NCBI GenBank assembly: GCA_039033415.1
Contig: JBCCCR010000032.1
Span: 1-64,000 of the forward strand
DNA: 64,000 nt
Reading direction: 5' to 3'
Origin: Pseudomonadota bacterium
Lineage (GTDB): Bacteria > Pseudomonadota > Gammaproteobacteria > Xanthomonadales > SZUA-38
Positions within the stretch are counted from its first letter, which is position 1, and each line of letters opens with the position of its first letter. The notes beneath the pieces are model-generated. The model was not told where the DNA came from and searched no databases. It saw only the letters and a program-made list of their open reading frames with translations. The position numbers were made by a program, and so were the translations under genes. Shown in pieces: positions 1-64,000 of the stretch.

Positions 1-4
1 CGGC

Positions 5-20
5 CATAGCTAGGGCTATG
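5..20. other. short inverted repeat in the edge region
   Basis: CATAGC and GCTATG flank a 4-base loop. It lies downstream of the DUF1501 gene, which ends at 148 on the minus strand. No T-run follows, so a terminator role is only possible. I see no gene in the first 147 bases. Confidence 0.25.
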
Positions 21-147
21 ACCCCGACGAATCGCCTTGGCCTGACGCCTGACACGCTCGCTGAAGTGACAGCCACGCCGCGCGGACCACTGACCCCAGG
101 GCCTTGTGGACACGCGCTGAAATACAACGAACTTTTCAAACAGGACA

Positions 148-1368
148 CTAGAGGGAGCGAAACAGTCCGACCGACTGCGGCCCGTCAAAATCTGGGAAGA
201 TTTGATTGACGGTAGTGCTGCCGGCCCGGTTGATCAGCATGTCGCTGAGCACCGTACGAAAATCAGTTGTGACGTCCAGATCACCACGATCCAGGTTTTG
301 CGGCTGCAGCCCGGGCCAGTCGGCGATGACCTGACCGCCGTTGACACCGCCGCCCATGGCAAACATCACCGAGCCATGCCCGTGATCGGTCCCCTCGGAG
401 GCATTCTCCGCCAGGCGGCGGCCAAACTCGGTCATCGTGATGACCGTGATGCCGCTCATGGCGTCTCCCATATCCGCATGAAAGGCCGCCATACCCTGCG
501 CAAGACTCGTGGCCAGCGGTCCCAGCTCATCCACCTGGCGGTCGTGATGGTCCCAGCCGTTGATATCAACGGCCGCCATTTCGAGCCCTAGATCCGCCTT
601 GATCAGCTTCGCCAGCTGTGACATCTGCACGCCGAACGTGTCGTCAGGATACTGCGCGCCGTTTTCGGTCGGAATGGTCAGTGGGTCGGCGGCTGCGAGC
701 AGGTCGACCGATCCCAGAATGCTCTCCGCGACGAGATCCAGCGACTGCTGCTGGTCGAACATGGCGGTGATGTTCTCGCGAATCGCGGGCAGCCATTCCT
801 CAGGCGCGGCGAGCGCATAGTCATCCAACTGTTTGACCCCCACGCTGGGCAGCGGCCCGCGAAGCGACAGCGGCAGCGCGTTGCCAAAGCCTACGGCGCT
901 AAAAGTCTCGGCAGTGCCGCCGCTGACCTCCGCGAGATAACGGTTGAGCCAGCCGTCTGCCACGACGTTTTTCTCCAGCACCCCTTTTTCCATAAAGTCC
1001 TGCGCGTCGAAGTGCGATCGCGAGTCGCCCGGCGATCCCGCAGCATGGACCACCCCGAGCGCGCCGGACTCATAGAGCGGCAGCAGCGGACTGAGCTGGG
1101 GGTGAAACCCAAAAAACCCATCCAGATCCAGCGCGCCGCCCGCGGTCCCAGGCTCACCGATGGCCAGCGTTGGTCGCGCGTCGAAATACGGCCCTTCGGT
1201 GTACGGAACCACCAGATTCAGCCCGTCAGCCGCACCACGCTGAAAAATCACGATCAGCAGGTCTCGGCCGGTGGCCGCCTTCTCCGCCGTAGAGCCGAAA
1301 ACCAGCTGAGGCCCTAGCGCCGGTATGCCCGCCAGCCCTGCTAATGACAAGAATTGTCTTCTACGCAT
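148..1368 (-). CDS. DUF1501 family exported protein
   Basis: A 406-residue protein with an N-terminal twin-arginine signal (MRRRQFLSLAG, then a hydrophobic stretch ending near residue 25), so it is probably exported folded by Tat. The body matches the DUF1501 family: GAADGLNLVVPY near residue 45, an SHFDAQDFME segment, WDHHDRQ in the middle and TEFGRR followed by GTDHGHGSV toward the end. The family resembles sulfatase/alkaline-phosphatase-fold proteins; its substrate is not known to me. It is the last gene of a minus-strand operon, 11 bp after the DUF1800 gene, the usual partner of DUF1501. The family call is firm; the function is open. Confidence 0.9.
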   Translation of the reverse strand: MRRRQFLSLAGLAGIPALGPQLVFGSTAEKAATGRDLLIVIFQRGAADGLNLVVPYTEGPYFDARPTLAIGEPGTAGGALDLDGFFGFHPQLSPLLPLYESGALGVVHAAGSPGDSRSHFDAQDFMEKGVLEKNVVADGWLNRYLAEVSGGTAETFSAVGFGNALPLSLRGPLPSVGVKQLDDYALAAPEEWLPAIRENITAMFDQQQSLDLVAESILGSVDLLAAADPLTIPTENGAQYPDDTFGVQMSQLAKLIKADLGLEMAAVDINGWDHHDRQVDELGPLATSLAQGMAAFHADMGDAMSGITVITMTEFGRRLAENASEGTDHGHGSVMFAMGGGVNGGQVIADWPGLQPQNLDRGDLDVTTDFRTVLSDMLINRAGSTTVNQIFPDFDGPQSVGLFRSL

Positions 1369-1379
1369 GCTCGTGCTCC

Positions 1380-2984
1380 TCAGCGATTCTGAAAGTAGCG
1401 GGACGCCAGCGAGCTGGCGAGAACGGCTCTGGCGGAAGCCACGGCCTTACTCAGGCTCAGCGGCACCGTCGCCGACTGCCCACCGGCAGCCAGCGCGATG
1501 AGCGCCGCACGATCGGCGGGACCAACCTGCCGGTGGAGGAACTGCTCAAGTACCCGATCCACAATCTCCGCCGGCGTTCGGGCGCTGCCGAGAAGGTCCA
1601 GCATGCTGATTGCAAAAAAATCTGCCATGACAGGTTCGCGGCCACCATCTCGCACGCCACCATCAACGCGTGTACTCGCCGGAACCTCGCCAAAGGCGAC
1701 GGAATAACCAAGGTTCCACCGACTGAGCAAAGCGTTGGTGTTAAGCCAGTCGCCTTCCTGGTCGCCGTAGCCGGTCGGCTCCGCGGCAAAGAACGGAATC
1801 TGCCCCAGATTCTCGAGCTGACGGAAGATCACCGAGAAATAATCGCTGCCCTCAACGGGCTGCAGGCTGCGAACCATCCCACCGACAAGCTCTGTCGGAC
1901 GCCGAAACTTCTGGTTTTCGCTAGCCCGGAATTCGTCCGAGAGGATGAGGGTTCTCAGCACCGGGACCATGTCGCCACCGCTCGTCGCAAAAGTGTCAGC
2001 GACCCGACTCACCAGAGAAACCGGTGGATCGTCCGCAACGAAGCGCCGGCAAAGCTTGCTGGCCAGAAACTGTGCGGTCGAGGGGTCGGCCAGCAGCAAA
2101 TCCAGCACCTGTTCGCCGTCCTCGATCCCGCCGCCGGCAGGAATATCGACGCCCAGCACACGCTTGCTGCCGACATCGTGGTTTCCTTCACTGAAGACGA
2201 ACACCTCTTCCGTGCGGGCGTCGATCGTCCAACCGGTGAAACAACGAGCAACTTCGATCACGTCGGTTTCGGTATAGCCGCCGTCGACACCCAGCGTGTG
2301 CAGCTCCATCAGCTCCCGGGCGTAGTTTTCGTTGGGCCCAAAGCGAGTGTTGGAGAAATTGTCCAGGTAATAGAGCATCGCCGGGCTGCGGGCATTCGCT
2401 CGGAGCAGGTCCTCGAAGCGGCCCAGCGCGAAAGGCCTGACGTTTTCCCGATCGTCGACAGTTTTGAGGTACTGAACCGGGCCGTCGAGAATGAACACGT
2501 TGAAATGATTGGTCCAAAACTCGACCATAACTTCAAAAAGCTGCCGGGGGCTGAACAGTTGTTGGGCGATCGTGGCGACAATCAGCTCAGACACCGGATC
2601 AAAGTTGTCGTCCTCCAGGCGTTCAAAGATCTCCGCGTAGCTCATCGCCAGGCTCGGAAACAGGTCGACCAGCAGGTCCTCAAGGAACGTGTTGTCGATC
2701 TGCTCGGCGTTGAGCTGATAGTCCAGGTAGCCTTCGAACCCGAGCTCAAGCGCAAACTCCAGATCGGGCCCAGCGATACCAAAAGAGGTTCGGTTCAGCA
2801 GGTGAACCAGACTTTGCTGAACGCTGTCGCCGATCGCTTTTCGTCGCGGCCCCTGGCGCTTGGCCTGCGCGGTGCGCCATTGCTGCAGGTGGTGATCGAT
2901 ACGGCTGGCAGCGATGACCGCTGCGATCCGCTGGCCGTCAAAGGCCACCTCACGGGTGCCCATGGCTCGGTTCATCATGTTCAT
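1380..2984 (-). CDS. DUF1800 family protein
   Basis: A 534-residue DUF1800 protein. Diagnostic motifs are HLLNRTSFG near residue 62, FWTNHFNVF near 158, YARELMELHTLGVDGGYTE near 220, then CFTGW and KLCRRFV. DUF1800 genes are regularly paired with DUF1501 genes, as here (11 bp apart), and the two products are thought to act together at the cell surface or periplasm; no reaction is established. The start overlaps the stop of the upstream cupredoxin-domain gene by 4 bp (ATGA), so translation is probably coupled. No clear signal peptide is visible at this start, which is unusual given its exported neighbours; export by another route or a misplaced start are both possible. Confidence 0.88.
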   Translation of the reverse strand: MNMMNRAMGTREVAFDGQRIAAVIAASRIDHHLQQWRTAQAKRQGPRRKAIGDSVQQSLVHLLNRTSFGIAGPDLEFALELGFEGYLDYQLNAEQIDNTFLEDLLVDLFPSLAMSYAEIFERLEDDNFDPVSELIVATIAQQLFSPRQLFEVMVEFWTNHFNVFILDGPVQYLKTVDDRENVRPFALGRFEDLLRANARSPAMLYYLDNFSNTRFGPNENYARELMELHTLGVDGGYTETDVIEVARCFTGWTIDARTEEVFVFSEGNHDVGSKRVLGVDIPAGGGIEDGEQVLDLLLADPSTAQFLASKLCRRFVADDPPVSLVSRVADTFATSGGDMVPVLRTLILSDEFRASENQKFRRPTELVGGMVRSLQPVEGSDYFSVIFRQLENLGQIPFFAAEPTGYGDQEGDWLNTNALLSRWNLGYSVAFGEVPASTRVDGGVRDGGREPVMADFFAISMLDLLGSARTPAEIVDRVLEQFLHRQVGPADRAALIALAAGGQSATVPLSLSKAVASARAVLASSLASRYFQNR

Positions 2985-3709
2985 TGGCTCTGCTCACAAA
3001 GGCTGGTCAGATACAGGCGATCGAGGGGGATCTGGCCCGACTGCTGCGCGTTGGTGGCGTTAAACCATGCGGTGGCCCGCTCGCAGCTCGAAAAATCGAC
3101 CGTCAGCTCCCCCCAAACCGGCTTATCGACCGAATCGGGGGCGTTCATCACCCCACCGGTCGCGCTCAGCATCTCCAGCGTCGCGCGGCCCTCGCTGGGC
3201 GTGCCGCTGCCGACCAGCCAGAGCTGCTCGCCGCTGGTGAAGTCGAAGGTGAACCAGTACGCCACCAAGACGTTTGTGGCGGGTACGTATTCAAACAGCA
3301 GCCCCTGGCCGGCCGCAGCGGGATTGAACCAGCCCGCAGAAATGCGGTTGTCGATCGCAAACGGCGGTGACTCGTCGAGAATCTGCAGCCCGCCGCGCAT
3401 GCCTGCTTCCGCGTCGCTAAAAAAGAAATACTCGCCCGGCGGATCGATTACAGCGAGCTCGAGCTGGTCGCCAGGGGTGAGCCGTTCGCTGGGCAGCCCG
3501 CTGATTTCGGTGCTTGCCTCCGCCGCGATTCGGTGGCTGCCTTCGACAACGCGGAACAGGAGCGTGTCGCCGGCGCGCGCTTCCACGACCTCCGGAACAA
3601 ACCGGTTGTTGAGGACAGACACCTCGAACGTTGCCGCCGCAGCCATTGGCGCCGCCGCGATCAGCAGCACGGGAAGCAAAAGCCAGCCGACGAGTCGCAC
3701 GCGCATCAT
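2981..3709 (-). CDS. secreted cupredoxin-like plus WFTF-domain protein
   Basis: A 242-residue protein with a signal peptide (hydrophobic core LVGWLLLPVLLIAAAPMAAA). Residues about 27-120 resemble a plastocyanin/cupredoxin-like domain: a beta-rich stretch with FVPEVVEARAGDTLLFRV, GSHRIAAEA and GEYFFFSDAEAGMRGGLQI. A full set of type-1 copper ligands (His, Cys, His, Met) is not present, since no cysteine occupies the usual place, so copper binding is doubtful. Residues about 128-240 form a second domain homologous to the mature part of the upstream protein: GWFNPAAAGQGLLFEY, AYWFTFDF, QLWLVGSGT, FSSC, SGQIPLDRL. It overlaps both neighbours by 4 bp in one operon. Function unknown; a surface or periplasmic role is inferred. 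Confidence 0.75.
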   Translation of the reverse strand: MMRVRLVGWLLLPVLLIAAAPMAAAATFEVSVLNNRFVPEVVEARAGDTLLFRVVEGSHRIAAEASTEISGLPSERLTPGDQLELAVIDPPGEYFFFSDAEAGMRGGLQILDESPPFAIDNRISAGWFNPAAAGQGLLFEYVPATNVLVAYWFTFDFTSGEQLWLVGSGTPSEGRATLEMLSATGGVMNAPDSVDKPVWGELTVDFSSCERATAWFNATNAQQSGQIPLDRLYLTSLCEQSQ

Positions 3710-4143
3710 TGGCCTGCTCCCTCACTGCATTCAACCACCGGCGTTAGGCGCTCCAGCGAAATGGTCCCGCTGCTGGTTCCCGTGTACGCGAACTGCCCGG
3801 TTGTACAGCTGCTGAAACTCAGCTCGGCGGTGCCCCAGCTTTCGTTGACCGGCGCTGTATCCGGTGAGTTAAGCGCACCGCCCCGGGTCAACGTGAGCTC
3901 CAGCGAGATGGGCTGTTGATCGAGGGTGCCCGATCCGGTGAGCCAGAGCTGAGAGCCACCCTCGGGGGCGAACGTAAACCAGGCGACAAATGCCTGGTTG
4001 CTGTCGGGGATGAGATGAATTACAAAACCTTGCCCGTCTTGCTCCGGATTCCACCAGGTGCCATTCAGGCCGGTTTGGAGCGCCGGAGCTGCCTGCACGG
4101 TCGTGGCGACCAGCAGAACAAGGAAAAGAATCAGGCTTCGCAT
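3706..4143 (-). CDS. small secreted WFTF-domain protein
   Basis: A 145-residue protein starting at the ATG at 4143; a longer reading to 4341 would put the signal peptide in the middle of the protein. The signal peptide is MRSLILFLVLLVATTVQAA. The mature part is a single copy of the domain that also ends the next gene's product: GTWWNPEQDGQGFVIHL, AWFTFAPEGGSQLWLTGSGT, a GGALNSPD segment, FSSC, and SGTISLERL near the C-terminus. Domains of this NP-GQG / WFTF / LWL-GSG type recur in exported proteins of Lysobacterales-like bacteria (recollection, not searched). First gene of the four-gene operon, with a 4-bp ATGA overlap downstream. Function unknown. Confidence 0.75.
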   Translation of the reverse strand: MRSLILFLVLLVATTVQAAPALQTGLNGTWWNPEQDGQGFVIHLIPDSNQAFVAWFTFAPEGGSQLWLTGSGTLDQQPISLELTLTRGGALNSPDTAPVNESWGTAELSFSSCTTGQFAYTGTSSGTISLERLTPVVECSEGAGQ

Positions 4144-4399
4144 CGGCTCACTCCCGTGGTTTCGGTGGTTCAACGCAGCAGCGCCCCAGATGGTTGACAC
4201 GAATCGTACTCGTGACGCCGGATCCATGGCGTCTCGGCGGACGAAATGGCGCGGGAAGTCGTGCTGCATTGAATCCAGCCTAAACCAAACCCCGCTCCAA
4301 AGCCGCGATCGAAACCTCAAATGTGAACCGTGTGCAGCCATGGAGGCGGCAATTTGCTAGAATTTCCGACGATTACCCACGTCTTTTGGGGAGGCTGTC
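4144..4399. other. divergent intergenic region
   Basis: This 256-bp stretch separates the WFTF operon (minus) from the BamE-like gene (plus) and should hold promoters for both. An extended -10-like TTGCTAGAATTT lies at about 4354-4365 for the plus-strand gene. No RNA gene or convincing ORF is seen. Confidence 0.4.
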
Positions 4400-4744
4400 A
4401 TGATAAAAAACCAACGAATGGGCCGCCTGTCGGCGCTCGTCAGCGGGTGCGCGCTTTTGCTTGCCGCGGCCGGTGCCGGCGCACAAGATCCGGTCCGCAA
4501 GGACGTCCTGCTCATCGACCGGATGGCCAAGACCGCCCATATGAGCGTGCCGGTCAACGGCCTGACCATGGATGAGGTGGTTCAAAAATTCGGCGAGCCA
4601 GCCAATCGGTATGGCGCGGTCGGAGACCCGCCCATCGCTCGCTGGGTCTACGACAATTTCACCGTCTACTTCGAGTATCAGCGGGTCATTCACGCGGTCA
4701 TCAATCGCGCCACCCAAAGCGAATCTGCGCCGCCGCAGAATTGA
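4400..4744 (+). CDS. small exported protein, BamE/SmpA-like fold suspected
   Basis: A 114-residue protein with a signal peptide (SALVSGCALLLAAAGAGA, cleavage after AGA-QD likely). The mature part contains GLTMDEVVQKFGEP followed by ARWVYDNFTVYFEYQRVIHAVI. That is the pattern of the SmpA/OmlA/BamE-like small periplasmic fold (Gly-Met, Val-x-x-x-Phe-Gly-x-Pro, then Trp-x-Tyr and a beta strand). It is not BamE itself, because the lipobox cysteine is not placed for lipidation: the only early Cys is inside the hydrophobic core. A strong GGGGAGG site precedes the ATG at 5 bp. It stands alone before aguA. Function unknown. Confidence 0.7.
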   Translation: MIKNQRMGRLSALVSGCALLLAAAGAGAQDPVRKDVLLIDRMAKTAHMSVPVNGLTMDEVVQKFGEPANRYGAVGDPPIARWVYDNFTVYFEYQRVIHAVINRATQSESAPPQN

Positions 4745-4753
4745 CTAGTGGGT

Positions 4754-4771
4754 CGGTTGCCGCGGCAACCG
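4754..4771. repeat. perfect 18-bp palindrome
   Basis: CGGTTGCCG followed directly by CGGCAACCG lies 9 bp after the stop of the BamE-like gene and 19 bp before aguA. With no loop and no T-run it is a poor terminator; it could be a protein-binding site or an attenuating structure. Only the symmetry is directly seen. Confidence 0.4.
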
Positions 4772-4790
4772 CGTCAGGGACGGAATACGG

Positions 4791-5840
4791 ATGCTGAATC
4801 AGCCCACAGTCGAAGCCCGATGGCGGCTGCCGGCCGAATGGGAGCCTCAGGATGCAACGCTTCTCGCCTGGCCCTACGAAGGGTCGGACTGGACACCGGT
4901 GCTCCGCTACGCGCAGCGAACCTACCGCGAGCTGATCGCTGCCATTCGCCGCTATCAGCCCGTTGTGCTGTGTATCCGTGGCGAAGACCTGCTCACGGAA
5001 GACTGCTGGTCCGATCCGGGCGGCAAACACCCCGTCATTGTGGTGGCTACGGAATACGACGACACCTGGTTGCGGGATACAGCACCTCTGACGCTGTTTG
5101 ACGATCTCGGGCGGCCGGCCTGGGCTAACTTCGTGTTCGACGGCTGGGGCGGGCGCAGCCATCACCCGCTCGACGCATCACTGGCGTCACGTCTGTGGGC
5201 TGAACCTCAGTTCAACAAGCTGCCCTTCCAAAACTACCCATACGTCATGGAGGGCGGAGCCATCGATTCCGACGGCATGGGCACCGTCATGACGACCACC
5301 CGCTGCTGGCGCAGCCGAGATACCGATTTCAGCAAGCGGAGAATCGCCGCCAACCTCGGGCTGCACCTGGGTGCAGAGCGCGTACTGTGGCTGGACCATG
5401 GCGAGCTGCTCGGCGACGACACGGACAGTCATATCGACATGCTCGCCCGGTTCGCCCCGGACAACACGATCATCTATCAGGGCTGCCAGCTTCCGTCTGA
5501 CCCTCATTATCCCTTTATGCAGTCGATGCGGGCCCAGCTGGAGACGTTCCGGACGCTCTCGGGCAAACCCTATCGACTTCTCGAACTGCCGATGCCGTCG
5601 CCGGTTGGCACTGGGCGCTATCGCTGTCCGGCCACCTACGCCAATTTCCTGGTGTTGAACAACGCTGTGCTGATGCCCACCTATGGTGACGACGAACATG
5701 ATCAGCAGGCGGCCCGAGTGATCAGCACCGCATTTCCAGGCTTTGAGGTCGTCGGCATCGATTGTCGGGTTTTGATTACCCAAGGGGGCGCCGTGCACTG
5801 CGCCACCATGAATCTACCCCTTGGCGCACTCAGGCATTGA
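4791..5840 (+). CDS. aguA: agmatine deiminase
   Basis: A 349-residue protein of the agmatine deiminase/peptidyl-arginine deiminase-like family, which hydrolyses agmatine to N-carbamoylputrescine and ammonia. Expected active-site segments are present: WLRDTAP near residue 93, EGGAIDSDG near 153, a DSHID motif near 213 and the C-terminal nucleophile in GGAVHCATMN (Cys about 337). The length fits the family (about 350-370). The next gene overlaps it by 4 bp and encodes the following enzyme, N-carbamoylputrescine amidase, which supports agmatine rather than peptidyl-arginine as substrate. Cytosolic; putrescine biosynthesis from arginine through agmatine. No arginine decarboxylase gene is in the window. 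Confidence 0.92.
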   Translation: MLNQPTVEARWRLPAEWEPQDATLLAWPYEGSDWTPVLRYAQRTYRELIAAIRRYQPVVLCIRGEDLLTEDCWSDPGGKHPVIVVATEYDDTWLRDTAPLTLFDDLGRPAWANFVFDGWGGRSHHPLDASLASRLWAEPQFNKLPFQNYPYVMEGGAIDSDGMGTVMTTTRCWRSRDTDFSKRRIAANLGLHLGAERVLWLDHGELLGDDTDSHIDMLARFAPDNTIIYQGCQLPSDPHYPFMQSMRAQLETFRTLSGKPYRLLELPMPSPVGTGRYRCPATYANFLVLNNAVLMPTYGDDEHDQQAARVISTAFPGFEVVGIDCRVLITQGGAVHCATMNLPLGALRH

Positions 5841-6724
5841 TCACCCGCAATACACTCAAGGTGGCGCTGCTTCAGCTCGGAGCAGGCGCCGGCCAGGAGC
5901 AGGCTCGCGTCGCTGCCGAGCGCGCGCTGGCCGAAGCGGCGGAGGCTGGTGCCACGCTCGCGCTGCTGCCGGAACTGCACCTCCATCACTATTTCTGCCA
6001 AACCCACAGCCTGGCGAACTTTGAGCTCGCTGAGCCCCTGCCCGGTCCTTACAGCGACTGGCTGGGCGAGCAGTCGGCCCGCCATGGCCTGGTGATCGTC
6101 GGCTCGACGTTCGAACGCCGCGAGCCGGGGCTGTATTTTAATACCGCAGTGGTGACCGATACCGATGGCCAGGTTGCTGGCTGTTATCGAAAGCAGCACA
6201 TTCCCGATGATCCGGGTTACCACGAGAAGTACTACTTCACGCCGGGCGACGGCGAGCTCACCTGCATCGAGACCAGCGTCGGGCGACTCGGCGTTTTGGT
6301 GTGTTGGGACCAGTGGTTTCCCGAGGCAGCCAGGATTCTCGCGCTCGATGGTGCCGATCTGTTGCTTTACCCAACGGCAATCGGCTGGGACAACGCAGAT
6401 GATGGTGATGAACAGGCGCGGCAGCACGATGCGTGGCAAACGGTGCAGCGCGGCCACGCCATTGCCAACGGACTGCCGTTACTCGCCTGTAATCGGATTG
6501 GCCAGGAGCCGGCCGGTGAAATGCCCGGTCAACGGTTCTGGGGTGCCTCGTTTGTTGCCGGCCCCCAGGGTGAGGTGCTGGCCCGCGCTAGCCACGACCA
6601 GCCGGAAACCGTTTTGGCCACCGTCGATTGGCAGCGGCGAGACGCCGTAAGACGAGTGTGGCCCTTCTTTCGTGACCGGCGGATCGACCGCTACTCCCCC
6701 ATACTCCAGCGGACCGCAGGATGA
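5837..6724 (+). CDS. aguB: N-carbamoylputrescine amidase
   Basis: A 295-residue nitrilase-superfamily enzyme converting N-carbamoylputrescine to putrescine, CO2 and ammonia. The Glu-Lys-Cys triad is visible: LLPELH (Glu about 46), YRKQHIPDD (Lys about 119) and VCWDQWFPE (Cys about 156). YRKQHIPDDPGYHEKYYF is typical of the AguB branch. The start is taken as the TTG at 5837, which overlaps the aguA stop as TTGA; upstream in-frame starts would only add residues that lie inside aguA and are absent from the family. The stop overlaps the next gene as ATGA, so aguA, aguB and the TraB-family gene look translationally coupled. Confidence 0.9.
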   Translation: MITRNTLKVALLQLGAGAGQEQARVAAERALAEAAEAGATLALLPELHLHHYFCQTHSLANFELAEPLPGPYSDWLGEQSARHGLVIVGSTFERREPGLYFNTAVVTDTDGQVAGCYRKQHIPDDPGYHEKYYFTPGDGELTCIETSVGRLGVLVCWDQWFPEAARILALDGADLLLYPTAIGWDNADDGDEQARQHDAWQTVQRGHAIANGLPLLACNRIGQEPAGEMPGQRFWGASFVAGPQGEVLARASHDQPETVLATVDWQRRDAVRRVWPFFRDRRIDRYSPILQRTAG

Positions 6725-7944
6725 GCACCGAAACCACCACACCCGCCGTGTCTCCGGAGCTGGCTGACCAGCCGTTGGCGGTTGTGATCAGCGGTGACGT
6801 TGAATACACGCTGCTGGGTACCGCACACGTCTCGAAGCGCTCCGTCGAGGCCGTTAAGGCCTTAGCGCAGCAGCAAGTGTTTGACGCCATCGCCGTGGAG
6901 CTGTGCCAGAGTCGGTATGACGCGCTGACCAAGCCCGACTCGTGGCAGAAGACCGACCTTTTCAAGATTATCCGCCAGGGGAAAGCCGGGCTGGTGGCGG
7001 CCAACCTCGCGCTGGGCGCCTATCAGCGTCGACTCGCGGACCAATTTGGGATTGAACCCGGCGCGGAGATGAAGCAGGCGCTCGAGGAGGCCACCACGCT
7101 TGGGCTGCCCCACCTGCTGGTCGACCGGGACATCGGGATAACCCTGAAACGGGTGATGGGCGCGGTCGGCTTTTTTGACAAGTTTGGCATCCTCGGCGGC
7201 CTGATCACCAGCCTGGTCACGCGGGAAGAAATCTCTGAGCAAGATATCGAGCGACTCAAAGAAGGCGACATGCTCGAGAACACGTTCGCTGAGTTCGCTG
7301 AGAATTCCGAACCGCTTTACCGAGCACTGATCGAGGAACGGGATCACTACATGGCGGCCGCGCTGCGGCAGCAAAGCGCCGAAAAAGGTGTCCGCAAGGT
7401 GCTGGTTGTTATCGGCGCTGGCCACCTGAAAGGGCTGGCCGGAGCACTCGAGCGCGCGGACGCCGAGCCTACGGAAGTCCTGTCCCGGCTCAACGAGCTT
7501 CCGCGGCGCGGTCAGTGGATCAAGGCTCTGCCCTGGTTGATCACCGCGGTGATCTTGACCGGCTTTGCGATCGGGTTTTACCGCAGCCCTGAGCTTGGCT
7601 GGTCGCTGGTGGTATTTTGGGTTTTGATCAATGGAACCTTGGCAGCCTTAGGAGCCGCAGCGGCGCGAGCCCATCCGCTCACGGTGGCCTCGGGGTTCGT
7701 CGCAGCCCCCCTCACCTCGCTCAATCCTACGATTGCCGCAGGCATGGTGACGGCTTCCGTGGAGGCCTACCTCAGGCGGCCGAGGGTGGCCGACTTTTCT
7801 GCCCTACGCGACGACGTCACCACACCTTCGGGCTGGTGGCGAAATCGGGTTTCGCGAGTCCTCCTGGTTTTTGTGTTCTCCAACCTTGGCTCCATGCTGG
7901 GAACGTGGATCGGTGGCTTCCGAATCTTTGGAGCCCTTAGCTGA
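6721..7944 (+). CDS. TraB/PrgY family membrane protein
   Basis: A 407-residue TraB/PrgY-type protein. The N-terminal half has the family's conserved motifs: LLGTAHVSKRSVEAV near residue 37, AVELCQSRYDAL near 60, and a Gly-x-x-His segment VIGAGHLKG near 230. The C-terminal part holds four or so hydrophobic segments from about residue 262 (LPWLITAVILTGFAIGF) to about 400. The TIKI/TraB superfamily includes metal-dependent peptidases, and PrgY is reported to block a peptide pheromone; bacterial chromosomal members remain functionally open. It overlaps aguB by 4 bp, so the gene may be co-expressed with polyamine synthesis, but no biochemical link is known to me. Confidence 0.85.
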   Translation: MSTETTTPAVSPELADQPLAVVISGDVEYTLLGTAHVSKRSVEAVKALAQQQVFDAIAVELCQSRYDALTKPDSWQKTDLFKIIRQGKAGLVAANLALGAYQRRLADQFGIEPGAEMKQALEEATTLGLPHLLVDRDIGITLKRVMGAVGFFDKFGILGGLITSLVTREEISEQDIERLKEGDMLENTFAEFAENSEPLYRALIEERDHYMAAALRQQSAEKGVRKVLVVIGAGHLKGLAGALERADAEPTEVLSRLNELPRRGQWIKALPWLITAVILTGFAIGFYRSPELGWSLVVFWVLINGTLAALGAAAARAHPLTVASGFVAAPLTSLNPTIAAGMVTASVEAYLRRPRVADFSALRDDVTTPSGWWRNRVSRVLLVFVFSNLGSMLGTWIGGFRIFGALS

Positions 7945-7945
7945 C

Positions 7946-8947
7946 ATGGCCCAAGCGCCACTCAAGCTCGGGCCGTACAGGCTGCGTGGCCGCGTTCTCT
8001 TAGCACCGATGGCCGGCATCAGCGACCAGCCTTTCCGACGTCTATGCCGACAGCACGGAGCGGCTTTGACTACCTCAGAAATGCTCCACGCCGATCAGCG
8101 CCTGTGGCATACCCGAAAATCGAGTCAGCGCATCCGGATGGATGAGGATGAAGAAGTCCGGTCCATTCAGATCGCCGGAGCCGAGCCGGCGATGCTCGCT
8201 GACGCTGCCCGCGCGTGTGAAGAACTCGGCGCGCAGCTGGTGGATATCAATATGGGGTGCCCGGCCAAGAAGGTTTGCAACAAGCTGGCGGGATCTGCGC
8301 TGCTGACCGACCCGGAGCTGGTTCAGAAGATCCTCACAGCCGTGGTGGGTGCCGTCACCATTCCGGTGACGCTCAAGATCCGAACCGGACCCTGCCCTCA
8401 AACACGTAACGCCCTGGAAATTGCTGGTATGGCTGAAGATTGCGGCATTCAGGCGCTGGTCATCCACGGCCGAACGCGCGCTGACCGCTTTCGCGGCGAA
8501 GCTGAGTACGGCACCATCCGCCAGGTGAAAGCGAGGGTGTCCATACCGGTGATCGCGAACGGCGACATCCAAACGCCGGAGGACGCGGCGCGCGTGCTGA
8601 GGATGACGGATGCCGACGGCGTCATGATCGGCCGAGCGGCCCAGGGGAATCCCTGGCTGTTCACTCAGGTTCAGCGCTTCCTGGACAGCGGTGAACTTCT
8701 CCCCGGGCCTCAGCCAGACGAGCTGGGCCAAACCCTGGTCCATCACCTCGCGGCGCTGGAAGATTTTTACGGACCGGTCCTCGGCCCCAGGATCGGGCGT
8801 AAACATATCGGCTGGTACCTGCAACGGATTGCCGGAGGAACGGAACTTCGGCAGACTCTGATGCCGCTGACCGAAGGCGTCGCCCAACGCGAACGCATCC
8901 GTCAGTGGTTCGAAAACCATCAACCAACGATGGCCGACGCGGCCTGA
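7946..8947 (+). CDS. dusB: tRNA-dihydrouridine synthase B
   Basis: A 333-residue FMN-dependent enzyme reducing uridine to dihydrouridine in the tRNA D-loop. APMAGISDQPFRRLCR opens the TIM barrel, and DINMGCPAKKV near residue 100 is the DusB-type signature carrying the cysteine expected to be catalytic. IHGRTRADRFRG and GNGD-like IANGDIQTPEDA follow, then GRAAQGNPWLF. The ATG at 7946 is one base after the TraB-family stop; an in-frame extension upstream would overlap that gene by 75 bp. In many gammaproteobacteria dusB precedes fis; here no fis follows and a DUF349 gene takes that position. Confidence 0.93.
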   Translation: MAQAPLKLGPYRLRGRVLLAPMAGISDQPFRRLCRQHGAALTTSEMLHADQRLWHTRKSSQRIRMDEDEEVRSIQIAGAEPAMLADAARACEELGAQLVDINMGCPAKKVCNKLAGSALLTDPELVQKILTAVVGAVTIPVTLKIRTGPCPQTRNALEIAGMAEDCGIQALVIHGRTRADRFRGEAEYGTIRQVKARVSIPVIANGDIQTPEDAARVLRMTDADGVMIGRAAQGNPWLFTQVQRFLDSGELLPGPQPDELGQTLVHHLAALEDFYGPVLGPRIGRKHIGWYLQRIAGGTELRQTLMPLTEGVAQRERIRQWFENHQPTMADAA

Positions 8948-8955
8948 GCTTATTC

Positions 8956-11748
8956 ATGGGTCTCAAAACACTGCTGTTCAAACCTCGCTGGCAACATAAA
9001 GACCCAGCGATTCGCGCGCGCGAGGTGGCGCGGTCAGAGGATCCTCGCTTGGTCAACGAGCTGTCGCAGATCGCTCGCAGCGACGCTGATCCAGACGTCC
9101 GCCTCGCCGCCAGCCGTCGCGTAACTCATCTCGATACCCTTTTTGCGATCGCCAGCATGGACAGCGCGCCCGCGGTCAGCGGCTATGCCTGGCGTCAGGT
9201 CAGACATCAGCTGGAGACGTTGCCAGAAGGTGACAGCGCCAGCGTGCAGCTAGAGATCCTGAAGCAGCTCGACGACGATCAGATGATCGAGCAGCTCGCC
9301 AGGAAAGCTCAGTCGACCCTGCTGCGCGGAGCGGCCCAGGAACGCCTCACGCGCGAGGGCCTGCTCGGCGATCTGGCAATCAGTGACCCGGACCCGACGC
9401 TGCGTATGCGGGCCGCCGGCCGGGTCACCAGCGAATCGACCCTCCGGCGCATCGCTGACGGCGTCAGAAAAAGGGACAAGAAGCTCTACCGCAGCGTGAC
9501 CGACCGCCTCGAGGCGCTCCGTGTCGCCGCCGGCGATACGGAGATCGTGACCGACCGAGCCGTCGCCCTGTGTCAGTCTCTCGAACATCTGGCTGTCGGT
9601 GAGGAATCCCGAGAGAACCGCGCGGCCGAACTCAATCGAATCAAGCAGTCATTTCAGGGCCTGAGCCGCGACACCAAGCTACCCAAAGAGCTGCTGGCGC
9701 GTTTCGAAAGCGCCGCAACGATTGCCGAAGCCACGCTGAGTGATCCAAAAGAAGATCCCCTCGCGCCGCTTCGGGCGGAGCTCAAGGCGTTTACTACCCG
9801 ATCTCAGCAGGTGATCAAAGGTCGCGAGCTGGAGCCTGTGAAAGCCCTTCTCCGCAGCTTCCCGGACCTCGATGAAAAATTGCAGGCTGAAGCCCCGGAG
9901 CTGCGTGAGCAGCTCAGTGAACAGCTGGATCTGCTGACCGACAGGCGACAGGAGCTCTTGGCCGAGGCCCGTCCTGATCCGGCGCTGGTTAAGCTCTGCG
10001 AAACCGCTGAGCGGCCGGGGCGGCGCGGCGGAAAGGCGGATTTTGTCACCGACCTGCGCAGTCGGTGGCAGCGCGCGGCCTCTACCCCGCTGTCACCGGT
10101 CAACCAAGAGCTCAAACAACGATTTGACGCCGCGTTAGACGCGCACTCCACCCGGCAGGCCGAAGCCGCGGCCCGGCGCCAGCAGGCCGGCGAAGCATTT
10201 GCGGTTCAGCTGGAGACCTTGGAAAAGGAGCTGGACAGCGGCGACGTCAAGCAGGCCGCAGTGGCACTTCAGCGTGCCCAGCAGCATCTCAATAACGCCG
10301 GTAAACAGCATCCGGAGTCCGGCCGCCTGACTCAGCTGCGCGGCAAGCTGCAGGAAATGCGGCAATGGCAGCGCTGGTCTAACGACGAGGTGCGACAGCG
10401 ACTCGTGGAACATGCCGCCGCCATTCCCGGCTCCGGCATGCACCCGGACGCCGTTGCGGCCCGCGTAAAGGAACTTCGCGGGCGCTGGAAAGAGCTGGAC
10501 GCCAGCGAACGACTCGCGGGCGACCCACCCAATCGGCCGGTGAGCCCAAAACTCTTCCGGGAGTTTCAGGCGGCGTGCGAGGCAGCCTTCGAGCCTGCCC
10601 GGCAATTCTTCGAAAAGCGCGCAGAGGTGCAGAACAAACATCTCGACGAGCTCAACGAACTCTGCGAAAGCCTGGCGGGCATTACGCCGAGCGGGGACAA
10701 CTGGGACGAAATCTCCCGCGCGGTAGGACAGGCCCGCGGTTCGCTTCGACGGTTGTCTGAGGTGCCCCACCGCTATCGGGCGGGGCTTGCCCAGCGGCTA
10801 CGCAGCGAGGCCGACCGGCTCGATGAGGCGCTCAAGGGCCAGTACGAGATCGTGGAACGACGCAAGCGGAAAATCATTGAAGAAGTGACGGCGCTTATCG
10901 AGGAACCCGACACCGCGAAAGCGGTCGAGGCTGCCAAAGCCGCCCAGCAGCGCTGGAAGGCCGCAGGGCGCCTGCGCCGCGGTCTCGACCAGAAGCTCTG
11001 GAAAGAATACCGCACAGCCGCCGACCAGATCTTCGGCCGGCTGGACGAGCAGCGTCAGCAGGCCCAGGCGGAACGTAAGGCGAGCCGCGCTCAGCTCCAG
11101 GAACTGTTGAATGAGGCAAAACAGCTCGAACCGTCCTCAGAAGGATTTAGCGCCGCGCGCGATCAGCTTCACCAACGCTGGCGCGAAGCCGGCGGTGACG
11201 ATCGCAAGCTTCAGCAGCAGTTCTCCGAGCTGATCGAAAAAGCTGAGCAAGGCCATCGACAGCATCAAACGCAGCTCGCGTCGCGTCAGCGTCAGGTGCT
11301 GCGCGACCTGGAGCAGCAGTGCCACGAGGCGGAACAGGCTGTCCTGAGCGGTGTCACTGAAGCGCCGACCGTCGCGGCCGGCGAGCTCGACTTGGGGCAT
11401 GCACCCGGGCTCACCCAACGCTTAGCGCAGCTCGGAACCTCGCTCCAAGCGCTGAGCCCGGAGGCGCTCGAGGAGCGTCTGAAACAGCTTCAGGCGCTTT
11501 GCATTCGCGCCGAGTTCCTGGCGGGGACGGACACGCCTGAGCCGTTTCATGAAGAGCGGATGAGCTACCAGGTCAAGCGGCTCGCTGAGCGAATGACGGG
11601 AGAAGCGCGGCAGACGCTGAGGGAGGAAGCTGACGAGCTTGAAGCGCTATGGCTTGGCAACGGACCGCTCCCGCCTGGCGACGCGTCCGACCAGACCCGC
11701 AAACGCCTGCTGGCGGCGCTGGTCGAACTAGACTCGCAGCGTCCCTAG
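8956..11748 (+). CDS. DUF349 coiled-coil / HEAT-repeat protein
   Basis: A 930-residue, Glu/Gln/Arg/Ala-rich, almost entirely helical protein. The first 200 or so residues resemble HEAT-like repeats (EVARSEDPRLVNEL, DPDVRLAASRRV, ISDPDPTLRMRAAGRV). The rest is built from repeated Trp/Arg-rich three-helix modules of DUF349 type (RWKELDAS, FREFQAACEAAF, RWKAAGRLRRGLDQKLWKEY, QRWREAGGDDRKLQQQF). No enzymatic motif or membrane segment is seen. The ATG at 8956 is 8 bp after the dusB stop, so it is probably in the dusB operon. Bacterial DUF349 proteins lack an assigned role that I can name; RNA or ribosome association is a guess only. Confidence 0.8.
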   Translation: MGLKTLLFKPRWQHKDPAIRAREVARSEDPRLVNELSQIARSDADPDVRLAASRRVTHLDTLFAIASMDSAPAVSGYAWRQVRHQLETLPEGDSASVQLEILKQLDDDQMIEQLARKAQSTLLRGAAQERLTREGLLGDLAISDPDPTLRMRAAGRVTSESTLRRIADGVRKRDKKLYRSVTDRLEALRVAAGDTEIVTDRAVALCQSLEHLAVGEESRENRAAELNRIKQSFQGLSRDTKLPKELLARFESAATIAEATLSDPKEDPLAPLRAELKAFTTRSQQVIKGRELEPVKALLRSFPDLDEKLQAEAPELREQLSEQLDLLTDRRQELLAEARPDPALVKLCETAERPGRRGGKADFVTDLRSRWQRAASTPLSPVNQELKQRFDAALDAHSTRQAEAAARRQQAGEAFAVQLETLEKELDSGDVKQAAVALQRAQQHLNNAGKQHPESGRLTQLRGKLQEMRQWQRWSNDEVRQRLVEHAAAIPGSGMHPDAVAARVKELRGRWKELDASERLAGDPPNRPVSPKLFREFQAACEAAFEPARQFFEKRAEVQNKHLDELNELCESLAGITPSGDNWDEISRAVGQARGSLRRLSEVPHRYRAGLAQRLRSEADRLDEALKGQYEIVERRKRKIIEEVTALIEEPDTAKAVEAAKAAQQRWKAAGRLRRGLDQKLWKEYRTAADQIFGRLDEQRQQAQAERKASRAQLQELLNEAKQLEPSSEGFSAARDQLHQRWREAGGDDRKLQQQFSELIEKAEQGHRQHQTQLASRQRQVLRDLEQQCHEAEQAVLSGVTEAPTVAAGELDLGHAPGLTQRLAQLGTSLQALSPEALEERLKQLQALCIRAEFLAGTDTPEPFHEERMSYQVKRLAERMTGEARQTLREEADELEALWLGNGPLPPGDASDQTRKRLLAALVELDSQRP

Positions 11749-11750
11749 AG

Positions 11751-11783
11751 CGCGAGTCCCCGGGCTCGGGCCAGCGACTCGCG
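11751..11783. terminator. GC-rich stem-loop between convergent genes
   Basis: CGCGAGTC pairs with GACTCGCG (8 bp) around an inner stem CCCG-GGCT-CGGG. It lies between the stops of the DUF349 gene (plus) and the RND permease gene (minus) and could serve both strands. No T-run follows on either side. Confidence 0.45.
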
Positions 11784-11793
11784 GCGAAACGTC

Positions 11794-14700
11794 CTAAGCC
11801 GCTTCGCCCTGCCCGGTCACTCGCTTACGGCGACCACCAAAACGCCGAACCCGACTCGCCGCCTGCCAGCGGCGCTTGGCCCAAAGACCGAGATCATCCA
11901 GCGTCACGTAGATGGTCGGTAGCACGCACAGGCTGATGACCGTCGAGAACACCAGACCGCCGACAATCGCCCGCGCCATGGGGAAATAGGCAGGGCCCCC
12001 GCCACCGATCTGTGTCGTTCCAAAACAAAGCGGCAGTAGACCCAGCACCGTCGTGCCGACGGTCATCAGGATAGGGCGCAACCGATCTCGCCCACCTTGA
12101 ACTACGGCGTCGCTGCGGAGCATGCCGCCGCGGCGCAATTGGTTGATATGGTCGACCAACACAATGCCGTTGTTCACCACAACACCAATTAACACCAGGA
12201 TGCCAATTAGCGCCATCAGCGAAAAGGTGGTCTGGGTCAGCAGGAAAAACCAGTAGACCCCAACAACAGAAAAAATGATCCCGGAAACAATCGAAAGCGG
12301 GTGCAGCACCGACTCAAACAGCGCCGCCATGATGATATAAATGAACAGGATCGCAAGCAGAATGTTGATGACCATCTTGTTGGCCGTGTCGTCGTTGAAC
12401 TGGAATCCTCGGCCAAACTTCCAGCCATAACCCGCGGGAAGCTGCAGCTGATCCATCACCTGCTTGATATCGTCACGAGCTTGATCCATCGTTTTGTTGT
12501 TTAACGTAGCGGTGATGCCCAGCCCTGTCTCTCGATCTTGTCGATTGATATTGCGAGGGCCCGAACGAACCGCCATCCGCACGAGCGCGCTCAAAGGCAC
12601 TTCCTGACCGTTACTCGCCGTCAGCTTTAGTGACTGGATATGGTCCACAGTCTGCGTGTCGGATTCGGCAAAACGCAGTGTGACCGGCACCTCTCCATCA
12701 GGCCCGCGGTAATCGGAGAGCTGCGTGCCGCGCAACGCAACCGCGATGGCCTGTGCTACCGTTTGGGCGCTAATTCCGTAGCGTGCGGCTTTGTCCCGGT
12801 CCACGGTCACCGACACCTCCCGATCTCCGGCACCCAGATCGGTTTTTACATCCTCCAAGCCTCGGATCTGGCTCAGCGCAAAAACTACACCGTCAGCCAG
12901 CTCCGCCAGCCGTTCGCTGGACTCGCCGGTAATCGACAGAGACACACCCTCAGCACCGGCAGAACGCTGCTGATCGAAGCTCGGTTTACCGATCGCAATC
13001 TTGGGCAGGTCCTCGCGGATCATCTCCTTAATCTTTTCCGACGAGAGCTTGGCGCTGTCGACGTCCTTCAGCAGGATCGATGACTGGGCCTCACCGTCTT
13101 CGGAGAAGTAGGTGTAAACCTTGTCGATCTCGAAGCGCTCTTGATTCGCGTAGAGGTAGTCTTCGATCAGGTCGACCGCGGGCCGAACCTTGTCGAGGGG
13201 ATACCGCTGATCCAGGTTGTAGCGCAGGAACAGATCGCGATCTTCTTCACTGGGGAACATATCCGTTTTGACGACGCTGATCGGACTGGCCACGGAAAAC
13301 AAAATTAGAAAGATGGCGCCCCATGCCGGCCAGCGGTGACCCAGCGTCCAACCCAGGAATCTGGCGTAGTGTTCCTTCAGCCGATCGATCCAGTTTCTCC
13401 TCCGCTCCGCCGGCGCCTTGACTCGGGTTGTCACCAGTGGAATCAGGGTCTGGGCTATCACCAGCGACATGAGCAGCGACAGACAGATCGCAAACGCCAC
13501 ATGCTGTAGAAATATCTTGATCTCGGACATCTCGCCAAAAAGATTTGGCAGAAACACCGCCATTGAAGTCAGTGTTCCGGCAAGTACTGCCAGCCCGACC
13601 GATGACACGCCTCGCTCCGCCGATCCAACCGGATCGTCTGGGGTCTTCTCACGCTCAGTGAAAATCGCCTCACTCACAACCACCGCGTTATCCACCAACA
13701 TTCCTACCGCGAGCATCAGGCCCATCATGGAAAGAATGTTGAGCGTAAACCCAGCCAGGAACATCGCCCCAAGCGCCACGGTAATCGAAATAGGAACCGC
13801 TAGAGCAACCAGCAGCGTGGTCACAACGTTGCGCAAGAACAGGTAAAGGACCACCATTGAGAGCAAGGCACCGAGGAGTCCGGCACTGAGAAGGTCCTGA
13901 AGACTGCTTAAGACACCTTCAGCCTGGTTTTCGAGAAAAAAGAGCTCAATACCCTGCATTTCTTCACTCGTTCCGGACTCGGCAACCTGCGCCAAAATTC
14001 GTTCTGCGGTCGCCACAAGATTGGCCCCGCGCTCGCGGTGAATCTCAAGGCCGATGGCGTAGTTCTGGTCGAGGTGACGCTCGTAGGTCCGCTCCATGGG
14101 CTCAAAGCTGATACTGGCAATGTCGCCGAGCCGCGTTCCTCTGCTGTTGATAACCAAGTTACGAATTTCATCGATACTGCGAAACTCGCCAACAGGATTG
14201 ACTCGGAGACGCTGTCCGCCATCGCTGATGAGACCCGCCGAGGCGGCAAAATTGGCTGCCTCCAGACGCGTACTGAGCTCGCCCAGGTTGATTCCCATTG
14301 CGTCGACCCGGTCGGCTGAGAGCTCAATCCGGATCTCGCGCGGTTCGACACCCTGTAGTTCGACCCGAGCCACACCCTCAAGCCGCTCGATGGGCCTGAC
14401 GAGATTCCGCGTCAGCATTTCATACGACTCGGAAAGATCTCGCTGGCTGGATATCCGCAGCGTCAGCATCGCCTCATCGGACGTATTGAATTTGAAGACG
14501 TTGATGCGCCTCAGATCGGCCGGCAGCTCATCCCGGATTGCGTCCAAGCGCTCTCGGGCTTCTACCGCCTGTACGGTGGTGTCTTTGCCCCAGTCAAACG
14601 CCATGAAAACCTGCGAGCCCTCTGGCGTTGAGTTGCTGTTGATGAACTTAACGCCTTTTAGGGTCGCCAATGCCTCTTCCGCCGGCCGCGTGATCAGCCG

Positions 14701-14880
14701 TTCGGTCTCACGTGGCGTCGACCCCGGATAACGCATGTCAATAAACAGAAACGGCGCATCAATCGACGGCAGCATCTCCAGGGGCAGAAGGCGAGCAGAC
14801 AGCCCGCCTAGCACCAGCAGAGAGAGAAAGATCATGGCCGTCGCCACCGGACGGCCGATACAAAACTGCGCTGGGGTCAC
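11794..14880 (-). CDS. RND efflux permease, second subunit (HAE1-type)
   Basis: A 1028-residue inner-membrane pump of the AcrB/MexB superfamily that exports compounds using the proton gradient. The first TM (ATAMIFLSLLVLGGLSARLLPL) is followed by the porter-domain start LEMLPSIDAPFLFIDMRYPG. TM2-TM6 begin near residue 335 and include the TM4 acidic motif MLVDNAVVVSEAIF; the second half repeats the layout, with TM8-12 near residues 845-1000. It overlaps the preceding permease gene by 4 bp. The two permeases share one adaptor, as in MdtBC-type heteromeric pumps, so a mixed trimer is plausible but unproven. Substrate unknown. Confidence 0.88.
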   Translation of the reverse strand: MTPAQFCIGRPVATAMIFLSLLVLGGLSARLLPLEMLPSIDAPFLFIDMRYPGSTPRETERLITRPAEEALATLKGVKFINSNSTPEGSQVFMAFDWGKDTTVQAVEARERLDAIRDELPADLRRINVFKFNTSDEAMLTLRISSQRDLSESYEMLTRNLVRPIERLEGVARVELQGVEPREIRIELSADRVDAMGINLGELSTRLEAANFAASAGLISDGGQRLRVNPVGEFRSIDEIRNLVINSRGTRLGDIASISFEPMERTYERHLDQNYAIGLEIHRERGANLVATAERILAQVAESGTSEEMQGIELFFLENQAEGVLSSLQDLLSAGLLGALLSMVVLYLFLRNVVTTLLVALAVPISITVALGAMFLAGFTLNILSMMGLMLAVGMLVDNAVVVSEAIFTEREKTPDDPVGSAERGVSSVGLAVLAGTLTSMAVFLPNLFGEMSEIKIFLQHVAFAICLSLLMSLVIAQTLIPLVTTRVKAPAERRRNWIDRLKEHYARFLGWTLGHRWPAWGAIFLILFSVASPISVVKTDMFPSEEDRDLFLRYNLDQRYPLDKVRPAVDLIEDYLYANQERFEIDKVYTYFSEDGEAQSSILLKDVDSAKLSSEKIKEMIREDLPKIAIGKPSFDQQRSAGAEGVSLSITGESSERLAELADGVVFALSQIRGLEDVKTDLGAGDREVSVTVDRDKAARYGISAQTVAQAIAVALRGTQLSDYRGPDGEVPVTLRFAESDTQTVDHIQSLKLTASNGQEVPLSALVRMAVRSGPRNINRQDRETGLGITATLNNKTMDQARDDIKQVMDQLQLPAGYGWKFGRGFQFNDDTANKMVINILLAILFIYIIMAALFESVLHPLSIVSGIIFSVVGVYWFFLLTQTTFSLMALIGILVLIGVVVNNGIVLVDHINQLRRGGMLRSDAVVQGGRDRLRPILMTVGTTVLGLLPLCFGTTQIGGGGPAYFPMARAIVGGLVFSTVISLCVLPTIYVTLDDLGLWAKRRWQAASRVRRFGGRRKRVTGQGEAA

Positions 14881-17800
14881 GCCCCCTCCTCCACCGGTCG
14901 GATCGGCTCTAGCGCCGCAAAGCTTCGCTTCCGATCCAGCAGGTCGTACATGACCGGCACAACCACCAGCGTCAGCAGTGTGGACACCAGCAGCCCGCCG
15001 ATCACCGTGATCGCCATGGGCGCACGCATCTCGGCCCCCTCGCCGACCCCCAGAACGAGCGGCACCAAGCCCAGCGTTGTGGTCAGGGTGGTCATCACAA
15101 TCGGCCGCAGCCGCGAGTGACCAGCCTCGATAATCGCATCTCGTTTACTGGTGCCCGCAGCGCGCAGCTGGTTGATCAGATCGATCAGCACAATGGCGTT
15201 ATTCACCACAATCCCAGCCAACATGATCAGTCCAATAAATACGATCACGCTCAGCGAGGTGCCGGTGAGCGTCAGCGCCGCCACCGCACCCACCGCCGCC
15301 AGTGGAATGGAAAAGAGAATGACCAGCGGGTGGATGAGCGACTCGAACTGCGATGCCATCACCAGATACACCAGGAACACGGCCAGCCCCAGAGCAAACG
15401 CCAATGACTTGAACGACGCGTCCATCTCCTCACTTTGCCCGGCAACCCGGTACTTCACGCCGTACGGCAGCTTCAGCTGATCCAGCAGGGCTTGAGCTTC
15501 CTCCACGCCCTCTTTCAAACTGCCGTAACTCAGGTTGGCCGAGATGAGTGCTGCACGCTCCTGGTCGACTCGATGGATCTCCGCAGGACCCTCCGTGGCC
15601 ACCACCTCAGCGACCGATCCCAGGGTGACGGGCCTGGCGCTCGCTGGATTCACGATCAGATCCCGCACGTCGTCAACCGAGCTTCGGTCGTCCTCGCGGG
15701 CCCGCACCAGCACGTCGATCTTGCGGTCGCGGAAACTGTAACGGGTCGCCACCTCGCCGCGGATCTTCTGCACAACCTGATCGGACACCTGTCGGTTGGT
15801 CAGGCCGAGGGCTGCGACCCGCTCCTGATCAAACAGGATCTGGATCTCCGGGTGGCCCTGTTCCAGGCTGGACCGCACATCCGCGAATCGATCTGAGGTG
15901 CCAAGCGCCGCCTTGATCAACGCGCCGCCCTCTTTCAACCGGTTGAGTTCGAAGCCGAGCACTTCGATTTCCAGGGGCGTCGAGAAGCTGAACAGGGCCG
16001 GACGGGAAAATTCAGCCTGGACACCCGGCAGCGAGCTGACCGTCGCGCGCAGCCGCTCGATCGCCTGGGCCTCATCGCTCGGCCCGGTACCGCGCTTCAT
16101 CACTACGAGCACCTCACCGATGTTCTCCCCAGACTCGGTCGGGTTTGCGTCGATGCGATTTCCGGTACCGGACACAGCGTGCACCTCGTCGATAGCATCG
16201 ATGTCTCGGGCCGCGGTCTGCACCAAACGCACCACCTCGTCGCTGCGTTTGAGCGGCGTCCCGGGGCTGAGTTTGACGGTTAGCTCAAACTGTCCTTGGA
16301 CCAACTGCGGGATCAGTTCAGCGCCCAGCCTCGGCACCTGGGCGACGGTCAACGCCATCGCTACGGTGGCGACCAGCAGAATGACCCAGCGATGGTTGAG
16401 CGACCACGGCAGGATGGCGCGGTACCAGCGGGCGAGCAGGTTAAACAGCGCCATCACCAGTTTCGCGGGCCACTGCAGGACCCAGCCCAAGGCAAAGCCC
16501 ACTGCCCTTCCAGCAATGACGCAGCCGCTTAGCACCATCGTCGGGAGCCACGAGAAAACGAAGGTTCGGCTCGCACGCATGCCCCGCCCCGCCCGTGTCC
16601 GAGGTTCTGACGAAGGATGTTCCTCCTCCGGAAAACTGAGCGGCGACTCACCACGCAGCGATGACAGCATCGGGATAACGGTCATCGCAACGGCGAGGGA
16701 AACCAGCAGTGCAAAAGTGACGGTCAGCGCCTGGTCTTTGAACAGCTGCCCGGCGATGCCCTCTACAAAAATCAAAGGCAGGAAAACGGCGACGGTGGTC
16801 AGGGTCGAGGCGAATACCGCACCGGATACTTCCTGGGTGCCGTTGACCGACGCATCGAGCACGCTGACACCCCGTCGGCGATGGCGGCTGATGTTCTCCA
16901 GAACCACAATGGCGTTGTCTACCAGTAGTCCAATTGCCAGCGCGATACCGCCGAGCGACATAATGTTCAGCGACAGGTCAGCCATGTTCATCAGGAAAAA
17001 GGTGGTGATGATCGACAGCGGAATCGAAGCCGAGATCACCAGCGTTGGCCACGCGTCTCCCAGGAAGAAATAAATGATCAGCACCGCCAGCAGGCCGCCA
17101 AACAGGGCCGCCTGAGTCACGTCGGAGATGGACTGGCGGATAAAAACCGACTGGTCGTCTACGGTCACCAGCTGGAGGTCTTCGGGCAGGGTCTCTTTAA
17201 GCTGCTCAAGCCGGGCGATCACCGCCTCAGCCACTTTTACCGTGTTGGCATCACCCTCTTTGTAAACAGCAATTTCCACAGATTCGCGCCCGTTGGTGCG
17301 AATGATCGCCTGGCGTTCCTTGTAGCCCTCCTGGATCTGAGCAACGTCGCGGAGGTAAACGGGCCGGCCGCCGGCCGGTGAAACCACGAGATCGCGAATT
17401 TCGTCTACGGTTTGAAACTGGTTGACCGTGCGGACCAGGTAGCGTTCGGTGCCCTGCTCCAGCCGTCCGCCCGACACGTTGACGTTCTCCTCCCGCAGCC
17501 GGTTGACAACGTCGCTGCCCGACAGATTGAGCTGCGCGAGGCGCCGCTGGTCGATCTGGATTTGAATTTCGTCCTCGAGGCCGCCGCTGATTTTTACGGC
17601 CGCCACGCCCTCGATCGGCTCCAGGCGTTTCTTGAGCTCCTCATCAGCGAAACGCCGCACCTGTTTCAGCAGGTTTTCGTCAAAGCCTTCGGCCTTTTCT
17701 GAATAGAAGGCGAGCCGCAGCACCGGATCGGTCGAGGGATTAAACCGCAGCAGAACGGGCCGATCGGCGGACAGCGGCAGCTGAAGCACCTCCAGCTTCT

Positions 17801-18128
17801 CCCGCACGTCCAGGCTGGCGAGATCCATGTCGGTGCCCCAAGCAAACTCGAGCATCACGTCCGCCTGTCCGGTGCGGGACACGGAACGAACGTTCTTAAC
17901 GCCCTTCACCACGCCCACCTGCTCTTCCACCGGTTGCGTAACCAGCTTTTCGATTTCTTCCGGGGCCGCGCCGATAAACTCCGTGCGGACGGTCAGCGAC
18001 GGGTACGACAGCTCCGGCAGCAGGTTGACCTTAAGCTCGGACAGCGCAATGACGCCGAACACAAGCAACAGCACCGAGAACATCGCCACGGTGACGCGAC
18101 GACGCGTGGATACACGGATCAGACTCAT
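14877..18128 (-). CDS. RND efflux permease, first subunit (HAE1-type)
   Basis: A 1083-residue RND permease with start chosen at the ATG at 18128 (MSLIRVSTRRRVTVAMF), 4 bp after the adaptor stop; an upstream start at 18170 would overlap the adaptor by 38 bp. It has the periplasmic porter start LLPELSYPSLTVRTEF and the TM4 motif LLVDNAIVVLENISRHRRRG. The central cytoplasmic region is enlarged (about residues 500-585) and contains a Pro/Glu/Arg-rich linker and extra hydrophobic segments before SLNHRWVILL. The Asp-Asn pair (not Asp-Asp) in TM4 is common in this branch. Its gene lies between the adaptor gene and the second permease gene. Confidence 0.88.
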   Translation of the reverse strand: MSLIRVSTRRRVTVAMFSVLLLVFGVIALSELKVNLLPELSYPSLTVRTEFIGAAPEEIEKLVTQPVEEQVGVVKGVKNVRSVSRTGQADVMLEFAWGTDMDLASLDVREKLEVLQLPLSADRPVLLRFNPSTDPVLRLAFYSEKAEGFDENLLKQVRRFADEELKKRLEPIEGVAAVKISGGLEDEIQIQIDQRRLAQLNLSGSDVVNRLREENVNVSGGRLEQGTERYLVRTVNQFQTVDEIRDLVVSPAGGRPVYLRDVAQIQEGYKERQAIIRTNGRESVEIAVYKEGDANTVKVAEAVIARLEQLKETLPEDLQLVTVDDQSVFIRQSISDVTQAALFGGLLAVLIIYFFLGDAWPTLVISASIPLSIITTFFLMNMADLSLNIMSLGGIALAIGLLVDNAIVVLENISRHRRRGVSVLDASVNGTQEVSGAVFASTLTTVAVFLPLIFVEGIAGQLFKDQALTVTFALLVSLAVAMTVIPMLSSLRGESPLSFPEEEHPSSEPRTRAGRGMRASRTFVFSWLPTMVLSGCVIAGRAVGFALGWVLQWPAKLVMALFNLLARWYRAILPWSLNHRWVILLVATVAMALTVAQVPRLGAELIPQLVQGQFELTVKLSPGTPLKRSDEVVRLVQTAARDIDAIDEVHAVSGTGNRIDANPTESGENIGEVLVVMKRGTGPSDEAQAIERLRATVSSLPGVQAEFSRPALFSFSTPLEIEVLGFELNRLKEGGALIKAALGTSDRFADVRSSLEQGHPEIQILFDQERVAALGLTNRQVSDQVVQKIRGEVATRYSFRDRKIDVLVRAREDDRSSVDDVRDLIVNPASARPVTLGSVAEVVATEGPAEIHRVDQERAALISANLSYGSLKEGVEEAQALLDQLKLPYGVKYRVAGQSEEMDASFKSLAFALGLAVFLVYLVMASQFESLIHPLVILFSIPLAAVGAVAALTLTGTSLSVIVFIGLIMLAGIVVNNAIVLIDLINQLRAAGTSKRDAIIEAGHSRLRPIVMTTLTTTLGLVPLVLGVGEGAEMRAPMAITVIGGLLVSTLLTLVVVPVMYDLLDRKRSFAALEPIRPVEEGA

Positions 18129-18132
18129 GGGT

Positions 18133-19254
18133 TTAGCCGTTGGTTTCGGTTTCGGCGATTCGCTCGGCAAGTACCGACGCGCTGTCAGGATCTGGCAGGT
18201 TGATGACGTCTAGCAACGTTTCGTCCGCGATACTGCCTTTGCCTGCGGTGACCACCTGCTCACCCGGCTCAAGCCCCTGAAGAATCTCCACCACACCGTC
18301 AGTGGTATAGCCGACCTGCACGTCAACGCGCTCGGCCCGCTGGCCGACGACGCGATAGACGTAGCGCTCCTTGTCTTCCACAACCAGCGCGTCCTGCGGA
18401 ATGGTGATGGCCTCATCGTGTTCGTCGTAAACGACGCTGACGCGGCCGAACATACCGGGCTTCAGGCGAGGATCGGGCTGGGGCATCTCGATGGTGACTT
18501 TAAACGTACCCGTTTGTGGGTCCACTACCGGACTGATTCGGGCAAGCTCACCCTCGAAGGTTTCCTCGGCCAGCGCATCAACCTGTAGTTCGACTGGCTG
18601 ACCAGTACTCAGCGCCGAAAGCTCACGCTCCGGTACGTAAATCACCGCCAGCAGCGGGTCAAAGTTATGAACCCGGAACAACGGGTCGTGGAGATTAACC
18701 AGGTTGCCAATCTTCACCATCCGCTCGGAAACCACACCGCCGATCGGAGACCGCACCTTGGTGTAGCTCAGTTCGAGCTTTTGCATCTCGTAAGAGGCTT
18801 TTTCGGTTTCAAAGTCAAAGCGTGAACGCTCAAAGGCCTCGGCGCTGATCAATTTCTTTTCTTTCAGCTCACTCGACCGACGAAAATCGTTCTCAAGGCG
18901 AGCAAGCGTCGCCTCGGCGCGCGCCACCTCGAGGTCGAGGCGCTCACGATCGAGTTCCGCAACGACCTGGCCCGGGACCACCTGGTCCCCCTCTTCAACC
19001 AGCAGCTTCAGCACCACGCCGGGGGTTTTTGCGACGACGTCCGCTTCACGGTCCGCTTCCAGCAGCGTCGTACCGTTATAGGCCGCAAACACACGACCGG
19101 TGCCGACTGAGGCGACCTCAACAGGCACCGCCAGCTCTTCTTTTTCGTCAGACGATTCATCGGCGTTAGCTTGACCCTCTTCCGACGCACCGCCGCAGGC
19201 AACCAAACCCAAGATCAACATTGCCGCCCCTGCGGCTTTCCACCAAACTTTCAT
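18133..19254 (-). CDS. RND efflux periplasmic adaptor lipoprotein
   Basis: A 373-residue membrane-fusion protein with a lipoprotein signal: MKVWWKAAGAAMLILGLVAC, lipid-modified Cys at 20. An acidic linker is followed by the beta-barrel/lipoyl half (VVLKLLVEEGDQVVPGQVVAEL), an alpha-helical hairpin of about residues 105-165, the second lipoyl half (KVRSPIGGVVSERMVKIGNL) and C-terminal barrel and membrane-proximal domains ending near TLLDVINLPDPD. The start at 19254 has an AAGGA site 8 bp upstream; a start at 19638 would add a nonsense leader. First gene of the RND operon. No outer-membrane channel gene accompanies it, so a TolC-like protein from elsewhere is needed. Confidence 0.9.
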   Translation of the reverse strand: MKVWWKAAGAAMLILGLVACGGASEEGQANADESSDEKEELAVPVEVASVGTGRVFAAYNGTTLLEADREADVVAKTPGVVLKLLVEEGDQVVPGQVVAELDRERLDLEVARAEATLARLENDFRRSSELKEKKLISAEAFERSRFDFETEKASYEMQKLELSYTKVRSPIGGVVSERMVKIGNLVNLHDPLFRVHNFDPLLAVIYVPERELSALSTGQPVELQVDALAEETFEGELARISPVVDPQTGTFKVTIEMPQPDPRLKPGMFGRVSVVYDEHDEAITIPQDALVVEDKERYVYRVVGQRAERVDVQVGYTTDGVVEILQGLEPGEQVVTAGKGSIADETLLDVINLPDPDSASVLAERIAETETNG

Positions 19255-19641
19255 CGACTTTTTCCTTATCTCAACCGAATTATCGGTATTTAGTCCCCAG
19301 ATTTGAGCCGGATACGGCATTTTTCTGCCATATGGGTGTTGTAGTTCACTATAACGCCAGCACTCCTGTCCCCGATATAGCTCGTAAGTCATGGCACCAG
19401 CCCAAAGTGACAACAGCCTGAATTTTCTAAGCACAAAAAGTGCCAACCTCGGCGAGGCCGCGGATACTGGCAAACCGGCTGTCAAAAAGCTGTTGAAACG
19501 GTGATGCAGCGGCGAAAGCACCGGGAGAATGGCGGATTTCGCCACCTTTGCCGGAGCAGCGTGCGACGGTATACTACGCCGCGGTTCGGCAGGCGCCGGC
19601 CCGTCAACGTTAGCAAGCTGATTGAAGCAGGGACTCACACA
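19255..19641. other. divergent intergenic region with leader of the cytochrome gene
   Basis: This 387-bp stretch without a gene separates the RND operon (minus) from the cytochrome c4 gene (plus). It contains the promoter noted at 19548-19575 and AT-rich sequence around 19265-19385 that could carry the RND promoter. I see no RNA gene or conserved fold. The in-frame sequence from 19501 to 19641 is Arg-rich and lacks a signal peptide, so it is not taken as coding. Confidence 0.5.
19548..19575 (+). promoter_or_regulatory. sigma-70-type promoter candidate for cytochrome c4
   Basis: TTGCCG (19548-19553) and TATACT (19570-19575) are separated by 16 bp. A transcript starting near 19582 would have a leader of about 60 bases before the TTG start at 19642. 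Confidence 0.5.
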
Positions 19642-20277
19642 TTGAAATCAAATGCCGCCAGATTTCTGGCCGGGCTGACGCTGGTCGTCGTGTCCGCCAG
19701 CAGTAGCCTGTGGGCTCAGGACAACACCCAGCAGGGCGACCCTGCGCGGGGTGCGGTCAAGGCCTATACCTGTACCGGGTGCCACGGCATTCCAGGCTAC
19801 AACAACGCTTATCCGACTTATCACGTACCGAAGATCGGGGGGCAAAACTACCAATACATCGTCGCGGCGCTCAAAGCCTACCGCGATGAGCAGCGGAACC
19901 ACCCCACCATGCTCGCCCAGGCCGGCAGCATGAGTGACTTAGACATCCAAGACATCGCTGCCTATTTTGTTTCGCTCGAGGGCAGCGAACCGAAGCCTGA
20001 GTATTTTCCCAAAGGGGACGCGGCCGCAGGCGAAGGCAAGATTCAGCTGTGTATTGCCTGCCACGGTGCTGACGGCAACGGCATCGACCCGCAGTATCCT
20101 CGGCTGGCGGGCCAGTATGGGGACTACCTGGTGAAAGCGCTTCAGGACTATAAGTCCGGCGCCAGGGTCAACGCCATCATGGCTGGCTTTGCGACCAACC
20201 TGAGTCTGGAAGATATGCGGGATCTGGCGGCCTATTACGCCGCGAAACCCGGCTTGATCGACCTGAAAATCGAGTAA
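19642..20277 (+). CDS. diheme cytochrome c4-type protein
   Basis: A 211-residue periplasmic electron carrier with two class I c-type domains. A signal peptide (ARFLAGLTLVVVSASSSLWAQ) follows the TTG start at 19642, which has an AGCAGGGA site 7 bp upstream. The first heme site is CTGCH with an unusually long Tyr-rich loop after it (GIPGYNNAYPTYHVPK), then Met in HPTMLAQ. The second is CIACHGADGNG with Met in NAIMAGFATNLS. Two-domain architecture and length match cytochrome c4, which passes electrons toward terminal oxidases. Monocistronic between its own promoter and a hairpin at 20290. Confidence 0.88.
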   Translation: MKSNAARFLAGLTLVVVSASSSLWAQDNTQQGDPARGAVKAYTCTGCHGIPGYNNAYPTYHVPKIGGQNYQYIVAALKAYRDEQRNHPTMLAQAGSMSDLDIQDIAAYFVSLEGSEPKPEYFPKGDAAAGEGKIQLCIACHGADGNGIDPQYPRLAGQYGDYLVKALQDYKSGARVNAIMAGFATNLSLEDMRDLAAYYAAKPGLIDLKIE

Positions 20278-20289
20278 TCGCGATGCCTC

Positions 20290-20310
20290 GCCGGGCGGTC
20301 CTCGCCCGGC
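20290..20310. terminator. stem-loop between cytochrome c4 and nfuA
   Basis: GCCGGGCG and CGCCCGGC form a perfect 8-bp stem with a 5-base loop between two convergent stops. No T-run follows in either direction. Confidence 0.5.
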
Positions 20311-20316
20311 AGACAC

Positions 20317-20895
20317 TCAGTAGTACGGATTCTCGCCCGTCGAATGATCGGTGGCGTCCCGGACTTCGGTGATTTCCGGAATGTGCTTTTTCAGCGTTTT
20401 CTCAACGCCTTCCTTTAGCGTGACGTTGACCATGCCGCAGCCGTGACACCCACCGCCAAACAGCAGCGTCGCGACACCGTCGTCGGTTACTGACACCAGG
20501 GAAACCTGCCCCCCGTGGGACGCCAGCGACGGATTAACCTCGGCCGCGAGCAGGTATTCGATGCGGTCTTTCACCGCCGCGTCATCGTCCGGCTCGGAAC
20601 CTCTCAGGTTGGGTGCTTTGACCACGAGCTCGCCGCCCGTTGCGTCCTTTTCAAACGCCATTTCGGCCGCGTCGAGAAACGGTATCGATGCGGATTCGAT
20701 ATACAGATCAAACCCTTCAAGCGGAACGCGCTGATCGCTGGCCTGCGCATCCGCGGGCTCACAGAAGCTCAGCTCACAGGAGGCCGCGGGGGTGCCGGGC
20801 TGGCTGACCATCAGCCTCAGCGCCAGGCCTTCGATATCCTGCTGAGCGATGAGTTTACGAAAGTATTCCTGGGCAGACGCCTGAACGTCGATCAT
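20317..20895 (-). CDS. nfuA: Fe-S cluster carrier NfuA
   Basis: A 192-residue protein with the NfuA layout: an N-terminal degenerate A-type (HesB-like) domain without its cysteines (residues 1-95) and a C-terminal Nfu domain (about 105-180) whose GGGCHGCGMVN holds the CxxC that binds a [4Fe-4S] cluster between two monomers. It delivers clusters to apo-proteins, especially under oxidative or iron stress. The length equals the enterobacterial protein (191). The ATG overlaps the upstream esterase stop as ATGA, so the two are co-translated. Confidence 0.93.
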   Translation of the reverse strand: MIDVQASAQEYFRKLIAQQDIEGLALRLMVSQPGTPAASCELSFCEPADAQASDQRVPLEGFDLYIESASIPFLDAAEMAFEKDATGGELVVKAPNLRGSEPDDDAAVKDRIEYLLAAEVNPSLASHGGQVSLVSVTDDGVATLLFGGGCHGCGMVNVTLKEGVEKTLKKHIPEITEVRDATDHSTGENPYY

Positions 20896-21920
20896 GCCTT
20901 GATAGCCTCATAAAGCACCGGCAGGGAGATATCGAGTCGATGGTCCAGTCGCCGGTGGGTCCCCTGGAACTCTTCGTAGTGGTGCGGCACGCCCAGGCGC
21001 TGCAGCGCTTTGTGGTAGCGGCGGTTGCCGAACTGAATCTGATATTCGTCCATATCACCGCAATCGACGTGGATGGCTCGTAAAGATTTCAAGGGATGGA
21101 GATAACTCTCGAGCATTTCCAGCGGATCATGTTCTTTCCATCGCTGCCAGCGTTTCGGATCGAGTTCAAGCGTCTCGAGATCAAACGGCAGCCTAAGCTG
21201 CCGCGGGTTCTCTAGATCGGGATCATAGGAAGCGGCCAGGCAGAGGCACATCAACGTTGAGAATTCGGCGGCGCCCCGCTTCTCGCTCGCCCAGAACTGT
21301 TGAATGAATCGGTCGACGCTGCCCGCCTTGCTGAGCCGCAGCGCGCAGGCGGGAAACTCCGGTTTGTAGACCCACTCAAAACCCATGTCGCCGGCATGAG
21401 ACGCCATGGCGCCCCAGTACTGCGGGAACTGCATGACGCTGTTGAGCGCACCGTAGCCGCCGGAAGACTTTCCCAGGACAGCCCGATGCTCTCGGCCGGG
21501 CAGCGTCCGGAACTGGCGGTCGATCAAAGGCACCAGCTCGCGGTGGAGATAGCTGGCGTAGTTGCCGAGCGCCGGACTGTCGAGATACTGGTTTCCGCCC
21601 AACGCGGTAAAACAATCCGGAGCGGCCACAATCACGGGCCCCATGGCTTCGCTGGTAATCAGGCGTTCGACGCGTTGAAAAACCCCCTCCTCAAAGCCGC
21701 GCCAATTGCCACACGACGCACCGCTGTTGGTGTAAGCGGCCAAGTACCAGATCACCGGATAGGCCTGGTCACCCTGCTCGTAGCCCGGCGGCAGGTAGAC
21801 CTGGACCTGCCGGGCCACCGGATCGTTCCAGGGGTTACCGGCCAGCACCTCCGATCGATGCTCGAGTCGAACAATCCGCGGGGCCATGTCGTAAAACCGG
21901 TTGTGGTGTGGGTTTGTCAT
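20892..21920 (-). CDS. esterase D/S-formylglutathione hydrolase-like alpha/beta hydrolase
   Basis: About 342 residues from the ATG at 21920 (an ATG at 21887 is also possible, and neither has a strong ribosome site). It belongs to the putative-esterase (esterase D) group: VQVYLPPGY and YPVIWYLAAYTNSG open the fold, VIVAAPDCF follows, and GKSSGGYGAL carries the nucleophilic Ser. The C-terminal part contains HVDCGDMDEYQIQFGNRR and a late His in QGTHRRLDHR. A cytosolic serine hydrolase is likely, as no signal peptide is seen. Coupled to nfuA by a 4-bp overlap. Substrate unknown. Confidence 0.8.
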   Translation of the reverse strand: MTNPHHNRFYDMAPRIVRLEHRSEVLAGNPWNDPVARQVQVYLPPGYEQGDQAYPVIWYLAAYTNSGASCGNWRGFEEGVFQRVERLITSEAMGPVIVAAPDCFTALGGNQYLDSPALGNYASYLHRELVPLIDRQFRTLPGREHRAVLGKSSGGYGALNSVMQFPQYWGAMASHAGDMGFEWVYKPEFPACALRLSKAGSVDRFIQQFWASEKRGAAEFSTLMCLCLAASYDPDLENPRQLRLPFDLETLELDPKRWQRWKEHDPLEMLESYLHPLKSLRAIHVDCGDMDEYQIQFGNRRYHKALQRLGVPHHYEEFQGTHRRLDHRLDISLPVLYEAIKA

Positions 21921-22023
21921 AAAAGAAATAGTACCGTCGCGCCGGCCGCCGGAGGCGCCCTGGCCTTCGTCGGCATTGTGAGAAAGCTTAAGTAGCCCGT
22001 CAATGCGCTGGTACAATCAGCGC

Positions 22024-22362
22024 ATGACCCAGTCAGATCTCACGACCAAGACGTGCGCCCCCTGCGAGGGCGGCACCCAACCGCTGGATCCGGACCAAAC
22101 CGCTGAGTTGCTCCCGCAGATTAGTGGATGGACACTCACGCCGGAAGGCGCGATCGAGCGCCGTTACCGCTTTGACAACTACTACCAAACGATGGCGTTT
22201 GTGAACGCCCTGGCTTTTATTGCGCACACCGAAGACCACCACCCGGACCTGGCGGTCAGCTATGACAGCTGCACGGTTTCCTACATCACCCACGCGATCG
22301 GCGGGCTGTCAGAAAACGACTTTATCTGCGCCGCCAAGGTCAATCGACTGCTCGGTCCTTGA
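22024..22362 (+). CDS. phhB: pterin-4a-carbinolamine dehydratase
   Basis: A 112-residue enzyme that dehydrates 4a-hydroxytetrahydrobiopterin-type cofactors, recycling the pterin used by phenylalanine hydroxylase. The family core is clear: ISGWTLTPEGAIERRYRFDNYYQTMAFVNALAFIAHTED in overlapping parts, then HHPDLAVSYDSCTVSYITHAIGG, containing the catalytic histidines in H-x-x-x-HHP. Start at the ATG at 22024; an upstream in-frame start adds only seven residues. The gene diverges from the esterase-nfuA operon and its TGA overlaps the next start as TTGA. Confidence 0.93.
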   Translation: MTQSDLTTKTCAPCEGGTQPLDPDQTAELLPQISGWTLTPEGAIERRYRFDNYYQTMAFVNALAFIAHTEDHHPDLAVSYDSCTVSYITHAIGGLSENDFICAAKVNRLLGP

Positions 22363-23789
22363 GCAAAGCTGTAGCCTGGCTCCTGCTGCTGGCAACGCCG
22401 TTCTGGTTCGTCTTGGCTGTCCAGCCGGCACGCCAGGAGGCGCTGGCGGCGGAGACTTCACTCACGCAGACCCTGTTGCAGCAGGGCTACCGCTGGCACC
22501 TCAACGAACCCGCCAACCTCATCGGCCAACGCCCCGTCGGCGTCGAGGCCTGGACGTTTGGCGAATCGGGGCTAAGGCTTCAGCAGGCCAGCTCAACCAC
22601 CTACGTTCCACTCAATTTTCGCGGGCGAACGCTTCCTGCCGAAAACCTGAGCCGCTTACGCGTGGTGATGGCGGTCAGCCAAACGGTAAATCTAAGACTC
22701 TTCCATCGGGCCACGCTCGACGGCCCGGCCGCGCGAAGTGAGGCGGTCACGGTAGAACCCAACCAGCTGCTTGTTGACCTGGACCTTCGAGACCTTCATT
22801 GGACGATAGACGGCCGCCAGTCGGCCTGGGGTCAGGGTACGGCGAGCGTCGCAACGCTGCGGGTGCATCCCACCGACCGTCCCGCCGACCTAACGCTGAT
22901 TGAGGTGCATCTAGCGCCGACGCCAACCACGGGCACCGCAGTCTCCACGAATCTGCAAATGATCGAAAACCCAGCGGCTGCAAACCCTGGATCTCTCACC
23001 GCACACGGCCAAAGCTGGGCAGATTGGTCACCGTCAGCGCTTCGCCGAGCCCTAGACCAGATCCGGGTAGACCCCAGGCAATGGCAGCGGAGCGAGCCGC
23101 CCGCTCGATGGCTGCCGGGCTGGCCGACCTACCTGACGGTTGCCGTCATTTTGTTAGGCGCCATGATGCAATCACGCTGGCGGGCTGCCGCAGCATTGCT
23201 GCTCCTCGCGGTCAGCCTTTGGTGGGGCTTCAGTCAGGCGCAGTGGCAGCTCGCGGGCGTTGCTGCTTGTCTCATTGCTCTGGTCCTTTGCGTTTCGATT
23301 CGGTATCAGCCCGCCGCCCGCGACGTTTTGTCTCGGCGTCTTCCCACGCCCCGACCAACCGGTAGCCTGGCTGACCTCCGCCGGCTGGCGGTACTGATGG
23401 CGCTGCTGCTGGCATGGCTGGTGTTAACCGACGATCGAACCGATAGCTGGCGTCTCGACCCTGGGCGCTGGGCGACCTACCTGTGCTGGGCCGCGGTTCA
23501 GCAGTGGGTACTCTGCACGGTGCTGTATCCACTGAGCCTGCTCGCCGGCGCCGGCTCGGCCGCAGCGATCGCCGTTGCAGCGCTAATTTTCGGCTTAAGC
23601 CACCTGCCCAATCTGGAGCTGATGCTCATGACCTGGGTGCTGGCCCTGGGCTGCCTTTTGCACTACAGCCGGCATCAACAGCTGCTCACCCCGATGGCGC
23701 TCCACGGTGCAGCCGGAATTGTGCTCTTGGCGATGGCGCCGACGCCCATGCTGTATTCAGCGAGCGCCGGTCCGGGTTTTTGGTCATGA
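22359..23789 (+). CDS. CPBP-type intramembrane protein with degenerate motif 1
   Basis: A 476-residue protein, TTG start overlapping the phhB stop. Residues 1-25 are a signal or TM segment, about 26-255 form a periplasmic beta-rich region, and from residue 256 on there are seven or so TM helices. The last part resembles the CPBP (CAAX protease / bacteriocin-processing) core: IFGLSHLPN matches motif 2 (FxxxH) and TPMALHGAAG the motif 3 position. The expected Glu-Glu-x-x-x-Arg motif is replaced by VQQWVLCTVLYP, so peptidase activity is doubtful. Length and the extra N-terminal domain are unlike small CPBP proteins. Function unknown. Confidence 0.65.
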   Translation: MSKAVAWLLLLATPFWFVLAVQPARQEALAAETSLTQTLLQQGYRWHLNEPANLIGQRPVGVEAWTFGESGLRLQQASSTTYVPLNFRGRTLPAENLSRLRVVMAVSQTVNLRLFHRATLDGPAARSEAVTVEPNQLLVDLDLRDLHWTIDGRQSAWGQGTASVATLRVHPTDRPADLTLIEVHLAPTPTTGTAVSTNLQMIENPAAANPGSLTAHGQSWADWSPSALRRALDQIRVDPRQWQRSEPPARWLPGWPTYLTVAVILLGAMMQSRWRAAAALLLLAVSLWWGFSQAQWQLAGVAACLIALVLCVSIRYQPAARDVLSRRLPTPRPTGSLADLRRLAVLMALLLAWLVLTDDRTDSWRLDPGRWATYLCWAAVQQWVLCTVLYPLSLLAGAGSAAAIAVAALIFGLSHLPNLELMLMTWVLALGCLLHYSRHQQLLTPMALHGAAGIVLLAMAPTPMLYSASAGPGFWS

Positions 23790-23814
23790 TCAGGGCGCTT
23801 AGGTCCTGTTGTGA

Positions 23815-24762
23815 TCAAATCAGTTCGCGCCAACCGGCGAGCTTCGACGCCGCCCAGCGCTTGTCGACAGCCGCACAGAAATCCTCTGGCGGCGGCGAGC
23901 AGATTCCGAGAGCTGCCTCGACGACATCCAGTCGATGGCAATGCAGCAGCAGTCGCCCGGACTTTGGCGCGGCGCTAGCTCCATATTTGTTGTCTCCGGC
24001 TACGGGTGCACCCAACGTCCCCGCGTGAACCCGAATTTGGTGGGTTCGGCCCGTATCGATCCGGACACTTACCAGCGTTTGTGACTCGCTGGACGCCAGC
24101 TCGACAAAGTGACTGACGGCAGGCTTGCCGGCTGGATCCACGCGAACCTCGCGCCGCCCGTCACCCGCAGCAACCCGGGACAACGGCTCGCTGCAGGTCA
24201 CGTTGGGCTTTGGCAGCCGCCCATCGAGCAGAGCGAGGTAGGTTTTGCGGACGGCGTCGCCGGCGAACCATCCGCCAGCCCGAACTAACGATTCGCGGTT
24301 CCTCGCCAGCAGCAGACACCCGCTGGTGCCGCGGTCGAGGCGGTGAACCAGCTCGAGAAACTCGTCGGGCCGCCAGCGCCGCAGCAGGTCGATGACGCCC
24401 CAGCTAAGCCCGCTGCCAGCATGAACGGCGATCCCTGAGGGTTTGTTGAGCGCGAGGAAGTCTGGGCTCTCGTGCACGACCCAGGTGCCGACCTGCGACA
24501 CCCTTTCAGGGTTGATCGGCACCGGCCCCTCCGAGGGAAGCCGCACCGGCGGCACGCGAATCACGTCGCCAGCGCGCAGCCGGCTGGTGGGCTTGGCACG
24601 ACCGCCGTTGATGCGCACCTCGCCACGGCGGATGATTCGGTAAATCAGCGATTTTGGAGCGCGCTTCAGCAGACGAGACAGGAAGTTATCCAGGCGCTGG
24701 TCACTGTGACCGGAATCGACGGTAAGTTGTTGTACGCGCGAGAAATCCAGGGGCGGTTTCAT
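23815..24762 (-). CDS. rluC: 23S rRNA pseudouridine synthase RluC
   Basis: A 315-residue RluC/RluD-family enzyme. The N-terminal S4 domain (residues about 20-80: QRLDNFLSRLLKRAPKSLIYRIIRRGEVRING) precedes the synthase domain with NKPSGIAVHAGSG and the catalytic Asp in LVHRLDRGTSG, then SGRLLLHCHRLDV near the end. RluC modifies U955, U2504 and U2580 of E. coli 23S rRNA. Divergence from rne, as in enterobacteria, favours RluC over other family members. Starts at the ATG at 24762. Confidence 0.92.
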   Translation of the reverse strand: MKPPLDFSRVQQLTVDSGHSDQRLDNFLSRLLKRAPKSLIYRIIRRGEVRINGGRAKPTSRLRAGDVIRVPPVRLPSEGPVPINPERVSQVGTWVVHESPDFLALNKPSGIAVHAGSGLSWGVIDLLRRWRPDEFLELVHRLDRGTSGCLLLARNRESLVRAGGWFAGDAVRKTYLALLDGRLPKPNVTCSEPLSRVAAGDGRREVRVDPAGKPAVSHFVELASSESQTLVSVRIDTGRTHQIRVHAGTLGAPVAGDNKYGASAAPKSGRLLLHCHRLDVVEAALGICSPPPEDFCAAVDKRWAASKLAGWRELI

Positions 24763-24768
24763 GGGAGA

Positions 24769-24797
24769 TTGCTGGACTGTAACAAGGTTGTTATATT
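24769..24797 (+). promoter_or_regulatory. sigma-70-type promoter candidate for rne
   Basis: TTGCTG (24769-24774), a 17-bp spacer and TATATT (24792-24797). A transcript from about 24804 would give rne a leader of roughly 245 bases, long as expected for rne. Confidence 0.65.
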
Positions 24798-24922
24798 ACT
24801 CCGCTTATCCCGGCCGCGCGCTGTTTTGATGCGCCAGCCGGGTCAAGGCGACCGCCTGATTCTAAGCCCGAAACGTCCCTCCGGCAGTCAGGCGCGGCGC
24901 CCACCGGCGATAACGCCAGCTG

Positions 24923-25018
24923 TCTGCGCCAGTTGCGCAGAACGTGAACACTGCGCGCTTCCGGCCTTCGGGAGCCTGAGAAGGGGGACCCAGGCATCGC
25001 TGTCGTGGAACGACAGCG
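24923..25018 (+). promoter_or_regulatory. structured rne 5' leader with two perfect hairpins
   Basis: Two stem-loops lie in the untranslated leader: TCTGCGC-CAGTT-GCGCAGA at 24923-24941 (7-bp stem) and CGCTGTCGT-GGA-ACGACAGCG at 24998-25018 (9-bp stem, 3-base loop). A weaker one (CCGG-CCTT-CGGG) is near 24961. In E. coli the rne leader hairpins are sensed by RNase E, which cleaves its own mRNA to autoregulate; similar use here is inferred from position and structure only. Confidence 0.55.
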
Positions 25019-25048
25019 TTTCGCTGGCGCGCATCCAAGGACAATATA

Positions 25049-27790
25049 ATGAAAAGAATGCTGATTAACGCGACGCAGCCGGAAGAGCTGCGCGTGGCAA
25101 TCGTCGATGGTCAGACGCTCTACGACCTCGACATCGAAGTCAACTCTCGCGAACAGAAAAAAGCCAATATCTACAAAGCCCGGGTGACGCGCGTTGAGCC
25201 CAGCCTGGAAGCGTGTTTTGTCGACTACGGCGCCGACCGCCACGGCTTTCTCCCCCTCAAGGAAATCTGCCCAGCGTTTTACAAAAACGGTGCCGACTCT
25301 CGCGGCAGCATCAAAGACCTGATCAGCGAAGGCCAGGAGCTGGTGGTCCAGGTTGAGAAGGAAGAGCGCGGCAACAAGGGTGCCGCCCTGACGACCTACA
25401 TCAGCCTCGCCGGTCGCTATCTGGTGCTGATGCCCACCAATCCAAAAGCTGGGGGCGTCTCCCGGCGTATCGAGGGCGAAGACCGGCAGGCGATCAAAGA
25501 CGCGCTGAAAGAGCTCGACGTTCCCAGCTCCATGGGATTGATTGTGCGTACGGCAGGCGTCGGGCGCGAAGCGGAGGAGTTGCGCTGGGATTTCGAGTAC
25601 CTGCGCCAGCTGTGGACCGCAATCACCACAGCCGCCGATGAGCGCAAGGCGCCGTTCCTGATTTACCAGGAGAGCCAGCTGATCATCCGGGCACTCCGCG
25701 ACTATCTGCGCAGCGACATTGGCGAGATCCTGATCGACGCCGAGCCCGTCTACAACGACGCGCGGGAGTTTATGCAGCAGGTCATGCCCCACAACCTGCG
25801 AAAGCTGAAGCTTTACGACAGCGGCACGCCGCTGTTTTCGCGTTATCAGATCGAAAGCCAGATCGAGTCCGCGTTCGCCCGCGACGTCAATCTGCACTCT
25901 GGCGGGTCGATTGTCGTCGACCATACCGAGGCCCTGATCTCCATCGACATCAACTCGGCCCGCGCCACCAAAGGCAGCGACATCGAGGAAACCGCGCTCA
26001 ACACCAATCTCGAAGCGGCGGACGAAATCGGTCGTCAGCTGCGCATCCGCGACCTCGGTGGCCTGGTGGTCATCGACTTCATCGACATGATGGAGAACCG
26101 CAACCAGCGGGCGGTGGAAGACCGGCTGCGAGAGGCGCTGAAGACCGATCGCGCCCGTACCCAGATCGGCCGAATCTCCCGTTTCGGGCTCCTGGAGATG
26201 TCTCGGCAGCGCTTGCGACCCTCCCTGGGCGAATCGAGCCAGAACGTGTGTCCCCGATGCCACGGCCACGGCTTTATCCGGAGCATCGAATCCCTGGCGC
26301 TCTCGGTGCTGCGGCTGGTCGAAGAAGAGGCGATGAAAGAGTTCACCGGTGAGGTGATTGCGGTGGTGCCCAACGACGTGGGCAATTTCCTGCTCAACGA
26401 AAAGCGTCACGCCGTGTCCCAGATCGAAGCACGGCATCGTGTGCCAATTCTGGTGATCAACGCCCCGCATGTGGATACACCCAACTTCGAGATTCGGCGA
26501 ATCCGGCGCCAGGATCTTCGGCTCGACGGAGAAGCCAGCTACGAGATGGCGAACGCGCCCGAGCCCGAGATTGTCGCCAGCAATACCCCCGAAGGCCTCA
26601 AATCCGAGCAGCCGGCGGTGGTAAGCGTGCCGCCGCCGGCGCCGGCTCCCATACCGGCAGCAAAACCGGAGCCGGCTGAGAGCAAAGGTTTTCTCGCATG
26701 GTTGGGCGGACTCTTTGGCGGCGGAAGCGCCGAAGCAGAGCCCGAGCCGAAGCCGGCCAAAAAGAAAACCCGCAGTAGCGGCAAGGGCAGCCAGGGTGCC
26801 CAGGCTCGCGGTCCGAAGCGAGACCGAGGCAACGATCGACGCGGCGGACAGCGCAAGAAAACCGGCAGCAAGAAAAAGGCTGGCCGCAAGCCGCAGGACA
26901 AAGCAGCCGATGCCGGGGGCGACAACCGAAAGAACACCGGCCCCAAGCAGGACAACCGACAAGGCAAACAGGCTGAGGGTGAATCCACCGGTAACCCGCG
27001 TTCCCGCAGACGGGGTCGGCGCGGCGGACGCAACCGTCGCGGCAAGGGTGGCCAGAAGCGCGACGAGGCAGCCAGCGGCAATTCGCAAAACGCTAACCAG
27101 GCACAGGGTCAAACCTCAGGAACAGAAACCCAGAGCAAAGGACAACGTCAGGGGGGCAACCCAAATAAGCCGCAGCAAAAGCCGCCAGCTGCGTCTGACA
27201 ACCAGGCCAGCACAGCAACGCCCAATGCGCCACAGTCCGCGCCGCCGAAAGGCAGCGATGCCACCTCACCGGCATCCGCTAAGGCATCGGCGCCCGACAC
27301 AGCGCCAAACCGCGAGGCAAAAGCACCGGAGCAGCCGAAGGCCTCCAGCAGCGGTTCGCCGACCGGCGGCAAGGCCGGTGCCGGCACTGAGAGCCCTCAG
27401 CCCAAGCCAACCCCCGCCCCAAGCTCGAGCCAGCCGCCCGCCTCCAGGAGCGAAGCGTCGTCGGCACCCAGCAAAGCGGCACCGGCTGCTGCGGCTAAGC
27501 CCGCTGAAAGGCCGCCGTCAGGGATCGACAACGCCAGCAAGCCGGACACTGCCAAAAGCGCTCCGAAGCCTGCGGCACCCGCGCAGTCTGCCCAGGCACC
27601 CAGCAATGGTGCTGGCGCGGCAACAACGCCCAAGCCACCCGCGGCAAACGCCAGCCCGCCAGCTCCCACGCCGACGCCGGCCCCTACTCAGCCAGCGGCA
27701 TCTACCTCTGGCCCTGCCACGCCAAAGCCAGCTACCCCGTCCAAGGGAGACGGCAGCCCGAGCAAAGACAGCGGGCCAAGCGGAGATTAG
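25049..27790 (+). CDS. rne: ribonuclease E
   Basis: A 913-residue endoribonuclease that starts mRNA decay, processes rRNA and tRNA, and scaffolds the degradosome. The catalytic half has the S1 domain (about residues 38-120), the DNase I-like region with the metal-binding Asp residues in [13 protein letters not shown] (about 300) and VVIDFIDM (about 343), and the zinc-link CPRCHG (about 401-406). The C-terminal half is disordered and low-complexity. It keeps a short amphipathic membrane-anchor-like [12 protein letters not shown] (about 547), an Arg-rich RNA-binding stretch [15 protein letters not shown] (about 651) and a long Ala/Pro/Ser/Lys tail. Long reading frames on other frames over this tail are composition artefacts. 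Confidence 0.96.
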
Positions 27791-27827
27791 AGAGTTCTGC
27801 CCGGCCATCGCGGTCGGGCTTGGCTGC

Positions 27828-27845
27828 CGGCGCCGACAGGCGCCG
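27828..27845. terminator. terminator between rne and uvrY
   Basis: CGGCGCC-GACA-GGCGCCG, a 7-bp perfect stem, followed on the plus strand by CGGTTTT. It sits between convergent stops. A second stem, GCCCGGCC with GGTCGGGC, lies just upstream at 27799-27819. Confidence 0.55.
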
Positions 27846-27851
27846 CGGTTT

Positions 27852-28496
27852 TCAAACGCTGCTGTTTTCTAAGATACCGTGGCGAATCGCCAGATGGGTC
27901 AGCTCGACGTCATTCTTAACGGTGAGCTTCTCGTAGATCCGATACTTGTAGGTGCTGACCGTTTTTGGACTTAGCGCCAGCGACTCAGCGATCCCGCTCA
28001 CCTCGATCCCCTGGATGAGCATCATCATGACCTCCATTTCCCGGCTGGACAGGTCGTCGAACGGCGACTTGTCGGCCCCCGGCAGCAGCGACAGCGCCAG
28101 ACGCTGCGCAATGTCTTTGCCGATGTATCGGGTGTCGCGATGGACCGACCGGATGGCGTTGACGAGTTCCTCGGCCGCGCACCCCTTGCTCAGGTATCCG
28201 GAAGCTCCAGCGTCGAGGAGATGCGTCGGAAACGGCGCTTCGGAATGCACGGTAAGAATGATGACTTTGCATTCTGGAGACGATCGGGCGATGCGTCGGG
28301 TCGCTTCAAGACCACCCAAGCCTGGCATATTGACGTCCATCAGCACCACGTCAGGCTTGTGCTCGCGCACCAGGCGGAGCGCTTCTTCGCCGGTTCCTGC
28401 CTCTCCGACAATCTCCATGCCGGCCTGTTTCTCAATAATATGAGCAACGCCGGTGCGCACGAGATCGTGGTCGTCTACCAGTAACAGTCGTATCAC
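27852..28496 (-). CDS. uvrY: UvrY/GacA-type response regulator
   Basis: A 214-residue NarL/FixJ-family regulator. The receiver domain (1-120) has the acidic pair in LLVDDHD, the phosphoacceptor Asp about 54 in VVLMDVNMPG and Lys in SGYLSKG. The C-terminal LuxR-type HTH (about 145-210) reads LSSREMEVMMMLIQGIEVSGIAE, then LSPKTVSTYKYRIYEKL. This matches UvrY/GacA/VarA, partner of the BarA/GacS sensor, which activates CsrB-type sRNAs. The usual downstream uvrC is absent, and the gene converges on rne. No csrB-like RNA was recognised here. Confidence 0.88.
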   Translation of the reverse strand: MIRLLLVDDHDLVRTGVAHIIEKQAGMEIVGEAGTGEEALRLVREHKPDVVLMDVNMPGLGGLEATRRIARSSPECKVIILTVHSEAPFPTHLLDAGASGYLSKGCAAEELVNAIRSVHRDTRYIGKDIAQRLALSLLPGADKSPFDDLSSREMEVMMMLIQGIEVSGIAESLALSPKTVSTYKYRIYEKLTVKNDVELTHLAIRHGILENSSV

Positions 28497-28671
28497 AGCT
28501 CGCCTCCAATTCGAACAGCATCTTATCTCAGAACGCGGAATGGGAGCGAGGAATCAATCCCTTTGCAATCCACCTTACCCAGGCAGGTCAGAAGACGGCA
28601 TTCGCCTTCTAAGATTTCAGCGACAAGGCGGGACACCGGGCTCAGGATTTTGTATCACTCGGCGCCTGTGC

Positions 28672-28743
28672 GGAGGAGTGGCAGAGCGGTTGAATGCACT
28701 GGTCTTGAAAACCAGCAGAGGTGAAAGCCTCTCGGGGGTTCGA
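28672..28743 (+). pseudogene. broken tRNA-Ser(UGA) copy lacking its normal 3' end
   Basis: The first 72 bases are identical to the intact tRNA-Ser at 29028: acceptor 5' strand GGAGGAG, D arm, anticodon TGA (28706-28708), variable arm, and the T-loop start GGGGGTTCGA. After TTCGA the sequence changes to two palindromic repeats, so the 3' T-stem and acceptor strand are missing. At 28913, directly after the repeats, ATCCCTCC resumes, matching the missing T-arm 3' half, but then lacks the second CTCC. The simplest reading is a tRNA gene interrupted in the T-loop. Confidence 0.8.
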
Positions 28744-28828
28744 CAAACTTCCGCAAGGAAGTTTGGACGCCGAAGCGCAGCGCAGGCGCCCCGCAGGGGT
28801 GAGCAAACGATACTTCGTTTGCGAATCA
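28744..28828 (+). repeat. palindromic repeat, copy 1 (85 bp)
   Basis: It starts with hairpin CAAACTTCC-GCAA-GGAAGTTTG (28744-28765). A 64-bp segment GGACGCC...GAATCA (28765-28828) follows, which contains GGCGCCCCGCAGGGG and a second hairpin GCAAACGA-TACT-TCGTTTGC (28803-28822). It is nearly identical to the next copy. It has no coding sequence or transposase and does not match an IS end that I know. Confidence 0.75.
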
Positions 28829-28912
28829 CTAAGTTGCGCTAGCAACTTGGACGCCTGAGCGCAGCGCAGGCGCCCCGTAGGGGTGAGCAAACGATACTTC
28901 GTTTGCGAATCA
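28829..28912 (+). repeat. palindromic repeat, copy 2 (84 bp)
   Basis: The same layout as copy 1: hairpin AAGTTGC-GCTA-GCAACTT (28831-28848), then the 64-bp segment 28849-28912 with hairpin GCAAACGA-TACT-TCGTTTGC (28887-28906). The 64-bp parts differ at only three or so positions. The first hairpin differs in sequence from copy 1 but remains perfectly paired. Confidence 0.75.
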
Positions 28913-29027
28913 ATCCCTCCGCGATCAAGCAGCGTGCACAATACCTTCAACGGTGCGAAACAGCCTAAGAATTACCCCAAAGGGCGGGACACCAGCCTCA
29001 GGATTTTGTATCATTCGGCGCCTGCGC

Positions 29028-29117
29028 GGAGGAGTGGCAGAGCGGTTGAATGCACTGGTCTTGAAAACCAGCAGAGGTGAAAGCCTCTCGGGGGTTCGAA
29101 TCCCTCCTCCTCCGCCA
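29028..29117 (+). tRNA. tRNA-Ser(UGA), intact
   Basis: A 90-base tRNA gene with encoded CCA (29115-29117). Acceptor GGAGGAG pairs with CTCCTCC; the anticodon arm CTGGT-CTTGAAA-ACCAG gives anticodon TGA (29062-29064), reading UCA. The long variable arm (CAGAGGTGAAAGCCTCTC) is typical of serine tRNAs. The T arm is GGGGG-TTCGAAT-CCCTC with one G-U pair, and the discriminator is G. It ends 10 bp before the convergent kinase gene stop. The candidate -10 for both copies is in TTTTGTATCA, 12 to 25 bp upstream. Confidence 0.97.
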
Positions 29118-29127
29118 CTCTTGATCC

Positions 29128-31410
<2,283 letters not shown>

Positions 31411-31445
31411 GATTCAGATCCATCGCTGTCCGCCGCTATGTCGCG

Positions 31446-32348
31446 CTACTCAGGGAGTGGAATGAACTCGTTGTCGCCATCAACGGAACCGAACCGCTGC
31501 TCGCGCCAGTCTTTTTTGGCCTGCTCAATTCGGTGCTTGTCATGGCTGACAAAGTTCCACCACAGGTGGCGGGCACCAAGGCCCCGCCCTCCGATCACCA
31601 TAACCCGGGTTTCCTCGACCGCCGCGAGGCCCAGCGCAGTCCCAGGACACGCAACACCCATCTCACCTTCGTCGTAGGTGTGGCCATCGACGGTGACATG
31701 ACCGCTCACTACGTAGAACGCCAGTTCAGCGACATCCTCGGGCAAAGCGATGGCGGATCCGGATGCCATCAGGCATTCCAGATAGAGCGTGGGTGAATGC
31801 TGCAGCACGGGCGATTCGACGCCCAGCGCTGACCCCATGATGACGGTGACCTTCACTCCGTCCTGCTCGACCGTGGGCAGTTCGCCCGCCGGATAGTGCT
31901 GGAACGCTGGATCGATCTCTTCCAATTCTACCGGCAGGGCCATCCACGACTGAATGCCGTGAAGCCGCGACGTTGTCGCCAAATCATCGCCAGCGCGCTC
32001 CGAGTGGACAATGCCCCGCCCTGCGGTCATCAGATTGACGGCACCGGGCTGAATAGGCTGCAGGAAGCCGAGGCTATCGCGATGGATGATCTCCCCTTCG
32101 AAGAGGTAGGTGATCGTCGCCAGGCCAATATGCGGATGGGGTCGAACGGCGATGCCCTGACCGGGGGGAAATACCGCAGGCCCCATGTGATCAAAAAACA
32201 CGAACGGACCCACCGACCGGCGCTGGGCGGCCGGCAACACGCGCCGCACCGAAAACTCTCCAAGATCTTTGAGTTTGGGTCTGATAGTCAGCTCAACCGA
32301 CCCCTCCGAACTGCGGCATTCGGCCGGCCCTGCTTCCTGAAAACTCAC
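31446..32348 (-). CDS. pirin family protein
   Basis: A 300-residue bicupin of the pirin family. The N-terminal cupin carries the metal ligands in [26 protein letters not shown] and the family motif [25 protein letters not shown] is also typical. Bacterial pirins include quercetin dioxygenases and regulators, and the substrate here is unknown. A divergent LysR gene begins 140 bp away, the common arrangement in which the LysR protein controls the pirin gene. The kinase gene follows downstream on the same strand. Confidence 0.9.
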
Positions 32349-32382
32349 GACACTTCTCCTTTCCTGTCAGCACGCGATCCTC

Positions 32383-32428
32383 GCTGCGGTCATCCGCAGC
32401 AGGCGTGTAAGATTGGCAAATGGTACAC
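32383..32428. promoter_or_regulatory. hairpin and inverted repeat between pirin and lysR
   Basis: GCTGCGG-TCAT-CCGCAGC at 32383-32400 is followed by the dyad GTGTA-N14-TACAC at 32405-32428. The dyad lies 60 bp before the LysR start and 57 bp before the pirin start, a likely operator position for autoregulation. The assignment to the LysR protein is inferred. Confidence 0.35.
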
Positions 32429-32487
32429 AGCGAGACAACCCAAACGGCCAACCGGATGGCCAGGCCGCCAATGGGAAGCCAATAGCG

Positions 32488-33396
32488 ATGGACACGCTTC
32501 GAGCGATCCGAACCTTTGTAAAGGTCGTTGAGGCCGGCGGCTTTGCGGCGGCGGCCAGAGGGCTTGGCAGCTCGCGCTCGGTGGTCAACAAGGACGTTAT
32601 CGCGCTGGAAAACCAGCTCGGCATGCAGCTACTCACCCGCAGCACTCGAAAAGTCTCGACCACGGAGGCCGGGCTCAAATTCTACGACCGCTGTGTACAG
32701 ATTATCAGCGAGCTCGACGAGGCAATCGCGTCCGCTGCCGAACTGCAGGACACGCCGGTCGGCAATCTGCGTATCAACGCGCCGATGACCTTCGGCACCA
32801 TGCACCTGGCCAAAGCGGTCGCGGAGTTTATGGCCGAGCACCCTCAGGTCACGGTGGAACTGGTGCTCAACGACCGCTACGTCGACCCGATCGAAGAAGG
32901 CTTCGACGTGAGCGTGCGGATCGGTGAACCCCTGGTCAGCACCAGCCTCGTCACGCGGGAAATCACCCTGGCCGACCTCATCATCTGCGCATCGCCCGGC
33001 TATGTGGCGAACCATGGCCGTCCGGAGGCGCCATCGGAGCTGAGCGAACATCGCTGCCTGCACTACGGCTACCAGCAGTCCGGCAACCTGTGGCGAGTGC
33101 AGGGCCCTGACGGTGAGATGTCGGTCAACATCGGCTGCGTGATGTGGTCCAACAACGGTGAGGCGCTGAAAGACGCGGCGGTCGCCGGTCAGGGTATTAT
33201 CATGCTCCCCGCGTTTATCGTTCAGGCGGCGATCGATGAGGGGCAGCTCGAGGCGCTGCTGACCGGCTATCGCCCCAGTCCGATCACCTTGTCCGTGCTC
33301 TATCCGCGTCACCGCAACCTGTCGGCCAAAGTGCGCTTGTTTGCCGATTTTCTGGCCACGCGCTTTTCCGGCACCCCATTTGCTGCGACCACGTGA
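32488..33396 (+). CDS. LysR-family transcriptional regulator
   Basis: A 302-residue LysR regulator. The start at the ATG at 32488 gives the normal beginning [26 protein letters not shown]; an upstream ATG at 32413 would add 25 polar residues. The winged HTH (1-60: [29 protein letters not shown]) is followed by a substrate-binding domain of the CrgA/AaeR-like type ([26 protein letters not shown]). It is transcribed away from the pirin gene, its probable target. Confidence 0.9.
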
Positions 33397-33445
33397 AATT
33401 TTCAGGAACTGCCCTTCACGCCGAGGGTCAAATTAACTGATATGA

Positions 33446-33474
33446 TTTTGAACTGTGGCAAATCGCTGTAAATT
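33446..33474 (+). promoter_or_regulatory. promoter candidate for the YccA-like gene
   Basis: TTTTGA (33446-33451), 17-bp spacer, TAAATT (33469-33474), 52 bp before the ATG. The -35 match is weak; the overlapping TTGAAC would give a 15-bp spacer. Confidence 0.35.
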
Positions 33475-33525
33475 CAGCGGACCGCCCCCATATCTTTTTT
33501 GTTGTAGACAAGCTGGAGATCGTTA

Positions 33526-34194
33526 ATGGAACAACCCTATTCAGTGCAAACTTCGGCGCAGTCGGTAGTTGCGACGAACCGGGTACTGCGAAACACCTAC
33601 AGACTGCTGTCCATGACGCTGCTGTTCAGCGCCGTGACGGCGTTTGTTGCCGTGCGCGTCAACATGCCTCCCTTGGGCATTTTTATTACGCTGGGCGGGT
33701 ATTTTGGACTGCTGTTTCTGACCACAGCGCTGCGCAACAGCCCCTGGGGGCTGGTGTCGATCTTTGCGCTGACCGGTTTTATGGGGCTGACCATAGGGCC
33801 GATCATCAACATTTATACGCAGGCCTTTAGCAACGGCAGCGAGCTGGTCATGCTGGCGATGGGCGGTACTGGGGTGGTCTTTCTGACCATGTCCGGCATT
33901 GCGCTAACCAGCAAGCGAGACTTCAGCGGCATGGGCCAGTTTCTGATGATTGGTATCATCGTGGCGTTCCTGGCGGGTCTGGCGGCCTACTTCTTCCAGA
34001 TCCCGGCGCTCTCACTGGCGGTCTCAGCCATGTTTGTGCTGCTGATGAGCGGTCTGATCCTTTACCAGACGCAGGCCATTGTGCGCGGCGGTGAAACCAA
34101 CTACATCATGGCCACCATCACGCTGTTTGTGTCGATTTACAACCTGTTCACCAGCCTGCTCCATCTGCTGGGCTTCGCCCTCGGCGAAGACTAA
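33526..34194 (+). CDS. yccA: Bax inhibitor-1/YccA family membrane protein
   Basis: A 222-residue BI-1-like protein with seven TM segments filling residues about 25-215 (SMTLLFSAVTAFVAVRV, ITLGGYFGLLFLTTAL, MLAMGGTGVVFLTMSGIAL, FLMIGIIVAFLAGLAAYF and so on). The C-terminal ETNYIMATITLFVSIYNLF and LLHLLGF are typical of YccA. In E. coli YccA modulates the FtsH protease; members of the family also act as pH-sensitive calcium leaks. GGAG lies 7 bp before the ATG. Single-gene unit ending in a canonical terminator. Confidence 0.92.
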   Translation: MEQPYSVQTSAQSVVATNRVLRNTYRLLSMTLLFSAVTAFVAVRVNMPPLGIFITLGGYFGLLFLTTALRNSPWGLVSIFALTGFMGLTIGPIINIYTQAFSNGSELVMLAMGGTGVVFLTMSGIALTSKRDFSGMGQFLMIGIIVAFLAGLAAYFFQIPALSLAVSAMFVLLMSGLILYQTQAIVRGGETNYIMATITLFVSIYNLFTSLLHLLGFALGED

Positions 34195-34229
34195 GGTTTC
34201 GGCGGCTAAGAGCGTCGCCTAAAGTTACG

Positions 34230-34259
34230 AAAAAACCGGGCATTGCCCGGTTTTTTTTT
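34230..34259 (+). terminator. canonical rho-independent terminator
   Basis: A run of A, stem CCGGGC-ATT-GCCCGG (34236-34250), then nine T residues. It ends the YccA-like transcript; the A-run before the stem lets it act for the convergent serS too. The only textbook terminator in the window. Confidence 0.9.
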
Positions 34260-34296
34260 GCGCTCTGGCTCGCACATCACCCGCGGCGATCACCGC

Positions 34297-35701
<1,405 letters not shown>

Positions 35702-36412
35702 CTACTGCGGGTCTTCCAGGCTGAATTCTTCGGCGGATAGCACGTCCACACCCTCGGGCGGCGTGAACTGAAAGAGCGTCTCGTCCAGCGCCGGATTTCT
35801 CACCGGCTCCGAAAACTGAATGAGGGTCTGCTGCCCGAAGGCGTCTTGAATCATGAGCAGCGCCAGCTGATTGTCGCTAAAACCCAGATCGATCCAGTCG
35901 AAATCCGCTCGTGGCTCCCGCGGCGTCAAGCGGATTCGCTTGAGGCCCGCCGGCGCTGACGTGCTGACCGTGTCAGCGAGCGTTACCCGATAGAGCTCCT
36001 CCATCTGGTCGGGCGCCATCAGCAGATACAGCGGCGAGTCGTCCACCGCCTGCGCCTGGTCTTTGACCGTGACCTGTTCCAGGTCAACATCGTGATTCCA
36101 GACCTGACGCCCATCAGCCACGATCAGCTGCTCAAACTCGCCGAGGTAGTGCCAGCGCAGCTGCGCCGGTGTCGCGAGCGCCATCTGGCCCCAGGACCGC
36201 TCCAGCATGCGTCCCCGATCGTCGACAACCTCCTGAATGAAATCCGCCTGGTAGCTGGTCAAGCCCGTGCTGAAACGCTTTATTAGCGCCGAGGCCGCCG
36301 TGTCTTCGCTGTGCGCGCTGGGAACCAGGAATGCCAGCACCAGCGCGAGGCCGGCCGCGACTGCACGCAGCCCTGCCCTTTGTCTTCCCGCATTAGCCCT
36401 GCTTGTGCTCAT
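35702..36412 (-). CDS. lolA: outer-membrane lipoprotein carrier protein LolA
   Basis: A 236-residue periplasmic chaperone that takes lipoproteins from LolCDE to LolB. A signal peptide (GLRAVAAGLALVLAFLVPSAHS) precedes the mature LolA fold: LIKRFSTGLTSYQADFIQEV, PAQLRWHYLGEFEQLIVADG, YLLMAPDQMEELYRVTL and LIQFSEPVRNPALDETLFQF, then FTPPEGVDVL. Somewhat longer than E. coli LolA (203) because of the N- and C-terminal tails. Starts 4 bp after ftsK. Confidence 0.95.
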   Translation of the reverse strand: MSTSRANAGRQRAGLRAVAAGLALVLAFLVPSAHSEDTAASALIKRFSTGLTSYQADFIQEVVDDRGRMLERSWGQMALATPAQLRWHYLGEFEQLIVADGRQVWNHDVDLEQVTVKDQAQAVDDSPLYLLMAPDQMEELYRVTLADTVSTSAPAGLKRIRLTPREPRADFDWIDLGFSDNQLALLMIQDAFGQQTLIQFSEPVRNPALDETLFQFTPPEGVDVLSAEEFSLEDPQ

Positions 36413-36416
36413 ACCC

Positions 36417-38729
36417 TCAGTCCTTGGGTGGTGGTGGCGCCAGCACTTCCCGGTTGCCGTTGTGCTCCGGCGGGCTGACGATGCCGGCCGCTTCCATCTC
36501 TTCGATCAGGCGGGCCGCTCGGTTGTAGCCGATCCTCAGCCGCCGCTGCACGTTCGAAATCGACGCTCGGCGAGACTCGGTCACCACAAACACCGCCTTG
36601 TCGTAGAGCTCGTCGGTCTGATCGTCCGGATTGGCTTCCGGAAGCCCCGTAGCGCCGATGCTCTGACCGTCGACGGTGGTCTGTGCATCATTTAGAACAT
36701 CATTCATGTAGCTGGGTTCCCCGTGGGAACACAGATATTTGACCACCGAATGCACCTCGTGGTCGTCCACGAAGGCGCCGTGGATGCGCTCGACCGCCGC
36801 GGTTCCTGGCGGCAGAAACAGCATGTCGCCGTGGCCGAGCAGCTGCTCCGCGCCCTGCTGATCAAGAATGGTTCGTGAATCGACCCGGCTTGAGACCTGA
36901 AACGCGATCCGCGTCGGAATGTTCGCTTTGATGAGCCCGGTAATGACATCGACGGAGGGGCGCTGGGTTGCCAGCACTAGGTGAATTCCCGAGGCCCGGG
37001 CTTTCTGCGCCAGGCGGGCGATCAGCTCTTCGACTTTCTTGCCGACAATCATCATCATGTCGGCAAACTCGTCGATGATCACCACAATAAACGGCAGCGT
37101 GGCCAGCTCCTCGGGCCCCTCGGACGGCGCGAGTGGATCGGGCTCAAACAGCGGATCCTCGATGGGCTTGCCGGCCTTGCGGGCATCGCGCACTTTCTTG
37201 TTGAAACCGGCCAGATTTCTGACGCCCAGGGCCGACATGAGCTTATACCGGCGTTCCATTTCGGCGACGCACCACCGCAGACCGTTGGAGGCTTCCTTCA
37301 TATCGGTGACCACCGGCGCCAGGAGGTGCGGGATACCCTCATAAACCGACAGCTCCAGCATCTTGGGGTCGATCATCAGCAGCCGGACCTGCTCGGGCGA
37401 CGACTTGTACAGCAGGCTCAGGATCATCGCGTTTATGGCCACCGACTTACCCGATCCCGTGGTGCCGGCCACCAAAAGGTGTGGCATCCGGGCGAGGTTT
37501 GCCACCGCCGGTTTGCCGCTGATGTCTTTGCCCAGCGCGAGCGTCATAGGCGAATTGGCGTCGTCGTAGGCCTTGGAACGGAGGATCTCCGACAGAAAAA
37601 CCATTTGACGATTGGCGTTGGGAATCTCCAGGCCAATCACCGACTTGCCCGGTATCACGTCAACCACTCTGACGCTGATCACCGACAGGCCGCGCGCAAT
37701 ATCTTTGGCGAGGTTGCTGATCTGGCTCCCCTTGATTCCCGGCGCTGGCATCAGCTCGAACCGGGTGATCACGGGTCCTGGGAAAACCTCCACGACCTGG
37801 GCCTCGATCCTGAAGTCGGCCAGCTTGAGCTCCACCTGCCGGGCCAGCGCCTCCAGGGCCTCGGGCGAATAACCTTTGACCTGCTCCGTGGGCTCGTCGA
37901 GCAGGTGCAACGGCGGCAGCTCTCCGCTCGGAATATCGGTAAACAGCGGCATCTGCTTTTCTTTCTTTGCGCGGCTGCTCTTTTCGACCTTGTCCGGCGC
38001 GGCGCTGATCTTCCGTGGCGCCTGGCGTCGCCGTTTGGCGGTATCGGCTTTTCGCACCTCGATGCGGCTGCGGCGCGCGCGGCGCCCTTCGCGCCACTCG
38101 CTGATCGCCTCCGGTCGTGACTTGATCCACTCCAGCAGCTTCAGCGTTGAGGCGCCCACCCGATCGGTCAGCCGCAGCCAGGAAAGGCCCGTAAACAGCG
38201 TGACCCCCGCCAGAAACAGGGCGAGGCATACGAGCGTGGAACCGAGCGCGCCGGCGATGCTGAACAGCGTCTGACCAAGCGTTGCGCCGACGATACCGCC
38301 ACCGCCAGCGGAGACCATGGGGTGGCTCGTCGAAAAATGCAGGTGAGCAAGGGCGGAGCCGGAAGCCACAATCAGGCCGAAGCCGGCCAGTCTGATCCAC
38401 AGCTCTGCCCGTTCGGTGCTGGCCTCGCGCGCACCGCGGAGAATCAGCCAGCCCCACCAGGCCAGCATGACCGGGAACAGAAAGGCCAGGTAGCCAAAAA
38501 GCAGCAGCCCGATATCCGCCAGCCATGCGCCGACGACACCACCGCTGTTGCGAACGTTGTCGGACGCCGCGCTGTTGGACCAGCCAGGATCGCGTGAGTC
38601 ATAGGTCAGCAGCGCGATCAGCAGGTAGATCGCCAGCGGCGCCATCACGATAAACGCGCTTTCCCGCAGCCGCAGGACCAGGTGCTGGGCGAGACCGTTG
38701 GACTTCGGTGTTTCGGTGGCTTTTGGCAA
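36417..38729 (-). CDS. ftsK: DNA translocase FtsK
   Basis: A 770-residue septal DNA pump that moves chromosome dimers to the XerCD/dif site and helps division. The N-terminal region has four TM helices (about 25-195). The linker is short and basic ([12 protein letters not shown]). The motor has Walker [14 protein letters not shown] near residue 424, Walker [13 protein letters not shown] and [11 protein letters not shown]. The C-terminal gamma winged helix (about 700-765: [20 protein letters not shown]) reads KOPS-oriented sequences. The linker is much shorter than in E. coli (1329 residues), as in many relatives. Confidence 0.96.
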
Positions 38730-38870
38730 AATAACGACAAGCAGTCAATTAACCTCCAATTGTACCAGTTGAGGGTGCGCAACCAACGTTGACACACGCG
38801 CCACCGAGCCGTTAGCGGGGCGTTGCCGGGATGGGCAGCGCCGAGCCACGCGGCATAGAAAAAAGGACCT

Positions 38871-40028
38871 TTGATTATTAGCACGCCAGATCTTCCCGGC
38901 CTGAACATTCGCCAGCTGTCGGCGATCAGCGAAGTTCCCGCAGACGCCTGGAACCGGCTTGCCGGCGCCAACCCGTTTGTCCGCTATGAATACCTGGCCG
39001 CCCTGGAAGCCGGTGGCGCCGTCGACGCTGAGTCCGGCTGGTCGCCTTGTCACCTGGTGGCTGAACGTGCTGGCGAGCTGGAGGGCGCCGTGCCTCTCTA
39101 CCTCAAGACCCATTCCTACGGTGAATTTGTTTTCGACTGGGCCTGGGCGGACGCCGCGCAGCGCGCGGGCCTGCCTTACTACCCCAAGCTTTTATCAGGC
39201 TCGCCGCTGACGCCGGTCACCGGCCCCAGGCTGATGGCCAAGCCCGGGTCCCAGGCCCACGAGGCCTTGCCGGCGGCGCTGCGCGAAATCTGTCAGCTTC
39301 AGGGGTTGAGCTCCATTCACGTCAATTTTGTTGAGCCCGATGACGCGAAGGTCCTGCGCAAGGCCGGCTTTCTTGAACGCTGCGACTGGCAGTACCACTG
39401 GCAAAACCGCGGCTACGAGGACTTTGACGCCTTCCTCGCTGCGCTCACCCACAAGAAGCGAAAGAACATCCGGCAGGAGCGGCGCAAGCTGGCCAGCGCC
39501 GGATGGACCTTTGAACTGATCACCGGCGATCAGGCGGAAGACTGGCACTGGCGCTTTATCACCAGCCTCTACCAGGAAACCTTCCACCGCAAGGGCAACT
39601 GGCCTTTGCTGACCGAAGACATTTTTCGCCAGCTCGGCGAGGATTTCGGCGTGCAGGTGCTGCTGGTGCTGGGGCGGCTGGACGGCGAATACCAGGCCGG
39701 TGCCTGGCTGATTCATGACCACCACACGCTCTATGGCCGCTATTGGGGCTGCTTTAGCGAGTCGCCGGGCCTGCACTTTGAGACCTGCTACTACCAGGGG
39801 ATCGAATTCTGTATCGAACAGGGGCTAAGAGTTTTTAACCCGGGCGCGCAGGGACTGCACAAGGTCGCGAGAGGCTTTGAGCCGGTTCAGACCCTCAGTT
39901 TCCACGAACTCACGCACCCGGGCCTTCGCGATGCGGTAGAGCGCAGCCTCAAGGTCGAGAAGATCCACCAGGATCAGCGAGGAGCAGCCATCGCGGAGCA
40001 CAGCGCCTTCCGTCAGGATCAGGGGTGA
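38871..40028 (+). CDS. DUF482/GNAT-like peptidoglycan-type acyltransferase
   Basis: A 385-residue protein of the DUF482 (COG3146) group, related to FemAB/GNAT acyltransferases. Family segments: NPFVRYEYLAALEAGG, GAVPLYLKTHSYGEFVFDWAWADA in parts, LTHKKRKNIRQERRKL near residue 197, YQETFHRKGNWPLLTED and FNPGAQGLHKVARGFEP near the end. The start is a TTG at 38871 with AGGA close before it; the spacing is tight, so the exact start is uncertain. Seven bases separate it from aat. Annotated elsewhere as peptidogalycan biosynthesis; the true acceptor is unknown. Confidence 0.85.
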   Translation: MIISTPDLPGLNIRQLSAISEVPADAWNRLAGANPFVRYEYLAALEAGGAVDAESGWSPCHLVAERAGELEGAVPLYLKTHSYGEFVFDWAWADAAQRAGLPYYPKLLSGSPLTPVTGPRLMAKPGSQAHEALPAALREICQLQGLSSIHVNFVEPDDAKVLRKAGFLERCDWQYHWQNRGYEDFDAFLAALTHKKRKNIRQERRKLASAGWTFELITGDQAEDWHWRFITSLYQETFHRKGNWPLLTEDIFRQLGEDFGVQVLLVLGRLDGEYQAGAWLIHDHHTLYGRYWGCFSESPGLHFETCYYQGIEFCIEQGLRVFNPGAQGLHKVARGFEPVQTLSFHELTHPGLRDAVERSLKVEKIHQDQRGAAIAEHSAFRQDQG

Positions 40029-40035
40029 TAGGCTC

Positions 40036-40749
40036 ATGATCCCGTGGCTGGCGCCGGGTCAACCGTTCCCGCCGGTCGATGAGGCGTTCATGGAGCCCAA
40101 CGGCCTGCTGGCCGCCGGCGCAGATCTTCATCCGGCCACGCTGCTCGAGGCCTATCGGCTCGGCATTTTCCCCTGGTACAGCCCGTCTGAGCCAATCCTT
40201 TGGTGGAGCCCCGACCCCCGGCTGGTCATCGAACCCAGTAACGTTCACGTTTCCCGTCGCATGGCCCGCACGCTGCGCCAGCCCTGGCGGATTACGCTGG
40301 ACCGCAGCTTCAACGAGGTGGTAGATGCCTGTGCAGCTCCCAGACCTGGCCAGGCAGGCACCTGGATCACCCGGGAAATGAAGCAAGCGTACCGGCGCAT
40401 GCACCAGCTCGGTCACGCCCACAGTCTCGAGGTCTGGCGTGACGGTGAACTAGTGGGTGGCATTTACGGTATCGCCATCGGTCGAGCATTTTTTGGGGAG
40501 AGCATGTTTCGCCGTCGCCGCGACGGTTCCAAGGTTGCGCTGATCAGTCTGTGTCAGTTCCTGGCGCAGCACAATTTTGGACTCCTGGACTGCCAGGTCG
40601 AGTCGGCCCACCTCCTGACGCTGGGTGCGTACAACCTGCCTCGCCTTGAGTTCTGCGAGCGAATCGCCGCACTCACCGCGCTTGAGGGTCATACCGGCGA
40701 TTGGCAAGCCATGGCCCGACCGATACAATGGGCGCCGTTTTTTTCCTGA
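40036..40749 (+). CDS. aat: leucyl/phenylalanyl-tRNA-protein transferase
   Basis: A 237-residue enzyme that adds Leu or Phe from aminoacyl-tRNA to proteins with N-terminal Arg or Lys, making primary N-degrons. Diagnostic motifs: [62 protein letters not shown] in overlapping parts and [18 protein letters not shown]. Full length. It precedes infA and sits 3 kb from clpA and clpS, which degrade its products. Confidence 0.96.
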
Positions 40750-40760
40750 CACAAGGATTT

Positions 40761-40979
40761 ATGGCTAAAGAAGATGTTATCGAGTTGGAAGGGACCGTCC
40801 AGGAAACCCTGCCCAACACCATGTTTCGCGTTGAGCTGGATAACGGCCACGTGGTCACAGCTCACATTTCCGGACGGATGCGCAAGCACTACATCCGGAT
40901 TCTGACCGGCGATCGGGTCAAGGTGGAAATGACGCCTTACGACCTGAGTAAGGGTCGTATTACCTACCGTATGAGATAA
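40761..40979 (+). CDS. infA: translation initiation factor IF-1
   Basis: A 72-residue OB-fold protein that occupies the ribosomal A site during initiation. [19 protein letters not shown], then [20 protein letters not shown] and [20 protein letters not shown] are near-identical to known IF-1. The ATG at 40761 has an AAGGA site 6 bp upstream and lies 11 bp after aat; a start at 40701 would overlap aat by 49 bp and is rejected. Confidence 0.98.
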
Positions 40980-40980
40980 G

Positions 40981-41024
40981 CGCGGCAGCTTCGCCGCGAC
41001 GGACGAGTCGCTCCGACTCGTCCG
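40981..41024. terminator. two stem-loops between infA and clpA
   Basis: CGCGGC-AGCTTC-GCCGCG at 40981-40998 is followed by CGGACGAGTCG-CTC-CGACTCGTCCG at 41000-41024, an 11-bp perfect stem. They lie between convergent stops; no T-run follows. Confidence 0.5.
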
Positions 41025-41051
41025 CCCTGAAAGACCTAAAGCAGCAGGCCG

Positions 41052-43340
41052 TCAGTCGTCGGCCGGTGCGGGCGTTTGCTCGAGCAGCAGCTCCTTCTCC
41101 CGAACCGTCACCTTGAGCTCGTCGTTGACGACGTCGAGGCTCACGCTGCCGCCGTCAGCCAGCTTGCCAAACAGCAGCTCATCGGCCAGCTTGGCCTTGA
41201 CCTGCTCCTGGATGACCCGCTTCATGGGCCTTGCGCCCATCACCGGATCAAAGCCGTGCTCGGCCAGCCACTGGCGAGCCTCCGGGCTCACGGTGACGCT
41301 GACCTCGCTCTCCTGAAGCAGCATCTCTAGCTCGATCAGGAACTTGTCGACGACCCGCAGAATTGTGTCAAAGTCCAGCGAGTTGAACTGAACAATCGCG
41401 TCCAGGCGATTGCGGAACTCCGGTGTAAACATCCGCCGGATGGCCTCCATCGCGTCGGTCGAGTGGTCCTGACTTTGAAAACCGATGGTCCGGCGACTGG
41501 CTTGCGCCGCGCCCGCGTTGGTGGTCATCACCAGAATCACGTTGCGGAAGTCCGCCTGCCTGCCGTTGGTATCGGTCAGCGTGCCGTGATCCATCACCTG
41601 AAGCAGCAGGTTGAACACGTCGGGGTGCGCCTTCTCGACCTCGTCGAGCAGCAGCACGCAGTGTGGGGTTTTGGTGACCGCCTCCGTCAGTAGACCGCCC
41701 TGATCGAAGCCCACGTACCCCGGAGGTGCGCCCACCAGCCGCGACACGGTATGGGCCTCCATGTACTCCGACATGTCGAAGCGCACGAGCTCGACGCCCA
41801 TGATCAGCGCCAGCTGCCGGGTGACCTCGGTCTTGCCGACACCCGTAGGACCCGCCATCAGGAACGAGCCGATCGGCTTGTCGGCCTCGCCCAGGCCCGA
41901 GCGCGACATCTTGATGGCCGCAACCAGGGAGGTGATCGCTTCGTTTTGCCCGAAGACCACCATCTGAAGGTCGCGTTCCAGCGTTTTGAGGACGTCCCGA
42001 TCAGAGCTGGAAACCTGCTTGGGCGGGATCCGCGCCATCTTGGCGACCACGTATTCGATATCCTCTTCGGTCAGCCTCTTACGGCGCTCGTCTTCCGGCA
42101 GCAGCCGCTGCCGGGCACCGGCCTCGTCGATCACGTCGATCGCCTTGTCCGGCAGGAACCGATCATTGATATGGCGTGAAGCCAGGTTGGCCGCCGCTTC
42201 CAGCGCCGCCGGCGTGTATTCGATCTGGTGGTATTCCTCGAAGCGCTCTTTCAGCCCCGTCAGGATCTCCAGCGTCTCTTCCACGGTCGGCTCCGGCACG
42301 TCGATTTTCTGGAAGCGTCGAGCGAGCGCCCGATCCTTCTCAAAAACGCCGCGGAATTCCTGGAAGGTGGTGGAACCGATACACCGAAGATCGCCAGATG
42401 CGAGCACGGGCTTGATCAGGTTGGAGGCATCCATGACGCCACCGGAAGCTGCACCGGCGCCGATAATCGTGTGAATTTCATCAATAAAAAGGACCGCGCC
42501 AGGCTCTTTCTTGAGCTGATTGATCACACCTTTGAGGCGCTTCTCAAAATCGCCGCGATATTTGGTGCCGGCGATCAGTGAGCCCAGATCCAGTGCGTAA
42601 ATGGTCGCGTCGGCCAGAACCTCGGGTACGTCCTCCTCGACGATCCGACGGGCCAGGCCTTCGGCCAGCGCCGTTTTGCCCACACCGGCCTCCCCAACCA
42701 GGAGCGGATTGTTTTTACGCCGTCGGCACAGGATCTGGATAATGCGTTCGACCTCGGAATGACGCCCAATCAGGGGATCGATTTTCCCGGCCATCGCCAG
42801 GTCGTTGAGATTGGTGGCGAAGCTTTCCAGGGGGTTGGATTTTTGACCCTCGGCCACGGCTTCCTGGGTTTCAGACTCCGACGCCGGCTGCTCGGGAGAG
42901 TTTTCCGCCAGCTTCGAGATGCCGTGGGCGATGTAGTTGACGACGTCGAGCCGGGTCACGTCCTGCTTGTGCAGAAAATATACCGCGTGGGAGTCTTTCT
43001 CCCCAAAAATGGCCACCAGCACGTTCGCACCGGTCACCTCCTTTTTGCCGGACGACTGGACGTGGTAAACCGCACGCTGCAGCACGCGCTGGAAGCCGAC
43101 GGTCGGCTGGGTGTCGCGCTCATCGTTGCCGGGCAGCACGGGCACCGTCTGCTCGATAATGTCCTGCAGCTCCTGACGCAGCACGTCCGGCTGGGCGCCA
43201 CAGGTGACCAGGACGTGACTGGCCGAGGCGTTGTCCAGCAGCGCCAGGAACAGGTGCTCCACGGTCATGAACTCATGCCGCTGGGCGCGCGCCCGCTTGT
43301 AGCTTTGGCTGATCGTCTGTTCCAGGTCTTTACTGAACAA
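41052..43340 (-). CDS. clpA: ATP-dependent Clp protease ATPase subunit ClpA
   Basis: A 762-residue Hsp100 unfoldase feeding ClpP. The N-domain (1-150) binds ClpS. Two AAA+ modules follow: Walker [18 protein letters not shown] in D1 and [15 protein letters not shown] in D2, each with its Walker B ([14 protein letters not shown] and [14 protein letters not shown]). The C-terminal D2 small domain ends in a loop region expected to carry the ClpP-binding tripeptide. Length matches E. coli ClpA (758). It begins one base after the clpS stop. No clpP in the window. Confidence 0.97.
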
Positions 43341-43341
43341 T

Positions 43342-43662
43342 TTACACTTCCTCCATTGAACACATCAGCGGGTGCTGATTGGATCGGGCATGGTCGTTGA
43401 CCAGGTCCACCTTTGATTCTGCAATTTCACGTGTGTAGACGCCGCAAACGCCTTTGCCGCGGTAGTGAACCTGCAGCATGATTTGCGTGGCTTTTTCTTT
43501 GCTCATCGAGAAGAATCGCTCCAGCACTTCTACGACAAACTCCATCGGCGTGTAGTCATCGTTCAGCAGGAAAACCTTGAACAGGGGCGGCTTGCGCACC
43601 TTGGGCTTGGCTTCTTCCTGATCGAGAATGGTGCCTTGGGATTCCTGGTCTGACTCGCTCAC
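43342..43662 (-). CDS. clpS: ClpA adaptor protein ClpS
   Basis: A 106-residue N-degron adaptor that hands substrates with N-terminal Leu, Phe, Trp or Tyr to ClpA. The disordered N-terminal tail (1-27) is followed by [17 protein letters not shown], the substrate pocket Asn-Asp-Asp, and [20 protein letters not shown]. The start is a GTG at 43662. The first residues are Ser/Glu/Gln-rich as expected for the flexible tail. First gene of the clpS-clpA operon. Confidence 0.96.
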
Positions 43663-43979
43663 TGACTTTTTCCGAATGAACCGTATGACGCCTGAGAATG
43701 GCGCGTTTCCGAGGTTGGACTCAAGGCCCCACCCGTTCGTTCAACTTAAGCCCGAACTGGCCAGTTTTCAACCGTTGACAGGGGGATTCCGGCGGGCCCA
43801 GCACCCTGGCCGACAAGTGGTGCGCATCAGCTGTGCGTCAAGGGAAATAGGCGCTATGCCGCACCTGCTGGAGCGGCCACGCGCTGAGGATTGGCAAGAA
43901 TGGGTTGGCGCCTGCCGGCGGGGCCCGCCAGGCGACCCGCCGACCGAATTAATCGGCCGGCGGCTTCGTTTGAAGGCCT
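43663..43979. other. clpS upstream region and aceA 3' region
   Basis: A 317-bp stretch without a gene. CCGCCGACCGA and TCGGCCGGCGG (43937-43963) form an 11-bp stem 16 bp past the aceA stop; the one non-Watson-Crick pair is a G-U wobble only on the minus-strand transcript, which fits an aceA terminator. The rest should hold the clpS promoter, though no clear hexamers stand out. Confidence 0.5.
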
Positions 43980-45284
43980 TTAGGCGACTTTGTCGTCCTG
44001 AAACTGCTCTTCCTCGGTGGAACCACTCAAGGCGGTCAGGGACGATTTGCCGCCGCTGATGACCTGCGTGATGGCGTCGAAATAGCCGGTGCCGACCTCA
44101 CGCTGGTGTTTGGTGGCGGTGTAGCCGTTGGTCTCGTCGCCGAATTCTCGCTCCTGGAGCTCAACGTAGGCCGACATCTGCCGCGCCCGATAGCCGCGGG
44201 CCAGGTCAAACATCGAGTGGTTGAGCGCATGGAATCCGGCTAGCGTGATGAACTGGAACTTGTAGCCCATGGCCGCAAGCTCCCGCTGGAACCGCGCGAT
44301 GGTGTCGTCGTCCAGATGCTTGCGCCAGTTGAACGACGGCGAGCAGTTGTAAGCAAGCATCTTTCCGGGGAACTCGCGATGAATGGCTTCGGCAAAGGTC
44401 CGCGCCTGCTCAAGGTCGGGCTTGCCGGTTTCACACCAAAGCAGATCGGCGTAGGGGGCATACGCCAGCCCACGCGCGACCGCCTGGTCGATGCCGTTGT
44501 TGGTGACGTGAAAGCCCTCAGGCGTGCGGTCGCCGGTGAGGAACTGATGGTCTCGCTCGTCGATATCGTTTGTCAGCAGGCCGGCCGCCAATGCGTCGGT
44601 GCGGGCAACAATCAACGTCGGCACACCCATCACGTCGGACGCGAGACGCGCCGCGACCAGCTTGTCGACCGCCTCTTTGGTGGGCACCAGCACCTTGCCA
44701 CCCATGTGCCCACACTTTTTGGCTGACGCCAGCTGATCTTCAAAATGAACCCCGGCGGCTCCCGCTTCGATCATGCCTTTCATCAGTTCGAAAGCATTCA
44801 GGACCCCACCAAACCCGGCCTCGGCGTCCGCGACAATCGGCTGCAACCAGTCGACGCTGGTGTCACCTTCCGCGCAGTGAAGCTGGTCGGCGCGCAGGAG
44901 CGTATTGTTGATTTTCTTAATCACCGACGGCACCGAATCCGCTGGATACAGCGACTGATCCGGATACATCTGGCCAGCGTTGTTGGCGTCAGCCGCAACC
45001 TGCCAGCCGGACAGGTAGATTGCCTTGAGGCCGGCTTTGATCTGCTGCATGGCCTGGTTGCCGGTCAGCGCACCGAGGGCGTTAACAAAGTCTTCTGTGT
45101 TCAGGTATCGCCACAGCTTGCTGGCGCCGAGCGTTGCCAGGGTGTAATCGATGGAGACGGTGCCGCGCAGGCGAACGACGTCAGCGCCAGTATACGGGCG
45201 CGACACGCCGCTCCACCGCGGATCTTCGCTCCACTGTTGATCGAGGGTTTTCTCTGGGGCGGTTTCGGTGCTTTGGTCCATCAT
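43980..45284 (-). CDS. aceA: isocitrate lyase
   Basis: A 434-residue glyoxylate-shunt enzyme cleaving isocitrate to succinate and glyoxylate. The signature with the catalytic Cys (about 191) is [33 protein letters not shown] and [16 protein letters not shown] are also present, as is the C-terminal [17 protein letters not shown]. Start at the ATG at 45284, with AAAGGA 5 bp upstream; a start at 45425 would add an unrelated hydrophobic leader. Malate synthase is not adjacent. A divergent LysR gene lies 172 bp away and is a candidate regulator. Confidence 0.97.
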
Positions 45285-45329
45285 TGCGGTCCTTTCAACG
45301 ATTGGTCGATGCGACAAATCTAGCCCGCC

Positions 45330-45344
45330 TTGATTATTTATCAA
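45330..45344. promoter_or_regulatory. TTGAT-N5-ATCAA dyad, candidate LysR box
   Basis: A perfect inverted repeat (TTGAT, TATTT, ATCAA) with T-N11-A-like geometry in the AT-rich aceA-lysR intergenic region. Further AT-rich symmetry (AATATTAAGTATT) lies at about 45357-45369. Binding by the neighbouring LysR protein is inferred. Confidence 0.4.
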
Positions 45345-45456
45345 CTTAAATGTATCAATATTAAGTATTAAAAAACCTAATGCTAGGACGTAACTCATTA
45401 AAAATCCGACCGAATCGGCCGTCACAAAATCTTCACGATATTTCTATAAGGGAGAC

Positions 45457-46365
45457 CTGCTAAAACCGCTGCGGGCTTTTTGCTGCGCGGCGAGAAACGG
45501 GAGCATGTCCAGAGCCGCCGAAGAGCTCTTTCTGAGCCAACCGTCCGTGAGCCTACAGATTCGCGCCCTCGAGGAGCGCATGGGCGCGCAGCTGTTCGAA
45601 CGCCACGGCCCGAAGATCCGCCTCACCCCCGAGGGAACCACGCTTTATGGGCTGGCACGACCCCTGGTTGATGGCATCGGCTCTCTTGGCGAAAGCTTCC
45701 AGGCCGCGCTTGGGCGTCTGGAAACCGGCACGATCGACATCGCCTCGGGTGAGTCCACCATTCTGTACGTCTTGCCCCACCTCGTTTCCAGCTATCGGGA
45801 GGAGCATCCCGGCATCCACGTCCAGCTGCACAACGTGACGGGCAAAGACGGTCTGACCATGATTCGAAATGAGGAGGTCGATTTTGCGGTGGGGTCCATG
45901 CTGGATGTGCCGCCCGACATTCGTTATGAGCCCATCGCCGAGTATCAACCGAAGCTGATCACGCCGCTGGGCCATCCGCTGTCCCGCAAAAAAACCATCC
46001 GCCTTGCAGACCTGTCACCCTACGGCCTGATCCTGCCGCCCAAGAGGCTGTCGACCTGGCGCATCGTGGACCTATCGTTTCAGCAGCATGAGGTGCCTTA
46101 TCACGTGGCGCTCGAGGTGGGTGGCTGGGAGGTCATCAAGCGTTATGTCGAACTCGGCATGGGAATCTCCGTGGTCACCGAAGTCTGCCTACGCGGTGAT
46201 GAGAAGCTTTTTGTCGCCGACATGAGTCGCTACTTCCCACCCCGCAACTATGGCCTGGTGATGAAGCGCGGACGATTCTTTACGCCGCAGGCCCGGCGCT
46301 TTGTCGAGCTGGTTCGCCAGCAGGGCTTCAGCGCACCAAAATCGGGCGAAGACGCTACCGCTTAA
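45457..46365 (+). CDS. LysR-family regulator, probable CTG start
   Basis: A LysR protein of about 302 residues. The first ATG in frame (45505) lies inside the HTH. The frame upstream reads LLKPLRAFCCAARNGSMSRAA, the canonical first helix, so the true start is near 45457-45469, where only CTG codons are available; AAGGGAG lies at 45448-45454. The HTH continues LFLSQPSVSLQIRALEERMG, and an effector domain follows (GTIDIASGESTILYVLPHLV). Divergent from aceA and thus a candidate glyoxylate-shunt regulator; nudJ follows 25 bp downstream. Confidence 0.8.
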   Translation: MLKPLRAFCCAARNGSMSRAAEELFLSQPSVSLQIRALEERMGAQLFERHGPKIRLTPEGTTLYGLARPLVDGIGSLGESFQAALGRLETGTIDIASGESTILYVLPHLVSSYREEHPGIHVQLHNVTGKDGLTMIRNEEVDFAVGSMLDVPPDIRYEPIAEYQPKLITPLGHPLSRKKTIRLADLSPYGLILPPKRLSTWRIVDLSFQQHEVPYHVALEVGGWEVIKRYVELGMGISVVTEVCLRGDEKLFVADMSRYFPPRNYGLVMKRGRFFTPQARRFVELVRQQGFSAPKSGEDATA

Positions 46366-46390
46366 GCCTGACCGTGGGTATCCTTGCGCG

Positions 46391-46840
46391 GTGATTTTTA
46401 AGCCTCATACCACTGTCGCGACAATCGTGGAAAACGACGGTCGTTTTCTGTTTGTCGAGGAGCGCGTCCGCGGCGAGCTGGTGATCAACCAGCCGAGCGG
46501 GCACCTGGAAGCCGGCGAATCGCTGCTGCAGGCCGCCCGGCGGGAAACCCTGGAGGAAACCGGCTGCGGGGTTGAACCCGGCAGCCTCGTCGGCATATAT
46601 CAGTGGCAGGATTCGTCCAGCGGCCGCTGCTTTCTGCGTTTTACCTTTGCCGCGGCGCTGCGCAGTCACGACCCGACAGCAAGGCTGGACGACGGTATCG
46701 AGCGAATTCGTTGGCTTACGCAGGCGGAGTTGGACGCACAAGCGCTTCCGCTGCGCAGCCCGGTGATCACCCAGAGCCTGGACGACTACGCGACCGAGCC
46801 CCATGGCTCCTTAAGGTTATTACACTGGATCGAAGGATGA
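46391..46840 (+). CDS. nudJ: Nudix hydrolase NudJ
   Basis: A 149-residue Nudix protein; start taken as the GTG at 46391 ([20 protein letters not shown]). The Nudix box is complete: [20 protein letters not shown] followed by TG, with the ligand Glu residues in REx-x-EE. The E. coli homologue is a thiamine-pyrophosphate and nucleoside-phosphate phosphatase. The order nudJ-mnmA-hflD matches E. coli exactly and supports the name. Its stop overlaps the mnmA start as ATGA. Confidence 0.9.
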
Positions 46841-47955
46841 ATGACAGCAGCCAAAGGAACGACCGGGTTATCGTCGGGCTGTCCGGTGGCGTTGACTCCG
46901 CCACGTCGTTATCGGTTTTAAAGGACCGCGGCCATCGAATTGCGGCGATGTTCATGAAAAACTGGGAGGAGGACGACCGGCTGGGCACCTGCCCGGCGGA
47001 GGCGGACGCGGCCGACGCCCAGGCGATCTGCGACAAGCTCGGCGTGAAGCTTTACACGCGGAATTTTTCCAGCGAGTACTGGGATCACGTGTTCGAACAC
47101 TTTCTGGCCGAATACGCCGCCGGCCGCACGCCCAACCCCGATATTTTGTGCAACCGGGAAATTAAGTTCAAAACGTTTCTCGAGCACGCCGAGGATCTGG
47201 GCGGGACGCGCATCGCCACCGGCCACTACGCCCGCAACCGGCAGCAGGACGGATCCTGGCAGCTGCTGCGGGGCCTCGATCACAACAAAGACCAGAGCTA
47301 CTTTCTTTATACGCTTGGCCAGGCGCAGCTCTCGCGCACGCTGTTCCCGATCGGCGAAATGGAAAAGCCCGCCGTCCGCGCGCTGGCCCGGTCGCTGGAG
47401 CTGCCCGTCGCCGGCAAGAAAGACAGTACAGGCATCTGTTTTATCGGCGAGCGAGACTTTAAGACGTTTCTCGAGACCTACCTGCCTCATCAGCCCGGCG
47501 AAATCCGCAGCGCTGAGGGCGAGCTGCTGGGGCGCCATGATGGGCTGATGTATTACACCCTCGGCCAGCGTCAGGGCCTCGGCATCGGCGGAACGTCGGG
47601 CTCAAGCGGTCAGCCATGGTATGTGCTCGACAAAGACCTGGAGTCCAACGTCCTACTGGTTGGCCAGGGGCACGATCATCCCTGGCTCTTCAGCAGTCGT
47701 TTGACCGCGGGTCAGCTCAGCTTTGTTGCGGGGGCGCCTCCGGGCGAGGCCTTTCATTGCACCGCAAAGATTCGCTACCGCCAGGCTGATCAAGCCTGCC
47801 AGGTTTGCATCTCGGCAGGCGTTGCGACGGTCGAATTCGAAGAACCGCAGCTGGCCGTCACGCCCGGCCAGTCGGTGGTGTTCTACTCGGGCGAACAGTG
47901 TCTCGGCGGTGGCGTGATTGAAGGCTACCAGAGCGCCGCGCGCGAGGCCGCCTGA
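46837..47955 (+). CDS. mnmA: tRNA-specific 2-thiouridylase MnmA
   Basis: A 372-residue enzyme that thiolates U34 of tRNA-Lys, -Glu and -Gln using sulfur from the Tus relay. The PP-loop is [14 protein letters not shown] near residue 12. The catalytic cysteines are about 105 ([12 protein letters not shown]) and about 201 ([12 protein letters not shown]). [13 protein letters not shown] marks the central domain. Start at the ATG overlapping nudJ; longer upstream readings are inside nudJ. Confidence 0.97.
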
Positions 47956-47956
47956 G

Positions 47957-48574
47957 GTGTCCCAGAGCCCCCTTCGCAATCGCGTCATTGCGCTGGCGGG
48001 CGTGTTTCAGGCCAGTGAACTGGCGCACGATTTTGCCGACCGCGGGCATACCGACGAGCTCGCGCTGGAAACCAGCATCGAGAGCCTCTACCGCTTCGAC
48101 GCTGAGAATGTCGAGGCCGTTTACGGTGACCTCAGCGGGCTGGAGCTCGGACTGCACAAGTTGCGCGCCAACTTCAGCGGACGCCGCAACCCAAACGTCC
48201 TGCACGCGGTTGTGTCCCTGATGCAACTCGGTGGACGGGTCCTCGACGACGAAGAGCTGGGGGAGAATCTGAGCGACGGCCTTCAGGCGATCAGCGTCCA
48301 CCGACAGGATGAATCGTTCGACCAGGAGCGGCACTTCGACCGACTGGCGCAGCTCTACGTCCGAACCATCACACCGCTCAAGCCCAGAGTGGTCGTGCGC
48401 GGCAACCCGGTGCTGCTCCAGCAGGAGCGTTACGTCAACTGCGTGCGCGCCACGCTGCTGTGCGGAATCCGCTCGGCCGTCCTGTGGCGTCAGCTCGGCG
48501 GCTCGCGCTGGCAGCTGATCTTTCGTGGTCGCAGCGTGCTCCACTTAAGCCGGCAGCTGCTCGGCGAGATCTGA
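47957..48574 (+). CDS. hflD: HflD-like protein
   Basis: A 205-residue helical protein, start at a GTG one base after the mnmA stop. It follows the HflD pattern: RVIALAGVFQASELAHDFAD, SIESLYRFDA, LSGLELGLHKL and LKPRVVVRGNPVLLQQERYVN in parts. In E. coli HflD is a peripheral inner-membrane protein that interacts with lambda CII; its cellular role is uncertain. In E. coli purB follows; here acnA does, so synteny breaks at this point. Confidence 0.92.
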   Translation: MSQSPLRNRVIALAGVFQASELAHDFADRGHTDELALETSIESLYRFDAENVEAVYGDLSGLELGLHKLRANFSGRRNPNVLHAVVSLMQLGGRVLDDEELGENLSDGLQAISVHRQDESFDQERHFDRLAQLYVRTITPLKPRVVVRGNPVLLQQERYVNCVRATLLCGIRSAVLWRQLGGSRWQLIFRGRSVLHLSRQLLGEI

Positions 48575-48585
48575 GCGGCCGTCCC

Positions 48586-48602
48586 CGGCGCATCGAGCGC
48601 CG
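48586..48602 (+). terminator. weak stem-loop after hflD
   Basis: CGGCGC-ATCGA-GCGCCG, a 6-bp stem 11 bp past the hflD stop, without a T-run. The rest of the gap to acnA (to 48730) should hold the acnA promoter; GATAAT near 48684 is a possible -10. Confidence 0.3.
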
Positions 48603-48730
48603 CAATCGGCCCGAGCCGCTGAGGCCTGCACGTCGATCCCCCGGGCGGCAGGTTCGACCTATAACTTTAATGATGGTTAGGCGATAATTTTTCGCCTTAT
48701 CGTCCCGACACCAAGCAGGAGCAGCACGGC

Positions 48731-51421
<2,691 letters not shown>

Positions 51422-51471
51422 GAAAACGGCCTGTCGTCAAGCCGGGCCGCGAGCGATCAGCATCGAAGCCG

Positions 51472-51487
51472 CCGCCCGAGCGGGCGG
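51472..51487. terminator. stem-loop between acnA and the SRPBCC gene
   Basis: CCGCCCG-AG-CGGGCGG between convergent stops (7-bp stem, 2-base loop as drawn, probably 4 when folded). No T-run. Confidence 0.4.
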
Positions 51488-51496
51488 CTGTCGCGC

Positions 51497-52024
51497 TCAG
51501 GATTCGGCGACGGTCTTGAGTTTGGCCAGACCCTCTTCGTAGCTTCCACCCACCAGGGCGTCCATCGCCAAGCCAAAATAGCGCTGAATGATGTCGCCAC
51601 GAAACTCCGTGTCGAAGCCCCAGGTGACCACCGTTATGTCACCGTTTTCCACCAGCGTGACGTAGGCGTTAGCATCTCCCTGATTCCCAAAATCCAGGTA
51701 GGTTTCGACCCGCTCCGGGCTGCTGGCCGTGATCTTCATCGACCCATTTCCGACCGACGGGTCTTCGCTGGCCCAGCTCATCATGGCCCCCGGCCCGGCG
51801 TCTGGACCGCTGTACTCGTAGCTCGCGTCGGGATCCAGTCCGACCCAGGGCGACCATTCGTTGAAGCGTTTCATGTTGTTAACCAGCGGAAACACCTTGC
51901 TGGCCGGCGCGTTGATCGAAACGGACCGTTCAACGTGCGCCGAGTCCGGCAGAAACAGTCCGGTGACGCCCAGCAAGACGGCGAGCGTGACCAGGCTGAT
52001 CAAAAGAATTTTTATGAATTTCAC
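51497..52024 (-). CDS. SRPBCC (START/Bet v1-like) family protein with N-terminal TM
   Basis: A 175-residue protein. An N-terminal hydrophobic segment (ILLISLVTLAVLLGVTGLFL) acts as anchor or signal, followed by a polyketide-cyclase/SRPBCC fold: SVSINAPASKVFPLVNNMKRFNEWSPW, DPSVGNGSMKI and VTWGFDTEF near residue 130. Such proteins bind hydrophobic ligands; no catalytic residues are defined here. It is a separate minus-strand unit downstream of the GGDEF/EAL gene (149-bp gap). Function unknown. Confidence 0.82.
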   Translation of the reverse strand: MKFIKILLISLVTLAVLLGVTGLFLPDSAHVERSVSINAPASKVFPLVNNMKRFNEWSPWVGLDPDASYEYSGPDAGPGAMMSWASEDPSVGNGSMKITASSPERVETYLDFGNQGDANAYVTLVENGDITVVTWGFDTEFRGDIIQRYFGLAMDALVGGSYEEGLAKLKTVAES

Positions 52025-52173
52025 AGCGTGTCCTCCTCGTTATACACCTCACCCGCAGATCACGTTAGCGCCCTCGTCAAGCCTCTGGCAAATGGCGTTG
52101 GTCAGGTTCGTGCGGAATTCAGGAGCAATTTTCCCGCAACGCTCAGCGGCGGGCGTTGCGGCAGGCGTTCACT

Positions 52174-54750
52174 TCAGCTGTCGCTCGAAATGGACCGGCG
52201 ACTCGCGGTGAGCGCCTCTCGCTCCATGAGCATCGTAGAAAAGCTGTCGGCCGGGAGCGGTCGACAGAACAGAAAGCCCTGCAGTTCGTCGCAGCCGTGT
52301 TCGGTCAGGAACTCGAGGTGATCCTCTTCTTCGACACCTTCGGCAACCACCTCCATGTTGAGCTGGTGCGCCATGGAGATGGTGGCCTTCACGATTGCCT
52401 CGTCGTCCGGATCAACGCCGATGTTGCGGACAAATGATTGGTCAATCTTGATGCGATCGGCTGGGAAACGCTTCAGGTAGTCCAGCGACGATTGGCCGGT
52501 GCCGAAATCATCGATCGAAATGCGGCAGCCTATGTCGCGCAACGCCTGGAGCCTTTCGGTTAAGCCGGAAATACTTTTGATGCTGAGGCTCTCGGTCACC
52601 TCGAGATCGAGAAAACCCGGATGAAGGTCGGAATCCTTCAGCGCCTTTTCGACCACCTCAATCAGGTTTGGCTGACGCAGCTGCAGGGGCGACAGGTTAA
52701 CCCCCAGCGTCAGCGGCAGGTCGAATCGATCTTGCCAGCGCCGGGTGACTTTGGTGGCTTCCGCCAGCAGCCATTCGCCGATCGGCACAATCAGGCCGGT
52801 CTCCTCCGCCAGCGGAATGAAAAAACCCGGGCTGATCAGTCCCAGGTCGGGATGTTCCCAGCGTATCAGGGCTTCCATACCCACAATGTCTTCGGTAGAG
52901 GCAGACATCTGCGGCTGGAAGAACACGCGCAGCTCGTTGTTGCTTTCCGCCTGACGTAGCTTCGACTCCAGGACGAGCTTCTGCTGATGGGACTCAGTCG
53001 GCTGGTCCACGTAGGCCTGGGCATTGTTGCGGCCAAGGCCCTTGGCGCTGTACATCGCAACATCCGCACACTTGATCAGCGTCTCCGCGTCCACGCCGTC
53101 ATCAGGGTAGAAGCTGATGCCGATACTGGCCGTCAGCTGGAGTTCCTGGGTTGACTCCAGCTGCAGCGGCTCGGCCAGGATGCCGTTGATTTTCCGGGCG
53201 ATGCGCAGGACGTCGTCCTTGTGGACGATGTGGCGCAAAATGATGGTGAATTCATCGCCCGCATACCGCGATACCGTGTCGCTGCCGCGCACCGCACCCT
53301 GCAGCCGCTCGGCCACCGCGTGCAGGACCTGGTCGCCGATGTCGTGGCCGAGGCTGTCGTTGATCGTTTTAAAGCGGTCCAAATCGACAAACAGAATCGA
53401 GAAAAGCTCACCGGTTCGACCGGCCTCGCGAAGCGCGTGTCCCAGCCGGTCGCTGAACAGCGATCGGTTCGGCAGGCGCGTGAGCGCATCGTGCAGCCCC
53501 AGGACATCCCGCTGATCCCGCATCGAGCGCAGCTCATAAGACTGGGCGAGGTGTGAGGCCACCACCTTTAACACGTCAAGGGCGGACGACCAGTCGTCGA
53601 TCACCCGCCGGCTCGCGGCAATCAGCGCACCGCTGACCGTGCCGGTGCTGGCCCGCAGCGGTAGCCCAACGTAGCTTTCGATATCGTTTTGGCTGACAAA
53701 ATCGTCAAAGCCCAGCTTGCCTCGGGCGTCGTCTTCGGCCAGCACCCAGTTACCCGCGAAGATAATCTCGTAGGGTTTGTGGCCTTGAGGATCAGCCAGC
53801 TGATGGTGGAGCTCACCCCGGCCGTAGGCGGCAAGGATGGTCAGTTCACCGTCTTCTTCTCCCTCCGGACGGGCCACCACCAGGAACAGATCCAGCCCGA
53901 GGCACTCGCTCACCAGGTCAGCGATGGCGGCGGCAGAATCGCCGGCTTGGGGATCTGAGAAAATTCGACCCACGGAACGAAGCCGCTCCAGCAGCCGGAG
54001 CCGGGGGTTGCGGTCACGCAGGCGGGTCAGATAGACCGCACGGCCGTCGTGAATGCTGAGCGTCTGAACCATTTCCACGGCCTGACGCTGACCGTCTGCG
54101 CGAGTCCGGAAGCAGTCGATCGTTACCCGGCCTTCCTGCCGCAGCAGGGCTCGCTGCTCTTTGCGTTCCGCGGCCGAAAGGTCGAGGTTCAGGTGCTCCA
54201 GGCTACGGCGACGCCAGCTGTCCTGGGTGCCGCCGTAAACGTCGAGCAGCGCCTGATTGACTTCCAAAATCTGATCGTTGGCCGCGTCGACCAGGAGAAA
54301 CTCTTCCTCCAAGCCGTCGACCAGCGTTAAGCCTTTGCGATCGCTTCGGCCACCGCCAGACCGCTCAAACCCTGCTGGCGGTTTACTAACGCGCCTCAGG
54401 CGATAGCTCAGCTCGCTCGCCTGGACCGGACCGTGGAGCACGTCGTCGGTGGCCGCCAGCAGGCGCTCCCAGCGCGGATCACAGCGTTCGCCCACCGGCG
54501 GCAGCACGCCCAGCACGCGCCCCCCGGGACAGGCGGCTCGAAAACGGGACAGCAGGTTCGACACCTCAGACGGAACAATCGATAGATCGACGATGATCAT
54601 GCCGAGCGCCATCTGCGCGACAAACTCGAGCGCTTGACCGACGTTCTTAGCCGTATAGATCGCCTCGACTTCAGCCTTGTCCAGCACCTCGAAGAGCACC
54701 CGGCGATCATCCCGCCGCGGCGAGAGAATAAGGACGCCGCCGCTCACCAC
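52174..54750 (-). CDS. GGDEF/EAL c-di-GMP protein with pseudo-receiver, PAS and GAF
   Basis: About 858 residues from a GTG at 54750; earlier in-frame starts would read through the upstream gene. Order: receiver-like domain (1-115), PAS-like (about 150-265), GAF-like (about 275-425), GGDEF (about 430-595), EAL (about 605-855). The receiver lacks the N-terminal acidic pair (LILSPRRDD) and the conserved Lys (VLHGPV). The GGDEF signature is AGDEF, known in some active cyclases. The EAL domain keeps MEALIRW and [13 protein letters not shown], so phosphodiesterase activity is likely. It sits 34 bp after the Ycf46-N-like gene in one unit. Confidence 0.85.
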
Positions 54751-54784
54751 GCCGCGACCGGCTCCATCATTGTGTGCGCCCGCG

Positions 54785-55252
54785 TCATGCGACCACCCAG
54801 CGGCCGTCTCGCAGCCTGGGCTTGAGCTGGTTTTGCTGCTGCTGCTCAAACACGTGGTAGATGGTGTCAGACAGCAAGCCCGGTAAGCGGATGTCCTGCC
54901 CAAGCAGAATGATTTTGCGCTGATAGCCATCGCGAGATGCCGCAACACCCCGCAGGTGCTCCACGCTCCGGTGCTGCAGATGGCCTTGGAAGTCTGAAAA
55001 CACGTACACGCCGTAATGCATGCTCTTGAGAACGTAGCGCAGGGCGTCGCTGAGCTGGCGGCTACCCGGCACGCTAATGTCCGAAGCCTTCATGCTCACC
55101 AGCCCCTGGTTCGGGCCCCAGTGGTAAACCGAGCGCCCGCTGGCACGGCACATCACGCGAAACTGGACCAGCGCCGCGTCAACGTCCACGCAATGCAGCG
55201 CGATGACGTTTTCCTCGCGTTCAATCAGCTGGTCGTAAAAATCTTGTCCCAT
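54785..55252 (-). CDS. small protein resembling the Ycf46 AAA ATPase N-terminal domain
   Basis: A 155-residue cytosolic protein. [51 protein letters not shown], and [18 protein letters not shown] follow the pattern of the N-terminal domain of Ycf46-type AAA proteins (a Phe/Tyr-x-x-Leu start, VY-W--xxGL, then a DFH/DFQ segment and an ILL helix). No Walker A or AAA domain follows: the protein ends in [10 protein letters not shown] and the GGDEF/EAL gene begins 34 bp later. The resemblance is my pattern reading and was not searched. First gene of the unit; may sense or scaffold for the c-di-GMP protein. Confidence 0.6.
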
Positions 55253-55463
55253 CGTTTTCCCGGCTAAGGCGTGCGCCTGACAGAAAGTCGAGTCTAGACC
55301 CCAAAACTATTATTTTCAATGCACTACACGCACTATTTAGACTGTTTGTAAGCTTTGGATCGATGCCGGAACGCGCAGTTCCGGTAGGCACAATACCCCT
55401 GGCCATGGAATAATTGTGTTAACGCAAGCGAAGCCCTTTTCAGCCACCCGATTCGGAGTCCTC
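55253..55463. other. divergent intergenic region
   Basis: This 211-bp AT-richer gap separates the Ycf46-N-like gene (minus) from the FadJ-like gene (plus). The AT-rich core (about 55300-55350) probably holds both promoters; no single -35/-10 pair is convincing. No RNA gene seen. Confidence 0.4.
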
Positions 55464-57494
55464 ATGTTTGAAGGCCTGCGCCTAAGACACTGGCGTCACT
55501 CAGTCGCCGACAGCGGCATTGTTCACCTGGTGATGGACGTTGCCGACGCCAACGCCAACACTTTTTCTCGCGCCGTGATGCGCGAGCTGGGAAGCCTGAT
55601 TGAACGGGTCCAGATCGACCCACCGCCAGGGCTCCTCATCGCCTCAGGCAAAGACAGCGGCTTCATCGCCGGCGCCGACGTGAGCGAATTCGAGCAGGTG
55701 GCGGCCGAAGGGCGAGAGCTTGAGACCATTCGTTACGGCCAGCAGGTGTTCGATGAGCTCGCCGCACTGCCCTGCCCAACGCTGGCAGCCATCGGCGGCT
55801 TCTGTATGGGCGGCGGCACCGAACTGGCGCTGGCCTGTGACTATCGCATCGCGACTGAAGACAGCCGCATCGGACTGCCGGAGGTCCAGCTCGGCATTCA
55901 CCCCGGCTGGGGTGGAACGGTCCGGCTGCCAGCGCTCATCGGTGCTCCGGACGCGATGGACATGATGCTGACCGGTCGTGCGCTCCGCGCGTCCGTCGCT
56001 AGGCAAAAGGGCCTGATCGATAAACTCGCCTCACCAGAAGGCCTCCTGGCAGCTGCGGAAAAAATGCTGCTGGCCAAACCCAAGCCTCGCCGCGCGCCGC
56101 CGCAGCTGCGCGCACTGAACCTCTGGCCGGCTCGGCAGGCGTTGGCCAAAGTGATCCGCGACAAGACCCGCGCCAAAGCCAACCCGAAACACTACCCTGC
56201 CCCCTTTGCGATCATCGAACTGTGGCGCAAGTTTGGCGGCAACCCTCGCGCCATGATGCGCGCTGAAGCGCGCTCGATGGTCAAAATGGCGCGAACCGAC
56301 ACCGCGCGGAATCTGACGCGGGTGTTTTCTCTCCGCGAGGCAATGCGCGAAATCGCGCAGGAAGACGTGGCGCCGATCGAACATGTCCACGTCATCGGTG
56401 CAGGTGTAATGGGCGGCGATATCGCCGCCTGGTGTGCGCTGCGTGGACTCAACGTCACGCTGCAGGATCGCGAGGAGAAGTTTGTCGAACCAGCCCTGGT
56501 TCGCGCCCGCAAGCTGTTCGAGAAAAAGCTCAAAAAACCGGAGCGGGTTGCCGACGCGGAAGCACGGCTGAATATGGATATCGAAGGTACCGGCGTGGCT
56601 GAGGCCGACGTTGTGCTCGAGGCTATTTTCGAAAACCTGGAGGCCAAACAAGCCCTGTTTGCAGACGTTGAGCCACGCATGAAAGATGGCGCGGTGGTGG
56701 CGACCAATACATCTTCGATTCCGCTACAGCAGCTGGCCGAGGGCTTAAAAGACCCCAGCCGGCTGATCGGGCTGCACTACTTCAATCCGGTCGCCAAAAT
56801 GCCCCTGCTGGAAATTGTTGCGCACCCCGCCATGGATCCCGCCGTGGAACAGCGATGTCGCGCGCACGCTCGCGGCATCGACAAGCTGGCGGTGACCGTG
56901 ACCAGCACGCCAGGCTTTCTGGTCAATCGGATACTGATGCCCTACATGCTGGAGGCGGTCACGATGGTCTCCGAAGGTGTGCCCGGCAAGCTCATCGATA
57001 AAGCCGCCAAAGACTTTGGTATGCCCATGGGCCCGATCGAACTGGTCGATCAGGTGGGGCTGGACGTTGCGGCGTCCGTGGCTGACGTCTTGTCCGAAAA
57101 CCTCGGGCTGACGATCCCGGAGGGATTGGAAGACATGGTGTCTTCAGGCAAGCGAGGCCGGAAAGACGGTGAGGGGTTCTACCGCTATCCGGAAGGCAAG
57201 CCGGTCAAGCCCGACGTGCCGGAGGGATATACAGCGCCGGCCGATATGACCGACCGCATGATCATGCCGTTTCTGAATATGGCGGTAACGTGCCTGAGGG
57301 AGAAGGTGGTGGACAGCCCGGAAATGCTGGATGCCGGCATCATCTTCGGGACCGGCTTTGCGCCGTTTCGTGGCGGCCCCTGGCAATACATTCAGGATAC
57401 GGGAGCCGACGTGCTTAAGCAGAAGCTCGAAGCGCTCCAGTCGCGCTACGGCGATCGCTTTGCACCCGACGCCGGGTGGGACACCATCGCCTGA
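55464..57494 (+). CDS. fadJ: FadJ/FadB-like enoyl-CoA hydratase / 3-hydroxyacyl-CoA dehydrogenase
   Basis: A 676-residue bifunctional beta-oxidation enzyme. The crotonase domain (about 1-200) has SGKDSGFIAGADVSEF and GGFCMGGGTELALACDYRIA with the two catalytic Glu positions (GLPEVQLGIHPGWGG). The dehydrogenase domain (about 305-490) has VHVIGAGVMGGDIAAW for NAD and the catalytic His in IGLHYFNPVAKMPL. A second 3HCDH module (500-676) follows. Start at the ATG at 55464 with GGAG 5 bp upstream. No thiolase gene (fadI/fadA) is adjacent, so the FadJ versus FadB name is tentative. Confidence 0.9.
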   Translation: MFEGLRLRHWRHSVADSGIVHLVMDVADANANTFSRAVMRELGSLIERVQIDPPPGLLIASGKDSGFIAGADVSEFEQVAAEGRELETIRYGQQVFDELAALPCPTLAAIGGFCMGGGTELALACDYRIATEDSRIGLPEVQLGIHPGWGGTVRLPALIGAPDAMDMMLTGRALRASVARQKGLIDKLASPEGLLAAAEKMLLAKPKPRRAPPQLRALNLWPARQALAKVIRDKTRAKANPKHYPAPFAIIELWRKFGGNPRAMMRAEARSMVKMARTDTARNLTRVFSLREAMREIAQEDVAPIEHVHVIGAGVMGGDIAAWCALRGLNVTLQDREEKFVEPALVRARKLFEKKLKKPERVADAEARLNMDIEGTGVAEADVVLEAIFENLEAKQALFADVEPRMKDGAVVATNTSSIPLQQLAEGLKDPSRLIGLHYFNPVAKMPLLEIVAHPAMDPAVEQRCRAHARGIDKLAVTVTSTPGFLVNRILMPYMLEAVTMVSEGVPGKLIDKAAKDFGMPMGPIELVDQVGLDVAASVADVLSENLGLTIPEGLEDMVSSGKRGRKDGEGFYRYPEGKPVKPDVPEGYTAPADMTDRMIMPFLNMAVTCLREKVVDSPEMLDAGIIFGTGFAPFRGGPWQYIQDTGADVLKQKLEALQSRYGDRFAPDAGWDTIA

Positions 57495-57500
57495 TGTTTC

Positions 57501-57517
57501 GGGCGGCCTGACCGCCC
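57501..57517. terminator. stem-loop between fadJ and pilZ
   Basis: GGGCGG-CCTGA-CCGCCC between convergent stops; 6-bp stem, no T-run. Confidence 0.4.
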
Positions 57518-57520
57518 CGA

Positions 57521-57874
57521 CTACATCGTGTGGGTAGGCCGGTCGGCGTTGACCATGCCGGCCAGGATATTCTCGATTTTGGATTTGGCGATTTCGCCGT
57601 CGTTGCCTTCGTTGAACTGAACGCCGATCCCGGCAACCCGGTTGCCCTGGGACCCCGGTGGCGTCACCCAGATCACCTTGCCGGCCACGGGAATACGGTC
57701 CTCGTCTTCCATCAGCGTGAGGAGGATGAACACCTCGTCACCCAGCGCGTACTTCTTGTTGGTGGGCACAAACAGCCCGCCGTTTTTGACGTACGGCATA
57801 AACGATTGATAGAGCGCCGTCTTATCCTTGATCGAAAGCGACAGGATTCCCTGTCGCGGCATACCACCTGCCAT
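57521..57874 (-). CDS. pilZ: type IV pilus assembly protein PilZ
   Basis: A 117-residue PilZ-fold protein of the founding P. aeruginosa type: GILSLSIKDKTALYQSFMPY, then NGGLFVPTNKKYALGDEVFIL and PVAGKVIWVTPPGSQGNRVAG in parts. The RxxxR and (D/N)xSxxG c-di-GMP-binding motifs are missing, as in PilZ itself, so it probably acts through PilB/FimX-like partners. Last gene of the fabF-pabB-pabC-mltG-tmk-holB-pilZ cluster, 11 bp after holB, the same place as in Pseudomonas. Confidence 0.92.
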   Translation of the reverse strand: MAGGMPRQGILSLSIKDKTALYQSFMPYVKNGGLFVPTNKKYALGDEVFILLTLMEDEDRIPVAGKVIWVTPPGSQGNRVAGIGVQFNEGNDGEIAKSKIENILAGMVNADRPTHTM

Positions 57875-57885
57875 TACCTATCCCC

Positions 57886-58836
57886 TTAGGCCGCCGAGTC
57901 ACGCCACGTCAGCAGCAACGCCTCCAGCTGTAGTTCTGCTCGAGCGCTGGTTTTTAGCATCGCTCGACAACGGTTGGTAGCATCATACAGCCGCCAAAGG
58001 CTTGTCAAATCATCCTCGGCCGCCGCCGGCGCATGCACCAAGCCCGCCAATTGATCTCGAGCGTAGTGCGCAAGCTGCCGCAGTTTCAGCTCGGTGACTT
58101 CACCACCAAGCCAGCCTGCGGCCAGGTCCGATACCGGCGTCTTGCCGCTGCGAAGCGCATCGAGATCGTCAGCGATACCGTCGCCGTCGGGCAGCTCCTC
58201 TCGGAGCGCCAGAGAGAGCGCGTCATCAACGCGACCGTTGGCCAGCGCCACAATGCGCTTGGCCTGGTCGGCCCCGAGCGCTTCCACCGTCTCGCAAAGG
58301 TAGTGCTCCAGTTCCGCGGGATCGGGTGCGGGAACCAGCACCGTTTGACACCGGGAGAGAATGGTGGCCGCCAGCGCGCTGCGCCGGGCGGTGCACAGAA
58401 TCAGCACCGTGTCAGGCGGCGGCTCCTCGAGTGTTTTCAGCAGCGAGTTGGCGGCAGCGGTATTCATAGCGTCAGCCGGGTGAATCACAAAAACCCGCTG
58501 CCCGGTGGCGGTCAGCGTTGCGTTGCGCGCCAGAGCGCGGGTTTGGTCGATCAGAATCTGACCGCTCTTGGACTCGGGCTTCAGCACAACGAGGTCCGGA
58601 TGACTTCCCGCCTGCACCCAGCTACGCGCCTGCGCGTCCGTCCGACATAGCAGATGCTGCGCCAGCGCCAGCGCCAGCTCCACCGTGAGCCGATCGCCCG
58701 ACAGCAGCAGCGCGTGAGGTAGCCGATCCTGAGCGGCGAGGTTTTTGAGGTAGGCCAGCGAGGGCTCGAGCCACGGCATCGCTTCAAGACCATGCGCAGC
58801 TTCCCTCGCGGAGTCTGGACTGGCTGGGTTCGTCAT
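57886..58836 (-). CDS. holB: DNA polymerase III delta' subunit
   Basis: A 316-residue clamp-loader subunit. The N-terminal AAA+-like domain begins MPWLEPSLAYLKNLAAQDRLPHALL in parts and lacks a true Walker A (LLLSGDRLTVELALALAQ), as expected for delta'. The sensor-like Ser-Arg-Cys segment ATILSRCQTVLVP is kept. The usual zinc module (four Cys before the GxHPD motif) is reduced to one Cys: CRTDAQARSWVQAGSHPD. It overlaps tmk by 4 bp. C-terminal collar domain about 210-316. Confidence 0.93.
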   Translation of the reverse strand: MTNPASPDSAREAAHGLEAMPWLEPSLAYLKNLAAQDRLPHALLLSGDRLTVELALALAQHLLCRTDAQARSWVQAGSHPDLVVLKPESKSGQILIDQTRALARNATLTATGQRVFVIHPADAMNTAAANSLLKTLEEPPPDTVLILCTARRSALAATILSRCQTVLVPAPDPAELEHYLCETVEALGADQAKRIVALANGRVDDALSLALREELPDGDGIADDLDALRSGKTPVSDLAAGWLGGEVTELKLRQLAHYARDQLAGLVHAPAAAEDDLTSLWRLYDATNRCRAMLKTSARAELQLEALLLTWRDSAA

Positions 58837-59486
58837 TGGGCGCCCCCGAACCGGTCCAGGATGCCGTTGACAGCCGCAGAGACGTCCGCCGCCACGGCGC
58901 GCCGACTCCTGCCGGCGTTGATCACCCGATAGCGGCTGTTGCCCCGCGCCCGCCGAAGGTAGGCCTTACGGACGCGCTGATAAAACGCGGCGCGTTCCCG
59001 CTCGAAACGATCCGCAGTGCGGTTTCGGGTTGCCCGGGTCAGGCCTCGGCCCGGTGCAACGTCGAGGAGCAAGACCAGATCCGGGCGGGCCAGGCGCGGC
59101 AGCCAGCGTTCCAGCGTTTCGATCTTTGACCACGGCAGCTCCCGTCCGCCGCCCTGGTACGCAAAGGATGCGTCGACAAAGCGATCGCAGATCACCCAGG
59201 TACCCTCCCGCAACGCCGGGACAATGACGTTCTCCACGTGATCAAAGCGGGCGGCAAATACCATTAGCAGCTCGGACAGGGGCGCAATCTCAGAAGCGGG
59301 ATTCAGCAGCAGGCTGCGCAGCGCTTCGGCCAGCTCCGTACCTCCCGGTTCCCGGGTGCTGACAAAAGGCACCGCGCGGCTTTTGAGAAGCTTTTCGATG
59401 ACCCTCAGGTTCGTGCTTTTGCCGGCCCCCTCACCGCCCTCCAGGGTAATAAAGCGACCGCGCGGCGGGGCACTCATCGACGGCAT
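58833..59486 (-). CDS. tmk: thymidylate kinase
   Basis: A 217-residue dTMP kinase. P-loop GGEGAGKSTN near residue 17, STREPGGTELAEALR near 40, the DRF segment VICDRFVDASFAYQGGGREL near 97 and the Arg-rich lid RATRNRTADRFERE near 155. The order P-loop, DR(Y/F/H) and lid fits type II bacterial TMPKs. It makes dTDP for DNA synthesis. Follows mltG after 114 bp and overlaps holB. Confidence 0.96.
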   Translation of the reverse strand: MPSMSAPPRGRFITLEGGEGAGKSTNLRVIEKLLKSRAVPFVSTREPGGTELAEALRSLLLNPASEIAPLSELLMVFAARFDHVENVIVPALREGTWVICDRFVDASFAYQGGGRELPWSKIETLERWLPRLARPDLVLLLDVAPGRGLTRATRNRTADRFERERAAFYQRVRKAYLRRARGNSRYRVINAGRSRRAVAADVSAAVNGILDRFGGAQ

Positions 59487-59600
59487 CCCAAAATCAGCGA
59501 TCCGGCGGCAACCCGAGGCAACGCGGCGTTGGCCTTAAGGCAAACGCTGACCTGAGGCGGGAAATTGATACTGACAATATGCATTAAATAACTGTCTTAT
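59487..59600. other. AT-rich spacer between mltG and tmk
   Basis: This 114-bp gap contains an AT-rich island with AAATAA-CTGTC-TTATTT at about 59585-59601, abutting the mltG stop, and no gene. It may carry a secondary promoter for tmk-holB-pilZ. Confidence 0.35.
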
Positions 59601-60626
59601 TTATTTGTTTTTAATCGGATTTATTTGATATTCCTGAACCGCTTGGTTGTGCGCCTCCAGCGTTTCAGAGAACTGATGGCTGCCGTCTCCTCGGGCCACA
59701 AAATAAAGCGCCTTCCCCGCCTCGGGCTGCGCCACCGCGTCGAGCGCCGCCCGGCCCGGCAGAGCAATCGGGGTCGGCGGCAGGCCAAAGCGCGTGTAGG
59801 TGTTGTAGGGCGTATCGCTGCGCAGGTCGCGGCGCCGCAGGTTGCCGTCGAACGCGTCACCCAAGCCGTAAATCACCGTCGGATCGGTCTGCAGCCGCAT
59901 ACGGAGCTCTAGTCGCCGCAAAAACACGCCAGCGATCTGAGCCCGTTCGCTCGCCAGCCCCGTCTCCTTCTCAACAATCGATGCCAGAATCAGCATCTCC
60001 TCGGGTGCCGTCAACGCCGCTTCCGGGTCCCGACGCTCCCAGGCCTCTGCCAGCGCCTGCTGCATCGCCGCATAGGCCCGCTGATAGAGCGACACATCGG
60101 TGGTGTTGCGGGGAAAGTAGTAAGTTTCCGGAAGGAACCAGCCCTCCAGATGCTCGAGCTCCGGATCGATCCGGCGGGCGATTTCTGTCGCCGGCAGCTC
60201 CAGCAGCGTGTGGTCCAGCGCAGGATGCCGGTCGACCGCCGCCGCCAGATCGCTGAAACGCCAGCCCTCCACAATCGTCAGAGCGTGCTGAACCACCCTG
60301 CCCTCGGCAAGCAGCGTCAGCAGCTCGTTGGGCCTGAGGCCCGGCGACAGCTGATACTCACCCGCCTGGATGCGGCTGGCCAGGGCGCTGCGTCGGCCCA
60401 GCACCCACCAATGCCAGGGATCCTGGATCAAGCCCTCGCCCTCCAGGTCTTTGATGATCGCAGCAAACCCCTGGCCGGACGTTATCGTGAAAGGCACCGG
60501 TTGGCTGTTGGGCAACGGATCGTCGAGGAACGACTGATAGCTCCGGTACGCCCACAGCCCGGCACCCAGCGCCAGGACCCCACTAATGGCCATCACCACG
60601 CCAACCATTTTTAGGAGCGTCTTCAT
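59601..60626 (-). CDS. mltG: endolytic murein transglycosylase MltG
   Basis: A 341-residue YceG/MltG protein that cleaves nascent glycan strands and helps release them from synthesis. One N-terminal TM (VGVVMAISGVLALGAGLWAY) anchors it in the inner membrane. A LysM-like region (about 45-110) precedes the catalytic domain, with the active Glu in LILASIVEKETGLASER near residue 215, then LQTDPTVIYGLG, SPYNTY-like SDTPYNTYTRFGLPPTPIA and ALYFVARGDGSHQFSETLEAH in parts. Its ATG overlaps the pabC stop by one base. Confidence 0.95.
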   Translation of the reverse strand: MKTLLKMVGVVMAISGVLALGAGLWAYRSYQSFLDDPLPNSQPVPFTITSGQGFAAIIKDLEGEGLIQDPWHWWVLGRRSALASRIQAGEYQLSPGLRPNELLTLLAEGRVVQHALTIVEGWRFSDLAAAVDRHPALDHTLLELPATEIARRIDPELEHLEGWFLPETYYFPRNTTDVSLYQRAYAAMQQALAEAWERRDPEAALTAPEEMLILASIVEKETGLASERAQIAGVFLRRLELRMRLQTDPTVIYGLGDAFDGNLRRRDLRSDTPYNTYTRFGLPPTPIALPGRAALDAVAQPEAGKALYFVARGDGSHQFSETLEAHNQAVQEYQINPIKNK

Positions 60627-61468
60627 CAGGAGCTCGCCAACGCCCCTCGCGTTTCCTGCCGCTCCAGCGCTGAGGTCAAACGCTCTGACAGTAGCCGCGC
60701 TGCCTCGCCGGTCAACGTGTTGATCCCGACCAGTTCGGTGATCGGCTCAACACCACGCACCGCGTTACAAAGCGCTAGCGCCGCGCAATGCTCCAGATCG
60801 CTCAGGCCCAGCTTCGCGACCCGCGCAAGGCCATGGCTCAGCAACGCGGCTCGGCATGCGCCTTCTACGCCGGCCCCAACCGTTGGCGTCAACCACTGCG
60901 CATGCTCGTCCGGCAGCACCAGCACGTTACTCTGCAATCCCTCGCAGAGTTGTCCCTGCGGGTCGAAAACCAGCCCTTCGTCCCAGCAGCACTCCGCTAC
61001 TTCCTGAGCGAGCAACACCTGATCCAGGCGCGAAAGATGTTTGAGACCCGCCGCCGGCCCGGGGCTCGGCAGCCGCTCTTCGCAAATGCCAACCCGCAGA
61101 CCACCCCGGGGTGCAGGCATCGGCAAACGCACCAGCAGACGCCGTGGCTGCTCCAGCCCGCTGGGGGCATAGCCGGGCCGCAGGCTGCTGCCTCGCGTCA
61201 CGGTCAGGCGCAGCACACAATCGTTTTGGGCCGCCAGCGTTCGACACTCGTCGAGCAGCAGTGCCCGGGAAGGCAGCTCGATCCTTAACCGCTCAGCGCC
61301 GCGCTCGAGCCGTTCCATATGCCAGGGCCAAAGCGCACACCGGCCATCGCGAAAGGCTGTGGTTTCAAACAGGCCGTCGCCATAGAGCAGCCCGCGATCG
61401 TTGAGCGGCAGGCTGTCTGCCGGATTACCATCGATCAGCGCGGCGGGTTCAACGACCAGCTCACCCAT
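60626..61468 (-). CDS. pabC: aminodeoxychorismate lyase
   Basis: A 280-residue fold-type IV PLP enzyme that releases pyruvate from 4-amino-4-deoxychorismate to give p-aminobenzoate for folate. LNDRGLLYGDGLFETTAFRDG opens it, LKHLSRLDQVL carries the PLP Lys, and ALALCNAVRGVEPI is near the end. Start at the ATG at 61468, 2 bp after the pabB stop; a start at 61738 would add 90 residues of shadow sequence from pabB. Follows pabB, whose product supplies its substrate. Confidence 0.93.
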   Translation of the reverse strand: MGELVVEPAALIDGNPADSLPLNDRGLLYGDGLFETTAFRDGRCALWPWHMERLERGAERLRIELPSRALLLDECRTLAAQNDCVLRLTVTRGSSLRPGYAPSGLEQPRRLLVRLPMPAPRGGLRVGICEERLPSPGPAAGLKHLSRLDQVLLAQEVAECCWDEGLVFDPQGQLCEGLQSNVLVLPDEHAQWLTPTVGAGVEGACRAALLSHGLARVAKLGLSDLEHCAALALCNAVRGVEPITELVGINTLTGEAARLLSERLTSALERQETRGALASS

Positions 61469-61470
61469 GG

Positions 61471-62838
61471 TCAGCCGGCACAGCTTTGGTTGGCGGACGT
61501 GGGCTTCAGTGATGCCAGCAGCCCGCTGGCTTTGTGGCGGGTCTCTTCCAGCTCGCGGGTCGGCTGGGAGTCCGCGACGATGCCGGCACCGGCGCGAAGC
61601 GACAGGCGCTGATCGCTCACGTGGAACGAACGAATCAGAATATTCACGTCCATATGGCCGCTGCGGCACAGGTAACCCATGGAACCAGTGTAGGGGCCGC
61701 GCCCTACCCCTTCCAGCTCGCCGATGATTTCCATGCAACGCACCTTCGGACAGCCGGTGATGGTGCCGCCGGGAAAGACCGCGCGGATCACGTCGACGGG
61801 CGAAACCTCAGGACGCAGGCGACCATGCACCGCCGAAACGAGATGGTGAACTCGGGCATAGGTCTCCGTGGTCATAAACTGCTCCACGTTGATGCTGCCA
61901 GGCTGGCACACCCGACCGAGATCGTTCCGCTCCAGGTCGATCAGCATCACGTGTTCCGCCTGCTCCTTGGGATGCGCAAGAAGCTGGCGCTTCAGCTCCT
62001 CGTCCGCCCGCGGCTCAGCAGCGCGTGGAAAGGTACCGGCGATCGGGCGCGTCTGTACGTCCAGTCCGTCAATTCGAACCAACCGCTCTGGTGATGAGCT
62101 GACAATCGCGGAATCGCCCCAAACCGCCAGGCCGGCAAACGGTGCTGGGTTGGTCTTACGAAGCTGTCGATAAAGCGACGAGGGCGTGCTGCCGCACGGC
62201 CCCTCCCAGGCGCGGGAGATGTTGGCCTGAAAAACGTCGCCGGCAAGGATGTAGGACTTGACGCGTTCAACGGCGCTCAGAAATGGCGCTGCGTCCGCCT
62301 CGCGAAGGGCACAGGTTGGATCAGGGTCATGCGGCACCGGCGCCGGGGCCCGGTAGTCCGCCTCCAGGCGAGCCAGCAGGAACGGGGTTTCAGCGACCGC
62401 GTAGGTCTGCTGCTCATGGTGATCAAAGACCAACGCCGCGGGACACCGGACGGCCAACGCCTGCGGAAACCCGGTTCGTGCGTCGGGCAACGCCTCGAGA
62501 ACCGACTCGATGCCCCGCCCCACCTCGTAGCCGAGGTGGAGAAACCACCCCCCCAGGAACGGCAGATCGTGCGGCCGCTCGTCGCCAAGGACTTGCTGTT
62601 GTTGCTCGATCGATCGCCGGGTCCATTGATCCAGCCAGCTCAGAAATCGCGCGGCATCGCTGCCGCTGGCGGTCGCCGGCAGGGCGAGCGAACCGCCGCC
62701 GGCCAGAAAGAGCATGTCGTAGCGCGCATCGGGCGTACCGCTGGCGACACTCTCCAGCAGGAACGGATAGCGGTCGGGAGCGGCCTCGTGTAGCTCCAGA
62801 AAGTCCCGCCGCCCCTCAAGTTGGGTGCAACAGGTCAG
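61471..62838 (-). CDS. pabB: aminodeoxychorismate synthase component I, CTG start
   Basis: A 455-residue chorismate-binding enzyme if read from a CTG at 62838 that overlaps the fabF stop as CTGA. The first ATG (62715) would lose 41 residues, including the conserved-looking [20 protein letters not shown] segment; the longer form matches E. coli PabB (453). The C-terminal half has the ADCS/anthranilate-synthase motifs: [30 protein letters not shown] in parts and [22 protein letters not shown] in parts. The glutaminase partner (pabA) is not in the window. Confidence 0.88.
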
Positions 62839-64000
62839 AATTTCTTAAATACCAGCGTGCCGTTGGTGCCGCCGAAGCCAAACGAGTTGGAAAGAACGTG
62901 TCCCACCTCAGCCTGCCGTGAGTCGCCAGGCACAAAGTCAAGATCACAGCCCTCTCCCGGCTTGTCGAGGTTGATCGTTGCGGGGACCACCTGATCGCGC
63001 AGGCTGAGCACGGAGAAAATCGCCTCAACGCCGCCAGCGGCCCCCAGCAGGTGACCGGTCATCGACTTAGTGGAGCTGACAGGAATCTTGTAGGCGTGCT
63101 CGCCAAAGGTGCTTTTGATCGCCTTGCACTCTGCCAGATCGCCCACCGGCGTGGAGGTCCCGTGGGCGTTGACGTAGCTGATTTCGTCTCCGTTCAGACC
63201 GGCATCAGCCAAAGCAGCGGCCATACACTGAGCCGCACCCTCCCCGCCTTCCGGCGGTGAGGTCATGTGAAACGCGTCTCCGGACATCCCGAAGCCCACG
63301 AGTTCAGCATAGATCTCGGCGCCGCGCGCCTCGGCGTGCTCCAGCGACTCCAGGACCATCACGCCGGCGCCATCCGACAGCACAAACCCGTCACGCTCCT
63401 CGTCCCACGGCCGACTCGCGCCTTGGGGGTCGTCGTTACGAGTCGACATCGCCTTAGCTGAGGCAAAGCCGCCCATCGCCACGTCACAGGTGGCATATTC
63501 GGTCCCGCCCGCAACCATCACGTCACAGTCGCCATAAGCGATCAGGCGCTGGGCGAGCCCGATGTTGTGCGTGCCCGTAGTACAGGCGGTGACGGTTGCG
63601 AGATTGGGGCCTTTGAGGCCGTGCATGATCGATATATGGCCCGACACCATGTTGATGATGGTGGAGGGCACAAAAAACGGCGAGATACGTCGCGGCCCCG
63701 AACTGCTGTACTGGATCGAGGTTTTCTGGATCGTGGCGATGCCGCCGATGCCGGCGGCGACCGACACGCCGATCCGGGTGAGATCCTCGTTTTCGAGTTC
63801 AAGCCCGGCGTCGTTCATCGCGTCAACCGATGCCGCGATCCCATAGTGGATAAACGGGTCCATCTTGCGGGCGTCTTTCGGCGACAGGTAGTCCCCGATC
63901 TCAAAATCGCGAACCTCACCGGCGATGCGTGTAGCAAAGGCGCTGGCGTCAAAGTTTGTCACCGGACCAATGCCGCTACGGCCGTTCAGCACGCTATCCC
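62835..64000 (-). CDS. fabF: beta-ketoacyl-ACP synthase II, 5' end outside the window
   Basis: Partial: 388 residues are visible and the frame stays open to base 64000, so about 20-25 N-terminal residues lie beyond. The thiolase-fold active site is complete: Cys in [13 protein letters not shown], His in [12 protein letters not shown], His in [15 protein letters not shown], then [16 protein letters not shown] at the end. It elongates acyl-ACP in fatty acid synthesis. First visible gene of the fabF-pabB-pabC-mltG cluster. Confidence 0.96.

Follow-up and report, generated by a model that had tools for sequence, protein, structure and literature searches.

The window, that is, the whole stretch of DNA analyzed (64,000 nucleotides), carries two copies of a tRNA-Ser(UGA) gene on its plus strand. 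The downstream copy is intact (29028–29117; tRNA-Ser UGA by ARAGORN) and is the sole intact copy found in the genome. The upstream copy is broken: it spans 28672–28743, is identical to positions 1–72 of the intact gene (72/72) and ends in the T-loop bases TTCGA. No complete tRNA is reported at 28672–28743 by ARAGORN, nor by Rfam at gathering score. Directly 3' of the GGTTCGA of the broken copy lie 169 bp (28744–28912) consisting of two tandem plus-strand units: unit 1 (28744–28828, 85 bp) and unit 2 (28829–28912, 84 bp), with a common 66-bp core that is 95% identical and a start-to-start spacing of 84. The 3' strand of the T-loop and T-arm then resumes as ATCCCTCC (28913–28920, plus strand). 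This is the arrangement given by the original prediction, with a normal tRNA up to TTCGA at 28743, 169 bp of repeats and ATCCCTCC from 28913, and it is borne out by direct reading. The loss of one CTCC unit from the acceptor strand, also proposed there, is better described differently: ATCCCTCC passes directly into spacer and the remainder of the acceptor strand is missing at the broken copy. The flanking genes, both on the minus strand, resemble by sequence a LuxR-type response regulator (27852–28496) and a serine/threonine protein kinase (29128–31410).

Both tRNA copies are preceded by a putative promoter, followed by the GC-rich TCGGCGCC. For the intact copy this is GGGACA-17-TATCAT at 28986–29014 (plus strand; 9/12, where shuffles expect 0.2) and for the broken copy it is a copy of that stretch, GGGACA-17-TATCAC at 28630–28658 (plus strand), read as promoter-like from the letters. 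The promoter regions are identical at 40 of 44 positions. Farther upstream the two copies agree at just 35/76, with the 356-bp spacing kept on both sides. The same spacing separates two occurrences of GAATCAATCCCT, which joins the 3' end of an element to the start of the T-arm 3' strand: one at 28907–28918 and an identical one on the plus strand at 28551–28562, before the broken copy. The upstream occurrence at this spacing marks the locus as an old tandem array, in which a previous unit survives as a relic. Neither this relic nor the kinship of the units with tRNA-operon repeats of the rtT/AaHKsRNA22 type had been noticed in the original prediction.

Unit 1 is divided into H1 (28744–28765), GA, H2 (28768–28788), H3 (28789–28799), TGA, H4 (28803–28822) and GAATCA, all on the plus strand. 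The general anatomy of the element is YGA-[H1]-GA-[H2]-[H3]-YGA-[H4]-GA-RTMA, in which the first YGA comes from the tRNA loop and the GA after H1 is sometimes AA. Folding of the 169-bp stretch, both units together, gives -88.1 kcal/mol versus -57.2 kcal/mol in dinucleotide shuffles (z -7.6).

Exact and near-exact DNA searches end at the genus plus one divergent copy and, given this short reach, a covariance model search was required. The model, R1, was built from 16 units, none from E. coli. As unit 1 and 15 other units built R1, their scores are partly circular, including the 74.5 bits of unit 1; unit 2 is matched at 28827–28916 with 65 bits. Beyond the true units, the best match in the window is 12.9 bits. 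With a cut-off of E<=0.01, R1 has matches in 178 of the 369 gammaproteobacterial genomes sampled, about half, and with E<=1e-4 in 44 of 150 Pseudomonadota, while 91 kb of Y1-transposase loci yield a single match at E<=1, a strong one. Uniqueness to this locus, which would have spoken against a mobile repeat, is thus refuted: the unit is also present elsewhere in the genome, in relatives, in other Gammaproteobacteria and in other Pseudomonadota. An sX4 match of the window stretch was set aside as mainly tRNA-Ser similarity, as were plasmid BLAST matches that look like plain tRNA-Ser.

Among the better-scoring matches, which were used for the position counts and form no unbiased census, 97 of 132 are no more than 500 bp away from a tRNA gene, every one of the 97 on the tRNA strand. 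The element is downstream of the tRNA in 73 of these, mostly within a T-arm fragment preceded by an inverted tRNA piece, and in the other 24 the tRNA is downstream of the element or overlaps it. At most tRNA-borne units the T-arm 3' strand resumes with ATCC, as it does in the window. The break point of the broken copy could be placed in 15 cases, those whose left flank aligns with an intact tRNA of that locus: eight are in the T-loop, six in the D-loop, one in the anticodon loop and none in a stem. Exact placement in tRNA-gene loops, in the orientation of the tRNA, is shown for very many genomes, and the E. coli tyrT repeats belong to the family. Since many other tRNA genes are split at TTCGA^ATCC or in another loop, the earlier view of an insertion that split the T-loop is supported, and the copies at other TTCGA sites that had been named as its proof of mobility exist in many genomes. 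At two loci (L011 and L051), the T-arm 3' strand that comes after the element is succeeded by an inverted copy of itself (ATCCTGTC-CCCC-GACAGGAT and CTGTCC-GGAA-GGACAG).

The strict strand bias would also be expected of a structured regulatory RNA of the RtT type, which would be under selection on the tRNA transcript and, having arisen once, would have spread between tRNA loci by duplication and gene conversion and not by insertion. Consistent with this, a stem that resembles a tRNA minihelix, closed on the acceptor 3' strand, is formed by some of the downstream units. In addition, RtT RNAs of E. coli and Pasteurellaceae are reported to be expressed and to adjoin tRNA genes (PMC4986893), and the tandem GA pair of RtT, which has covariation support (PMC7657543), resembles the YGA-H-GA motif observed here. 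Set against these points, units occur in three different tRNA loops and outside tRNA operons altogether.

The stems themselves bear on the same question. H1, H2 and H4 differ in sequence between units yet remain complementary, so the stems co-vary: the paired fractions are 0.92, 0.81 and 0.88, values somewhat raised by fitting the stem ends to maximize pairs, versus 0.53, 0.36 and 0.43 when the arms are shuffled between sequences. An RNA kept by its fold is expected to show an excess of G.U pairs and no clear excess is seen in the element stems, where G.U is scarcely above A.C (16 versus 13), unlike the tRNA control (30 versus 1). That G.U is nearly as rare as A.C favors maintenance of the stems as DNA-level palindromes and counts against the regulatory RNA, which on balance is unlikely.

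The apical loops are strand-specific: GGA is present in 86 of 122 H1 loops and 71 of 106 H4 loops, whereas TCC is present in 3 and 0, respectively. GGA in the H1 and H4 loops would suit a decoy RNA that binds CsrA/RsmA, and one unit has a weak match to rsmX. Against such a decoy, the window units, other units of genomes G000 and G001 and the E. coli units are without GGA in these loops even though their genomes have CsrA and, conversely, one genome (G841) has 23 copies and no detectable csrA. On these two grounds the decoy was rejected as a general function, and as an account of the window units it is very improbable. As a separate observation, csrA lies within about 0.6 kb of units in G001 (contig C52), G523 (C30) and G407 (C114), beside tRNA-Ser(GCT) in the first two.

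A comparison comes from a sister genome of the same genus, G001. Here the upstream flank is the same, relic GAATCAATCCCT included, and behind it lies just one tRNA-Ser(UGA), intact and free of the element. The right flank resumes only after about 10 kb of other DNA, which closes with a short repeat of the 3' end of the tRNA (L152, C8:19400-31400). The sister sequence is like copy A (the first copy) of the window at the left and like copy B (the second) near the promoter, and with this mixed resemblance both loss of one copy in the sister and gain of one here are possible. The relic kept in the sister makes loss there as likely as gain in the window genome. As to the empty-site comparison suggested earlier, the sister does have one intact gene without the element, although with the relic, and no clean pre-insertion site was found. 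The locus without the element in the sister speaks for the reading as an inserted element and against a regulatory RNA kept by selection. In the same sister genome, tRNA-Ser(GGA) has the arrangement of the window, with a broken copy, two units and an intact copy, and related units of both genomes sit in T-arm fragments of other tRNAs.

Another reading makes the units scars left by integrative islands recombining with tRNA genes. Islands do occur in related tRNA-Ser genes: about 10 kb after tRNA-Ser(UGA) in the sister and about 60 kb in tRNA-Ser(GGA) of G000. Each of these regions has a repeat of the tRNA 3' end at its terminus, and hairpin units were not seen at the ends; furthermore, the element, which has its own conserved fold, occurs in D- and anticodon loops as well. 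This origin is thus hardly credible and, for the window element, a tRNA-integrated island was rejected, as 169 bp is too short for an integrase gene and folds in the conserved way. The larger region resembles an integrated island, with about 60 kb between tRNA-Ser(GGA) and its 3'-end repeat (contig C15 of G000, ~15.9–75.4 kb; L110, L107).

Copies dispersed outside tRNA genes exist and some lie within the loop of another hairpin. Many dispersed copies have longer flanks in common (G738, G661, G643 and G770), so that larger repeats, and not the bare element, may be what moves. One genome (G770; L197–L209) has more than 20 near-identical units spread across it within longer common palindromic repeats. 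The suggestion that the units are MITE-like or REP-like is partly supported: dispersed copies exist, but no transposase is tied to the element. One candidate is a Y1 (HUH) transposase of the IS200/IS605 or RAYT kind, for which the units would be a non-autonomous element with two same-strand terminal hairpins, a short YGA target and no target duplication. H1 and H4 are same-strand hairpins in a common YGA-stem-GA frame, often with the same GGA loop, and the target would be a GA in loops; frame and target may be those of an IS200/IS605 or RAYT/REP element. Y1 proteins are present in 20 of 20 element-rich genomes versus 9 of 18 element-free ones, two hand-picked sets with different genome sizes. 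RAYT genes usually have their REPs as flanks. Here, despite the co-presence, no physical link is seen: a unit is nearby (within about 1.5 kb) at just one of 30 Y1 loci, and among these 30 no transposase gene bordered by units was found. Mobilization by such an enzyme is accordingly improbable, although less so than either the decoy or the island scar.

Breaks that fall only in loops, together with dispersed copies of which some are in hairpin loops, agree with a palindromic element whose point of entry is a GA in a hairpin loop. The reading we favor, with modest confidence, is that the window holds two tandem, non-coding, multi-hairpin units of an RtT-like superfamily, and that these are a non-autonomous palindromic DNA element of this kind. 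The element would spread as DNA, probably as single-stranded hairpins. Insertion would be tolerated in the window because an intact tRNA-Ser(UGA) copy remains downstream; where the target is a single-copy tRNA gene, survival of the element would depend on a spare copy. Once in place, the element would be carried in the tRNA transcript and probably released by tRNA processing, as is reported for E. coli rtT RNA. Units may then multiply by tandem duplication, and gene conversion may keep the tRNA and part of the promoter identical. All these facts also leave room for an RNA role that the element took on once inserted, as has been suggested for rtT, and this is the main rival. More tentatively, and with somewhat less than even confidence, the family as a whole may be a widespread bacterial mobile palindrome that recognizes folded hairpin loops and not just a sequence, with the T-, D- and anticodon loops of tRNA genes as its main target and the E. 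coli rtT repeats as its fossils.

In this light, the E. coli tyrosine tRNA repeats are a single instance of a family that about half of the sampled gammaproteobacterial genomes carry and whose preferred address is the loops of tRNA genes. With so wide a family and so specific an address, its origin, whether mobile DNA or regulatory RNA, becomes testable by comparing close strains. There is also a warning for annotators: tRNA fragments such as these are no tRNA genes.

To our knowledge, the long-known 178-bp repeats that follow the tyrosine tRNA genes of E. coli have had no clear origin or role. R1 finds all four of the tyrTV repeats (rtT/RttR, RF00391) with E values of 7e-6 to 9e-4 and nothing else in that 5-kb stretch. 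By eye, the E. coli repeat reads GGTTCGA, four hairpins, GAGTA, ATCC and a tRNA 3' end. The Rfam RtT model, which scores 133–137 bits on the tyrTV repeats, also picks up units that R1 finds in other genomes, at tRNA-Tyr and tRNA-Gln (L081, 63 bits; L073, 44.5 bits). In the window stretch it has no match at E<=5, and hence none above its gathering threshold, so the window unit is treated as a divergent relative, which by Rfam's rule is no RtT. AaHKsRNA22 (Aggregatibacter sRNA 22, RF02902) aligns over its full length, positions 1–101, to the window unit (28735–28838) and to related units, with differing loop sequences and scores below its gathering score of 39.8 (the window unit reaches 22.2 bits, the best of the units scanned in this genome 30.6). 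In other Gammaproteobacteria, most of its matches fall in tRNA loops. As R1 recovers the tyrTV repeats and AaHKsRNA22 aligns end to end, the window units are a divergent member of an RtT-like superfamily. RtT RNAs have been reported to resemble repeats that precede several enterobacterial genes (PMC2965389). Among the papers searched, none was found that unites these repeats as tRNA-loop insertions.

The window units and RtT are alike in sitting at GGTTCGA^ATCC of a tRNA-derived T-arm, in a tRNA operon and on the tRNA strand, in the order H1-H2-H3-H4 and in a similar end (GAGTA in E. coli, GAATCA in the window). They differ in that the E. coli units follow tRNA genes or lie between them and have a CCA-like end and an inverted arm of the tRNA, whereas the window has two tandem units after a broken 5' tRNA copy and upstream of the intact gene. 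Like REP/BIME sequences, RAYT-mobilized palindromes and IS200/IS605-derived MITEs, the element is a short palindrome without coding sequence and has, in some genomes, dispersed copies; strand-specific hairpins at the two ends and the lack of a target duplication may be further resemblances. It differs from all of these in its target, which is the tRNA loop.
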